The notes under the pieces: generated by a model
The model's database searches: none
What the model was told of the DNA's origin: nothing
What the model saw: the letters and a program-made list of their open reading frames with translations, nothing else
In this document: piece after piece, positions 1 through 50,798 of the stretch
Numbering within the stretch: position 1 is the stretch's first letter
How the letters are laid out: the number at the start of each line of letters is the position of its first letter
Translations under genes and position numbers: made by a program
From: a bacterium
Lineage (GTDB): Bacteria; Armatimonadota; Zipacnadia; Zipacnadales; Zipacnadaceae
DNA: 50,798 nt
Assembly: GCA_030603495.1 (NCBI GenBank)
Contig: JAUVXR010000019.1
Span: forward strand, 1 to 50,798
Direction: 5' to 3'

Positions 1-30
1 GAAAAGACAGTCTTCTTGCCACTGAACGTG

Positions 31-168
31 TCAACGTTCTAAACTCCTAGTGTCGTCTTCGGTGCCTGCGGACGAGGGGTCTCTTTTCTGGGCCGTCTTG
101 CGACGTATCTCTTCCATAAGGGCATGAGCTCTGTCAAGCGCAACGATGACTACTGCTGGCTCGACAGA
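31..168 (-). other. Coding-like tail beyond the acsB-like stop codon
   Basis: Just past the stop of the acetyl-CoA synthase gene, another minus-strand frame stays open for about 40 codons and ends in TGA at 31-33. It would read VVIVALDRAHALMEEIRRK and then a charged tail. The composition (a hydrophobic strand, then an amphipathic charged helix) looks like real protein rather than random DNA, and no ribosome binding site precedes it. It could be the true C-terminus of the upstream protein, reached through a frameshift, or simply chance. I see no other gene in the first 149 bases. Confidence 0.25.
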
Positions 169-2021
169 AAGTACCTGAGTTCCTCAATGGTCATCGCATC
201 GTCCTCGGTGGCAACTTTCGCGCCTTCCGGCAGATTAGGCACCATGAGTTGGTGGGCTCGTTTAGTAGCCCACTTGACGGCCGCAAGACCACCCTCGCCT
301 GCGAAGGCCTTCGGACTTGTCAAGTAGGACATAGAGATCCCGGTAACCCCAGGGCTCTGCTTACCGCCGGCCTGGTTGGCTAGAATTGACCAGTTGAGGC
401 CGCCTGGCGCAGTGCCTTCGTAACCTCGCTCCATGACACCAATCCAATTGGTTTCTGGTATCTGGAATGCCAGGGCGCCGAAGCACCCGCACGAGCTGTG
501 TGGAGCAATGGCGACAGAGTGGAGCCTCACGCGCTCGAGTGTGCCTCCGGTCAGCTGGGCCACCGCCTCGTTGACACCGGTCCATTCGCCAGCGGCAGCA
601 TCAATGGGCTCACCCTTTTCGATCACGTACTGGAGATCATCATTCGCTTTGTCGCGCCGGGTCCATGGCCGGTAGTCAGTCCCCCAGAGAGCGGCTGCCT
701 TGATCTGCCCGCGGCTCTTGCCGCACATGGGTGGACGGGCCGGTGTGACGATACATACATGGCTGTGACTAAATGGCTGACAGTCAATGCAAGCGTGGAA
801 TTCCCCGACGCTCTCCTCACTTTCCCTCAGGATCGCCTGGTCACGGGTCCGGTTAAACTCAGCAGCCGTGGCCATCTCGCGCCGGACAGCATCTTCGCTG
901 AAGTTCAGGTGGACCTTGATGCTACCAAGCCTGGGAAAGGCGCGCTTCAGCCCAGAACGGATTACCTCTCCAAGGAGACATCCATCCAGCTCAACACCCT
1001 CGGCCAACTCAATGACGAAATCGCCACTGTCGTTCCGCCGTGTCTTGACCCCGCAGAGATACGATCCATAGCTAATGGCCTGTGTCTCAAGGTGCGCCGA
1101 GACGGGCAGATCTAACTTTTGGTCGGCTATCTCCACGATTATCGCAACGTGATCACAGGATTCGTTGCCCGCCATGACAACTCCGGGTTCGCAGTCAGCC
1201 GGTCGAAGCTGAAGAATGCCCTTGATCTGGCGAGCCGGCTCCACCTGCTCGTGGAGGTAAGCAAGGTCCGCACCATCCGGAAGGGTGAACTCCTCTCCGG
1301 CGATGACCCGGACACGCATGTTGGGGAATTGTGCAAGGGCGCGGAGGACCTCGTCCTCGCTCTGAGCCACAGCACGCGGACCTATGTCGTACGGAAACGC
1401 GGAATCCACCACGGCGGGACAGCCCATCTTCATGAGTGCGAGCAGAACCAGTCCCTCGATAGAACCGACCGAGCCCATGACAACGATAGCGCCGGGCATA
1501 TCACGCTCGAGGAAGTGAGCCATTTCATGGTCCTCACCGGGCGCTATCCGGCCCCAGATCATCGCATATCGTACCATCAACTGAAGAAAGTGAACGGCGC
1601 CAGTCTCCCTGGTCGGCAAGGCGTGGTCGCATGTCAGGTCGTGCTGTGAGGAGAAAACCATATACTCGTTGTCCTGGAGCTGCTCAATCAGAGACGCATT
1701 GATCGCGTCGCCAGCGACCAGGACCCAGCCGGCTCGCCACTTGGCACCACTGAAAACGTAGCTTCGGACCTGCTCATCGTCCATATAAAACTCGTTCCGG
1801 TCGCCGGCATTTGATTCGATGATCTCAGCCGCGATGGCGACGGGCTCCAACATATCCTTCAGTTCGCCCCGGGCCGATTCAATCAACCACCCGCGCAGGC
1901 GCTCGATGCAAGGCTCCTCGCCCAGTATTGCCTGCGCGACGGGCATAGGGTACTCGGTCCGCGGAAAGGGCTTGTAAGCGCGCGGCAGAAGCTCCAGAAT
2001 GGTCTCAATATCTGTGTTCAC
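150..2021 (-). CDS. CO-methylating acetyl-CoA synthase subunit, AcsB/CdhC-like (orphan)
   Basis: Acetyl-CoA synthase joins a methyl group from a corrinoid protein, CO and CoA into acetyl-CoA in the Wood-Ljungdahl pathway. The A-cluster ligand pattern is complete: C411-x2-C414-x8-C423-x9-C433 for the Fe4S4 and proximal metal, and the C511-G-C513 motif for the distal nickel, in an HSSCGCF context followed by a conserved IPE. These spacings match the Moorella enzyme. At 623 residues it is shorter than the roughly 730 of bacterial AcsB but much longer than archaeal CdhC, so the N-terminal CODH-binding region seems reduced. The start is GTG, with GGGAG about 8 bases upstream. It is the last gene of the ArsR-led operon, and no CODH, corrinoid protein or methyltransferase gene lies in the window. 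Family assignment is firm; participation in acetyl-CoA synthesis is unproven. Confidence 0.85.
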   Translation of the reverse strand: MNTDIETILELLPRAYKPFPRTEYPMPVAQAILGEEPCIERLRGWLIESARGELKDMLEPVAIAAEIIESNAGDRNEFYMDDEQVRSYVFSGAKWRAGWVLVAGDAINASLIEQLQDNEYMVFSSQHDLTCDHALPTRETGAVHFLQLMVRYAMIWGRIAPGEDHEMAHFLERDMPGAIVVMGSVGSIEGLVLLALMKMGCPAVVDSAFPYDIGPRAVAQSEDEVLRALAQFPNMRVRVIAGEEFTLPDGADLAYLHEQVEPARQIKGILQLRPADCEPGVVMAGNESCDHVAIIVEIADQKLDLPVSAHLETQAISYGSYLCGVKTRRNDSGDFVIELAEGVELDGCLLGEVIRSGLKRAFPRLGSIKVHLNFSEDAVRREMATAAEFNRTRDQAILRESEESVGEFHACIDCQPFSHSHVCIVTPARPPMCGKSRGQIKAAALWGTDYRPWTRRDKANDDLQYVIEKGEPIDAAAGEWTGVNEAVAQLTGGTLERVRLHSVAIAPHSSCGCFGALAFQIPETNWIGVMERGYEGTAPGGLNWSILANQAGGKQSPGVTGISMSYLTSPKAFAGEGGLAAVKWATKRAHQLMVPNLPEGAKVATEDDAMTIEELRYFLSSQQ

Positions 2022-2166
2022 TTCAATTCTCCCTTCTCAGATGGTCAGCTACCAAGTCCCTGGTAGGTTTCATCCCCGAGCCTGATGCACGAGTCGACAG
2101 GGACTGCTGAATGGATTACCATATTTGTCCTGCAAGAAACGGGGCCAGCACCGCAAAGATGATAAC

Positions 2167-2585
2167 TTATCGTCGGCTTCCGGTCAATCTTAGTGGTCGC
2201 TGCGTGGTCAGGCAGACCATAGTCAGCCCGCAAATATATTCGGGATAGCCGCGCAGGAAAACGATCGCCAGCAGAAGCATCAGGATCGGACCGATGAGCC
2301 AGTTCTGCACCAGCGAGAGGGTCAAGACCTTGCTGTTGCGAAAAACGTCCCCCATCTCTTCGTACCGCACCTTCGCCAGGGGGGGTACATCATCAGGATA
2401 AGGCCGATGGCCAACGGCACCGAGGTCGTGCCGATCTGCGAGAGTTTGTTGAGCCTGGTAATCAGGTCAGGAAGTAGGTAACACAGGCCAACCCCCGCGA
2501 TCATTGCCAGGAAAATCCAGCCCGTCAGGTAGCGGTCCAGAAACGAGAGCCTCCGGGCGACTGACTGTGGCATTTCAGCAGTCAC
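2167..2585 (-). pseudogene. acr3: Broken arsenite efflux pump, Acr3 family
   Basis: Two overlapping frames together give the N-terminal third of an Acr3 (BASS-superfamily) arsenite permease: a stretch resembling [16 protein letters not shown], then GLILMMYPP, then in the next frame [20 protein letters not shown] and [20 protein letters not shown]. The frame changes inside a run of seven G at about 2389-2395, where one more base would restore the reading frame. After GYPEY the similarity stops within a few residues and a stop follows, so about two thirds of the usual 350-residue protein is missing. It sits in the ArsR operon, where an arsenite pump is expected. The homopolymer slip could be a sequencing error, but the 3' truncation is not explained by that. 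Confidence 0.7.
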
Positions 2586-2647
2586 TCCTTGGTCTGTGCA
2601 CCAAGGATCAGCATCAGCACCATAGTGCCGACGTATGCTACCGACAT
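2582..2647 (-). CDS. Possible 21-residue hydrophobic peptide
   Basis: An ATG five bases after the CcdA stop codon opens a 21-codon frame containing a hydrophobic stretch ([10 protein letters not shown]) and a polar end (QTKE). Its TGA overlaps the GTG that opens the acr3 relic, a GTGA junction typical of translational coupling. There is no clear Shine-Dalgarno sequence of its own, so it would depend on ribosomes finishing ccdA. It may be a real small membrane peptide, a leader for acr3, or chance. Confidence 0.25.
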
Positions 2648-2652
2648 TCGAC

Positions 2653-3300
2653 TTAAGGAGCGGTATAGATCAGGTATAGACCACCCAGTATTACCAGCAC
2701 GCCGCAGACCTGTTTTATCAGGACAGCGCCCCGCGACTCTTCGCTCCAGTTTAGATAACGCTGCACCAACTCCGTCGAAGTACCCGCAGCCACAATTACT
2801 GTGCAGTGGCCCACACCATAAGTCAACAATAGTAGGATACCGTAGGTGAGCTTAGTCGCCGCGACCTGTATTGTGATGGCGAGGATAGGAGCCATATAAG
2901 CGAAGGTACAGGGCCCCATAGCAATACCGAATACCAAGCCGAGGACCAAAGCAGCCAGTAGGCCCTTGCGCTGGATTGCCCCGGGACTGGCTCCACTGAA
3001 AGAAAGAGGTATCACCCCAAGTAGGTGCAGCCCCACTATCAAGAACACTGCTGCGACCAGATAGTTACCCCATGCGCCGATGTCGCCCATCATGCGCCCA
3101 AGCGAGGCCGTGATGACACCGATGACGGCGATAGTAAGTAGTATTCCGCTGGCAAACAGCGTCGAGAGCCAGAACGCGTGGCGCGTGGAGGTACGCCCGT
3201 GCTTGTCAATGAAGCCCACGATAAGCGGTATGCTGGCCAGATGACAGGGGCTGAGCAGAATGCTGAGGACTCCCCAAGCAAAAGCCGCTCCCAGCGCCAC
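2653..3300 (-). CDS. CcdA/DsbD-type thiol-disulfide membrane electron carrier
   Basis: CcdA proteins pass electrons from cytoplasmic thioredoxin across the membrane to exported thiol-redox proteins. The 215-residue protein has six hydrophobic segments and the two diagnostic cysteines in their usual contexts: C19 in [11 protein letters not shown] and C131 in [12 protein letters not shown]. The start is GTG, with GAGGGG nine bases upstream; the same frame has a stop 60 bases earlier, so it cannot extend far. It follows two exported thioredoxins in the same operon, which are its likely acceptors. Specialisation for cytochrome c maturation, as in classic CcdA, is not supported by any neighbour. 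Confidence 0.85.
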
Positions 3301-3352
3301 CGCTGCAGTCCCCTCAACTGCCTGAGTCAGCGTAGCAAACAGTTCCTGCAGT

Positions 3353-4279
3353 TCATTTCACCCCTATCTCGGCAAGTTTCGTCACTATCTGTTCTTTGGA
3401 GAAGAACCCCTCGTGGCGGAAGACTTCCTGGCCGCCCTTGTCAAAGAAGACCTGAACAGGAATTGGTTCGATGTTGTATCTGGCGGCAAGAATCTGCTGC
3501 TCACGCACTGACACAAACAGTATGTTGCAGCGGTCGGCGTACTCCTGGCGTAGTTCCGCCAGGATCGGCGTCATCATGTCACACGGGCCACAGCCTTGTG
3601 CCCCGAAATCCACAAGGGTAGGCATCCCTGACCGTCGTGCCTTACCCACAGGATTGTCCAAGGCGGCGGGCGCGTGTGTCTTTACCCATTGTGCGGCCAG
3701 CTCGACCGGATGCCGCTTGCTCAGCGTGTTGATATGAGCCGCCACGGCCTCGTCTCGTTTCTGGCCGAGCACGTACGGCCTGATCATTGGGGCCACCTGC
3801 TCGAAGCTCGCGCCTCCAAACATATCCTTGTTGTCCTCAAAGAAGACTTGAATCTCTTCGTCGGAAACGCCTACCTTTCCAGCAATGCTCTGCAGGTACG
3901 CTTCGATTAGACTGGGTGACGTTTCTTCAGTGGTACTGATTTGCTGGGTTCGTGCCCATTCCTGCGTCTCATCCAGGAGCAGTGCTCGAACTGTCACCTG
4001 TTCTAACACGAAGAATCGATTCTTGTCCAACTGCGGGCGGACTTGCTCAGCGGCGCGGGTAATTTGGCCTGTCACTTGCGCCTCTGTAACCGTTATCAAG
4101 CTGGCGCGAAGCAGCGTGCCAGCAGGCAGGTCCACCAGCTTGGCTTGACGAAGTGGTCCGCTGCTCAGTCCCAGATAGCTTCGCTCCAAGGTGGGTGGGC
4201 TTTCCTCCTCCGCTGCAGGTACGCCCGGGGCGGATACTACCAGGACAACCAACCATGCTGCACAGAGCTTCCATCGCAT
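3353..4279 (-). CDS. Exported thioredoxin with SurA-like N-terminal region
   Basis: The 308-residue product starts with a signal peptide (hydrophobic core about 6-20, Ala-rich cleavage region near 22). Residues about 50-200 are helical and resemble the SurA/parvulin N-terminal chaperone region (EYxE-type helices, VSDEEIQVFFEDN). A thioredoxin domain follows, with active site C230-G-P-C233 and a cis-Pro in EPIPVQ. I chose ATG at 4279 because GGAGG lies 7 bases upstream and this start clears the stop codon of the preceding thioredoxin gene; a start 30 bases earlier would overlap it. Likely role: reduction or isomerisation of thiols outside the cytoplasm, recharged by the adjacent CcdA protein. 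The chaperone-like part could bind client proteins. The domain pairing is unusual. Confidence 0.75.
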   Translation of the reverse strand: MRWKLCAAWLVVLVVSAPGVPAAEEESPPTLERSYLGLSSGPLRQAKLVDLPAGTLLRASLITVTEAQVTGQITRAAEQVRPQLDKNRFFVLEQVTVRALLLDETQEWARTQQISTTEETSPSLIEAYLQSIAGKVGVSDEEIQVFFEDNKDMFGGASFEQVAPMIRPYVLGQKRDEAVAAHINTLSKRHPVELAAQWVKTHAPAALDNPVGKARRSGMPTLVDFGAQGCGPCDMMTPILAELRQEYADRCNILFVSVREQQILAARYNIEPIPVQVFFDKGGQEVFRHEGFFSKEQIVTKLAEIGVK

Positions 4280-4295
4280 TTCGAACCTCCAAGAG

Positions 4296-4874
4296 CTATT
4301 CAAGATCAATCCCCAGTTCCTTGAACTTAGCGAGTATTTCGTCTTTTGGATAGAAGCCGATGTGCCGGAAGACTTCCTTACCGCTGCTGTCGTAGATTAC
4401 CTGCGTCGGTATGGTTTGTATGCCATACTTGCCTGACTGCTCGGGATGCTTCCACACGTCAACAAAGTCAACCTGTAGCTTGTCGGCATACTCGCCCCGA
4501 AGCTCGTCCAGAATCGGCTGCATCATCTTGCAGGGAATGCACTTGTCTGCGCCGATCTCCACAAATCGGGGCAGATGCGTGGGCTTCGATTCCTCCGAGG
4601 GAGCTGCTTCTTGCACTGTCTCAAGCCTGGCGGAATGCTCAGGTTTCCCCATCGCTGGAGTAGCACCGGTCTGAGACTGAGACGTGGGCGGGGACTGTGC
4701 ACCCGGCTTGTCCGGCTGCGCTACTGGTTCTGTGGGGGGCTGTTCCGCCAAAGTCGGCTCAGACGGTGTAGGAGCCGGCGTCGTTGGTAGCGGCTTGTTG
4801 GTCTTGGCCGCGATCACCACTAGTATCGCAAAGACCACGAGCGCTGCTATCAGCGCCCTCTTCTGTTGTGACAT
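4296..4874 (-). CDS. Membrane-anchored thioredoxin-like protein
   Basis: The 192-residue protein has an N-terminal membrane anchor (residues about 7-23), a Pro/Thr/Gln-rich linker to about residue 100, and a thioredoxin fold with the non-standard active site C112-I-P-C115 in a KCIPCKMM context. A TIPTQ segment supplies the cis-Pro. The domain should face outside the cytoplasm. ATG at 4874 is preceded by GAGG at 8 bases; another ATG lies one codon upstream. It is 16 bases ahead of the SurA-thioredoxin gene and is probably cotranscribed with it and ccdA. The two exported thioredoxins are similar near their C-termini (EVFRHxGF, KExI), suggesting duplication of the domain. Confidence 0.8.
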   Translation of the reverse strand: MSQQKRALIAALVVFAILVVIAAKTNKPLPTTPAPTPSEPTLAEQPPTEPVAQPDKPGAQSPPTSQSQTGATPAMGKPEHSARLETVQEAAPSEESKPTHLPRFVEIGADKCIPCKMMQPILDELRGEYADKLQVDFVDVWKHPEQSGKYGIQTIPTQVIYDSSGKEVFRHIGFYPKDEILAKFKELGIDLE

Positions 4875-4884
4875 CATTATCACC

Positions 4885-4938
4885 TCATCCGTTCACAGTT
4901 TCACACTTAGCGAACCGCGCAGCAGCCTTGGTCTTCAT
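4885..4938 (-). CDS. Possible 17-residue peptide overlapping the DGC gene end
   Basis: The frame encodes MKTKAAARFAKCETVNG. Its ATG overlaps the stop of the DGC gene (ATGA), it has AAGGAG seven bases upstream, and its stop is followed directly by the ribosome binding site of the next gene. The translation signals are good for such a short frame. It contains one cysteine and a basic N-terminus. It could be a real microprotein or a coupling device that carries ribosomes from the DGC gene to the thioredoxin gene. I do not recognise a family. Confidence 0.35.
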   Translation of the reverse strand: MKTKAAARFAKCETVNG

Positions 4939-5318
4939 GCACAGGTCTCCTTTGAAAGCAGCTCTCTTCCCCTGGTCACGACCTTCTCGACTGCCTCGTC
5001 CGTGACCGGCGATTCGCCCTTCTCGAACCCCAGGTCGGTCAGCCGCAGGTGCTCGAACGCCGTAATGCCAGCCTGCTCGAGGCAGTTCCTCACGCAATCC
5101 AGGGCGCAGCCGTCGATGGCGAGGATCGTGGCAGCGGACTCCGTGGTCTTCATAATGCTGCTCACCCGGCCGCCCACGCCGGCGAGGCAGAACATCTTGC
5201 CCGCACCCTCCCTCGCGAGCTTCCGCGCCGCCTGGTCGGACATGGCTCCTACGTCCGCGGCTCCAGAGCAGGCGAAGATCAGCTTGGGGGCCGCACTGCA
5301 TGCGCATTCGTTCGACAT
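4935..5318 (-). CDS. DGC-domain putative zinc-binding protein
   Basis: The 127-residue protein matches the DGC family (named for its Asp-Gly-Cys motif, seen here in AIDGCALDC). Other family features are LIFACSGAADVGAMSDQAAR near the N-terminus and MFCLAGVGGRVSSIMKT in the middle. The many conserved cysteines suggest metal binding; the biochemical role is not established. ATG has AGGAGG seven bases upstream. In anaerobes these genes often sit beside mini-thioredoxins and COG0701 permeases, exactly as here, which points to a role in metal or metalloid handling. Confidence 0.8.
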   Translation of the reverse strand: MSNECACSAAPKLIFACSGAADVGAMSDQAARKLAREGAGKMFCLAGVGGRVSSIMKTTESAATILAIDGCALDCVRNCLEQAGITAFEHLRLTDLGFEKGESPVTDEAVEKVVTRGRELLSKETCA

Positions 5319-5333
5319 GGCTCTTCCTCCTAA

Positions 5334-5564
5334 TCAGCTAAGAAGCTTCTTGATATCGTCGGCCGGCAACGCCTTCCCCGCCGACTTCACATCACCGTCC
5401 ACGACGAGCGCGGGCGTCATCATGACGCCCGCCTTCATGATCTCATTGATGTCGGTGACCTTCTCGATCTCGTACTCGATGCCGAGAGCCTGGGCCGCTG
5501 CCTCGGCGTTCTCGGCCAGTTTCTTGCACTTGGGACACCCCGTACCCAGGATTTGTATCTTCAT
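5334..5564 (-). CDS. Mini-thioredoxin (redox-active disulfide protein 2 family)
   Basis: A 76-residue cytoplasmic protein of the TM0996/MTH895 mini-thioredoxin family, with active site C10-P-K-C13 right after the first strand (KIQILGTGCPKC) and a cis-Pro in MMTPALVVDG. Length is normal for the family. GGGAGG lies eight bases before the ATG. It is 15 bases upstream of the DGC gene and 19 bases after the permease gene, so the three form a tight cluster. It could serve as the electron donor to the permease partners or to the CcdA protein. Confidence 0.88.
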   Translation of the reverse strand: MKIQILGTGCPKCKKLAENAEAAAQALGIEYEIEKVTDINEIMKAGVMMTPALVVDGDVKSAGKALPADDIKKLLS

Positions 5565-5583
5565 CGAAATCGCCTCCCTTGAA

Positions 5584-6759
5584 TCAGGCTAACGCTCCAT
5601 AGATCATTCCAGTTATAGTCGCCATGATCGCGACGAGGGCGACGAACACCGTTGTCTTCTTGGCACCGATGACGCTAGCGATGACCAACATGTTCGGCAG
5701 CGAAAGCGCCGGCCCAGCCAGTAGCAATGCTAGCGCCGGTCCTTTGCCCATGCCACTACCCAGTAGGCTCTGGAGAATCGGCACCTCAGTGAGGGTGGCG
5801 AAGTACATAAAGGCGCCCAGAATTGACGCGAAGAGATTAGCGCCCAGCGAGTTGCCACCGACAAGCCTGGCTATGAAGGTATTGGGAATGATTCCATGAT
5901 CCGTGCCCGGCATTCCCAGCAGGAACCCGGCCACCAGCACCCCAGCGAATAGCAGCGGCATTATTTGTAGCGTGAAACCCCAGGTCGAGTCTAGCCAATC
6001 TTGCATTTCATCACGGTTGAACCACCGCCGCAACATCACTGCCAGCACGACCAGTAACGGCACAACAATGTACCAGTGTATCCTGTAAACCTCCCACCAC
6101 AACCCAGATTCTTCTGCGGGTCTTGCCCAGGCGGCGAAGATGAGAATCAGGACCATCACTCCAACAAACGACGCCGTCTGGAACAGGGGCCGCTCTTCGT
6201 CCTCGGCTAAGCCCGTGAAGGCCGCCTCGGTCTCGGCGGCTCGCTCGACTTCCTCTTTGCGGAAGATGAGAGCCATGAGCAGGCCAATCACGATCGCAAA
6301 GACCACCGCCCCCACCGCCCGCGCCAGGCCCATCTGCCAGCCCAGGACCCGAGCGGTGAGGATTATAGCCAGGATATTGATAGCGGGGCCCGAATACAGA
6401 AAGGCACAGGCTGGTCCTAAGCCGGCCCCCCGGGTGTAAATCCCGGCAAACAGTGGCAGCACCGTGCAGGAGCACACTGCCAGGATGGTGCCAGACACTG
6501 AGGCCACACTGTAGGCCAGCATCTTGTTCGCCTTGGGCCCGAAGTATTTCATCACCGATGCCCGGCTGATGAACACTGCAATGGCCCCAGCAATGAAAAA
6601 AGCGGGTACCAGACAGAAAAGGACGTGTTTCTGCGCGTAGTCTTGCAGCATAACGAGCATGTCCGCCAGGGCAGACTGCACGCGGGGATGCTGCAGCGGT
6701 ATGAAATACGCGGCCAGAAACACTGCTACTATGATCAAGAACTTCGTGCGTTCGGACAT
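5584..6759 (-). CDS. COG0701 permease (DUF318, ArsP-like)
   Basis: A 391-residue integral membrane protein with about nine to ten hydrophobic segments. The family signature CSCTVLPLFAGIYTRGAG and the following GPACAFLYSGPAINILA are clear, and a second half repeats the topology (ALALLLAGPALSLPNMLVI). Members include ArsP-type exporters of organoarsenicals, and many are found beside arsR. ATG at 6759 is preferred over an earlier start because GAGG lies 8 bases before it and the 33 extra residues would be hydrophilic and unlike the family. It lies 67 bases downstream of the ArsR gene. The substrate is not visible from sequence; export of a metalloid or thiol conjugate is inference. Confidence 0.85.
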   Translation of the reverse strand: MSERTKFLIIVAVFLAAYFIPLQHPRVQSALADMLVMLQDYAQKHVLFCLVPAFFIAGAIAVFISRASVMKYFGPKANKMLAYSVASVSGTILAVCSCTVLPLFAGIYTRGAGLGPACAFLYSGPAINILAIILTARVLGWQMGLARAVGAVVFAIVIGLLMALIFRKEEVERAAETEAAFTGLAEDEERPLFQTASFVGVMVLILIFAAWARPAEESGLWWEVYRIHWYIVVPLLVVLAVMLRRWFNRDEMQDWLDSTWGFTLQIMPLLFAGVLVAGFLLGMPGTDHGIIPNTFIARLVGGNSLGANLFASILGAFMYFATLTEVPILQSLLGSGMGKGPALALLLAGPALSLPNMLVIASVIGAKKTTVFVALVAIMATITGMIYGALA

Positions 6760-6826
6760 ATCAAGTCCTCTTAGAGCTTGCAGGAAATCGCCTACGCTGG
6801 TACAGGTGTGCGTGCCATGTGAGAAG

Positions 6827-7117
6827 TCAGGCCCGCTCTGTGCCCAGCGCTTCGTCAATACATGGGAATACGTTCATAACGCAGGGCACCAGCAGGCGGT
6901 AGTAGATCTTGTTACCCTCCCGCCGAGCGGCAATAATACCTGCGCTTTTCATCTGTGCCAGATGCCGGGAGACTGTTGGCATTGCCGAGCCGACCAACTG
7001 CTGCAAGTCACAGACACACTTTTCGCCTCCAGCAAGTGCGTCAACGATGATCAGCCTGGTCGGATGTGCCATCGCTTTGAGCACTTCCGCCCGCAGTTCA
7101 TACACTGTAGTGTCCAT
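6827..7117 (-). CDS. ArsR-family metalloid-sensing repressor
   Basis: A 96-residue winged-helix protein. The recognition region is PTVSRHLAQMKSAGI, followed by the wing (ARREGNKIYYRL). A C34-V-C36 motif precedes it in the same place as the arsenite-binding ELCVCDL motif of ArsR. Extra cysteines C79 and C86 lie in the C-terminal helix. The ATG at 7117 has GAGG six bases upstream; a TTG eight codons earlier is possible. It heads the minus-strand operon and its operator overlaps its own promoter. As(III) or Sb(III) is the most likely signal from the CVC motif. Confidence 0.88.
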   Translation of the reverse strand: MDTTVYELRAEVLKAMAHPTRLIIVDALAGGEKCVCDLQQLVGSAMPTVSRHLAQMKSAGIIAARREGNKIYYRLLVPCVMNVFPCIDEALGTERA

Positions 7118-7159
7118 GTTGTCCTCACTCGCTTCTGCCAATTAGCCCGTGCTCCTATT

Positions 7160-7194
7160 GTTAGCAGTTTAGCTAAATGGCTAACTTGTGTCAA
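7160..7194 (-). promoter_or_regulatory. Promoter and palindromic operator of the arsR operon
   Basis: On the minus strand TTGACA (7189-7194) is followed after 17 bases by TAAACT (7166-7171). A 26-base near-perfect palindrome (7160-7185; arms GTTAGC and GCTAAC, core TTTAGCTAAA) covers the spacer and the -10 element. Of 26 positions 22 are symmetric. Repressor bound here would block RNA polymerase directly. Confidence 0.75.
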
Positions 7195-7303
7195 GTGCAG
7201 GCTCCCGCGCCGCCGGTTCCTGGCGGGTGCCTCAACTGGGTGCAGCGCTTGAGCGGGCCGGGCCAAGGTGGTACAATGCGGTGTGTAGTGAGGAGGGCAA
7301 GCG

Positions 7304-7867
7304 ATGCACCGACGTGAATTCCTGGCTACAATTGCCGGCGGTGAGAGGCAAGGGGGTGAGCGCTCCATCTTCGTCATCCAGAAGCACGCTGCCCGCACGC
7401 TGCACTACGACTTCCGCCTGGAGGTGGACGGGGTGCTCAAGTCGTGGGCGGTGCCCAAGGGGCCCTCGACCGACCCCCGGGTGAAGCGTCTCGCTGTGCC
7501 CACGGAGGACCATCCGCTGGAGTACGCCCAGTTTGAGGGGGCAATCCCCGGAGGGCAGTATGGCGCGGGGACGGTGCTGGTCTGGGACACCGGCACGTAC
7601 CGCAACCTCAAGGAAGAAGATCCTGACTACGAGCCGATGTCAATGGCTGACGCGTTGGCCAGCGGCCTCGTGGCGGTGTGGCTGGAGGGTCACAAGCTGC
7701 GTGGGGGCTACGCACTGGTCCGCACGGGTAGGGGAGAGGATAACCGCTGGCTGCTCATCAAGATGAAAGATGAGGGCGCCGATGCCCGCCGCAATCCCGT
7801 CAGCACGCAGCCGGAGTCAGTCCTTACCGGGCAGACGACCGAGGAGATAGCGGCGGAGCCGAGCTAG
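7304..7867 (+). CDS. Stand-alone LigD-type 3'-phosphoesterase
   Basis: The 187-residue protein is the phosphoesterase domain found at the N-terminus of the end-joining ligase LigD, here without ligase or polymerase. It trims 3'-phosphate and 3'-ribonucleotide ends. Residues matching the known active site are present: H28, H34, D36, R38 (in QKHAARTLHYDFRLE), H70 and Y74 (EDHPLEYAQFEG), plus the IPGGQYGAGTV and W-(8)-L segments. The ATG follows GAGGGCAAGCG. No Ku gene is in the window. It may act as an independent end-cleaning enzyme, as reported for stand-alone homologues in archaea and bacteria. Confidence 0.9.
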   Translation: MHRREFLATIAGGERQGGERSIFVIQKHAARTLHYDFRLEVDGVLKSWAVPKGPSTDPRVKRLAVPTEDHPLEYAQFEGAIPGGQYGAGTVLVWDTGTYRNLKEEDPDYEPMSMADALASGLVAVWLEGHKLRGGYALVRTGRGEDNRWLLIKMKDEGADARRNPVSTQPESVLTGQTTEEIAAEPS

Positions 7868-7901
7868 CGGTAGCAGTTGTTGAGCGCTTGTGCTGCGACA
7901 G

Positions 7902-8948
7902 CTACTTGACCATATTGGTTGTCCACAGCCCCGACTCGGGCGCCAGAGGATCGCCTCCTACCCCGGGCAAGTGGTACTGGATGAACCGGCCGTTGATAGA
8001 GTAGGGCTTCTTCATACTGTTAATTGACTCGATGTAGAATGCGCCGAATGCATGGATCGCGAACTCGGCGCCAGCCCCCGAGCCGCCCAAGTACTCGCAC
8101 AACGGCACGATGACTAAGCGAGGGTTACTGCTCTGGAAGTCATCAAACGTGTCATCCGTCCATGGCTCCCCCAGAGCCCGATCCATGCGCGCCAGCCCGT
8201 CCGGAGCCGCATCCAGGGCCTTTCGCCATTGCCCCACAGCGAGACCAGGATAAGCCGTGCAAATGTCGTCTATGGTCACGTAGTTGTCTGTTACCTGCTC
8301 AGGGGTCAGATTGTAGCCGCGCAACAGTTCCAGGAAGATGCTGCTGTCCCCCGAAGGTGGTTCCAGCCAGCCGAAGGAGCCGGGGATGTTCTCATAGTGG
8401 GGGCCATCAGCCATGAGCAACTGCTGCACCTGACCATATTGATAGTCGGTTTGGTAGTTGATCCACATAGGGGTGATCGGCACTCCGCCGACGGGCATTC
8501 GCACCACCGTGCAACTGCGGCTGACCGTAGCCCCCTCCAGCCCCAGGACACGCCCGAATGTGTAGCTCACTGGCAGGTGCACGGTAACCCGTATGGCCCA
8601 GGCCGCAGCACCGAGTGGGCCGAAGGCGGGTACCTCCTCATTCGGGCCCCAGAAGGCGATATCTCCGTCGTCAGCCGAGCAAGTCACCTGGAACGCCTGC
8701 TGGGCTGATTCGTTGTTTCCGTTGACCAGGCGGAGTGCCTCCGGCTCCGCGTCCACATAGTTCGGCAACGCCACACCGCCAGCCAGGGCAGCGGCATCGG
8801 CAACGTCCTGTGTTATCTGGGCTGCGATGGCTAGACGGCCGATGTCAACCGTCAGAGCCACCGCCCCTAGCAGTACCACAAGTATCAGCGCAACCAGGGG
8901 GATGATTACCCCGCGGTTTCCCCGATTTCTGTATTCTCCATTTGTCAT
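7902..8948 (-). CDS. TadG/TadE-like protein with Flp pilus-assembly N-terminus
   Basis: The 348-residue protein starts with a basic segment (NRGNRG), one membrane helix (VIIPLVALILVVLLGAVAL) and the motif VDIGRLAIAAQITQDVADAAALAGG, characteristic of Tad/Flp pilus-assembly proteins. The remaining part is extracytoplasmic and mentions no domain I recognise. ATG at 8948 has AGAGG nine bases upstream. No other tad gene is nearby, so it is isolated. It could be a minor pilin-like component or an envelope protein borrowing the Tad anchor. Confidence 0.65.
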   Translation of the reverse strand: MTNGEYRNRGNRGVIIPLVALILVVLLGAVALTVDIGRLAIAAQITQDVADAAALAGGVALPNYVDAEPEALRLVNGNNESAQQAFQVTCSADDGDIAFWGPNEEVPAFGPLGAAAWAIRVTVHLPVSYTFGRVLGLEGATVSRSCTVVRMPVGGVPITPMWINYQTDYQYGQVQQLLMADGPHYENIPGSFGWLEPPSGDSSIFLELLRGYNLTPEQVTDNYVTIDDICTAYPGLAVGQWRKALDAAPDGLARMDRALGEPWTDDTFDDFQSSNPRLVIVPLCEYLGGSGAGAEFAIHAFGAFYIESINSMKKPYSINGRFIQYHLPGVGGDPLAPESGLWTTNMVK

Positions 8949-9329
8949 TGGCCTCAACCTCTCCGGTGCCGGCTGTGCCGGCCTCTGTTCCCTCCCTGCT
9001 AGCAGCTAAGCCTACCCTCCGTATTGACAGGCTGGCAAGCCATCTATGCACTACTAGTATCGGTAGAACCAACGCACATCTTTACGAATTGTCGGCTGTG
9101 GACGATGCTTCGGTACGGCCGACCCCGGCATAGTGCACGGTGACTGGCTTGGGTGATGGTATGTACGCAGGGAGGAACTGCTGGGTGCTTCGGGGAAATA
9201 GCTTGGTGGTAATGGGCAGGTGATGGATCTTGATTGAGGCAATCAAGTTCGCGCGGGCGATTGCCAAGATTGTGGCGGGTAGGCCGTGCTCACCTTGTGC
9301 CTGTTCACTTAGCCTCTGGAGGATGTGGA
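8949..9329. other. Intergenic region between Tad-like and protease genes
   Basis: This 381-base divergent gap holds no convincing gene. A TTGACA sits at 9023-9028 on the plus strand, but no good -10 follows at standard spacing. A direct repeat of GTGCCGGC lies at about 8966-8983. Regulatory sites for the two flanking genes are expected here, but I cannot define them. Confidence 0.3.
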
Positions 9330-10883
9330 ATGAAGAGACTGCTTTTGGTATATTGTACGGCTGTAGCGGTACTCCTGATGGCCGCAAACGCGTGTGGTGC
9401 CGCACTCACCCCGGATACAGTGGCTCGGGTCAAAGATGCTGTGGTCCTGATCGAAGTTGATCTGGAGGTGACCGCCACTGGTGATGCTGCTGGCGGATCA
9501 GGCAGTGGCTTCGTTGTCAGCGAGGATGGTCTGATTGTCACCAATGCTCATGTGGTAGCACCGGAAATCGAAGCAGATGATGGACGAACCTTAGTCGCTG
9601 ACCAGCGAATAGTTACGGTCACCTTTCATCCCAACACTCCCCGGGAGCGGAGTGTTGAGGGCCAGGTGCTTCGCGAGAATGCGGATCTCGACTTAGCGCT
9701 GCTTAGGATCAGAATAGCTACGCCCACATATCTGGAATTGGCTGATTCGGAGATGGCCTACGAGACGCAGCCCGTCTATGTATGCGGGCATCCGCTGGGA
9801 CTACGAGAGATCTCGATTCGCTCCGGTGCGGTGGCGGCTCGCCGTACCTGGGGAGGGCATAAGTACATCGAACACGATGCAGCGGCAGAGTCCGGCAACA
9901 GCGGTGGTCCGTTGATAGACGAGCAGAGCCGAGTGCTTGGGGTCCACTCCTTGACCTTGGCTGCGTCCGCGATGCTGACTAAGTTCGCCATCCCCTCCAA
10001 TGTTGTGGACATCTGGCTGCGCAGCGCAGCGGCAGAAGACCCAGCGCGCCAGGCGCCGGGCAGCCGCATAGAAGAGATCCTGGCTGCGTCTGGCCTGCAT
10101 TACCGAGACGAGGGCGATGGGCTATTCGCCCTGGTCTACGACGCTGGCGTGATAGTGTACCTGCATCAGTTTGAAGACTTCCTGCGTGGGTACGTGGACC
10201 TGGGATACTTGCCGGGGGATAGTCTGGCTGAGCAGGGTGAGGTGGCGCTGGCGGCCTTGGAGCTTAATTTCACCGACCTGGCTGGCCGGTTCAGCGTCTA
10301 CGACAATGATGACGGTGAGTACGAGCTCTACTGGGAGTTCCAGGCGCCGCTGTCCGCAGCCACACCGGTTTTCACCTTCTTTATGGCCCAACTTGGGGCT
10401 CAGCGTGCCGCCTATTGGGAAGCGTTCAGGGACGACCCTACCGCCGACCTACCGCAGGGGCTGCAACTGCCTGGCGATGAGACCGAGCTGTTCGAGTTAC
10501 TGGGCGAACTGCTGGATAACACCGACTTGATCTATGAATTGGACGAAGAGAGTGAATGCTACGTCCTGCCCTATGAGAACGGTGAGGAGTTAGACATCTC
10601 CACGAGAATCTGGAGCGGCACGGCCTGGACCTACACTTGGCTGGGCGGCATGCCGGGCGACGACGAGCACGAACAGGGCCAGATCGCCATTGAACTGTTG
10701 AAGCGTAACTGGGAGGACCCCTTCGGGCGGCTGAGCCTCGACCCAGACTTCGATCTGCTCTGGGAGAGCCAGGTCCCCGTGACATTTCTGACGCCGGACT
10801 ATCTGGCGATCATTGCCAACACTGGATCTGGCCAGGCCGGCAGTTTCTGGGAGGAGTACGGCCATACACCACCTAATGGCTAA
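9330..10883 (+). CDS. HtrA-like trypsin-family serine protease with duplicated C-terminal domain
   Basis: The 517-residue exported protein has a signal peptide (residues 1-24) and a trypsin-fold domain with triad H74 (TNAHVV), D121 (DLALL) and S191 (ESGNSGGPL). No PDZ domain follows. Instead residues about 255-368 and 395-508 are two related copies sharing a pattern of A-L-x2-N-x2-D-x2-GR-x-S, L-x-WE-x-Q-x-P and TP, ending in a Gly/Ala-x3-WE. They may be YbjN-like or another alpha-beta binding module. ATG at 9330 has GGAGG seven bases upstream and directly precedes the signal peptide; a longer frame upstream is not needed. Role: probably envelope proteolysis or processing. Confidence 0.8.
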   Translation: MKRLLLVYCTAVAVLLMAANACGAALTPDTVARVKDAVVLIEVDLEVTATGDAAGGSGSGFVVSEDGLIVTNAHVVAPEIEADDGRTLVADQRIVTVTFHPNTPRERSVEGQVLRENADLDLALLRIRIATPTYLELADSEMAYETQPVYVCGHPLGLREISIRSGAVAARRTWGGHKYIEHDAAAESGNSGGPLIDEQSRVLGVHSLTLAASAMLTKFAIPSNVVDIWLRSAAAEDPARQAPGSRIEEILAASGLHYRDEGDGLFALVYDAGVIVYLHQFEDFLRGYVDLGYLPGDSLAEQGEVALAALELNFTDLAGRFSVYDNDDGEYELYWEFQAPLSAATPVFTFFMAQLGAQRAAYWEAFRDDPTADLPQGLQLPGDETELFELLGELLDNTDLIYELDEESECYVLPYENGEELDISTRIWSGTAWTYTWLGGMPGDDEHEQGQIAIELLKRNWEDPFGRLSLDPDFDLLWESQVPVTFLTPDYLAIIANTGSGQAGSFWEEYGHTPPNG

Positions 10884-10993
10884 AAGCGGTGGTGTCCGCG
10901 TCGGCATAAGAGAGCTTAGCAGCGGCTATTCGTGCTCATTTCTCACCGCAGGATAGGAAGTAAGATCGCGCACCGCCGGGGAGGCTCCTCATT

Positions 10994-12931
10994 GTGAAGG
11001 GCACAATTGTCCAGCAGATACTCCGCGAGCACCTGGTCAGCGGGGAAGTTGAGCCGGGCCGGGAGATCGGCATCCGCATAGACCAGACGCTGACCCAGGA
11101 TGCTACCGGAACGACGGCCTACTTGCAGTTCGAAGCGTTGGGGTTAGACCGGGTATGCGCCGAGTTGTCAGTGAGCTACGTAGACCACAACACCCTCCAG
11201 ACCGGGTACGAGAACGCTGACGATCACCGGTTCCTTCAGAGCATAGCCGCCAAGCGCGGCAGCTACTTCTCCCGTCCGGGCAACGGCATCTGCCACCAGG
11301 TGCACCTCGAGCGCTTCGGGCAGCCGGGCAAGACGCTGCTGGGCTCCGATAGCCATACGCCCACTGCTGGTGGGCTGGGTATGCTTGCCATCGGCGCCGG
11401 TGGGTTGGACGTGGCGCTGGCCACGGCGGGGATGCCCTTCTACTTGCGGGTGCCGGAGGTACTGGGCGTAGAGCTAGTCGGCAAGCTGCCGGACTGGGTC
11501 TCTGCGCACGATGTCATCTTGTACCTGCTTGAGCAACTCTCGGTCAGTGGGGGAGTGGGCAAGGTCCTGGAGTACCACGGCCCGGGTGTGGCTACGCTTG
11601 ACGTGCCCCAGCGGGCGACGATAACGAACATGGGTGCCGAGCTGGGTGCTACTACGTCCGTCTTTCCTTCTGACGAGGTGACGCGCGGATTCCTGCGCGC
11701 GCAAGGGCGTGAGGAAGACTGGATATCCGTCGTCGCCGAGGACAATGCTGAGTACGAACAGGAAATGACGGTTGACCTGGGCCAGTTGGAACCGATGATC
11801 GCCCAGCCGCACAGCCCTGACAATGTCGTGCCGGTTGCAAAGCTGGTGGGGATGCCAGTTGACCAGGTCTGCATCGGGAGCTGTACCAACTCCTCGCTGC
11901 AAGAGATGATGACAGTTGCCGCCATTCTGCGCGGCCACAAGGTGGCGGACAAGGTGAATCTGACCATCTCGCCGGGCTCGCGCCAGGTTCTGACGATGCT
12001 CGCGCGCAACGGCGCGCTGGGGGATATGGTTGCGGCGGGGGCGCGAGTTCTTGAGTCAGCGTGCGGGCCGTGCATTGGCATGGGTCAGGCTCCGGCCGGC
12101 AACGCGGTCTCGGTGCGTTCATTCAACCGCAACTTCCCGGGGCGCAGTGGCACGCGGTCTGCGGAAATCTTTTTGGCCAGTCCCGCCGTCTGCGCGGCGA
12201 CTGCTGTGGCCGGCGAATTGACCGACCCGCGAACGCTGGGACGCCCGCCTATTATTGAGATTCCAGAGCACTTCAGCTTTGACGATGCGATGATAATTCC
12301 GCCGGATAGTGAACCACAGAGAGTTGAGATTATCTACGGGCCTAATATCAAGCCGGTCCCGCGCCAGGAGCCACTTGCCGATACGGTGGAGGGGCAGATT
12401 CTGCTAAAGGTGGGCGACAATGTCAGCACCGACGACGTAGTGCCTGCCGGGGCGGCGATCCTGCGGCTGCGCAGCAACATTCCGGCAATTAGCAGGCATG
12501 TCTTCGAGGGGATTGACGAGACATTTGCTGCCCGCGCCCAGGCTCAGGGCGGCGGGGTGATTCTGGGCGGTGACAACTATGGACAGGGCTCCAGCCGCGA
12601 GCATGCCGCCCTCGCGCCGGCGTACCTGGGGGTTAAGGCGGTCCTGGCCGTCTCGTTCGCCCGCATCCATTGCGCCAACCTCATCAACTTCGGAATCCTG
12701 CCGATCGAGATCTCTGAACAAGACTATGAGAGGTGTGAGCAGGGCGATGAGATCCGCATTGACGATGTCCGCGCCAGCATCAAGGCGAGCCGTCCCCTGA
12801 CAATGACCAACTTGACGAAGGACTTTGAGTTCACCGGTAGTTGTGCGTTGGCTGAGCGTGAGGCGGAGGTAGTACTGGCGGGCGGGGCTCTGAACCGAGC
12901 GCGGCAGGATCTATCGGCGCGCTCGAATTGA
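10994..12931 (+). CDS. Aconitate hydratase
   Basis: The 645-residue enzyme isomerises citrate and isocitrate through cis-aconitate with a [4Fe-4S] cluster. The cluster ligands are C297 (IGSCTNSS) and C357/C360 (SACGPCIGMG). Active-site motifs VDHN (63-66), GSDSHT (117-122) and SFNRNFPGRSG are present, and the swivel domain at the C-terminus carries GGDNYGQGSSREHAA. Its length and two-domain order fit the short aconitase type known from Aquifex and many anaerobes rather than the 900-residue AcnA. GTG at 10994 has GGGGAGG nine bases upstream. It appears monocistronic. Confidence 0.92.
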   Translation: MKGTIVQQILREHLVSGEVEPGREIGIRIDQTLTQDATGTTAYLQFEALGLDRVCAELSVSYVDHNTLQTGYENADDHRFLQSIAAKRGSYFSRPGNGICHQVHLERFGQPGKTLLGSDSHTPTAGGLGMLAIGAGGLDVALATAGMPFYLRVPEVLGVELVGKLPDWVSAHDVILYLLEQLSVSGGVGKVLEYHGPGVATLDVPQRATITNMGAELGATTSVFPSDEVTRGFLRAQGREEDWISVVAEDNAEYEQEMTVDLGQLEPMIAQPHSPDNVVPVAKLVGMPVDQVCIGSCTNSSLQEMMTVAAILRGHKVADKVNLTISPGSRQVLTMLARNGALGDMVAAGARVLESACGPCIGMGQAPAGNAVSVRSFNRNFPGRSGTRSAEIFLASPAVCAATAVAGELTDPRTLGRPPIIEIPEHFSFDDAMIIPPDSEPQRVEIIYGPNIKPVPRQEPLADTVEGQILLKVGDNVSTDDVVPAGAAILRLRSNIPAISRHVFEGIDETFAARAQAQGGGVILGGDNYGQGSSREHAALAPAYLGVKAVLAVSFARIHCANLINFGILPIEISEQDYERCEQGDEIRIDDVRASIKASRPLTMTNLTKDFEFTGSCALAEREAEVVLAGGALNRARQDLSARSN

Positions 12932-12998
12932 CCTGGAGAAACAGCTATCCTGGCCAATTCCTAACAACTATTACCGCCTGGGCAGCAAGTGAAGAGGC

Positions 12999-13328
12999 TT
13001 ACTCTGTTAGCACCTGGTCAATAAGTGCCGCCAGGTAGTCCTCGGTCTGAACGCCGGTGATGCGCTCGACCACCTCACCGCTGTTGAAGATGAATATCGC
13101 CGGAATGCTGCGGATGCCGTACTCCGAGGCCAGCATGGGATGTTCGTCCAGGTTGACCTTCCCCACTTTGATCTTTCCTGTATACTTCTCTGCGAGGCTT
13201 TCGAGAATAGGCGCAATCATCTGGCAAGGCCCACACCACGGCGCCCAGAAGTCTACCAGCACAGGCTCATTAGCCTGGACGACTTCACTCTCGAAGTTGT
13301 CTTCGGTCACTTCTATTGCTACAGCCAA
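12999..13328 (-). CDS. trxA: Thioredoxin
   Basis: A canonical 109-residue cytoplasmic thioredoxin with W31-C32-G33-P34-C35 and a cis-Pro in IRSIPAIFIF. It reduces protein disulfides using thioredoxin reductase. The ATG is preceded by AGGAGG. Only 12 bases separate it from the vanZ-like gene, so it is the third gene of an operon with the M14 peptidase. It could also be the electron source for the CcdA protein further left. Confidence 0.93.
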   Translation of the reverse strand: MAVAIEVTEDNFESEVVQANEPVLVDFWAPWCGPCQMIAPILESLAEKYTGKIKVGKVNLDEHPMLASEYGIRSIPAIFIFNSGEVVERITGVQTEDYLAALIDQVLTE

Positions 13329-13340
13329 TTGTCTTTCCTC

Positions 13341-13790
13341 CTAACGATTCTCATCAACGGGTCGGGTCCCGCTGGTGCTGCGAGTATTGTCCCAACATAG
13401 CAGAATCAGGAGTGCCAGGGCAATCCCCAAGCAGTTGGCGACGACGTCGGACCACTGAAAGTCACGCCCGGGCACGCTAATCTGGTACAACTCAAGAGCC
13501 AGTCCGTATAGGGCCCCGAAGAGTCCCACCCGCCAAGCGTAGTCGGCAAACGGTCGCACTTTGCGGCTGGTCAGCAGGAAGCGGTAGGCCAACACTGCCA
13601 GAATTGCGTACGCCAGGAGATGCCCAATCTTGTCTATCCCGCCGCCGCTAAACGGACGATCTTCGCCCGGCCAGGCAGTGCCGATGAAGATCAATAACAT
13701 CCACAACAAGAGGGGTGCCCACCGATTCAGCCACTTACCCGTCCTGTGGCCGCTACCTGCTCGCTCGCGAGACGTATCCCGACTGCTCAT
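13341..13790 (-). CDS. VanZ-family membrane protein
   Basis: A 149-residue protein with four membrane helices and the VanZ-family pattern: WxPLLLWMLLIFIGTAWPG, then DKIGHLLAYAILAVLAYR, and QISVPGRDFQWSDVVANCLGI near the end. VanZ homologues are linked to glycopeptide (teicoplanin) tolerance in enterococci, but most chromosomal members have no known function. The ATG overlaps the stop of the M14 peptidase gene (ATGA), indicating translational coupling. Confidence 0.85.
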   Translation of the reverse strand: MSSRDTSRERAGSGHRTGKWLNRWAPLLLWMLLIFIGTAWPGEDRPFSGGGIDKIGHLLAYAILAVLAYRFLLTSRKVRPFADYAWRVGLFGALYGLALELYQISVPGRDFQWSDVVANCLGIALALLILLCWDNTRSTSGTRPVDENR

Positions 13791-15070
13791 TGAGCCACTT
13801 GGAGATCAGCCAGGGGCAGACTGAGAGTGGTCTGCTGCGAGGCGAGGACCGTGCCGTATTCATCACAGATGTCAGCCGCAATGTGGTGCTGCTTGAGCGT
13901 CAACGTGTCCGCGTCCAGTAGGTAGCGGCCTTTGCGTTGGTTAGTCAATGCTTTGGTGACACCGTTGACCCTGACCGTGACGAACCCGAAGCTGCCCTCT
14001 CCCTCAACTTCGGTGCAGACTACTACTTGTGCGCCGTCGGCGCTGGTATGGGGCTCCAGCCGCAGGCTCAGTTGAAGAGGACGACACAGAGGCTGAGGGG
14101 AGCCAGCCGGGGTCTCCTCCGCAATGGCAACCGCAACAGGGGCTGGGCCTAACTGCTGCCGCCCCAGATAGTTGATTATTCCCAGGATAGCTAGCACGTG
14201 GAAGCCCGCCCGCTGCTGCAGGCTGCGCGCCCCGCCGGTCTTGGACTCGCACAAAAACGACGGCAGTCCCTGGCTCAGCCCCCAGTAGCGGTGGCACATT
14301 GTCAGCGAGTCGCCCGGATAATCGTAGTAGACACTTAGTGGATAACTGTACTTGCTCATCCAGTGGGCGATGTTCCGCGAGGACGCCACGGTATTGTCAC
14401 ACAAGATCTGGGACAGGCTGTCGTGGGCGCCGATGGTCTCGACAAAGTTCTCCCTATAGGAGCGCTTGCTACTGTTGGCAGGCAACTCGTGCAGGTCAAC
14501 AACGGCGTGGGGCCTGCGAGCGCAAATGGCCGCCTGGATAGCCCTGGTCTCCGGCTGGCTGAACTTGCCCCAGTCGCGGTTGAGGTCCACATGCTTGCCG
14601 TTAGTGCGTCGTCCGCCCACGGCGCCGTCGGGATTAGCGATGGACACCACGCTTATCTCGAAGTGCCGCAGGAGTTCCCGCTCGACACCAGCCGGTGCTC
14701 GGGCCAGGTGCTCCAGCAGGCCCAGCGCAGCAGTGGTACCGGCGTACTCGGTGCCGTGCTGGCGGGCGATAATGAACAGCCGGATCTTTCCATCAGACGG
14801 ATAGTTAGGATCGGTGACGGTCGCCAGCCAGATATCGCGGCCCTGGTGTGATTGGCCGAGTGACTCGCGGGATAGTAGAGCACTCGCGGAATCAATATCA
14901 CGCAGGAGCTCGCTGGCCTGAGCGTAGCTGCGTGGGCTGGCGGGAAACAGACGAGCAATCTCGGCGAGAACATCAGCCCTCGCCTCGCCTCCGGTCCCCG
15001 CGGCACCCACCAGCATCCAGACCCACAGCCCCGTCAATAGCATCCGCTTGGTGTGCAACAACTGAGGCAT
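13787..15070 (-). CDS. Exported M14-family zinc carboxypeptidase
   Basis: The 427-residue protein has a signal peptide (about 1-31) and an M14 metallopeptidase domain. Zinc ligands are H105 and E108 (RQHGTEYAG) and H194 (VDLHELP). The substrate-carboxylate region DLNRDW (162-167) and the general base E275 (LCESKTGG) are in place. A C-terminal beta domain of about 110 residues follows. The ATG at 15070 gives a proper signal peptide; the frame stays open for another 450 bases upstream, but that part looks non-coding and crosses the divergent promoter. Likely role: trimming peptides or peptidoglycan stems in the envelope. Confidence 0.85.
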   Translation of the reverse strand: MPQLLHTKRMLLTGLWVWMLVGAAGTGGEARADVLAEIARLFPASPRSYAQASELLRDIDSASALLSRESLGQSHQGRDIWLATVTDPNYPSDGKIRLFIIARQHGTEYAGTTAALGLLEHLARAPAGVERELLRHFEISVVSIANPDGAVGGRRTNGKHVDLNRDWGKFSQPETRAIQAAICARRPHAVVDLHELPANSSKRSYRENFVETIGAHDSLSQILCDNTVASSRNIAHWMSKYSYPLSVYYDYPGDSLTMCHRYWGLSQGLPSFLCESKTGGARSLQQRAGFHVLAILGIINYLGRQQLGPAPVAVAIAEETPAGSPQPLCRPLQLSLRLEPHTSADGAQVVVCTEVEGEGSFGFVTVRVNGVTKALTNQRKGRYLLDADTLTLKQHHIAADICDEYGTVLASQQTTLSLPLADLQVAQ

Positions 15071-15118
15071 AGCAACCCTATCATTGCCGGCCAGGTGATA
15101 AGAAGTAGTAGTGGGAAG

Positions 15119-15147
15119 ATGATAGCAGAAAACGCCGGCAAAGTAAA
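15119..15147 (-). promoter_or_regulatory. Promoter of the M14-vanZ-trxA operon
   Basis: On the minus strand TTTACT (15142-15147) and TATCAT (15119-15124) are separated by 17 bases, about 50 bases before the peptidase ATG. It is divergent from the permease promoter. Confidence 0.5.
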
Positions 15148-15166
15148 GTGGGTGTAGGGGGCCTCG

Positions 15167-15195
15167 TTGCCTGTGCTGTGGGCTTCTGCTATAAT
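15167..15195 (+). promoter_or_regulatory. Promoter of the permease-hgdC-CAP-gmhA operon
   Basis: TTGCCT (15167-15172) and a perfect TATAAT (15190-15195) are separated by 17 bases, 43 bases before the chosen permease ATG. Confidence 0.65.
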
Positions 15196-15238
15196 GACCG
15201 CGAAGCATAGAGCCTTGTCTGGCGCTCCAGGGACTAAT

Positions 15239-16561
15239 ATGACCACTGCTGGCATTATTGCCTCGGCTGTTTTTGTGCTCGCCTACATCGTTATTGCCTC
15301 GGAGCGCGTGCATCGGACCAAGGCGGCGCTGCTGGGTGCAGTGGCGATGTTGCTGGTGCGCCTCGTTGACCAGCACACCGTCTTCCACGGCACCCACGAC
15401 GTGCTGGGCATAGACTGGAATACCGTCTTCCTGCTCATTGGTATGATGACCATCGCCAGCACCACCGGTCGCACTGGCGCCTTTCAATGGGTGGCGATAA
15501 AGGCCGCCAAGCTGGCCCGGGGTCATCCTTTCTGGATTATCGTGCTGCTCTCCATCGGCACGGCGGTGCTTTCGGCGGGGCTAGACAACGCTACTACCGT
15601 AGTGCTGATGGCGCCGGTGACTATACTCATCTGCGAGGCGCTCGAGGTTGACCCCATTCCGTACTTGATCTTCGTGGTGCTGTCTTCAAACATCGGCGGC
15701 ACCGCCACGTTGATTGGCGATCCGCCCAACATCATGATCGCCTCGCAGGCTCATCTGACCTTCCTGGATTTCCTGAAGGTTGATGCCCCCATCGCTCTGG
15801 TGGCTCTCTTCGCCCTCTTTGGCCTGGCCTGGCTGTTCGTCCACCGCTTCGTGCGGGTCTCCCTGCGCCAGCGTGCCCGACTGCGACGCTTCGACGAGAG
15901 TCTGGCCATCACCGACCCCCGCCTGCTCCGCAAGTGCGTAATCGTCGGGCTAGCCACGCTAGGCGCCTTCTGCATCCACGATCGGATTCACCTCGAGCCG
16001 GCGACTATCGCATTGGCTGGCGCGACGCTGCTCCTGCTCCTGCAAAAAGGTGATGTGGAAGAGGCCTTTCGCGGCGTTGAGTGGGGCACCATCTTCTTCA
16101 TCATCGGCCTGTTCATTATGGTCGCGGCGCTCGTGGATACCGGCGTCATTGGGCTGTTCAGCGGCTACTTGCTCGCGGTCACCGGGGACAATGTGCTGCT
16201 GCTGACGATGGGCGTGCTGGTCATCTCGGCGGTTGTCTCCGGTCTGATTGGTAATATCGCTTATGTCGCGGCGATGAACGCGGTGCTGATCACACTTGCC
16301 GGAACAAAGCATCCGGAACTGGGCGAGATTGCCAGGCTCCACACCCCCGACATGATTCCGGTATGGTGGGCACTTTCGATTGGGGCCTGCTTCGGCGGCA
16401 ACTCTACGCTCCTGGGCACCGCAGCCAATGTCGCAGTGGCCGGAATCTCAGAAAGATCTGGATATCCCATGGGTTTTGGCCGATTCCTTAAGTACGGTGT
16501 CCCGGTAACCGCGGTGACGATCGCGCTGGGGGCGATATACTTGTGGATTCTGTTCTTTTGA
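15239..16561 (+). CDS. ArsB/NhaD-family ion permease
   Basis: The 440-residue membrane protein has about eleven to twelve helices in two repeats. Family motifs are LDNATTVVLMAPVT, the very typical GGTATLIGDPPNIMI, and a C-terminal ACFGGNSTLLGTAANV. Relatives include Na+/H+ antiporters, arsenite pumps and the P protein, so the ion cannot be fixed from sequence. ATG at 15239 has AGGG six bases upstream and begins directly before the first helix; it also lies downstream of the TATAAT, while the longer frame would start upstream of it. Confidence 0.85.
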   Translation: MTTAGIIASAVFVLAYIVIASERVHRTKAALLGAVAMLLVRLVDQHTVFHGTHDVLGIDWNTVFLLIGMMTIASTTGRTGAFQWVAIKAAKLARGHPFWIIVLLSIGTAVLSAGLDNATTVVLMAPVTILICEALEVDPIPYLIFVVLSSNIGGTATLIGDPPNIMIASQAHLTFLDFLKVDAPIALVALFALFGLAWLFVHRFVRVSLRQRARLRRFDESLAITDPRLLRKCVIVGLATLGAFCIHDRIHLEPATIALAGATLLLLLQKGDVEEAFRGVEWGTIFFIIGLFIMVAALVDTGVIGLFSGYLLAVTGDNVLLLTMGVLVISAVVSGLIGNIAYVAAMNAVLITLAGTKHPELGEIARLHTPDMIPVWWALSIGACFGGNSTLLGTAANVAVAGISERSGYPMGFGRFLKYGVPVTAVTIALGAIYLWILFF

Positions 16562-16573
16562 GAGTAGGCCAAT

Positions 16574-17380
16574 GTGACGCTTGCCGCCGGAGTTGATATC
16601 GGCAGCTTAACCGCCAAGGCGGTGATTGTGGATGCCGCCAATACCGAGGTATTGGCCAGTCTTGTTCAGCCAACCGGCTGGCAGCCGGCGCGGGCTGGCG
16701 CGGAAGTCCTGGCGCGAGCCTTGCAGCAGGCTACTGTCGAGCGAACGGACCTTGATAAAGTCGTCGCGACCGGATATGGGCGCGTCTCCCTGGCAGACGC
16801 CGACGAGCGGCTCACCGAGATCTCCTGCCTGGCGCGTGGGATTCATCACCTGCTGCCCGAAGTACGCACAGCCATTGACATCGGCGGCCAGGACAGCAAG
16901 ATAATCACGCTGGATGAGGCGGGCAATGCCGGCGATTTCGCCCTGAATGACCGCTGTGCAGCGGGTACGGGCCGGTTCCTGGAAGTAATGGCGCGGGCGT
17001 TGGGCATAGAAATCTCCAATTTGGGTAAACTATCGCTAAAGGCGGATCAGCCGGCTCGGTTCAGTAGTGTCTGCACGGTATTTGCTGAGTCGGAACTGGT
17101 AGGTATGTTGGCGGTGGGCGAGTCGCGTGAGAATATCGCAGCGGGCTTGAGCGGGGTGATAGCCCACCAGATTGCTGTTCTGCTGGGGCAGGTGCGGCTC
17201 CAGCCGCCGGTTGCGCTCGTCGGCGGGGTAGCGCAGAACCGAGGCGTCTGCGTTGCGCTGGAGAAACTATTGGAGATGCCGATGCACGTACCGGACCAAC
17301 CGCAGACGGTCTGCGCACTGGGCGCAGCCCTGTGGGCGATGGAGACGATGCAAAAGGGCAGGAGCGATGGCGAGAGCTAA
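16574..17380 (+). CDS. HgdC-type 2-hydroxyacyl-CoA dehydratase activator (BadF/BcrA ATPase)
   Basis: The 268-residue protein matches the ATP-driven activators that inject an electron into 2-hydroxyacyl-CoA dehydratases or benzoyl-CoA reductase. It is an actin-fold ATPase (VDIGSLTAKAV at 7-17; DIGGQDSK at 102-109) and a dimer-bridging [4Fe-4S] is expected from C128 (NDRCAAGTGRF) and C167 (SSVCTVFAESE), close to C127 and C166 of the Acidaminococcus protein. GTG start, 12 bases after the permease. No dehydratase subunits are in the window, so its client is unknown. Stand-alone members of this family exist in many anaerobes. Confidence 0.88.
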   Translation: MTLAAGVDIGSLTAKAVIVDAANTEVLASLVQPTGWQPARAGAEVLARALQQATVERTDLDKVVATGYGRVSLADADERLTEISCLARGIHHLLPEVRTAIDIGGQDSKIITLDEAGNAGDFALNDRCAAGTGRFLEVMARALGIEISNLGKLSLKADQPARFSSVCTVFAESELVGMLAVGESRENIAAGLSGVIAHQIAVLLGQVRLQPPVALVGGVAQNRGVCVALEKLLEMPMHVPDQPQTVCALGAALWAMETMQKGRSDGES

Positions 17381-18143
17381 TGGTCTGAAACTTGTTTGCC
17401 TGGTTGTGCTTGTGCTGCTGGTAGCTAGGTCGTCTTCCGCTGCACCGGCGATTGGCGATGTGGTACACGCGGCTGTGCTGCTGGAGGAGGGCAAGCAGGC
17501 GTTCACGGAGCAGCAAGCCGGCGAAGCCGTCAAGTGCCTAGCGGAAGCAACCCGGGTGCGCCCGGGGTGGCTGCCGCCCCAGCCGTGGCTGGCTCTGGCT
17601 TATCAGGTAACAGGTAACAAGGACGCCGCACTGGCCGCCTACCAGCAGGTGGCGCGCGAATCGCTGGTAACTACCAGCTTCCGCCGCGCCAATCCGCCCG
17701 ACCAGCTCGAGGCGATAGTTGAGTGCGAGGCGCTGACCGCTTGGCTGATCAACCAGACGCGCTGGGAGTCGGGCCTGCAGTGGCTGCTCCCTGACCTGAG
17801 ACTCGCCCAGATAGCCCGCCAGCACAGCCTGGAGATGCGCGATATGGGCTATTTCAGCCACCAATCGCCGGTCAAGGGGCGGGAGACTTCGCTGGACCGG
17901 TTTGAGAGCTTGTTCGGCTTCCAGCCGCAGTGGCTTGTCGAGAACGTGGCCCGGCGCTGGGGCACAGGATATCTCTTGAATCCTGAGAAAATAACCGAGA
18001 CCCATCGCAACTTCCTCAAGAAGCCCGGTCATCGTGATAACCTGTTCTCAGACCAAGTGGAGCGGATGGGCGTAGGCATAGCGACTAATGACAGCGGCGA
18101 CTACTGGCTGACCGAGGTCCTAGTGACATACCAGAGCGAGTGA
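17367..18143 (+). CDS. Exported CAP-domain protein with a TPR-like segment
   Basis: The 258-residue protein has a signal peptide (residues 1-26), a TPR-like helical pair (about 30-85) and a CAP/SCP domain of the bacterial YkwD type. CAP features are LAQIARQHSLEMRDMGYFSH, E and H residues of the central cavity (VENVAR), and the PGHRDNLF segment near the end. ATG at 17367 overlaps the end of the activator gene by 14 bases and starts the signal peptide; the frame further upstream is read in another phase. Function of bacterial CAP proteins is poorly known. Confidence 0.82.
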   Translation: MARANGLKLVCLVVLVLLVARSSSAAPAIGDVVHAAVLLEEGKQAFTEQQAGEAVKCLAEATRVRPGWLPPQPWLALAYQVTGNKDAALAAYQQVARESLVTTSFRRANPPDQLEAIVECEALTAWLINQTRWESGLQWLLPDLRLAQIARQHSLEMRDMGYFSHQSPVKGRETSLDRFESLFGFQPQWLVENVARRWGTGYLLNPEKITETHRNFLKKPGHRDNLFSDQVERMGVGIATNDSGDYWLTEVLVTYQSE

Positions 18144-18146
18144 GCA

Positions 18147-18737
18147 ATGCAGGACAGAATCGCCGAGATACTGAGGGACAGCGCACGCGTGCACGAAGAG
18201 GCTGCCGCCACCCTCACCGAAACAATCGAGCAGGCGGCGCAGATGATTATCCAGGCTCTGCGGCAGGGCGGCAAGGTGGCATTTTGCGGCAACGGGGGCA
18301 GTGCGGCGGACGCTCAGCACCTCGCCAGTGAATTGGTCGGCCAGTTCCAGATTGACGAGCGTCGCCCGCTGCCGGCGATTGCTCTGACCACCGATACCTC
18401 GATATTGACCTCCCTGAGCAACGACTTTGGCTATATCCACGTCTTCAGCAAGCAGGTCGAGGCGCTGCTGCAGCCCGGTGATGTGCTGGTTGCCCTTACC
18501 ACCAGCGGGAACTCGCCTAACTGCCTGGAGGCGGTGAAGACAGCGCAGGAGCGCGATGTGCGTACGATTGCGCTGACTGGCACCGGCGGCGGGGCAATTG
18601 CCGATATGGCTGATCTGTGCATCGCCGTGCCCGCCGAGCAAACCGCCCGCATCCAGGAAACCCACATCACCATTGGCCACGCCCTCTGTGAGCTGATCGA
18701 AGAGGCGCTCTGTGGCGTCCACAGGCCGCAGGGATGA
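18147..18737 (+). CDS. gmhA: Sedoheptulose-7-phosphate isomerase (phosphoheptose isomerase)
   Basis: The 196-residue SIS-domain enzyme converts sedoheptulose 7-phosphate to D-glycero-D-manno-heptose 7-phosphate, the first step of heptose synthesis for lipopolysaccharide or S-layer glycans. Motifs: GNGGSAADAQHLASELVGQF, ALTTDTSILTSLSND and TTSGNSPN. It starts three bases after the CAP gene. No other heptose-pathway gene is in the window. Confidence 0.92.
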   Translation: MQDRIAEILRDSARVHEEAAATLTETIEQAAQMIIQALRQGGKVAFCGNGGSAADAQHLASELVGQFQIDERRPLPAIALTTDTSILTSLSNDFGYIHVFSKQVEALLQPGDVLVALTTSGNSPNCLEAVKTAQERDVRTIALTGTGGGAIADMADLCIAVPAEQTARIQETHITIGHALCELIEEALCGVHRPQG

Positions 18738-18887
18738 TCCGGGAAAGGACCAGGGAAGTGCGGGACCGGGCCAGAATGGCCGCCAGCGAACACAGAACAG
18801 GCTTACCCTGGGGCCACAAACCCAGGCGAGTCGTCCACTCTACCGGGAGGTGATCGCGTCAGCGCACGACGGTTGTGGCTCTCAGAG

Positions 18888-19646
18888 CTACACCTCGTCG
18901 CTCAGATGGGCTCGAGCCTCTGGCAACAGACGGTTAACCGCTTTCCTATAACGTCTATTCGTCTTCCTCACCAGCGCCACGAGGTTTCTCAGTTCCACGA
19001 CGCGCTGGTGGTATCGGCGCTCTTGCTCCTGTGTTACGTTGGGTGAGAACTTTGGGTTCAAATGGGGGTGCAGGCGGAGTCTCTCGGACGCACGAGGGGA
19101 GGAGAAGTGCCGCCATACGAAACGGTCTAGGTTGCGGAGGGCACCAGTAAGGCGCGAACTCGGGCGCGGCAGTCCGTCAAGCATGTACTGACTCCCTTCT
19201 TCCCTGAAAAAGCGTAGAAATCCTGAGACTCGAGCGCCGATAGCATCGTCATAGGAATGATCATGGTCTAGCTGGTCCAAGAAGTTCAGCAAATGGCGCT
19301 CGCTAAGCACGCGATCAGAATATGCGGAGATCCTCGTATCGCCGGCTCGATGCTCAGGCATCAGCACCAGTGACTTCAATTTCTCGCGACAATACCAGGA
19401 AAGCACGATAGCGCTCCACCCCACCAACGCAAAGATGCGCCAGAATAGGAGTGACTCCCGCCACAATAGCACGAGGGGGCCAAGGACCAGCACCCAGAGT
19501 TTCGCGAGCCACGCGATGACCCTACCGTTCATGCAACCAAACCTCTCCCCAGGCAAGAGACTGCGAGTCGTCCCTGCTCGGCGCTCTGGCACCAAGCTTT
19601 CAAGTTGAGTAGCCATCGCCGTCCCCATCGAGATTCCCCGCTGCAC
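18888..19646 (-). CDS. Unknown two-helix membrane protein
   Basis: I do not recognise this 252-residue protein. The GTG start has a strong AAGGAGG nine bases upstream. Two membrane segments lie at about residues 44-62 and 66-84, followed by a cytoplasmic, charged, helix-rich part with many Arg and His residues. The order (short N-tail, helical hairpin, long basic C-domain) could suit a sensor or an effector, but nothing fixes a function. Neighbouring genes on the right are also unknown, so this stretch is probably accessory DNA. Confidence 0.6.
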   Translation of the reverse strand: MQRGISMGTAMATQLESLVPERRAGTTRSLLPGERFGCMNGRVIAWLAKLWVLVLGPLVLLWRESLLFWRIFALVGWSAIVLSWYCREKLKSLVLMPEHRAGDTRISAYSDRVLSERHLLNFLDQLDHDHSYDDAIGARVSGFLRFFREEGSQYMLDGLPRPSSRLTGALRNLDRFVWRHFSSPRASERLRLHPHLNPKFSPNVTQEQERRYHQRVVELRNLVALVRKTNRRYRKAVNRLLPEARAHLSDEV

Positions 19647-20204
19647 CAGCAGAATCCTCCTTGCAGAACGGCACCCTCGGGCGGTCAGCGCTGCCGCAAG
19701 GAGGGGGCACAGCCATCACCCCATGCGGGCAGGTAGCCCCACTCTGTTCTCCAGCCATCGGGAGAATACTTGGGTGCTATCTGCCTTCGACGCGCAAACG
19801 GTGGATGTCACTTGCGCCCGGTGTCGCAAGGCCATCCCTTGACTTGACACATACCACGTGGTGTGAGAGAATGTTCGTGAACATGATGCCGCATCGTCTT
19901 GTCAGCTATGAGCGAGTGGCCTCTGGATTGCCGCACCCAAAGATGGCGGCCACCATCCTGGCTTGGGTCAGCGGAGCGCGGTATTGCTTAGCGCGCGGCT
20001 AAAGGGGTGCTTGCCCCGATTCGACGAAGCATGGCATACTATACGATGATATTGGTAAGATTGTGAGACGGTTGGGAGGATTTCTGTCGGCGATGAGCGA
20101 ATTATGCGATAGCAGATAGTATGCAACCGGATGCAGAGCGACAATGCAGGAGACCGTGCAACAGCGTAAACCGAACGGAGTATTCCGAAGGTGGGAGAAC
20201 AAGC
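19647..20204. other. Intergenic region with palindromes and candidate promoters
   Basis: This 558-base gap holds no convincing gene; a plus-strand frame at 19661-20002 lacks a ribosome binding site and has odd composition. TTGACA at 19854-19859 is followed by a palindrome around ACCACGTGGT (19853-19868 area) and by a second inverted repeat TGTTC-GT-GAACA (19872-19883), which look like operator sites. Further right TTGCCC (20011-20016) and CATACT (20035-20040), 18 bases apart, may drive the next two genes. Confidence 0.35.
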
Positions 20205-20690
20205 ATGACCAGTGCTGGACAGGATGGTCTATTAGAACCCACCACCTCGCAAGCCATTGAGGGCCACGCAGCGAGGTTCCTCGGGGATCTTGGCCACGCT
20301 TTTTCGACGATGGTCAAGAATCGCGCCTGGGAACTGATTGACCGGAGCGGGAGTATTGCTGAGGATGATGCGCGGTCGGCGTGGCTGGAATTGGTGAGTG
20401 CCGAGGATCGCCGCTACTCGCTCTCTGTCTACGAGTTGGCGCGGCATGTGGATTACGAGTCTCCCGTGTCTATCCAGAACAGGACACTCGACTATCTGTG
20501 TCCGGCACGGCGACAGCTTCAGCTACTCGTCCTTGAGAAGGCTGCGGCGGTTGCATCCGCGGGTGGCCGGAGTGTGGTTGAGTGGCATGATGTGGTTCGG
20601 GGCTGGCACGAACTTATCGAGGGTGATACCTCTCGCCTGGACCCAGACGTCCTGGCCGAGAGTTTTCGCAGAGCTGAAGCCGTGCTTTGA
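20205..20690 (+). CDS. Unknown helical protein with histone-fold-like segment
   Basis: This 161-residue protein has no family that I can name. ATG has GGGAG seven bases upstream. Residues about 75-134 follow the layout of a histone fold: a short helix (VYELARHVD), a loop with Pro-Val-Ser, a long helix (about 90-118, ending in LVLEKAAAVASA), a Gly-Gly-Arg turn with a short beta strand (SVVEW), then D129-V130 opening a short last helix. Archaeal histones have the same order, with a GRKTV-type turn and an E-D-I/V. Residues about 15-65 may be a weaker second copy (DRSGSIAEDDARSAW). No transmembrane segment. The next gene starts 23 bases on. Confidence 0.6.
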   Translation: MTSAGQDGLLEPTTSQAIEGHAARFLGDLGHAFSTMVKNRAWELIDRSGSIAEDDARSAWLELVSAEDRRYSLSVYELARHVDYESPVSIQNRTLDYLCPARRQLQLLVLEKAAAVASAGGRSVVEWHDVVRGWHELIEGDTSRLDPDVLAESFRRAEAVL

Positions 20691-20713
20691 CACCCAGGCA
20701 AAGGGGGACTCTT

Positions 20714-21145
20714 GTGACTGGCGATGTTGGTCCAGATCGCCCAAATGATTCTGAGCCGGGCGCCGACGGGTATTTTGGACAATACCTCGCGGAAGGTGCT
20801 TACCATCACTACGAACGCTTCCTGCAGCGTCTTGTCCAGTTGTTGCGCAATCGGATTAGTGCTGTGGCCTATGTGCGTGAGCCTGGTTCCTTCGAAATCC
20901 GCATTGAGGATATCGAAGTCGCCTACGAAGAGTTCGAGGAAACGCTGTTGTCGCCAGAGCTCAAGGCGCGACAGGCTCGAGGCTTTCTGAGTGGGTTGTT
21001 CATGGTTCTAGCGAGCAGCGGCCTCAGCGTTTTACTGACCTTGTTTGCCACTGACAAGTGGCAAAACAACTGGACCTTCCTGTTCGGGGCTCTCTTTGTC
21101 GTCGGTATTGTCGGGTTCTTGTTCCAACAGTTCAAGACTGAATAG
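20714..21145 (+). CDS. Unknown membrane protein with histone-fold-like N-terminal half
   Basis: A 143-residue protein starting at GTG with AGGGGG six bases upstream (a TTG nine codons earlier is possible). Residues about 20-76 hold a long helix (YERFLQRLVQLLRNRISAV), a loop with Gly-Ser, a short strand (FEIRI) and E65-D66-I67 opening a final helix (EVAYEEFEE), again the order seen at the end of a histone fold. Two membrane helices follow at about 91-111 and 120-139. It probably forms a complex with the preceding protein. Function unknown. Confidence 0.6.
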   Translation: MTGDVGPDRPNDSEPGADGYFGQYLAEGAYHHYERFLQRLVQLLRNRISAVAYVREPGSFEIRIEDIEVAYEEFEETLLSPELKARQARGFLSGLFMVLASSGLSVLLTLFATDKWQNNWTFLFGALFVVGIVGFLFQQFKTE

Positions 21146-21201
21146 CCCGTAGCGGCCTGTGCCGCTGAAACTCTTCCGGGGGCTATGGTACAGCACAAGC
21201 C

Positions 21202-22738
<1,537 letters not shown>

Positions 22739-22815
22739 ATCACCAGCGCCCTAAGCCGCTGGATCTAGAAAGTGCTCGGTGCGGCCTACGCGGATGGGGG
22801 AGAGGGTTAGATGGT

Positions 22816-23922
22816 ATGGCTGACATAAAGATTGCTGGACTGACGAAACACTTTGGTGACGCGCTCGGTGTTGAGGATGTCAATCTGACTATCGGCGACG
22901 GCGAACTGTTTGTTGTAGCCGGGCCGACCGGGTCGGGCAAGAGTATCCTCGTGCGCTTGCTAGCGGGGTTGGAGGAACCCACTGAAGGTGACATTTGGAT
23001 CGGCGGTAGGTCGGTCAACGGCCTGCCGGCCAAGGACCGGGATGTCGCTCTCCTCTTCCAGAATTACGCACTGACGCCGCAGGCCACTGTCTTTGACAAT
23101 ATCACGATTACTCTCCAATTGCAGCAGACTCCTTCTGACGAGACTCGTCAGCGGGTGGAAGCAGTTGCCCAGATGTTGGGGATCCAGTCTCTTCTGGAGC
23201 GCACTACGGCCGGCCTGTCGGCCACTCATTCGTACCTGGTTGGCCTGGCGCGGGCGTTCGCCAGCGCTCCCCAGGTATTGCTGATGGACGGGCCGCTGGC
23301 GAATCTGCCTCCGGGCAAGCGCCCCGGTGCGTTGGAGCAGTTGACCGAATGGCAGCGTCAGTTGGATATCACTGTCGTCTACACCACTCAGAATCAGGGC
23401 GAAGCGATGCAAATTGCTGACCGGCTGGCTGTGTTACGCGCCGGCCGTATTCAGCAGATCGGGACTCCCCAGCAGCTGCATGACCGGCCGGCCAATTGCT
23501 CCGTTGCCACTTTCGTAGGCTTGCCCCAGATGAATCTGCTGGGGGCCAGCGTGGTGGCCCAGGACGAGAAGCTCTACCTCGACATCGGAGTGGCCAGGGT
23601 GGCGGTGCCCGAGGAACTAGCTCCGGCCTTATCTGCGTATGAGGGAAAGCCGGTGGTCCTGGGCATACGTCCGGGCGACATATTCGGCGCGCGGGCGGCG
23701 CCGGCCCGGCCGACCATCTCGCAAAACAGCGTCAAGGTCCAGGTCGAGCAGGTCACCGAGCTTGAAGACCGGACTCTGCTGACACTCAATACCGGCCAAG
23801 ATACCTTCACCGCGGTTGCGTCGAGTGAGTCGGTGCCCTTGCCGGGCACGAGCCTCGACGTGGTCTTTGACCTCGCCAAGATTCACCTGTTCGATGACGA
23901 TACCCGCGAACGGATAGTCTAG
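22816..23922 (+). CDS. MalK-like ABC ATPase with lost catalytic motifs
   Basis: The 368-residue protein aligns end to end with MalK/UgpC-type sugar-importer ATPases, including TOBE domains after about residue 235 (VLGIRPGDI). The Walker A motif is intact (GPTGSGKS, 36-43), as are F13 and the Q-loop Q82. Other motifs are altered: the LSGGQ signature reads LSATHS (134-139), the catalytic Glu after Walker B is Gly (LLMDGP, G159), the D-loop reads ANLP, and the switch His is Gln (TTQNQ, Q192). It should bind ATP but hydrolyse it poorly or not at all. ATG at 22816 has GAGAGGG nine bases upstream. No permease or binding-protein gene is adjacent. It may be a regulatory subunit or half of a heterodimer. 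Confidence 0.85.
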
Positions 23923-23965
23923 TCTGAGCGGCCCCTTACTGACTGCTCAAGCGGGACGCACTTCG

Positions 23966-24550
23966 ATGACCGAGTCTACCCGTAAGCCTAAGCTGCTGCT
24001 GCACGTCTGCTGTGGGCCGTGCGCTAGTGCGGTTATTGAGCAGCTCCGCGCCCGCTTTGAGACGCATTGCTTCTGGTACAATCCCAACATTGAGCCTGCA
24101 GCCGAATACCAGCGGCGGCTGGTGAGTGTGCGCAGAGTCGCCGATGCGATGGGGGTGCCTCTCATCGAGGGCCCTCGAGATAGTGCGGGTTGGCAAGAGG
24201 CAGTGAAAGGCTGGGAAGATGAGCCCGAAGGCGGTCAGCGCTGCCGGCTGTGCTTCGAATATCGGTTGCGAGAGGCGGTCGAGTATGCGTGTGGGCACGG
24301 CATAGGCCTTCTGGGGACGACGCTGACCATAAGTCCCCATAAGGACTTAGAGCTGATCAATTCCCTGGGCCAACTGCTGACAGAGACTGCCGGCATCGAG
24401 TTCCTGGCTGAGAACTGGCGGCAGCAGGGCGGCTTCCAGCGCGGCCTCGTGCTGAGCAGGGAACTGTCTCTTTATCGGCAGCATTATTGTGGATGCATCT
24501 TCAGTCTGCGGTCTATGATGGCGAGTGGCTCTGCTGCGGACAACGGGTGA
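23966..24550 (+). CDS. queH: Epoxyqueuosine reductase QueH
   Basis: The 194-residue protein performs the last step of queuosine synthesis in tRNA, reducing epoxyqueuosine; it is the iron-sulfur type unrelated to QueG. Family motifs: HVCCGPC (C15, C16, C19), WYNPNIEP, RCRLCFEYRL, TLTISPHKD and the C-terminal HYCGCIFS. It starts 43 bases after the ABC ATPase gene. Confidence 0.93.
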   Translation: MTESTRKPKLLLHVCCGPCASAVIEQLRARFETHCFWYNPNIEPAAEYQRRLVSVRRVADAMGVPLIEGPRDSAGWQEAVKGWEDEPEGGQRCRLCFEYRLREAVEYACGHGIGLLGTTLTISPHKDLELINSLGQLLTETAGIEFLAENWRQQGGFQRGLVLSRELSLYRQHYCGCIFSLRSMMASGSAADNG

Positions 24551-24648
24551 GGATAGGGCAAAAGTTCGGGGTCTAGGAACATTCTGGGGGTGAGACGGCG
24601 TTGAAACCATTAGCGGTACTTCCCAATCCAACTTGGAGGAACTAGACT

Positions 24649-26181
24649 TTGAAAACACTGAGACCTGCACTGGTTGCGGCGTTTGCCCTCGTGCTGGTGG
24701 GGTGGCTAGTCAGTGGGTGTAAGGAAGCCGTCGAACCGATTACGCCGAAAGGCATCCACGACCGTGCCGACACCGACGAGGAGGAGAGCAAACTGCCGGA
24801 GGATACGACGGCCGAGGACGTGGCGGAGGCGCCTATTCCCAAGCCCCCACCTGAAGAGCCGCCGCCGGACTTCCAGGAAGCAGTCACCAATGCACAAAGC
24901 TCTGATGAGCAGAAGGAACGCAGCGGCGTGATGGATCTGGCGCGGTTCTTATTTGAGGGCAGTCCCGCCCAACGGCAGGTGGCCGAACAGATATTGGTTG
25001 GCAAACTGCTTGACCGCACAGCGGAGACCAAACGGCGTCAGCGGGCAGCTATGTCACTGGGAGCCCGAATACAGGAAACCTATCCCCTACTGCTCCAGGT
25101 CATGGACGAAGAAATAGAAAACACTGAGCTGGTCGTAGCGCTGCTCCCGATCCTGCTGCGGCCGGGCTACCCGGCTGTTACCCAGTGGACTCTAGGGCTG
25201 CTCGAGCACCCTAGCGAGGAGCTACGTAAGGCTGTGGCGCCGGCATTGCTCAATGCTTACCTCGCGACGGAAGACTTCGATGGATTGGTCAGTCTACTGG
25301 GTAGGTACGATACTGACCTGTCGGCCAGAGCCGCCATTGGGTTGACCCTGATAGGACGTGAGACCGTTCCCGACCTCATCCGGGTACTGGAGACCAGCCC
25401 CAATCCTGCTCAACGTCACGGCACGGCTCTGGTGTTGGCAATGGTGTGTGCGGGGACGAGCCCCCAGCAGGAGAGATTCGCGGAATTGGCGATGACCAAG
25501 GTCTATGTCAGCCCCGATCCGGGTGGAGCACTCCTGTCGGCTGACCGTCGTGCTGTCAAGCCGCTGATGGAAGCGCTGCTGACTGACGAATCCGCAAAAG
25601 TCAGAGAGATGGCTGCGCAGGGCCTCGGCTACCTCGGTGACCAGCGTGCCGCCCGGCCCCTGGCCCAGGCTCTGGGGAATGATCCCGCGGAAGCCGTGCG
25701 ACGCCGAGCCGCCGCCGCCCTGATAATTGTGCCGGCAGAGCCCGCGCAAGCTGCTCTGGAACAGGCGGTACGCACGGACGAATCCGAGCACGTCCGCCGG
25801 TATGCGGCGGAGGCCTTAGGCTGGATTGGCGGCGCTACCGTCGTCCCAGCTCTAGTTGATGCCGCCGGGGATGAAGCGGCTGAAGTACGTCGCTACGCGG
25901 CCATCGAGTTAGGTGCGATCGCCGAAGAGGAAGAACTAAGCGAGCGCCTCCGCAGTCTCGCTTTGGTCGCCCTGGTCAGGTTGTTTGACGACAGCGACTC
26001 AGACGTGCGGTGGGCGGCGGTGATGGCAGTGGGCAAGCTGCGCGACCGCACAGCGGCCCAACATCTCATTGATGCCCTCGGCGATCCGGTGAGCATGGTC
26101 TCTCATGCCGCCGAGCGCGGCCTCCAGAAGATCGGCATCGCCCAGCGTAGAGCGGCAGAGTTTGAGCATGAAGCCGAGTAG
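24649..26181 (+). CDS. HEAT-repeat lipoprotein
   Basis: The 510-residue protein begins with a lipoprotein signal (lipobox LVSGC, Cys24), then an acidic and Pro-rich linker to about residue 80. From about 90 to the end it is a superhelix of HEAT/PBS-lyase-type repeats, clearest in the C-terminal half (VREMAAQGLGYLGDQRAARPLAQAL; VRRYAAEALGWIGG; VRWAAVMAVGKLRDRTAAQHLIDAL). Start is TTG with GGAGG nine bases upstream. Such proteins are usually protein-protein scaffolds; the partner is unknown. Confidence 0.8.
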   Translation: MKTLRPALVAAFALVLVGWLVSGCKEAVEPITPKGIHDRADTDEEESKLPEDTTAEDVAEAPIPKPPPEEPPPDFQEAVTNAQSSDEQKERSGVMDLARFLFEGSPAQRQVAEQILVGKLLDRTAETKRRQRAAMSLGARIQETYPLLLQVMDEEIENTELVVALLPILLRPGYPAVTQWTLGLLEHPSEELRKAVAPALLNAYLATEDFDGLVSLLGRYDTDLSARAAIGLTLIGRETVPDLIRVLETSPNPAQRHGTALVLAMVCAGTSPQQERFAELAMTKVYVSPDPGGALLSADRRAVKPLMEALLTDESAKVREMAAQGLGYLGDQRAARPLAQALGNDPAEAVRRRAAAALIIVPAEPAQAALEQAVRTDESEHVRRYAAEALGWIGGATVVPALVDAAGDEAAEVRRYAAIELGAIAEEEELSERLRSLALVALVRLFDDSDSDVRWAAVMAVGKLRDRTAAQHLIDALGDPVSMVSHAAERGLQKIGIAQRRAAEFEHEAE

Positions 26182-26228
26182 ATGGCTGGTTGGCATCGGG
26201 GGAGTATGTAGCTAGATATGTTGCCCGG

Positions 26229-26262
26229 CGCCACCGGCACAAGTCTGCCGGTGGCGTTGTTC
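26229..26262 (+). terminator. Rho-independent terminator after the HEAT lipoprotein gene
   Basis: An 11-base perfect stem (26229-26239 with 26246-26256, arm CGCCACCGGCA) and a 6-base loop are followed by TTGTTCT. Confidence 0.8.
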
Positions 26263-26371
26263 TAGTGGGGCAGGAGTGAGCCGAGGCCAGGGCGAATAGT
26301 GGGTTGTTGTATTGCCACTACCCTGGTCTTGTCGTCTGGTCTCTTGGAGTTGTCGTAGTTGAGGTGCGCCA

Positions 26372-26947
26372 GTGGCCGTAGCGCTAACCATACTCTCATA
26401 CCTGGGCTTTGCGCTTTTCGGGATCGTTCTACTGCTGGGCATACTGGCCACTCTGGTCGGCCTACCTGGCACGGTTCTCATCCTGGCAAACGCAGTGATC
26501 TTCTCCGCTATCCACGGCTTCGACAAGCCGCCCTGGCCGGTGTTGGTCATCCTCCTGACTATCTCAATAGTAGCGGAAACTGCCGACAACATCTTCTCGG
26601 CTCTGGGCACAAAGACAGGCGGGGGAAGCAATAGAACCAGTCTTTGGGCGCTGATCGGCGGCGTGGCTGGGGCGATCGTCGGGGCTAACTTCTCAGCGAT
26701 TCTGGGAGCACTGGGCTTGGCCGGTGGGGTAGCTGGCATCATATTTGGTGTAGTGCTACCTCCACTTCTCCTGGCTATGGCTGGAGGCTTTCTGGCGGCT
26801 TACGTCTACGAACTGCGCACAGGTAAGGAGTCGGTTGAGGCCCGGAAAGCCGGCTGGGGCGCGCTGGTCGGGCGACTGGCTGGTGTGCTTTCTAAGGCGG
26901 TGCTGGCTACCATAATGGTTGCTATCATCCTTGTCTCCATCTTCTGA
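26372..26947 (+). CDS. DUF456-family membrane protein
   Basis: The 191-residue protein has about five hydrophobic segments rich in glycine and alanine. Its layout fits DUF456: GLPGTVLILANAVIFSAIHGF near the N-terminus, then a glycine-zipper stretch (ALIGGVAGAIVGANFSAILG, GLAGGVAGIIFGVVLPP). The function of the family is unknown. GTG has GAGG seven bases upstream. Confidence 0.85.
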   Translation: MAVALTILSYLGFALFGIVLLLGILATLVGLPGTVLILANAVIFSAIHGFDKPPWPVLVILLTISIVAETADNIFSALGTKTGGGSNRTSLWALIGGVAGAIVGANFSAILGALGLAGGVAGIIFGVVLPPLLLAMAGGFLAAYVYELRTGKESVEARKAGWGALVGRLAGVLSKAVLATIMVAIILVSIF

Positions 26948-27085
26948 TGCCCCCTCTCATCGTTGCTCAGAGCTCCTATTCAGACCTCTGTGGGCGAACA
27001 TTTGGCAGATTACGGTGTCTAAACAGTTAGACCGATCACCAAGACCGTTAAGTAGTTGACAAAGCAGAACGGACGGTTGATCTCT

Positions 27086-27796
27086 ATGTTGGGTCCAAAG
27101 AAACGCCGGTCAATTTTGGCAATGACTCTCGTTGCCTTGGTTGCCACCACGGCAATGTTGGCCTATGCGACGGTAACTGTCGAGGGTGTCCGCAACCGGA
27201 TCTCCCAAAAGATTCGCCTGAAGTTCAAGGTCGAGAACCTGGTCATCAAGGTGGTTCCATTCGAGTCGGATTCCTGGACCCAACAGGGTCGCTTCCAGTC
27301 GATTGTGGTCGCGGCCGATAAGATTCACCGCAAAGGCATCGCCATCCGCAACATTCACATCAAAGCGTTCGATGTCGTACTGGACATCAAAGAGCTTTAT
27401 GGAGATGGTGACATCAAGACCAAGTCACGCCAGAAGACGGTCTTCTCCGGGCGGGCGTACAAGGATGATCTCAATAAGATGCTGGCGCTCAAGAAGTCGC
27501 CCATTGAGAATCTCAGAGTGGACTTCGAGAACAACAAGCTGGTGTTCACGGGTAAGTTCCGTTTTGCTTTCGGCCATAATCTGCGTATGGTGGGCGAGCT
27601 GAGGGTGGAAGATCACCGCAAGATCAATTTTGTGCCGACCGCGGTCTCGGTCAACGGCATACCCTTACCCGCTGGACCTCTCCGCAGCATGCTCAGCAAG
27701 CTCAACCCCCTCATTGACTTCGCCAATATCCCGCTCCAACCCAAGGTTGATGAGATCAAGGTCGAGAAAGACTACATTCTAATCAAGAGCAAGTAG
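27086..27796 (+). CDS. DUF2993/LmeA-like exported protein
   Basis: A 236-residue protein with an N-terminal membrane anchor or signal (about 10-30) and a beta-rich domain of the DUF2993 type: VENLVIKVVPFESDSW, IKAFDVVLDI, LVFTGKF, and a C-terminal NPLIDFANIPLQPKVDEIKVEKDYILI. Relatives are found in cyanobacteria, actinobacteria and other Terrabacteria; the mycobacterial member LmeA acts in lipomannan maturation and binds phospholipid. Role here unproven. ATG at 27086 was chosen over a TTG ten codons upstream. Confidence 0.75.
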   Translation: MLGPKKRRSILAMTLVALVATTAMLAYATVTVEGVRNRISQKIRLKFKVENLVIKVVPFESDSWTQQGRFQSIVVAADKIHRKGIAIRNIHIKAFDVVLDIKELYGDGDIKTKSRQKTVFSGRAYKDDLNKMLALKKSPIENLRVDFENNKLVFTGKFRFAFGHNLRMVGELRVEDHRKINFVPTAVSVNGIPLPAGPLRSMLSKLNPLIDFANIPLQPKVDEIKVEKDYILIKSK

Positions 27797-27863
27797 CTGA
27801 CCAAAGACTGAACGGCGTCCGCCCCGAGCCTGGAAGGATATCGTCGGCCCGGAAGTGAAATAT

Positions 27864-27898
27864 AGCCCGGTATGGTTTGGGCCCGTGCCGGGCTTTAT
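27864..27898 (+). terminator. Probable terminator after the DUF2993 gene
   Basis: AGCCCGG (27864-27870) pairs with CCGGGCT (27888-27894), extended by two further pairs inward, and is followed by TTATT. The T-run is weak. Confidence 0.5.
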
Positions 27899-27991
27899 TG
27901 TGGCTGTGGCTTGGCCCGGTCACCGTCGTTGGGGCCCCCCGGCCGACAGACACGGAGATGCTAGTTGGACTTGGGGTAACAGTACTGCGTT

Positions 27992-29524
27992 ATGAGAGAA
28001 TCTTACTGCTCGAATCGGGGGGGCGTTATCCTGGGCTGTCTTACCAGACGCCAGGAAGTCTGGCTGATTGTTGTGCTGGCGCTGGCGGTGCGCCTGGTGG
28101 CCGTCAACGCGCCCTATACCAGCGTCCACTGGATCAAGCAGCTTCAGATCGCGCCCATCGCCCAGAACCTCTACGAAGACGGCTATAATATCCTATGGCC
28201 CGAGACCGACTACAGTGCCGACCAGCGCGGCTATATCGAGATTGAGTTCCAGCTCGTCACCTTCCTCACGGCTCTGCTCTACCCCATCTTCGGTATGCAC
28301 GAGTGGGTCGGCCGCGCCGTGACCATCGCCTTCAGCCTCGGCTCAATGGTCTTGCTCTATGCACTGTTACGCCGCTACCTCGGCGACCGGCCTGCTGTCT
28401 TCGGTCTATTGTTCTTCGCCTTTGCCCCGTCCAACTGGTACTTCAGCCGCGTACTGATGAGCGAGCCGCTGATGATCTTCTTTTCGGTAGCCTTGGTCTA
28501 CTACTTTTCGTTATGGCTTGGTGTCCCCGGTGGCCAGGTATCGCGCAATCCGGGCCGGTATCTGGTGCTGGCGGTGTTGTGCGGCGCGCTAGCCTTTCTG
28601 GTCAAGCTGCCCACTTTGATGCTTGTCTTCCCGCTGGTGTTCATCGCGCACCAGCGCTACGGCTGGGGCCTGTTCAAGCAGCCGCTGTTGTATCTGTTTG
28701 CGCTTCTTACAGTCCTGCCGGCGGTGGCCTACTATTACCACGCCAGGGTCAACATCGGTGCGCACTACTTCACTGTCGGTGTTGGCTTCGGGGGAGGAAT
28801 GTGGGGTTCAGTGGAGCATTTTCTGCGGCCCGGGAACTACTCCTTGATGCTCAATCGCCTGCTCAAGGATCATCTGACTGCGGTGGGAATAGTGCTGCTG
28901 CCACTGGGCTTTCTAGCGTATGGTAACGGGCGGTTCCGCTGGAATCTGTTCCATGTGTGGCTGGGTGCGGTGCTGCTGTATTTTGTAGCAGTCTCTGGCG
29001 GCAATCTCAGGCAGACCTATTACCAGCTCCCGCTGCTAATTCCGGCGGCGGGGTTGATTGGGATAGGCTGGGATCGAGTCAGTCGCATGGCTGGCCTTTC
29101 GCGACTGGCCGTGCCGACGTTGGTTGCGGTATTCCTGACCCTGGCCGCGTGGGGTGTCCAGCCGTTCTATGAAGAGCACGAGCCGATTATCGAGGCAGCC
29201 GCCCAACTTGATGTGCTTGATGCCAGCAAGCAGCAGCGAGTCATAATCTTCCCGCCGGGCTACGGCTGCCTGTATTACTTCGAGCGGCCGGGCTGGGTCG
29301 GTCGTGAAGGCTTCGGCAAGCCAGCCAGCGAGGTGGCAGCCCACGATGTGCCCGGACCGCAGTACGTTGAGAACCGCATCAAGCGGGGTGCCCGGTGGGC
29401 CGTCTACTTCGACGCGACGGGGCCCGGCGCTCGGCCTGACCTGCAACAATACTTGGCGCAGAACTACCGCGTAGCCTTGGCGGGCGGGGGCTACACGATC
29501 TATGACCTGGCTCCACCCCGGTGA
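27992..29524 (+). CDS. GT39-type membrane glycosyltransferase (PMT/ArnT-like)
   Basis: A 510-residue polytopic protein with about ten membrane helices in the order of the dolichyl-phosphate-mannose/ArnT class (GT-C fold): a long first extracytoplasmic loop with acidic residues (DYSADQRGY, EIEF), then AVTIAFSLGSMVLLYALLRRYLG and SNWYFSRVLMSEPLM. It would transfer a sugar from a polyprenyl-phosphate carrier outside the cytoplasm. It overlaps the next gene by GTGA, so the two are translationally coupled. Confidence 0.8.
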   Translation: MRESYCSNRGGVILGCLTRRQEVWLIVVLALAVRLVAVNAPYTSVHWIKQLQIAPIAQNLYEDGYNILWPETDYSADQRGYIEIEFQLVTFLTALLYPIFGMHEWVGRAVTIAFSLGSMVLLYALLRRYLGDRPAVFGLLFFAFAPSNWYFSRVLMSEPLMIFFSVALVYYFSLWLGVPGGQVSRNPGRYLVLAVLCGALAFLVKLPTLMLVFPLVFIAHQRYGWGLFKQPLLYLFALLTVLPAVAYYYHARVNIGAHYFTVGVGFGGGMWGSVEHFLRPGNYSLMLNRLLKDHLTAVGIVLLPLGFLAYGNGRFRWNLFHVWLGAVLLYFVAVSGGNLRQTYYQLPLLIPAAGLIGIGWDRVSRMAGLSRLAVPTLVAVFLTLAAWGVQPFYEEHEPIIEAAAQLDVLDASKQQRVIIFPPGYGCLYYFERPGWVGREGFGKPASEVAAHDVPGPQYVENRIKRGARWAVYFDATGPGARPDLQQYLAQNYRVALAGGGYTIYDLAPPR

Positions 29525-30900
29525 GCGGACCTGAGAGGCATGCTTTGTCCAATAGCAAGGTTGTAATAATCGGCGGCGGGGTATCGGGGCTGACGGCCGC
29601 GTGGGAACTCACCAGACGTGGCCACGAGGTCATGCTCTTAGAACGACGTGATGTCCTCGGCGGTCTAGCGCGGTCCACGCGGCTCAATGGCAAGTTCATG
29701 GAGGTTTACTACCACTTCATCTGCGGGGGCGACCGGCATTTGATTGAACTGGTTGACGAGCTGGGGCTGGCGGACAAGCTGCACTGGCAGCCTGGCCTCA
29801 CCAGTTACTTCGTTGGTGACCGGCTCTACCCGTTCTCGACCGCCGGTGACCTGCTGCGCTTTTCGCCCATCAGTATGCTGAGCCGGATACGCCTGGGGCT
29901 GCACGGACTGCGTTGCCGGCGGATGACCGACTGGCAGCAGATTGAGCATCTGACCGCAGAAGACTGGCTGGTTGCTAGCGTTGGCTCCGAGGCGTACGAA
30001 GTTGTGTGGAAGCCGCTGCTGGAGGTCAAATTCGGGCGTTACTATCAGCGGATCTCGGCGCCGTGGATCTGGCATCGCCTTCACCGGTTCTCGCGGTCCC
30101 GGCGCAGCGCATTGCGTCCCGAGAGATTCGGCTACCTGCAGGGCGGAAGCCACACGCTGTTGATGGCTCTGTCCGACGAGATTGCTGCCCAGGGCGGTGT
30201 CATTCGCACTGGCCTGGAGGCGACTAGCTTGGCCTTTGCGGGTGAGCAGATAGCGGGAGTCAGGACCACCGAGGGGTACCTGGAGGCAGATGCGGTTGTG
30301 GCGGCGGTACCCCTGCCCGAGCTGGTGACGATGCTGCCCACGGACAGTCCCTACCGGCATGAGCTGGCCGCGATTGACTTCTCCAATGTCGGCTGCGTCC
30401 GCCTGGCTCTGCGCCGCTGCCTCACTGATAGCTTCTGGGTCAACATCAACTCCCCGCGAGTGCCGTTCAATGGTCTTGTCGAGTACTCTAACCTGAATCC
30501 GTGGCGGGACTACGGCGGCAGCGAGATCCTCTACGTGCCCTTTTATCTACATCCGGACGATCAGCGTTGGCAGTGGTCGGAGGCACATTTCATTGAGGCG
30601 ACTATAGCCGGCTTGAATGTGGTTGAGCCGGAGTTTGATGAGTCGTGGGTGGTGGAGGCAACGGTCAGCCGAGATTGGTATGCTCAGGCGATCTGTCCCC
30701 CACACTTCAGCAAGCAGATCCCCACGCTCCACGCTCCGGTCCGGGGGCTCTTCGTGCTGGATTCGACTCAGCTCTATCCCGCTGACCGTAACCTCAGCGG
30801 CATGATCGGCCTGGCCCGGTCACTAGCTCGGATGATGGGAGAGGACGACGGGGCTCCTAGTCCTCGGCTTCACCCTCATACAGCGGCAAAGCGAAAGTGA
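29521..30900 (+). CDS. FAD-dependent NAD(P)-binding oxidoreductase (amine-oxidase/PPOX-like)
   Basis: The 459-residue protein carries an N-terminal dinucleotide-binding motif (VVIIGGGVSGLTAAWELTRRGHEV, residues 14-37) with a downstream E-R-R and GGLARS, as in protoporphyrinogen oxidase, amine oxidase and UDP-galactopyranose mutase relatives. The YHFICGGDRHLIELVDELGL segment is typical of such proteins in polysaccharide loci. It is coupled to the GT39 gene, so a role in sugar-nucleotide or lipid-carrier modification is likely; this is context inference. Its 3' end overlaps the convergent kinase gene by 44 bases. Confidence 0.75.
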   Translation: MSGPERHALSNSKVVIIGGGVSGLTAAWELTRRGHEVMLLERRDVLGGLARSTRLNGKFMEVYYHFICGGDRHLIELVDELGLADKLHWQPGLTSYFVGDRLYPFSTAGDLLRFSPISMLSRIRLGLHGLRCRRMTDWQQIEHLTAEDWLVASVGSEAYEVVWKPLLEVKFGRYYQRISAPWIWHRLHRFSRSRRSALRPERFGYLQGGSHTLLMALSDEIAAQGGVIRTGLEATSLAFAGEQIAGVRTTEGYLEADAVVAAVPLPELVTMLPTDSPYRHELAAIDFSNVGCVRLALRRCLTDSFWVNINSPRVPFNGLVEYSNLNPWRDYGGSEILYVPFYLHPDDQRWQWSEAHFIEATIAGLNVVEPEFDESWVVEATVSRDWYAQAICPPHFSKQIPTLHAPVRGLFVLDSTQLYPADRNLSGMIGLARSLARMMGEDDGAPSPRLHPHTAAKRK

Positions 30901-32680
30901 AGGTGCTGCCCTCGCCAAGCTGGCTCTCCACAGTCAGTTGCCCCCCGTGCAACTCGACCAGATCGCGGCTCAGCGGCAGACCGAGTCCACCGGAGCCTTG
31001 CAGCTCAGTGCCGTCGTCGCCGAACTGAGTAAATTCTTCGAAGATTCTCTCTTGATGCTGTGGGGAGATGCCCGGGCCCTGGTCGGTGACGGAGATCACC
31101 GCCTGCCCGGCAGCCTTACGGGCCTGGACGAGTATCTCCTGCCCCTGGCCGCTGGCATTGACCGCGTTCGACAGCAGATTGTATAGGATCTGCTTGATCC
31201 GCCGCTCATCGGCCTCGACCATGATGTGCTCTGGCTGGACGGATATGCGGATGTCTATCCCCTTCTCCCAGGATAGCCCGTGGATGACCCGATGAGTGGC
31301 CTCTATCACGTTTTCCAGTGCTACCGGGGAGATATCGAGCTGGAGTGCGCCCGCCTCGGCCTTGCAGATGTCAATGACGTCGTTGAGTAGCTTCATCAGG
31401 TGATCCCCAGCCTGGCCGATGTCCTGCACGGCGCTCTGTTGCTTCTCGCTGAGTGGGCCGAAAATCCCCTGGCCCAAGAGGTCCGCGAATCCGATGATCG
31501 CGTTCATCGGCGTACGGATCTCGTGGCTCATATTGGCAAGGAACTGAGTTTTGGCTTCGTTGCCGGCAGTCAACTGCTCGTTGGCTCGCTCCAGCTCGAG
31601 CTTCTGCATGCGCAGCTCATCTTCGAGTAGTCTCTGTTCGGTGAGATCGTGCAGAAACATTATGGCCTCGGTCTCGTCGCCGGCGGCCTGCTTAGCTGCC
31701 GTGTCCAGCCACATGATCGAGCCGTCGGCGCGCAGCCAGGCCCCCGCATCGTCGTGCCCAGTGCCCTGAGAGACGATATTCTGAAGTAGCCGAGTCAGCC
31801 TCGCCCGAGCCCATTCCGGGCGTAACTGCTGCACTCGCAGGCCGTTGAGTTCGGCCGCAGGATACCCTAGTAGCTTGGCCGCCTCGGTGTTGGCCTGCAG
31901 AATAATCCCCTCGGGAAGCGCTACCACCAAGGCGGGTTCCAGCCCCTCTGCCATAAGCACGTCCCACCGTGAACGCAGCGCCACGCGCTCTTTTTCCAGT
32001 TCCCCCTGCAGGTGGTGCCAGAATAGGAACAGCCCCAAGGCCAGGACCACGGGAATCCCGACCAGGATGAAGAGCAGGTTCCAGTTGAGCAACGGGGGCA
32101 GTCGTTCCTGAACCCACCCATAATCAATCACGGCAACGGCCAGCAGGGACTGGCCCTCTGCCGGTACTGCTGAGACAAGATACCGCTGGCCCCACGCTGC
32201 GGGGTCGGTTAGCCCCCGCACCTGATGACGCTCAGTGAGAGCCCTCCCCAGCGTCGTAGCCGACTCGGAGTCGAGCGAGGTTACGCTGACTTCGGCGACG
32301 GAGCCATCTCGGGTAGCGGGGAACTTGTCGGTGACCGCCACGATTGTGCCGTCTTGGCCCACGAGTGCCGTACCTATCGGCCAGGTGCCAATAACCTGCT
32401 CGTGCATGCGCATGAGCAAGTCGGGAGCGGCTTGGGGATCTGGTGTGTGGGCTGCCGCGCTTGCCAGGTTACTGGCGATCCCGTCCAGCCGGTTGACAGC
32501 CTGGTCAATGATAGCGCGGCGGACGTTCTGCTTACTCGCCAGGTCCAGGCGTACCATTCCCGCCAGAATAATGAGCCCCAGAATAACTATGGGGATGATG
32601 CGCGCCCATTGACCAGCCTGACTCGCTTTGTTGCTGGGGTCGTCTGGAGTCGTAAGCTCTGTCCTGACTGTACCGGTCAT
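30857..32680 (-). CDS. PAS-containing membrane sensor histidine kinase
   Basis: The 607-residue protein has a membrane helix at about 29-48, an extracytoplasmic sensor region to about 200, and a second helix at about 203-225. A PAS domain (about 247-355; LEPALVVALPEGIILQANTEA) and a coiled linker lead to the HisKA box with H386 (NMSHEIRTPMNA). The ATPase domain shows N (LLSNAVNAS), G1 (DQGPGIS) and G2 (GSGGLGLPLSRDL) boxes. No receiver domain and no adjacent response regulator gene. Its start overlaps the last codon frame of the radical SAM relic (ATGA). Confidence 0.88.
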   Translation of the reverse strand: MTGTVRTELTTPDDPSNKASQAGQWARIIPIVILGLIILAGMVRLDLASKQNVRRAIIDQAVNRLDGIASNLASAAAHTPDPQAAPDLLMRMHEQVIGTWPIGTALVGQDGTIVAVTDKFPATRDGSVAEVSVTSLDSESATTLGRALTERHQVRGLTDPAAWGQRYLVSAVPAEGQSLLAVAVIDYGWVQERLPPLLNWNLLFILVGIPVVLALGLFLFWHHLQGELEKERVALRSRWDVLMAEGLEPALVVALPEGIILQANTEAAKLLGYPAAELNGLRVQQLRPEWARARLTRLLQNIVSQGTGHDDAGAWLRADGSIMWLDTAAKQAAGDETEAIMFLHDLTEQRLLEDELRMQKLELERANEQLTAGNEAKTQFLANMSHEIRTPMNAIIGFADLLGQGIFGPLSEKQQSAVQDIGQAGDHLMKLLNDVIDICKAEAGALQLDISPVALENVIEATHRVIHGLSWEKGIDIRISVQPEHIMVEADERRIKQILYNLLSNAVNASGQGQEILVQARKAAGQAVISVTDQGPGISPQHQERIFEEFTQFGDDGTELQGSGGLGLPLSRDLVELHGGQLTVESQLGEGSTFTFALPLYEGEAED

Positions 32681-33049
32681 GGCTCTTCCACCCGTTTGTC
32701 GCAGGTTATTGCGGCAGTGCGCCCGGCAGCTTCAGCGCCGGGTAGACGTGAGCGGCGCAAGATGTCCCAGTATGCGCCTCGAGCACCAGCAACGATCTCC
32801 TGGACCAGTACGGCGTTGTCGTCGTAGTCATTAGTTATTGTCTTCGTCGCCGCCCCCGAAGAAGAAGCGTTCGTCAGTGGCGGTAAGTTTACCCAGACAG
32901 TCTACGACTTCATCCGCTGTGCCTGCCTCGGCAGAGAGATAGAAGACCGGCTCTACGAATGGCATGCTGGCCGCCACGTACTCCAGGCCTAGCGGAGCCA
33001 CAGCCGGCTTGACCGTGTTGGGATTGACCAGCGTCAGGTCGTAATACAT
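32677..33049 (-). pseudogene. Relic of a B12-binding radical SAM gene lacking its core
   Basis: The first frame (33049 to 32831) begins like the cobalamin-binding part of a radical SAM protein (LVNPNTVKPAVAPLGLEYVA) but soon passes to a segment ending FFFGGGDEDNN. Shifted by one base, the DNA continues in another frame to a TGA at 32677-32679, giving DNAVLVQEIVAGARGAYWDI. This resembles the C-terminal tail seen in such proteins. The CxxxCxxC core is absent. The two ends thus seem to have been joined by a large internal deletion plus a frameshift. A translated 72-residue fragment from 33049 is still possible. Recognition of the C-terminal part is from memory of the family and is less certain than the N-terminal part. 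Confidence 0.5.
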
Positions 33050-33100
33050 TGGCGAGAGTGGGCGGGCGACCTAGTCAATTTGGTAACGTACTCATGATAG

Positions 33101-33129
33101 ATCATACACTGGCGATAAGAATGTGGCAA
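33101..33129 (-). promoter_or_regulatory. Promoter of the radical SAM relic and sensor kinase
   Basis: On the minus strand TTGCCA (33124-33129) and TATGAT (33101-33106) are 17 bases apart. An inverted repeat ATGAT-AG-ATCAT (33094-33105) overlaps the -10 element and may be an operator. Confidence 0.6.
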
Positions 33130-33215
33130 GTCTTATACACACCTTCGTCACATAAGCAAACATTCCTTCCTGGCGAAGAAAAGATTTATCGGGCAATCTG
33201 GGAGAGGTTCTCCGG

Positions 33216-33743
33216 CTAGCGGCGGCGGCGTAGTAGGACCAAGCCCAGCATGATCATGCCCAGCGAGGCAAGCACTGGCATCCACACTGGCGCATACCAC
33301 GGCTGTGGAATCAGAAACAGACAGTCCTGCGTGGCCAGCGAGGCTGGCCAGTTGATGAGGGCCTTCAGGCTCACGTAGTAGAAGATGTCCCAGACGCCGA
33401 AGGTAAACAGAAAGGTGCCTAGCTTCTGAGCGCCGGTGCGGCCTACCAGCAAGGCCAGTGCTACGAGCATAATTATGGTGGCGGCCTCGCGTGTCTGCTC
33501 GGTAGACATCAACCAGTCGGGAACCTGCTCGAGATACTCGGTGGTCAGGTCCTCAGGAGCGGGCACGATATCTAGAATCTTGCGGATGTAGACTACCACC
33601 ACGGCCTCGAGATAGCCCATGGCGATGGCGAAGGCGCTGAGGAGCGCCAGCAGGTTGGGATCCCACTTGGCAGATTGCTTGCGTACCATGTTTCTGGATG
33701 CTCGCTGAGCTTTATGGGCTGTGGCACCTTGTCCAGAGATCAC
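33216..33743 (-). CDS. Unknown four-helix membrane protein downstream of valS
   Basis: A 175-residue protein with about four membrane helices (near 32-52, 88-103, 110-125 and 148-170). The N-terminal part has a conserved-looking AIAMGYLEAVVVVYIRKIL and the middle FTFGVWDIFYYVSLK. I do not recognise a named family. GTG at 33743 overlaps the valS stop (GTGA), so translation is coupled to valS; an ATG at codon 19 is an alternative. It should be under the same T-box control. Confidence 0.65.
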   Translation of the reverse strand: MISGQGATAHKAQRASRNMVRKQSAKWDPNLLALLSAFAIAMGYLEAVVVVYIRKILDIVPAPEDLTTEYLEQVPDWLMSTEQTREAATIIMLVALALLVGRTGAQKLGTFLFTFGVWDIFYYVSLKALINWPASLATQDCLFLIPQPWYAPVWMPVLASLGMIMLGLVLLRRRR

Positions 33744-36397
33744 CGGGCTGCGCTGCGCAGCAACTCAATTCGTGCGCGCAGCTTCTCCAGGTCCTGGTCA
33801 AACCCGGCCAGCTTGTCGCGCTCCTTGTTGACCACGGCCTCTGGTGCCTTGTTCAGGAAATCGGGATTCTGCAGCTTGCCGGTGCTGCGTTCCCGGTCCT
33901 GTTCCAGCTCAGCAATGTCCTTTTGAATGCGCGCGATCTCCTTCTCGACATCAATTGCATCGCCGAGGTGCAGGGAGGTGATGATGCCGTCTGTTACCGC
34001 TGAAATAGCGTTGGCCGGCGGCTGGGCTGGAGCTGTTGCGAGATTCAGTTCGCCCACCTTGGCCAGCTCAGCCGTTACCCGGCGCAAGCCATCGAGAAGC
34101 GAAGCGGTCTCCGCATCCGGCGCGACGACGCTGACGAGAACCCACTCGCTAGGTCTGACCCTGACTTCCGCGCGTAGGCCTCGGATGTCCGTGACCAACG
34201 CCTGCTCTCGTCTCCAGTCGGCCTCCGCGTTCTCGTCCTGCCATCGTTCCTCAGCCTGTGGGTAAGGCTGGCGGCTGATGCTGCCTTTATCCAGCGCGAA
34301 TCCTTGCCAGATTTGCTCGGTGATGAAGGGCATAAACGGGTGGATGGTGCGCAGTATCTCGCTGAGCAGCTTGTGCAGGATCGTCTGCACCGTGGCCTTG
34401 CGTGCAGCATCGTCCCCGTACAGGTCAATTTTGGCGACCTCCACGTACCAGTCGCAGAACTCGCTCCAGACGTACTCGTAGATTGCGCCGGCGGCTTGAG
34501 CCAGGTTGTAGTCGGCAAGCTGGCGGTCCACCTCGGCGAGCATGCGGCTCTGCCGTGACAATATCCATCGGTCGGCCAGCGAGAGTTCGGCCGTATCCAG
34601 GTCCACCGGCTCGAGGTCGGTCAGATTCATGATGACGAACCGGGAGGCATTCCACAGTTTGTTGCAGAAATTGCGCGCGCCGACCAGGCGATCGGGGGCG
34701 TAGGTGACATCCTGCCCGTGAGTGATGAGCTGGGCCAGGGCAAAGCGCATCGCGTCGGCGCCGTACTCGTCCATCAGTCTGATCGGGTCAACTGCGTTGC
34801 CCCGGCTCTTGCTCATTTTCTGGCCATGTTCATCGCGCACCAGACCGTGCAGGAAAACCTCGCCAAAGGGCTCCCGGCCCACCAGGTGCATCCCCATCAT
34901 TATCATCCGCGCCACCCAGAAGTAGATGATGTCGTAGCCGGTCACCAGCACCGAGGTGGGGTAGAAGTAGTTCAGCTCCGGCGTCTCGTCCGGCCACCCC
35001 AGCGTCGAGAACGGCCATAGCGCCGAGCTAAACCAGGTGTCGAGCACGTCGGGATCCTGGCGAAGGCTCTGGCTGTCGCAGTGAGCACACTCGGTCGGGT
35101 CGCTGCGGGTACAGGTCTGCTCGCCGCAGTCGTCGCAGTACCAGACCGGAATCGGATGCCCCCACCACAGTTGCCGGGAGATGCACCAGTCCTGGACGTT
35201 TGCCAGCCAGTCGCGATAGACCTTGGTCCAGCGCTCGGGGATGAAACTGACCTTCCCACTCTCTACCGCCTCCAACCCCTTTGTGGCCAGCGGCGCCATC
35301 TTCACGAACCACTGCGTGGACACCAGCGGCTCGACCACCGTATCGCAGCGCTGACACTGCCCAGGCGTGTGCGGGTAGTCCTCAGTGCGCTCGAGCAGCC
35401 CCAGTTTCTCCAAGTCCGCCACGACCTTCTGCCGGCATTCGTACCGGTCCAGCCCCGTATACGGCCCGGTCTCACTGGTCATCTTCCCCTCGCGATCAAT
35501 GACTACAACTGAGGGCAGATGGTGGCGCTGGGCGATTTCCAGGTCGTTGGGATCGTGCGCCGGCGTCACCTTCAGCGCCCCGGTTCCGAACTCCACATCA
35601 ATGTAGTCGTCGGCAATAACCGGAATCTCTCGCTCCATCAGCGGGAGAATGACCGTCTTGCCGATCATGTCCGCGTAGCGCTCATCCTGGGGATGGACAG
35701 CCACCGCGGTATCACCCAGCATGGTCTCGGGGCGGGTAGTGGCCACCACAACACCCGGCCCACCGTCAGGCTCGGGGTAGCGGATATACCACAGGTGCCC
35801 CGGGGTCTCTTCGTGCTCTACCTCCAGGTCGGAGAGGCTAGTGCCGCAGCGCGGGCACCAGTTGATCATCCGCGCGCCCCGGTAGATCAGCCCCTGCTCG
35901 TAGAGGGTGACGAACGTCTCCCGCACCGCGCGCGAGAGGCCTTCGTCGAGCGTGAAGCGCTCACGCCGCCAGTCCACGGAGACGCCGATGCGCTGGAGTT
36001 GCTCGGTGATGACGCCGTGGTGCTCTTCCTTTACCTCCCAGACTCGCTTGACGAATTGCTTCCGGCCCAGGTCGTCGCGCGTGAGGCCCTCTTCGGCGAG
36101 TTGCGCTTCGACCACGTTCTGCGTGGCGATGCCGGCGTGGTCGGTGCCGGGCACCCACAGCGCTTCAAAGCCCTTCATCCGGTGCCAGCGAATCAGCAGG
36201 TCCTGGATCGTCTCGTCCAGCGCGTGGCCCATATGCAAGACGCCGGTGACATTTGGTGGCGGGATAACGATGCAGTACGGCTCCTTGTCCGGATTGACCT
36301 CGGCATCAAACACGCCGCTGTCCAGCCAGTATTGATAGATCTTCCCCTCTACTTTCTGGGGCTCGTACGCCTTGTCCATCTCGCTTGCGTCCGCCAT
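33740..36397 (-). CDS. valS: Valyl-tRNA synthetase
   Basis: An 885-residue class Ia synthetase that charges tRNA-Val. The HIGH motif reads HMGH (residues 55-58, after PPPNVTGVL) and the KMSKS loop is at about 527 (HGQKMSKSRGNAVDP). The editing domain is in the usual insert, a zinc-type cysteine set appears in the middle (WCPRCGTS; YCDDCGEQTC...CAHCDS), and a C-terminal coiled coil of about 65 residues closes the protein. A T-box leader precedes it. Confidence 0.96.
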   Translation of the reverse strand: MADASEMDKAYEPQKVEGKIYQYWLDSGVFDAEVNPDKEPYCIVIPPPNVTGVLHMGHALDETIQDLLIRWHRMKGFEALWVPGTDHAGIATQNVVEAQLAEEGLTRDDLGRKQFVKRVWEVKEEHHGVITEQLQRIGVSVDWRRERFTLDEGLSRAVRETFVTLYEQGLIYRGARMINWCPRCGTSLSDLEVEHEETPGHLWYIRYPEPDGGPGVVVATTRPETMLGDTAVAVHPQDERYADMIGKTVILPLMEREIPVIADDYIDVEFGTGALKVTPAHDPNDLEIAQRHHLPSVVVIDREGKMTSETGPYTGLDRYECRQKVVADLEKLGLLERTEDYPHTPGQCQRCDTVVEPLVSTQWFVKMAPLATKGLEAVESGKVSFIPERWTKVYRDWLANVQDWCISRQLWWGHPIPVWYCDDCGEQTCTRSDPTECAHCDSQSLRQDPDVLDTWFSSALWPFSTLGWPDETPELNYFYPTSVLVTGYDIIYFWVARMIMMGMHLVGREPFGEVFLHGLVRDEHGQKMSKSRGNAVDPIRLMDEYGADAMRFALAQLITHGQDVTYAPDRLVGARNFCNKLWNASRFVIMNLTDLEPVDLDTAELSLADRWILSRQSRMLAEVDRQLADYNLAQAAGAIYEYVWSEFCDWYVEVAKIDLYGDDAARKATVQTILHKLLSEILRTIHPFMPFITEQIWQGFALDKGSISRQPYPQAEERWQDENAEADWRREQALVTDIRGLRAEVRVRPSEWVLVSVVAPDAETASLLDGLRRVTAELAKVGELNLATAPAQPPANAISAVTDGIITSLHLGDAIDVEKEIARIQKDIAELEQDRERSTGKLQNPDFLNKAPEAVVNKERDKLAGFDQDLEKLRARIELLRSAAR

Positions 36398-36431
36398 TCG
36401 TACACCTCTGCACTGTGTTTACCTTGTGGTA

Positions 36432-36451
36432 GGAGCGACATTCTTGTCGCG
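36432..36451. repeat. Hairpin element beside valS
   Basis: A six-base inverted repeat GCGACA/TGTCGC (36435-36440 and 36445-36450) preceded by GGTAGGA. It resembles the element at 36803-36831 in having GGTAGGA directly ahead of the hairpin. Confidence 0.4.
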
Positions 36452-36469
36452 ACCTTGGGGGCCGTTTTC

Positions 36470-36740
36470 ATAAAACAAAAACCTCTCATCCCGAATTGGG
36501 ACGAGAGGCTCATGATATGCTTCTCCCGCGGTACCACCCAAGTTCCGCCGGCCAGCCGGCGACTCTCTGTGCTGCGCGCTAACGGGCGCATCCCGGTGCC
36601 GCCTACTTGATTTCAGCGGTACAACTCGAGGGCGACGTTCCGCGGACTGCAGGCGCCGGCACTTTCACCTTACCACCGGCTCGCTATAGCCTCCGCTCCC
36701 CGCGTACTCCTCCCCGTCATAGCTTCTATCGTCTGGATTT
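36470..36740 (-). ncRNA. T-box riboswitch of valS
   Basis: On the minus strand the leader shows stem I features (GGGGAGGAGUAC, AGCGAGCCGGUGG), the antiterminator signature UGGUACCGCG (within 36527-36538), and an overlapping terminator. A GAAC-GUC segment at the position of the specifier loop gives Val codon GUC at 36634-36636. Uncharged tRNA-Val would stabilise the antiterminator and allow valS transcription. The UGGU bulge fits an ACCA tRNA end. Confidence 0.88.
36472..36508 (-). terminator. Regulated terminator of the valS T-box
   Basis: An 11-pair stem (arms 36482-36492 and 36498-36508, one G-U) is followed on the minus strand by TTTTTGTTTT. Confidence 0.88.
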
Positions 36741-36746
36741 GTCCAG

Positions 36747-36775
36747 AGTATACCGAAGCTGGCCGGGTATGTCAA
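36747..36775 (-). promoter_or_regulatory. Promoter of the valS T-box transcript
   Basis: TTGACA (36770-36775), 17-base spacer, TATACT (36747-36752) on the minus strand. Confidence 0.8.
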
Positions 36776-36802
36776 CAGCCGGTAGCCTTCCAACCCCACT
36801 TG

Positions 36803-36873
36803 AACGGTAGGACAGGCGTCTCGCCTGTCCCTGAGAAGCGACCGGCGGGATGCCTGGCGCACCGGAGGTGCGC
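36803..36873. repeat. Two palindromes between valS leader and clpX
   Basis: A perfect 9-base inverted repeat with 3-base loop (GGACAGGCG 36810-36818, CGCCTGTCC 36822-36830) follows GGTAGGA. A second, GCGCACC/GGTGCGC (36857-36863 and 36867-36873), touches the clpX stop codon. Neither has a T-run, so they look like dispersed palindromic repeats rather than terminators. Confidence 0.5.
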
Positions 36874-38144
36874 TACGCCGTCTTTTGCTGGTCGCTGCGC
36901 TTTATGAGCTCAGGCTTCTTGCCGCTCTTGACTGTCTCTTGGCTTATCACGCACTGGGCGATGTCGGGCTGAGAGGGGATGTCGAACATTACGTCGAGCA
37001 TAACTTCCTCGAAGATGGTACGCAGGGCGCGTGCGCCGGTATTGCGCTCCAGGGCCGCTTCAGCTATGGCCTCGAGGGCGTCGTCTTCGGTGACCAACTC
37101 GACGTTGTCCAGCAGCCGGAGCAACGCCTGGTACTGACGAACCAGGGCGTTCTTCGGCTCCGTAAGGATGCGACGCAGCGCCTGCTTATCCAGCGAGTGC
37201 AGCGGGGCGATGGTCGGCAGCCGACCAATGAATTCCGGAATCAGGCCGTAGTTGACTAGGTCTTCGGGAACAACCTGGGCGACTATTTCGTCGTCGCTCA
37301 TATCCGCAGCACCGGAGGCAACAGCGCCAAAACCCATAGCTCTATTGCCGGTGCGGTCGCGGACGATATCGGCCAAGCCGCCGAAGATGCCGCCGCAGAC
37401 GAAGAGGATGTTGGTGGTGTCTATGGGGATATACTCCTGCTGGGGGTGTTTGCGGCCGCCCTGCGGGGGCACGTTGGCGACCGTCCCTTCCAGAATCTTC
37501 AGAAGCGCCTGCTGGACGCCTTCGCCGGAGACGTCGCGGGTTATCGAGGGCCCTTGTTCTTTGCGGCCGATCTTATCAATCTCGTCAATATAGATGATGC
37601 CCCGCTCGGCCCGGTCAATATCCCCGTCGGCGGCGATGATGAGCTTGAGCAGGATATTCTCCACGTCCTCGCCGACGTACCCGGCCTCGGTGAGCGAGGT
37701 GGCGTCGGCGATGGCGAAGGGTACATCCAGCATCTGGGCCAACGTCCGGGCCAGCAGGGTCTTGCCGCACCCGGTCGGCCCAATGAGTAGGACATTGGTC
37801 TTCTCCAGCTCTACCTCGTCATCTCGGGCGGCCAGCCGCACCCTCTTGTAGTGGTTATAGACCGCCACCGACAGGATACGTTGGGCTTGCTCCTGACCGA
37901 TCACGTATTGGTTAAGGTAGTCGTATATCTCCTGCGGTGTGGGGATAGGCTCTGTTTCGCCGGCAACTTCCTGTTCGTGGCGGCTGCGCAGAATCTCATT
38001 GCACAGATCCACGCACTGTGGGCAGATGTAAACGCCTGGGCCGGCGATCAGCTCCCGGATCTGGTTGGGGTGGTCGCCCTTGTCCCGACCACAGAAGCTG
38101 CATCTGAGTTTTTGTCCGTCTGACGCAGAATCAGTTGGTTCCAT
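36873..38144 (-). CDS. clpX: ATP-dependent unfoldase ClpX
   Basis: The 423-residue AAA+ protein unfolds substrates for ClpP. The N-terminal zinc domain has C15, C18, C41 and C44; Walker A is GPTGCGKT (122-129), Walker B IIYIDEID (183-190), with the pore-loop segment GYVGED (155-160) and the IGF-type loop region in the C-terminal half. Length is normal. It is the third gene of the tig-clpP-clpX set on the minus strand, 57 bases after clpP. Confidence 0.96.
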
Positions 38145-38201
38145 TGGTTGAGCTGCTCCTGCTCTGGGGCTGCCCCCCGCTGAGTTCTCGTACCCCGTTT
38201 T

Positions 38202-38798
38202 CTATTGGCCTTCTTCTTCGGGTTGCTTGCTGGCCACGGAGTCAACGATGCCGTACTCCTGGGCCTCCTCAGCGTTCATGTAGTAGTCCCGCTCGGTATC
38301 CTGTTCAATCTTTTCCAGTGGCTGGCCGGTATGCCCAGTGAGTATCTTATTGACCCAACTCCGCAAGCGCAGCATCTCTTCAGCCTGGATTTGGATATCG
38401 GTGGCCTGACCTGCCATCTGTCCCCAGGGCTGGTGAATGAGCACCCGGGAATAGGGTAAGGCATAGCGGTGGCCGGGCGCACCCGCGGCCAGCAGCACCG
38501 CGGCCATGCTCGCAGCCTGGCCGATACACCAGGTATGCACCTCCGGCTGGATGTACTGCATCGTATCGTAGACGGCCAGCCCGGCGGTCACTGCCCCGCC
38601 CGGCGCATTGATATACATTGAGATTGGCTCCAGCGGATCTTCGCCCTGGAGATACAGCATCTGGGCGATGAGCAGGCTCGCTATGTTGTCATCAATCGGC
38701 ATCCCGATGAAGACTATGCGTTCGCGCAGCAGCCGCGAGTAGATGTCGTAAGAGCGCTCGCCTCGCGGGGTTTGCTCCACTACCATTGGTATCAACAT
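38202..38798 (-). CDS. clpP: ATP-dependent Clp protease proteolytic subunit
   Basis: The 198-residue serine protease has the triad S97 (GQAASMAA), H122 (LIHQPWG) and D171 (DTERDYYM), and the [10 protein letters not shown] oxyanion segment. It forms the degradative chamber for ClpX. It is six bases from the trigger factor gene and has GAGG before the ATG. Confidence 0.96.
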
Positions 38799-38804
38799 TA
38801 TGGT

Positions 38805-40286
38805 CTAATCCTCCTCGGATTGCTCGTTGACTGGTTCCTCCGGTACAACGGGTGGGTCGCCCTCGGGCACAAAAGCGGCCTCCCCCTCGGCTGCCTCGCT
38901 TTTATCAGACGCCTTGGCGGCTGGGCCGGTTCCCCGCAGTTCCTCTACATATTGCTCCATATGCCGGCGGGCGCGCAGTGGATAAGCCTCCCAGGCCACC
39001 TCTTCTATCTCGGCACCGTCTATTAGAATCTGTATTATTCTGTTGTGCAGCACGAAACTCCGCAGCCGGCCCTCCGTCTCTTCGTGGACCTGAACAGCAT
39101 CTCTTAGCATCTGTTCGTCGAGGTTGTTATCCGCGGCATACTCAGGGATTGCTGCCTGGACCTCTTCGTCGCTAATCTCGATGTCCTCATCTTCGGCAAT
39201 GGTCGTGAAAACGTAGTGTAGCTTCAGCGCGTCAACCACCTCGCTGGTGACCGTCTCCTGCTCGCCGTGCAGGGCCTCCACGGACTGCTCGGTGCTCAGG
39301 CCCTGGCCCTGGAGGTACTGCATATATGACTCGACCTGCGAAGCCGCCACATTGGCCACCAACTCCGGGGGCAGGTCAATGTCGGCTGCCTGCATCACCA
39401 ACGTGATGGCCATATTGCGCAGAGCCCGCTCTGAAGCACGGACCTTCGCGGCCTCGAGCTGCTCGCGGATCCTCCCGCGCAGCGCCTCGAGGTCCGCGAG
39501 TTCCTCATCCAGATCGCGGGCAAAATCGTCGTCCAAGTCGGGAAGCGTGCGCTCCTTGAGGCTCGCGATGGTCGCTTCGATCTGCACCTTCTGGCCGGCG
39601 AGCCGCTTGTCCTCGAAGTTCTCGGAGATACTTGTCTCATCAGTAACCACTTGGCCGATTACGTGACCGCTGAGCTTGCGGGCCACTGGCTGGTCGCTGT
39701 TGCGGTCAGCAATGAACTGCGACTCGCTCTCCTCCAGGACCTCGCCGTCGGGCGAGAGGACCTTCATGGCCACGTGCACCGAGTCGCCCTCAGCCACGGT
39801 ATCACGGTCCACTTCCAGCTCCTCCGCATAGCTCTCCCGCAGCTCTTCGAGTTGCTGGTCAATCTCTTCGTCGGTAGCTTCCGGCAGGGACTTTAGCAGG
39901 CGTAACGACCGATAGTCAGGCAGCTTGGTCTCGGGGTGAACGGTGACGGTAGTCTCGATCTGCACCGCTTGTCCCTCGGCGAAATCCTCGGCGTCCTCTA
40001 ACTTCGGGATTTCCGGGTGGAAGATCATCTGCAGGTCGCTCTCGTCCAGCGCCGGCAGGAAGACGTCTTCCAGGAAGGTGCTCCAGGCCATCTCCCGGAT
40101 GAGGTCTTCGCCGTAGTGGCGCTTGATCAGCGTCGCTGGTGCCTTGCCCGGTCGAAACCCGGGAATACGGCCCTGCTGGCTGATGCGACTATAGGTCTTG
40201 GCAAAGACATTATCAACGTCTTCGGGTTCCGCGGTTAGGACGACTTTTACTTTGCTGTCGGCCAGCGCTTCAGTATCTATCTTCAC
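38805..40286 (-). CDS. tig: Trigger factor
   Basis: A 493-residue ribosome-associated chaperone. The ribosome-binding signature is GFRPGKAP (43-50), followed by the PPIase (FKBP-like) domain (DSVHVAMKVLSPDGE) and a long helical C-terminal domain with acidic end. It is somewhat longer than the E. coli protein because of a Glu/Ala/Pro-rich tail. It leads the tig-clpP-clpX operon. Confidence 0.93.
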   Translation of the reverse strand: MKIDTEALADSKVKVVLTAEPEDVDNVFAKTYSRISQQGRIPGFRPGKAPATLIKRHYGEDLIREMAWSTFLEDVFLPALDESDLQMIFHPEIPKLEDAEDFAEGQAVQIETTVTVHPETKLPDYRSLRLLKSLPEATDEEIDQQLEELRESYAEELEVDRDTVAEGDSVHVAMKVLSPDGEVLEESESQFIADRNSDQPVARKLSGHVIGQVVTDETSISENFEDKRLAGQKVQIEATIASLKERTLPDLDDDFARDLDEELADLEALRGRIREQLEAAKVRASERALRNMAITLVMQAADIDLPPELVANVAASQVESYMQYLQGQGLSTEQSVEALHGEQETVTSEVVDALKLHYVFTTIAEDEDIEISDEEVQAAIPEYAADNNLDEQMLRDAVQVHEETEGRLRSFVLHNRIIQILIDGAEIEEVAWEAYPLRARRHMEQYVEELRGTGPAAKASDKSEAAEGEAAFVPEGDPPVVPEEPVNEQSEED

Positions 40287-40361
40287 TGCTATCGCTTCCT
40301 AACTATTCAAGTAGCGCCGCTGCGTGCTGTCCGGGCGACGCACCAGGTCTCGATATTGGAG

Positions 40362-40446
40362 TGGTGGGCGCGGGGAGATTCGAACTCCCATGGGTTGCCC
40401 CACATGATCCTAAATCATGCATGTCTACCAATTCCATCACGCGCCC
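40362..40446 (-). tRNA. tRNA-Leu (anticodon TAG)
   Basis: An 85-base tRNA with encoded CCA (40362-40364), acceptor GGGCGCG/CGCGCCC, a long variable arm as expected for Leu, loop TTTAGGA, and a normal TTCGAAT T-loop. Its first ten bases overlap the end of the isomerase gene upstream. Confidence 0.95.
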
Positions 40447-41273
40447 TGAATCATCGTGAGCAGTTCGACCACTTGCCGGGCGCCTTCGAGCATCAGCCAG
40501 CGGGAACCCCAGTGCTCGACGCTCGCGGAGCCCTCGTAGCCGTCGGCAATAAGCGTTTGCAACACCTTCTCGTAGCTCACGTCCTCCCAGTCGCCGACGG
40601 TCTCGATATTCATGTACCGGTTGGGCTTGACATGGACGTGTCGCACCCGCCCTCTGATCTGAGGGTAGCCCTCGCGCAGGGGGTGTTCACCGTGCGAGGC
40701 GCCGTTGTTGACATCCCAGGCTGCGCCCAGGTGTTCGCTTCCGCCGGCAGCCTCGATTATTCGTGCGATCTCGTGACATGAGCCCGAGCACGTCGAGACC
40801 TCTGACTCGAAGCAGAAATAGACATCCTCCTGTTCGGCGCGGCGGACAATCGGTGTCAGCTTCTCGGCGATCAGCGGCAGTACCTCACCGAAATCCGGCC
40901 GCGGTACGCTCTCGTCATAGCGCGCCTCCCGCTTGGTATTCGGATTCCAGAAGGGAAAGCCCCGAATGACTTGCGTGCCGAAAGCATGCGCCAGTTCGCA
41001 CATCCGCTCGAACCAGCGCAGGTGCTGCTGGTACTCGTCTTCGTCGTACAGATCGCATTTGCCCACGGGCGAGCCGATGCAGGTCACCCGGGTGCCGTAG
41101 CGATCCATTACCTCTTTCATCCGGGCGACGTCGTTATCGGTGGCGTCCTGGACCTGCTTGCCCCAGATGCCGCCGCGCAGCTCGATGCAATGAACGCCGG
41201 CGCGGCTACTCAGGTCTACAGCCTCTTCAAAATCGCTGGATACCTCGTCAAAGAACATACACGCATCAATCAT
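40437..41273 (-). CDS. Sugar phosphate isomerase/epimerase-like TIM-barrel protein
   Basis: The 278-residue protein belongs to the xylose-isomerase-like TIM-barrel family (AP endonuclease 2 superfamily). Metal-binding residues expected at the barrel mouth appear in FCFESEVS, GAAWDVNNG, RHVHVKPNR and SVEHWGS. The substrate is unknown; relatives act in inositol or uronate metabolism. ATG has AGGAG five bases upstream. Its stop codon lies within the first bases of the tRNA-Leu gene on the same strand. Confidence 0.85.
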   Translation of the reverse strand: MIDACMFFDEVSSDFEEAVDLSSRAGVHCIELRGGIWGKQVQDATDNDVARMKEVMDRYGTRVTCIGSPVGKCDLYDEDEYQQHLRWFERMCELAHAFGTQVIRGFPFWNPNTKREARYDESVPRPDFGEVLPLIAEKLTPIVRRAEQEDVYFCFESEVSTCSGSCHEIARIIEAAGGSEHLGAAWDVNNGASHGEHPLREGYPQIRGRVRHVHVKPNRYMNIETVGDWEDVSYEKVLQTLIADGYEGSASVEHWGSRWLMLEGARQVVELLTMIQGA

Positions 41274-41365
41274 GGATGGTGACTCCTGCCAGTTGGACGT
41301 GCCGCCCAGAGGGTTTTGGTCGTTGTGTTGTTCCCTGTCCTAACCCAGATTATTCATGAACAGCT

Positions 41366-41419
41366 TGTGGGAAACCCGCTTTTTAGGCAAAAAAAGCCGG
41401 TTTCCCACACCCTTCCGGC
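41366..41419 (-). terminator. Terminator of the tRNA operon, with an overlapping alternative hairpin
   Basis: On the minus strand GCCGG (41415-41419) pairs with CCGGC (41396-41400) and is followed by seven T. An 11-base inverted repeat, TGTGGGAAACC (41366-41376) and GGTTTCCCACA (41399-41409), overlaps it and could form a competing stem. Confidence 0.65.
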
Positions 41420-41491
41420 AAAAACTTTGAAAGTTGAGTAGCGCAGTTGATAGTTGCATCGTGTCGCTGCTACCACTAACCACTATCTGTT

Positions 41492-41567
41492 TGGTGGGCC
41501 GTGCAGGATTCGAACCTGCGACCTGAGGATTAAGAATCCCCTGCTCTGCCAACTGAGCTAACGACCC
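41492..41567 (-). tRNA. tRNA-Lys (anticodon CTT)
   Basis: A 76-base tRNA with encoded CCA, acceptor GGGTCGT/ACGGCCC and anticodon loop TTCTTAA. Confidence 0.95.
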
Positions 41568-41578
41568 ACGCGGCTGAT

Positions 41579-41638
41579 TGTGCCGTTGCCTGCCGTTGAA
41601 CCTGTCGTTGTACCTGCCGTTGTACCTGTCGTTACATC
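41579..41638. repeat. Twelve-base tandem repeat between tRNA genes
   Basis: Four clear units of the type CCTGYCGTTGWA (last one degenerate) plus a partial copy at the left fill the gap between tRNA-Lys and tRNA-Arg. The unit alternates CCTGCCG and CCTGTCG, so a 24-base higher-order unit is also possible. Confidence 0.75.
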
Positions 41639-41715
41639 TGGCGCGCCGGGAGGGATTCGAACCCCCGACACCCGGATCCGAAGTCCGGTGCTCTAATCCA
41701 CTGAGCTACCGGCGC
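41639..41715 (-). tRNA. tRNA-Arg (anticodon TCG)
   Basis: A 77-base tRNA with encoded CCA, acceptor GCGCCGG/CCGGCGC and anticodon loop CTTCGGA. Confidence 0.95.
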
Positions 41716-41745
41716 GCTGCCCCGCTGCTGGGAGGTCGCAGATGA

Positions 41746-41821
41746 TGGGGTGGACGATGGGATTTGAACCCACAACCACCTGAGCCACAGTCAGGTGCTC
41801 TACCATTGAGCTACGCCCACC
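41746..41821 (-). tRNA. tRNA-His (anticodon GTG)
   Basis: Encoded CCA (41746-41748), discriminator C opposite the extra G at position -1 (41821), acceptor GTGGGCG/CGTCCAC, anticodon loop CTGTGGC. The extra G is the histidine identity element. Confidence 0.95.
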
Positions 41822-41838
41822 ACCAAGACAACAAGATG

Positions 41839-41914
41839 TGGCGCGCCCGGCCCGATTCGAACGGGCGACCGGCGGCTTAGAAGGCCGCTGCTCTATCCCC
41901 TGAGCTACGGGCGC
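41839..41914 (-). tRNA. tRNA-Arg (anticodon TCT)
   Basis: A 76-base tRNA with encoded CCA, acceptor GCGCCCG/CGGGCGC and anticodon loop CTTCTAA. Confidence 0.95.
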
Positions 41915-41966
41915 CCTACTAGCTCGGCGCGAAAGGGTCCTTCGCCTCAACTATCTCAGATCAAGC

Positions 41967-42042
<76 letters not shown>

Positions 42043-42057
42043 TCTCAGATGGCCTTA

Positions 42058-42135
42058 TGGTCGGGGCGGCCGGATTCGAACCGGCGACCTTCGGCTCCCA
42101 AAGCCGACGCGCTAGCCAAGCTGCGCCACGCCCCG
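42058..42135 (-). tRNA. tRNA-Pro (anticodon TGG)
   Basis: A 78-base tRNA with encoded CCA, acceptor CGGGGCG/CGCCCCG and anticodon loop TTTGGGA. It is the first gene of the six-tRNA operon. Confidence 0.95.
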
Positions 42136-42146
42136 TGACCATATTT

Positions 42147-42175
42147 AGTATACCCAATACCTCTTCCCCAGTCAA
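42147..42175 (-). promoter_or_regulatory. Promoter of the six-tRNA operon
   Basis: TTGACT (42170-42175), 17-base spacer, TATACT (42147-42152) on the minus strand, a few bases before tRNA-Pro. Confidence 0.8.
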
Positions 42176-42231
42176 CTGTCCACCGGCCTGGGCCGGCGGG
42201 TCGCGCTGACAGCCCGGGAGCCCTATCCTGG

Positions 42232-42260
42232 TTGACAATTGTCCTCTCCTGCACTATGCT
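42232..42260 (+). promoter_or_regulatory. Promoter of trmFO
   Basis: TTGACA (42232-42237), 17-base spacer, TATGCT (42255-42260), about 120 bases before the trmFO ATG. Confidence 0.65.
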
Positions 42261-42379
42261 GCGAGTGGACCCATGGGAGTTCAGATCCTTCATAATCCCA
42301 CCTAACGGGCACGGCTACGGCGCAGATTCGCTCTTCGGGCAATGCTGCACTGGCCAGTCCGGGCCCTGCCTATTCCGTC

Positions 42380-43717
42380 ATGACTGAATTGTCTGCACCA
42401 CAGGTAACAGTAATTGGCGCGGGCCTAGCTGGCGCGGAGGCGGCCTGGCAGGCCGCTCAGGCCGGGGCCGAGGTTATCCTCTACGAGATGCGCCCCGCCT
42501 CTACCACCCTGCTTCACCGGACCGATCTGCCTGGTGAGCTGGTGGGCACTAATTCGCTGGGCGTAGGTGTCCCCGAGAAGGCTAGCGGGCTGCTCAAGCA
42601 GGAGCTGCGCCAGCTAGACTCACTGGTTCTACGGTGCGCCGATGATAGTGTGGTCTCCAGCACGCACGAGCTGCTGGTAGACCGCACGGCTATGGCAGGC
42701 GCGATAACCGATAGCATCGCTGCTCATCCCCGAATTGAGCTGCGCCGCGAAGAAGTCACCGAACTGCCCGACACCGAGCCATTGATTGTCGCCACCGGCC
42801 CGCTCACCTCCCAACCGCTGGCTCGCTCCGTGTACCGGCGACTCCGCGAGCCCTACCGCTTCTTCTACCAAGCCAGTGCGCCTGTCGTCTCGCTCAGCAG
42901 CATCTGCGAGCGGGGGCTGCTACCGGGTTCCCCACGTGATCCCGAGGATGAGACCGGTCTCAATTGCCTGCTGGATGAGAGCGCTTTCGACGCCTTCTGC
43001 GCCGCTGTTGCTGCGGCCCAGACGACCCTTCCTGCGGAACATGCCCGCGAGGAGATGGTCGACCGCCATCTCCCCATCGAGGCGATGGTGCATGATCCCC
43101 ATCTGCTGCGGCGTGGTCCGATGAATCCCGGACGGCTGATGGACCCCGACAGCGGGCAGCGCCCGGCGGCAATCGTGCGGCTCCTACCGGAGGATGCCGA
43201 GAGCGAGTTATGGCGGTTGTCCGAAATGGCCACTGGCCTGCTGCCTGAGGAGCAAGAGCAGGTATTCGGGATGATCCCGGGTCTGGAGGGCCTCGAAATC
43301 GTTCGCCCCGGGCAGATCGCCCGCAGCGTCTGTCTCTGTGCTCCTGCCTTCCTGGCGCGCAGCGGTCGCGTACGCAATGGCGAAGGCCTGTTTCTGGTCG
43401 GGGGGTTGATCGGCACGGCGGACTACGTCGAGGCGGCGGCCACTGGCTGGCTGGCGGGAGTCAATGCTGCCCGCTGGGCTCAAGGCCAACAGCCGGTGCT
43501 CTTCCCTCGAGAAACGATGCTCGCAGCGCTGATGAATCGCCTCACCGGAAGCAATCCTGACACCTTCGCACCCCAGCTGGTCAACTTCGGGATGCTGGCC
43601 GCGGTGCCTGGCGACTCGGACCTGAGTAAGGAAGAGCGGCGCCAGGTACAGATAGAGCGCTCCCGAGCCGCCGTAGCGGAGTTCGTCGCCGAGCCGGGGC
43701 CGGAGCCGTCCGGTTAA
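42380..43717 (+). CDS. trmFO: tRNA (uracil-54-C5)-methyltransferase, folate dependent
   Basis: The 445-residue flavoprotein makes ribothymidine at position 54 of tRNA using methylenetetrahydrofolate and FADH2. The FAD-binding N-terminus (VTVIGAGLAGAEAAWQAAQAG), the YEMRP segment, the ELVGTNSLG region and the late FLVGGLIGTADYVEAAATGWLAG are family hallmarks. It lies next to the tRNA cluster, divergently transcribed. Confidence 0.94.
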   Translation: MTELSAPQVTVIGAGLAGAEAAWQAAQAGAEVILYEMRPASTTLLHRTDLPGELVGTNSLGVGVPEKASGLLKQELRQLDSLVLRCADDSVVSSTHELLVDRTAMAGAITDSIAAHPRIELRREEVTELPDTEPLIVATGPLTSQPLARSVYRRLREPYRFFYQASAPVVSLSSICERGLLPGSPRDPEDETGLNCLLDESAFDAFCAAVAAAQTTLPAEHAREEMVDRHLPIEAMVHDPHLLRRGPMNPGRLMDPDSGQRPAAIVRLLPEDAESELWRLSEMATGLLPEEQEQVFGMIPGLEGLEIVRPGQIARSVCLCAPAFLARSGRVRNGEGLFLVGGLIGTADYVEAAATGWLAGVNAARWAQGQQPVLFPRETMLAALMNRLTGSNPDTFAPQLVNFGMLAAVPGDSDLSKEERRQVQIERSRAAVAEFVAEPGPEPSG

Positions 43718-43749
43718 CAGTCCGTACATCGAAAGGGAGGTGGGGTCGC

Positions 43750-44454
43750 ATGTTGTACGTAGGAGTGGACGTCGCTGTCGCCAAACCGATGGACATCGTA
43801 GTGCTGGGGGATGATCGGGGCATCAAGGAAGTGGAGCAGAGACGAGGTCACGATAAGGTTGCCGAGTTTATTGAGTCTCTGGGAGAAGAGATATGGGTCG
43901 CAGTTGATGCCCCCAGATGGCTCAACACCGGCAGAATGGCAAATGAGAGTTTCCGTAGTAGCCTCTCGCATCCACCGCGAAAGGGGAAGTATCTTAATTG
44001 TCGGTTTGTGGAGTATGAGTTGGGACGACGCCGGTTGCCCTGCTACTTCACCCCGGCTGGCGAACTAACCTCTGGCAAGAAGTGGATGCAGGAGGGTTTC
44101 GATCTGTATGACACGCTAGAAGATGCACGCTTCGAGGACTTTGTCAACCAGCTAGACCTCCCCGACCGCCTCATGATGGAGTACTACCCCCACGCCTCGT
44201 TCACGGCACTATCGGCCCGCTACCCCGGCAAGAAGGGCACCTCGGAGGGGCGTGAAACCCGTTTGGATACGCTTGCAGACTATGGCGTTCCTCTGGAAGA
44301 TTTGGCGTATCTTACGACCGACGGCCTCGACGCTCTAGCTGGAGCCGTAACCGCGCACGCGCTGCGCCACAGCAAGCAGCGTCACATCCTGGGTGACGAA
44401 GAAGAGGGTTATATGGTGCTGCCCAAGGGGTTGCCCGAGGACTGCTCGTCGTAG
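43750..44454 (+). CDS. DUF429-family protein
   Basis: A 234-residue protein with the DUF429 layout, probably an RNase H-like fold: an N-terminal YVGVDVAVAKPMD strand with acidic residue, a second acidic strand (IWVAVDAPRW), EYYPHASF in the middle and a C-terminal DGLDALAGAVTAHAL helix. The function is unknown; some members are predicted nucleases. GGGAGG lies before the ATG. It faces the methyltransferase gene tail to tail. Confidence 0.8.
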   Translation: MLYVGVDVAVAKPMDIVVLGDDRGIKEVEQRRGHDKVAEFIESLGEEIWVAVDAPRWLNTGRMANESFRSSLSHPPRKGKYLNCRFVEYELGRRRLPCYFTPAGELTSGKKWMQEGFDLYDTLEDARFEDFVNQLDLPDRLMMEYYPHASFTALSARYPGKKGTSEGRETRLDTLADYGVPLEDLAYLTTDGLDALAGAVTAHALRHSKQRHILGDEEEGYMVLPKGLPEDCSS

Positions 44455-44487
44455 CTACTCCGCGATCGCTCCCCTGGCGCAGTGAGG

Positions 44488-45288
44488 CTACGAGCCGGGT
44501 GTGATAACGCCGTATTCGATCCGGCTGCTGCCGCCTGCGACAATCTCCGCCTCGAAAGGCAGCGTCTGCCAGTAGTCGCTGCCACGGCGCTGTTTGATGA
44601 CCACGGCACGGGTAGCTACCCGGCGGGCCTGTTCCAGCGCCCCAATAGCTACCGGCCGGTCATTGGCTATCGCGCGCAGCGGCGCCATCGCTCGGGAAGC
44701 CTCGATCGGCTGATCGAAGATCGGGTCGAAATAGACCACGTCGAAGCTGCGGTGGGAAGATTCGCGCAGGAAGTCTTGATAGTCGGCGTGGTGGACCTCG
44801 ATGCGCCGCATTGCGGCGGCGATGTCGTGGGGACTGATCTCGTAGGTCGCCAGGCCGTGAGCGCTGAGCTCGGCCAGCACAGGCATCTGCTCAACCCCCA
44901 CCACTTTGCCCGGCTCCTCGACCACCCAACTGGCGACGATGGCATCGCTGCCCCGCCCCAGCGTACAGTCCAGAACACTATCACCCCGCCCTAGCTTCAT
45001 CGCCGTAATCATCGGGTCGCCGCGGTCTGTCTTGAGATTGTGGATGCGGACCTTAGCCATATTGGGATGAAAGAAGTACTCGAGGCTTCTGGCCGGCTCG
45101 TAGTAGACCGGCTGCTGCTTGCCGGCAACCACCAGGACACCGCTGACCTGCTCGTCAGCTACCAGGGCGGCCAGGCTGCGCTGACGGCGGGGGACATCCC
45201 GGCAATCCAGGCGCTGTGCCCAGTTCTGGGCCTGGCCGCGCGCCTGGGCATCCGGGTTGCGGGAGGTAGTCACCACCAGGCTGCTCAT
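44488..45288 (-). CDS. RsmJ-like class I SAM-dependent methyltransferase
   Basis: The 266-residue protein has an N-terminal region of about 80 residues, then a Rossmann methyltransferase domain with motif I around VLDCTLGRGSDAIVA and the catalytic-type DPIF (VVYFDPIFDQP). The DPMF/DPIF context and following basic residues resemble RsmJ, which methylates G1516 of 16S rRNA; another rRNA or small-molecule target is possible. ATG at 45288 has GAGGG seven bases upstream and is ten bases after the cimA stop, so it is probably cotranscribed with cimA. Confidence 0.75.
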   Translation of the reverse strand: MSSLVVTTSRNPDAQARGQAQNWAQRLDCRDVPRRQRSLAALVADEQVSGVLVVAGKQQPVYYEPARSLEYFFHPNMAKVRIHNLKTDRGDPMITAMKLGRGDSVLDCTLGRGSDAIVASWVVEEPGKVVGVEQMPVLAELSAHGLATYEISPHDIAAAMRRIEVHHADYQDFLRESSHRSFDVVYFDPIFDQPIEASRAMAPLRAIANDRPVAIGALEQARRVATRAVVIKQRRGSDYWQTLPFEAEIVAGGSSRIEYGVITPGS

Positions 45289-45298
45289 CATACTACCC

Positions 45299-46888
45299 TC
45301 AGGTGGATTGGTCCCCAAGGTGGCGGGCCAGGCCGTAGATGATGCTGTCTACTAATGCCTGCCAACTGGCCTCGATGATATTCTGGTGCGCTCCGACGGT
45401 GGCCCAGGTCCGCTCGCCGTCGGTGGCCTCGATCAGTACCCGTACGCTCGTGGCCGTTCCGCGTGTGGCATCCAGTACGCGCACTTTGTAGTCGGTCAGG
45501 TGAATCCTGGCCACATCGGGATATTTTTCGGTCAAGGCCTTGCGCAAAGCGAGGTCGAGGGCATGAACCGGTCCATCACCCTCCGCCGCGGTGTGAAACT
45601 GCTGTCCGTTGACGTCAATCCTTATCGTCGCCTCGGCGTACGGCTCAGCGTCGTGCTCGTGCTTTTCGACGATAACGCGGAAGCCGTGAAGCTCAAATAG
45701 CTTGGGCGCATCCCCACGCAGCCGCTGTGCCAGCAGCTCTAGTGAGGCCTCCGCCGCCTCAAACTCGTAGCCCTCGTACTCCCGCTGTTTTACCGCCTGG
45801 AGCACCTCAGCGACCAGGGGATCGTCTCGGGCCAGGTCCGGCCACAGGCTCCTGAGCTTATGCACGACGGTGCTGCGTCCCGAATAGTCGGAGACCAGCA
45901 GCCGCCGCTCGTTCCCCACCGTCTCGGGGTCAGTATGCTCAAAAGAGTCCGGGCGCTTGAGCACAGCGTCAACGTGCATCCCGCCTTTGTGCGCGAAGGC
46001 CGTTGGTCCCACATACGGGGCACGGTCATCCGGCGGAAGATTAGCAATCTCATTAACGTACACCGAGACGGCCGTCATCTGCTTGAGCCTACCCTCGGGC
46101 AGGCAGCGCCGCCCTAACTTGAGCTCCAGGTTGGGGATAAGCGTACACAGGTTGGCGTTGCCGGTGCGCTCCCCGTAGCCGTTGATGGTGCCCTGCACCT
46201 GCGTAGCGCCAGCCTCCACCGCGATTATGCTGTTGGCGACGGCCACACCGGTATCGTTGTGGGCGTGGACGCCCAGAGGGAGGTTAAACTCGGCGACAAC
46301 TGCCGCCATTATCTCCTGAATTGCCCGAGGCATTGTGCCACCGTTGGTGTCGCATGGCACCAGCCAGTCGGCGCCGCCGCGCGCCGCCGCATGCAGCGTG
46401 GACATGGCGTAGTCAGCATCGGCGTGGTAGCCATCGAAGAAGTGCTCGGCGTCGAATATTACCTCGCGCCCCTGGCTCTTGAGAAAGGCCACTGAATCCT
46501 CGATCATCGCCAGGTTCTCCTCCCGCGAGACACACAGGACGTCGGTTACGTGTAGGTCCCACGCCTTGCCGAATATGGTAACCACCGGGGCCCCGGAAGC
46601 AATGAGATACTTGAAGCTGGTGTCATCTTCCGCGTTGATGGCCTTGCGGCGAGTGCTGCCGAAAGCGGCCAGCTTGGTCTGGCCCCAGTCCAGGTCCTGG
46701 GCCTGGGCGAAGAACTTCTGGTCAGAGGGGGTCGTTTCATTGGGAAAGCCCCCCTCGACGTAGGCTACTCCCAGGTCAATGAGACGCTGGGCAATGCGCA
46801 GCTTGTCTTTCACGCTGAAAGAGATCTGCTCGGCCTGACAGCCGTCGCGCAGAGTCGTGTCGTAAACTTTCACGTCCACTTCTTTCAT
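45299..46888 (-). CDS. cimA: (R)-citramalate synthase
   Basis: The 529-residue enzyme condenses pyruvate and acetyl-CoA to citramalate, opening the threonine-independent route to isoleucine. It is a DRE-TIM lyase: YDTTLRDGCQ with the catalytic Arg, GVHAHNDTGVAVAN for metal binding, NGYGERTGNANL, and a C-terminal LeuA-type regulatory domain (about 385-529). The N-terminus YVEGGFPNETTPSDQKFF matches the long CimA type rather than isopropylmalate synthase. ATG at 46888 has GGGGG eight bases upstream. Its T-box reads an Ile codon, which supports the assignment. Confidence 0.9.
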   Translation of the reverse strand: MKEVDVKVYDTTLRDGCQAEQISFSVKDKLRIAQRLIDLGVAYVEGGFPNETTPSDQKFFAQAQDLDWGQTKLAAFGSTRRKAINAEDDTSFKYLIASGAPVVTIFGKAWDLHVTDVLCVSREENLAMIEDSVAFLKSQGREVIFDAEHFFDGYHADADYAMSTLHAAARGGADWLVPCDTNGGTMPRAIQEIMAAVVAEFNLPLGVHAHNDTGVAVANSIIAVEAGATQVQGTINGYGERTGNANLCTLIPNLELKLGRRCLPEGRLKQMTAVSVYVNEIANLPPDDRAPYVGPTAFAHKGGMHVDAVLKRPDSFEHTDPETVGNERRLLVSDYSGRSTVVHKLRSLWPDLARDDPLVAEVLQAVKQREYEGYEFEAAEASLELLAQRLRGDAPKLFELHGFRVIVEKHEHDAEPYAEATIRIDVNGQQFHTAAEGDGPVHALDLALRKALTEKYPDVARIHLTDYKVRVLDATRGTATSVRVLIEATDGERTWATVGAHQNIIEASWQALVDSIIYGLARHLGDQST

Positions 46889-46927
46889 CACACTTACCCC
46901 CATCTGTGGCCCGCGGTCCGAGCCACC

Positions 46928-47215
46928 AAAAAGCCCGCCTCCGATTGCTCAGAGACGGACATTCTAATCCGCGGTACCACTCTGATTGACGAGTCTAAGA
47001 ACTCGCCCACTCTGACAGATACGGGCGCGATCTCTATCAGCGCCGATATCCTCTCCGGATAACGGTAGAGTACCGGCCCAGCTTACTCAGCTCGCTGCTT
47101 TTCAGCCGGCGGCTCCGGGGTGATTTTCAGGTTGGGTTATCCTACCGGGCTTGCACCGTCCCCGGCTCGCTTACAGGTCCACCAGCCCTACTCGTCCCCA
47201 TCATCGCCTTTGTGT
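46928..47215 (-). ncRNA. T-box riboswitch of cimA, Ile type
   Basis: On the minus strand the leader shows GGGGACGAGUA and AGCGAGCCGGGGA (stem I), the antiterminator signature UGGUACCGCGG (46969-46985 area) and a terminator (about 46928-46960; ten-pair stem with CCGUCUCUGA, then TTTTT). The specifier segment GAAA-AUC gives Ile codon AUC at 47122-47124, at the same offset from GAA as in the valS leader. Confidence 0.9.
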
Positions 47216-47221
47216 TAGTAT

Positions 47222-47251
47222 AGTATACCACAACGCTCGGGTCTTATGCAA
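47222..47251 (-). promoter_or_regulatory. Promoter of the cimA T-box transcript
   Basis: TTGCAT (47246-47251), 18-base spacer, TATACT (47222-47227) on the minus strand. Confidence 0.65.
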
Positions 47252-47306
47252 CTTGTGTACTTGTCTCAGAGGATGGTTGCGCAGGAGTGCCGCTTTGTCT
47301 GGGCGG

Positions 47307-47361
47307 TGTCAGAAGTACTGCCCGGGTAGGTTCTGGAAACGCGCGTACCCCTGACCACCGA
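47307..47361 (-). pseudogene. Remnant of an LptD-like C-terminus
   Basis: Downstream of the PD40 gene and in another frame, the minus strand reads ARFQNLPGQYF then TGA. The LptD-like gene ends ARFESLPGQYF then TGA, and the DNA matches closely over the last dozen codons. No more of the gene is visible here. It looks like the end of a lost second copy. Confidence 0.6.
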
Positions 47362-48237
47362 CTACCAGGCCGCATTCATGTCGTTCGCCGGATTGTTGGT
47401 AATGTTGGTCTGATTGCTACCATTGGCCTCCATAGCGTAGATTTCCCAGTTGCCATCGCGGCCGCTTTGAAACGCAATTTGGCTGCCATCGGGCGACCAG
47501 GCCGGGTAGGCATCGTTCGCCGGATTGTTGGTAATGTTGGTCTGGTTACTGCCGTCGGAATCCATCACGTACACGTCCCGGTTGCCAGCGCGGTCGCTGG
47601 TAAACGCGATTTGGCTGCCATCGGGCGACCAGGCTGGCGCGTAGTCGCGTGCCGAATTGCTGGTCAGGTTGGTTGGAGTGCTACCGTCGGCATCCATCAC
47701 GTACACTTCGTAGTTGCCATCGCGGTTGCTCTCAAACGCGATCTGGCTGCCATCGGGCGACCAGGCCGGGGAGCAGTCGCCGGCCGAATGGTTGGTCAGG
47801 TTGGTCTGGTTGCTGCCATCGGCCTCCATCACGTAGATTTCATCGTTGCCATCGCGGTAGCTGAAAAACGCAATTTGACTGCCATCGGGCGACCAGGCCG
47901 GGTCGAGATCGGACACCGAATTGTTTGTCAGGTTGGTCGGGTTGCTACCGTCGGAATCCATCACGTACACTTCCGCGTTGGCATCGCGGTTGCTTTGGAA
48001 CGCAATCTGGCTGCCGTCGGGCGACCAGGCCGCGTCTTCGTCAGCCGCCGAATTGTTGGTCAGGTTGGTCGGGTTGCTACCGTCGGTTTCCATCACGTAG
48101 ATTTCCCAGTTGCTATCGCGGTTGCTCTCGAAAGCAATATTGTTCGGGGCCAGCCCGGCCCCCGTCCCGCCACATCCTCCTATGAGCACTACCAACGTGA
48201 CAATTAACCACACTGCTACTGTCTGACGCATCACCAT
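47362..48237 (-). CDS. PD40 (TolB-like) beta-propeller lipoprotein
   Basis: A 291-residue exported lipoprotein (lipobox LIGGC) made of six 44-residue PD40 repeats of the pattern IAFxSNRDGNxEIYVM-DGSNxTNLTN and AWSPDGSQ. These form blades of a TolB-type beta-propeller; six blades is a usual number. The sixth repeat ends at AAW followed by TAG, just where other repeats have TGGTCG, so the last blade lacks its SPDG strand. Repeats are very similar at the DNA level (132-base period), indicating recent duplication. ATG at 48237 follows AAGGA closely; ATG at 48231 is an alternative. Confidence 0.85.
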   Translation of the reverse strand: MVMRQTVAVWLIVTLVVLIGGCGGTGAGLAPNNIAFESNRDSNWEIYVMETDGSNPTNLTNNSAADEDAAWSPDGSQIAFQSNRDANAEVYVMDSDGSNPTNLTNNSVSDLDPAWSPDGSQIAFFSYRDGNDEIYVMEADGSNQTNLTNHSAGDCSPAWSPDGSQIAFESNRDGNYEVYVMDADGSTPTNLTSNSARDYAPAWSPDGSQIAFTSDRAGNRDVYVMDSDGSNQTNITNNPANDAYPAWSPDGSQIAFQSGRDGNWEIYAMEANGSNQTNITNNPANDMNAAW

Positions 48238-48343
48238 CAATTCCTTTGTTGAGATATAAGCCCGGACGCAACTTGGCTCCTGGCCTACTGGTTAGGTACT
48301 TTCGCCATCGTCAGCACAAATCCTGCCCCGCTGCGGAGCCGGA

Positions 48344-50713
48344 TCAGAAGTACTGCCCGGGCAGGCTTTCGAAGCGTGCGCCGGTACGGCCAATGCCCAG
48401 GAGACGCTCAGGCGCGGGGAAGGCCTTGATGCCCAGGTTCAGCCGGAATTCATTCAACTGCTTGCTGTAGGCCACCGAGGCAATCAAGCAGTGCAAATCA
48501 CGGGTAAGCTCGACGTCCAGTGTCGTAAGTTCATTGCGGTAGCCGCTGTAACCCGCGAGTAGCTCCACTCGCCAGAAGCGATGCCACGCCCAGTCCAGTT
48601 CCATCGTGGCCCGCGTCATTTCGGAGCGCCGCAGGTCGTATTCACTGCCTAGTGCCAGATAGAGGCGGTCCGGCTTCACCTGCCGCCAGCGCAGGCTTAG
48701 TGGCCGCCAGCGGGCCTGGTCGAGACTGTAACCCGACTGTAGCTCGAGCTTCGAGGAGGCGCTGGGCATATACTCAGTGCGCAGCAGAGCATCGCGCCAG
48801 CGATCGCGGATGAAATCGTAACCGGTAGACAGGAAAATGCGCGAGTGATTCGGCATCAGTCGCACCGTCTCCCAGTATACGTCGTGGCGCCGCCCGCCGT
48901 AATCCAGACGTATAGGCGCGAAGCCTTTGCGTGCCTGGTGGCCGTAGCGTACCTGACTGGCCCAGTGACCACCCCAGTCTTGCCGGAGGGTAGTGTTGAA
49001 GCGGGTGGTGTACAGGGCCGAACCCTCGTCATAGAAGGCTTGCAGGTAGCGCCCTCTCACATCGAGTCGCGTCCGCCGGCCCAGACGCCGCTCGCCCCCG
49101 CCCAGGTCAATGTCTAGAGCCGTGCGCCCTACCGTCATTCCCTCGGGGTCCTGGACATACCTACCCAGCTCCAGGGAAGTGCGAAAGGGCACGCGGCCCA
49201 GCAGTTTGTAGTCGCCCAGGCGCCGGCTTTCTGTGCTGATGGTTATCTCAGGCAAGCGGTTGAGGGCATAGTATCCGTCGCCGGTGTAGGCGCTCCCGTC
49301 CAGGTCGTAGCGGTTGTCGGCGAGCAACTGCCAATCGAACCAGCCAAGATTGCGGTAGTATGCGAACCGCGCATCCATCTCGTCGTCGGGCTCTTGGCTG
49401 TCTGTGCTGGTGCTACGGCTGCGCCGGCGGGCGTTAGTGTACAGGCTCCACCGTGTCCGCTGCCCGGGCCGCTGCTGGTGATTCAAGCTCATGTTATACT
49501 GCCGGCTAGTGCTCCACCCGGAGGCGGTCACTGAGCGGCGTAGGCCGAGTTCCGACTGCGTTTTTGCCGTATTGCGGTACAGCCGCCAATCCAGCCAGTC
49601 AGAGGTACTTGTGCCGAAATAGCCGCTGTTGTGCTGGTAGCTGCCCCGGATGTCCGAACGCAGATTGTCGCTTAATAGGTATTCGTGGTGAATTCGTCCG
49701 GTTAGAGAACCCACGTCGGGCTCGAAGAACAGTGAACCCTCGGCGCGGTGGCCGTCAGTGTCCAAATAGTGTTCCAGGCCCCAGCCGGTGCCCCGTTCCT
49801 CAGTGACGTGCGCCTTGGCTATCCCCCAGCCGGCGTATCCGGCCAGGTAGAGGTAGGCAAACTTCGCGTAGCCGCCTTCGACCTCATTTACACCCAGTTC
49901 CGGCACGATGCGGTTCCGGTCCTCTTCCAGGGACATTACCACATTAAAGGGATAGCGAAACAGCCGCATACCCAATAGATACAGAGTTGGTTTTTCGATG
50001 ACGACCTTGTTGCCCGGGCGCAATTCGGCGTGATGCGAACGCAGCGCGTAGTGGGCGTGCTCCAGTTCGCAGGAGGTAAGCTGCCCGTTGAAGAGTTCGA
50101 CGAGATTGCGGTCAGGATCGGCTTTTACCTGGCGCCCCTCGACATAGAGCGGCTCGTAGACCTGCTCCGGCCCGAAGAAATCCGGTTCAATGCGGGAACG
50201 GCCCATATGCAGTTCCCAGCATTCCGTCTCGAGGTTGATCAGCAGTTTCTCGCCCTGACTATCCTGGTTGGGCGTCTCGACGCGCAGATTGCCGTGCACC
50301 ATCACCTGTTCGCCCTCTTCGTCAATCTCCACCACATCGGCGTAGATGGTCATGTCCTCCATGCGCACCACGACGTTGCCCTTGTAGACGATGACGCCCG
50401 CCTCATAGTACACCTCGTCAGCGTGTACCAGATTGATCTGATCGCCAGTGGGTTCGGTCGGGAAGGGCTGCACCTCGATAGGTTCGCCAGCGGGTGGTGG
50501 GGCGGGTGTCACCGCGGGTTCCGGGGGAGCAGCGGGGATATCCGGCGGCTGGCGCAGACTACCCGGGGGTTGACCGGGCGCGTCTGCGGTCTCCTGGTGC
50601 TCGAGTGGCTCGGCCTGGGGAACGGCCGGCGGCTCCGGAATGTCGGGCGGCTGTTTAAGGCCGGCGCTTGGTTCGTCGGGGGTGGGGGGAGGCTTGGCGG
50701 CATCAGCAAGCAT
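48344..50713 (-). CDS. OstA/LptD-like outer-membrane protein
   Basis: The 789-residue protein has a proline-rich segment (about 1-85), an OstA/LptA-type beta-jellyroll domain (INLVHADEVYYEAGVIVYKGNVVVR onward; repeated V-x-G-N-L/V strands) and a long beta-barrel-like region ending in Phe (LPGQYF), as expected for a BamA-folded protein. LptD brings lipopolysaccharide to the cell surface; in other diderms the paralogue may export other lipids. ATG at 50713 overlaps the end of an upstream frame; GTG at 50794, directly after an in-frame TAA, is another possible start. No signal peptide is visible from either start, so the 5' end is doubtful. Some of the N-terminus may be encoded further right. 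Confidence 0.75.
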   Translation of the reverse strand: MLADAAKPPPTPDEPSAGLKQPPDIPEPPAVPQAEPLEHQETADAPGQPPGSLRQPPDIPAAPPEPAVTPAPPPAGEPIEVQPFPTEPTGDQINLVHADEVYYEAGVIVYKGNVVVRMEDMTIYADVVEIDEEGEQVMVHGNLRVETPNQDSQGEKLLINLETECWELHMGRSRIEPDFFGPEQVYEPLYVEGRQVKADPDRNLVELFNGQLTSCELEHAHYALRSHHAELRPGNKVVIEKPTLYLLGMRLFRYPFNVVMSLEEDRNRIVPELGVNEVEGGYAKFAYLYLAGYAGWGIAKAHVTEERGTGWGLEHYLDTDGHRAEGSLFFEPDVGSLTGRIHHEYLLSDNLRSDIRGSYQHNSGYFGTSTSDWLDWRLYRNTAKTQSELGLRRSVTASGWSTSRQYNMSLNHQQRPGQRTRWSLYTNARRRSRSTSTDSQEPDDEMDARFAYYRNLGWFDWQLLADNRYDLDGSAYTGDGYYALNRLPEITISTESRRLGDYKLLGRVPFRTSLELGRYVQDPEGMTVGRTALDIDLGGGERRLGRRTRLDVRGRYLQAFYDEGSALYTTRFNTTLRQDWGGHWASQVRYGHQARKGFAPIRLDYGGRRHDVYWETVRLMPNHSRIFLSTGYDFIRDRWRDALLRTEYMPSASSKLELQSGYSLDQARWRPLSLRWRQVKPDRLYLALGSEYDLRRSEMTRATMELDWAWHRFWRVELLAGYSGYRNELTTLDVELTRDLHCLIASVAYSKQLNEFRLNLGIKAFPAPERLLGIGRTGARFESLPGQYF

Positions 50714-50798
50714 TGTCCACCAGTACCGGGGAGCAGAGGACTCGCTGATTGCCGTCCTGCGCTTCGACAGTGGCGCTCTGGGGATAGTAGACACTTAC
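50703..50798 (-). CDS. C-terminal end of an upstream gene (partial)
   Basis: The minus-strand frame open at the right edge reads VSVYYPQSATVEAQDGNQRV and ends in TGA at 50703-50705, overlapping the proposed LptD start by 11 bases. The composition is protein-like. It may be the tail of a gene of the same operon (an LptC- or LptA-like protein would be expected), or the true N-terminal part of the LptD-like protein split by a frameshift. It cannot be identified from 31 residues. Confidence 0.4.
   Translation of the reverse strand, partial: VSVYYPQSATVEAQDGNQRVLCSPVLVDNAC

Follow-up and report, generated by a model that had tools for sequence, protein, structure and literature searches.

An acetyl-CoA synthase-family gene at the end of an ars operon

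We analyzed a 50,798-nucleotide stretch of DNA (the window hereafter) from a bacterium of the Zipacnadaceae (Armatimonadota; assembly GCA_030603495.1, contig JAUVXR010000019.1) and found near its start a minus-strand gene for a divergent protein of the acetyl-CoA synthase (ACS) family (Table 1). We refer to it as AcsB2, a label coined in this analysis for a third, well-supported ACS clade. A Shine-Dalgarno-like GGGAG lies upstream of the start codon. The first base of the window is also the first base of its contig (C15), so that the sequence 3' of the gene is cut off about 150 bp downstream. The protein matched TIGR00316 with 214 bits (E 2.6e-63), a score far beyond chance, the family cut-off being 356, and it matched Pfam PF19436 with an E-value of 1.6e-40. 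Its NCBIfam scores were likewise below the respective cut-offs (NF007078, 215.8 bits, cut-off 809; NF040764, 205.5 bits, cut-off 800). An earlier sequence-only reading of this DNA had described a shortened N-terminus. In agreement with this, Pfam did not detect PF18537 or PF03598 in the window protein, whereas it found both, together with PF19436, in the canonical AcsB that this genome also encodes. Among the AcsB2 members searched with Pfam, PF19436 was found in 10/10, and PF03598 and PF18537 were each found in 0/10.

The sequence-only reading had also placed the gene behind a minus-strand run of ArsR, permease, thioredoxin and CcdA genes. We confirmed this run at 2653-7141 and found, in addition, a broken acr3 gene between it and the ACS gene. 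The acr3 remnant has a frameshift near residue 96, the sequence past residue 154 is missing, and it ends 184 bp before acsB2, which sits in the acr3 slot. On the opposite strand, the window encodes a stand-alone LigD 3'-phosphoesterase domain (PF13298) at 7304-7867(+).

Table 1. Positions of the genes and motifs discussed (in the window unless a locus is named)
Feature	Position	Strand	Remark
AcsB2, divergent three-domain acetyl-CoA-synthase-family protein, 623 aa	150..2021	(-)	GTG start
C511-G512-C513, distal-nickel site of the A-cluster	483..491	(-)	alignment
[4Fe-4S] ligands C411, C414, C423, C433 and Phe417 (Moorella Phe512)	723..791	(-)	alignment
H165-E166-x2-H169	1515..1529	(-)	H165 and H169 unchanged in all ten cluster-complete members
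Second tunnel helix Q147...M149...Y152...W156	1554..1583	(-)	residue roles from PMC11321310, PMC11474084
Gating-helix region R86...V89-F90-S91-G92-A93-K94-W95...W99	1725..1766	(-)	alignment
Broken acr3 (arsenite efflux)	2206..2600	(-)	corresponds to residues 23-154 out of 391 in a relative
CcdA/DsbD-type membrane protein, ars operon	2653..3300	(-)	
Protein with C-terminal thioredoxin domain, ars operon	3353..4309	(-)	
Membrane-anchored thioredoxin, ars operon	4296..4883	(-)	
DGC-domain protein (PF08859)	4935..5318	(-)	Pfam
Small MTH895/ArsE-family thioredoxin-like protein	5334..5564	(-)	
ArsP-type permease (PF03773)	5584..6858	(-)	
ArsR/SmtB-family regulator	6827..7141	(-)	
TauE/SafE transporter gene	L039:8259-9041		upstream of AcsB2; DUF364 gene between
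TauE/SafE transporter gene	L040:9204-9876		directly upstream of AcsB2
AcsB2 with CGA instead of CGC	L158:1973-4057	(-)	phylum of G291
AcsB2 with CGA instead of CGC	L159:2-1429	(+)	phylum of G291

The gene shares the strand of a genuine ars operon and lies at its end, which would fit a recruitment of AcsB2 to arsenic or organometal handling, and transfer to a metalloid had indeed been proposed. We compared the operon with that of relatives from the same family and order. In the three whose contigs extend far enough (L184, L185 and L187), an intact acr3 comes after ccdA, and in 2/3 an ArsM-like methyltransferase separates the two; ArsM and ACR3 of these relatives were judged from sequence, and the ACR3 of L185 was only partly called. 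None of the three genomes carried AcsB2, and none of the other AcsB2 loci had ars genes. The arsenic link looks accidental because acr3 is broken, the ACS gene lies in its slot and no other member is found in such an operon. Recruitment to arsenic chemistry is thus very improbable, and it is simplest to assume that acsB2 ended up in a decaying ars operon, which would be the landing place of the window copy and not a pointer to its substrate.

A complete A-cluster ligand set in a predicted three-domain ACS fold

The window protein carries all six cysteines of the A-cluster at the standard spacing, as the sequence-only reading had stated. Each ligand of C411-x2-C414-x8-C423-x9-C433 and C511-G-C513 aligned with those of solved ACS chains, and the best sequence match among solved structures was of the CdhC type. 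An AlphaFold2 model of the protein (mean pLDDT 90.9, pTM 0.80) matched ACS 1oao_C with a Z score of 35.7 over 602 residues and the archaeal chain 9c0t_E with 35.9 over 361 residues. The full three-domain ACS fold is thus predicted for AcsB2, with the N-terminal and middle domains persisting as folds in the model despite the silence of Pfam. Neither the model nor Pfam revealed a DNA-binding or signaling domain. The six-cysteine ligand set was complete in 10/12 members, including the window protein, which would therefore be expected to assemble a Ni-Ni-[4Fe-4S] A-cluster. The remaining two lacked the last cysteine ligand (CGC to CGA). Both of these (L158 and L159) carried Thr in place of Phe512, and in each case the gene directly downstream was NADPH-FMN-reductase-like.

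Apart from the ligands, we noted an HExxH-like motif with H165 and H169. Canonical ACS showed no such motif at the equivalent position, and a second metal site is possible. Lys94, like the two histidines, was invariant in the ten members with the full ligand set. The only CGA member with an N-domain had Arg, Arg and Ala in place of H165, H169 and Lys94, and Thr at the F515 position. This joint loss, seen in a single lineage, hints that these residues serve the same site.

AcsB2 forms a rare clade under purifying selection

A first contig scan with a single sequence as query found no relative. Searching 291 Armatimonadota genomes identified three further full-length relatives with 59% and 38% identity, and a collection scan added relatives with 37-44% identity labeled Planctomycetota, Nitrospirae, Sumerlaeota, Dehalococcoidales, Bacillota and Chloroflexi. 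The family comprised 12 members in several bacterial phyla, with scattered gene neighborhoods. With a profile, and counting the seed genome each time, we found AcsB2 in 1/400 sampled genomes of the phylum of G294 (a Dehalococcoidales genome), in 1/395 genomes of the phylum of G292, where 178/395 had some ACS, and in 3/392 genomes, plus one fragment, of the phylum of G291. AcsB2 is a rare family. In seven genomes from the phylum of G294 (L127-L133) we also observed short ACS frames of about 410 aa without an N-domain, which formed a clade of their own beside an Acetothermia sequence.

We built a tree from the A-cluster half of 84 proteins, including 38 bacterial AcsB, 27 CdhC-type and 7 short Chloroflexota sequences. 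AcsB2 was split off as a group by a branch supported at 100/100, outside the AcsB, CdhC-type and short Chloroflexota rows, and bacterial AcsB likewise formed one clade (100/100). The comparison with AcsB and CdhC that the sequence-only reading had suggested as a check thus yielded a third clade outside both. Its placement near the root is uncertain because the stem and several tip branches are long. Branching within AcsB2 did not follow phyla. The window protein and a Zipacnadia sister from another assembly (100/98) joined the Dehalococcoidales protein, and the AcsB2 of Hebobacteria, which are also Armatimonadota, branched apart from this pair. Either horizontal transfer or an old paralogy followed by loss would account for this pattern. 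DNA flanks shared among members yielded only matches of chance length, and viral contigs contained no AcsB2 relative. Carriage by mobile or viral elements was rejected, as the sole matches in plasmid and phage collections were weak, partial and of the ordinary ACS kind. The ACS-like sequences in L189 (NZ_CP154629.1, 2.6 Mb long and filed as a plasmid) and H2 (MT836275.1, filed as a bacteriophage) look like mislabeled bacterial DNA.

The dN/dS values of four AcsB2 pairs were 0.24, 0.20, 0.12 and 0.15, with dS saturated in the most distant pair, indicating that the genes are under purifying selection. The CGA lineage, which has lost a distal-nickel ligand, still had a dN/dS of 0.20. These values bear on whether the window gene could be a decaying pseudogene or an assembly artifact, as its place near a contig edge and beside a broken gene might suggest. 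In a related Planctomycetota contig (L045, 5118 bp), whose neighborhood is near-identical to that of L037, AcsB2 is internally deleted and out of frame, which shows loss of the gene under way in one lineage. The window gene, however, has an open frame with the full ligand set, member pairs are under constraint, and a sister gene is present in an independently assembled Zipacnadia genome, which make a pseudogene or artifact the least probable of the readings considered here. The sister gene also makes a contaminating contig join unlikely; the GC content of the gene (0.59, against 0.605 in the remaining window) is noted alongside.

Canonical CODH/ACS genes lie elsewhere in the AcsB2 genomes

The sequence-only reading had called the gene an orphan, and had named in advance a second, normal acsB in a complete cluster as the finding that would speak against this. 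The genome (2.67 Mb, 93.5% complete) has exactly such a cluster on contig C39, which refutes an orphan in the sense of a genome without CODH/ACS. The order of this cluster (L035), read from translations, is a MetV-like protein, CooS/AcsA, a ferredoxin-like protein, AcsB of 734 aa, AcsC, AcsV, AcsD, AcsE and two CooC-type proteins; family searches bore out the assignment of the AcsB, CODH and CdhD-type proteins. Canonical AcsB was present in 8/10 AcsB2 genomes, CODH was clear in 6/10, and proteins of the corrinoid protein (CFeSP) type were found in 8/10. With canonical AcsB and CFeSP in eight genomes each, an auxiliary role of AcsB2 inside the Wood-Ljungdahl pathway is possible. Searches for CODH, canonical ACS and CFeSP turned up nothing in G257 (88% complete) and G293. 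These two absences are weak evidence, since such genes usually cluster and one missing contig could explain each.

AcsB2 and canonical CODH/ACS genes never shared a contig in the gene lists of these genomes, and no CODH or corrinoid-protein gene was found beside AcsB2 at any member locus, the window contig ending about 150 bp past the gene. Regulators adjoining AcsB2 were not conserved among the loci. Two candidate partners were rejected. TauE was the only clear match of its kind in each of the two unrelated genomes carrying L039 and L040, but by our own estimate the coincidence was not significant given the many possible families. The same held for URO-D methyltransferase-like genes, a family common in Planctomycetota, which lay beside two Planctomycetota AcsB2 loci.

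Residues of the gas tunnel, CO alcove and middle domain are altered

We compared 42 canonical with 11 AcsB2 N-domains, using Carboxydothermus numbering (minus 3 gives Moorella numbering). The CO alcove of Moorella ACS consists of G145, I146, V149, F229 and F512 (PMC11321310), and a gating helix with a Met plug has been described in Carboxydothermus (PMC12289521). The canonical gating-helix pattern G-I-x-(M/L/F)-V-D was found to be V-F-x-G-(A/S)-K in AcsB2. Here G148 was replaced by V in 11/11 N-domains, I149 (Moorella Ile146) by F in 9/11, the M/L/F of plug position 151 by G in 11/11 and D153 by K in 10/11, while V152 was lost in 11/11 and is now A, S, I or T. In the second tunnel helix, A225 (Moorella A222), an Ala in 41/42 canonical sequences, had become Met or Leu and A228 had become Tyr in 11/11, and F232 (Moorella F229) was Trp in seven and Tyr in four. 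The window protein has M149, Y152 and W156 at Moorella A222, A225 and F229. F515 (Moorella F512) was kept in the ten cluster-complete members, and Arg145 (Moorella Arg142) was either retained or replaced by Gln. The replaced positions line the alcove and the gate in canonical ACS (PMC11321310, PMC11474084, PMC12289521). Because several replacements are bulkier than the canonical residue, the comparison suggests that the gas route from CODH would be blocked in AcsB2. We set position 268 (Moorella A265) aside as a tunnel marker since it varies within canonical ACS.

A Trp at the Moorella F229 position does not by itself imply loss of CO chemistry, because the Moorella F229W variant still binds CO. 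Binding in that variant was tighter, with the Kd falling about 80-fold from 12.8 to 0.16 uM, and the Ni-CO species was normal (PMC11321310). If anything, by analogy the Trp would point to tight CO binding in AcsB2. This raises the idea that AcsB2 could be a non-catalytic sensor or sink for CO or nickel, with the A-cluster as a high-affinity ligand site. The Trp or Tyr found at this position in 11/11 N-domains, the Kd of about 0.16 uM in Moorella F229W (PMC11321310) and the purifying selection on a CGA subgroup without the nickel ligand would agree with such a role. Against it, AcsB2 lacks a DNA-binding or signaling domain, the adjoining regulators are not conserved, and the invariant His165, His169 and Lys94 of the cluster-complete members fit catalysis at least equally well. 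We regard a sensor or sink as improbable.

The middle domain of AcsB2 has lost E332, G333, R337, R408, H411, H422, R426, W430 and R432, residues that show little or no variation among AcsB and CdhC proteins; the A-cluster domain retains 27 such positions. In canonical complexes the middle domain touches CoA and CFeSP (PMC12289521), so its missing signature speaks for a change of acceptor or partner. We had also considered Trp418, which we took to be a marker of CoA binding, and dropped it because it was not conserved in the canonical set.

Proposed function of AcsB2

AcsB2 could still be an acetyl-CoA synthase/decarbonylase, an isozyme beside the normal complex that takes its methyl group from the canonical corrinoid protein, uses free CO and binds CoA in a changed way. 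Retention of the A-cluster ligands and the Phe512 equivalent in ten members, the co-occurrence of canonical ACS and CFeSP in 8/10 genomes, the normal Ni-CO species and about 80-fold tighter CO binding of Moorella F229W (PMC11321310) and the existence of a stand-alone, monomeric ACS in Carboxydothermus (1ru3) all agree with this. It is harder to reconcile with the lost middle-domain signature, where canonical complexes contact CoA and CFeSP (PMC12289521), and with G257 and G293, where the searches for CODH, canonical ACS and CFeSP were negative. An isozyme is thus rather unlikely, although it is the strongest of the rival readings.

We lean instead towards an A-cluster enzyme that is uncoupled from CODH and whose substrates have probably changed. 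As a whole this reading, in which the window AcsB2 is a third-clade paralogue of the canonical AcsB encoded in its genome and works alone on a changed acceptor, is on balance probable. With its tunnel altered, ligands would reach the proximal nickel from solvent upon domain opening and not from CODH, and the enzyme would probably transfer one carbon (methyl and/or CO) at nickel to an acceptor other than canonically bound CoA. The deep separate clade, the altered tunnel and alcove, the lost middle-domain signature and the two genomes without partners are in line with part of the original recruitment claim, namely an A-cluster protein apart from CODH with perhaps other chemistry; the metalloid part was given up.

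ACS is among the oldest carbon-fixing enzymes, and to our knowledge only a single reaction has been described for its A-cluster. We tentatively propose, as a claim that falls somewhat short of even likelihood, that AcsB2 is the first A-cluster enzyme with a reaction other than acetyl-CoA synthesis or cleavage, the nickel site being reused, without CODH or canonical CoA binding, for another one-carbon transfer. With its ligands kept, and its CO route and CoA/CFeSP-facing domain changed, AcsB2 would show the reuse of an ancient organometallic site. It also offers natural multi-site variants of residues under study, with Trp at Moorella Phe229 and Met or Leu at Ala222; at the latter position A225L (Carboxydothermus numbering) is a designed variant in the PDB. 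AcsB2 genes may moreover be counted as Wood-Ljungdahl genes in metagenomes, though they perhaps lie outside the pathway.

Comparison with known systems

Our search of the open-access literature found no name or description of the AcsB2 clade; subscription papers, including the main CODH/ACS phylogenomic study, were outside its scope. A CODH-less use of canonical ACS in Dehalococcoides mccartyi provides a precedent for the ACS reaction without CODH. The incomplete Wood-Ljungdahl pathway of that organism is cited in PMC7000372. The D. mccartyi ACS is of the ordinary type, whereas AcsB2 is a divergent extra copy.

Bacterial AcsB (CODH/ACS alpha; 1oao, 1mjg, 7zkj; NF007078, NF040764) has in common with AcsB2 the three-domain fold, predicted in the latter, the six cysteines, the Arg142-type residue (Arg or Gln) and the Phe512 equivalent. 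In contrast to it, AcsB2 is about 110 residues shorter with PF18537 and PF03598 undetected, has changed tunnel and alcove residues, falls in a separate clade and has no CODH or CFeSP genes beside it. The monomeric ACS of Carboxydothermus hydrogenoformans (1ru3, 7nyp) resembles AcsB2 in its closed-type fold match and can exist without CODH, but its sequence is canonical and its alcove, tunnel and middle domain are intact. Archaeal CdhC (ACDS beta; 9c0s, 9c0t; TIGR00316) shares with AcsB2 the A-cluster domain with PH(S/T)SCGC, although AcsB2 scored 214 bits against the cut-off of 356 and lay outside the CdhC rows in the tree. CdhC has no N-terminal domain (PMC11474084) and keeps the middle-domain signature intact, while AcsB2 shows the opposite arrangement.
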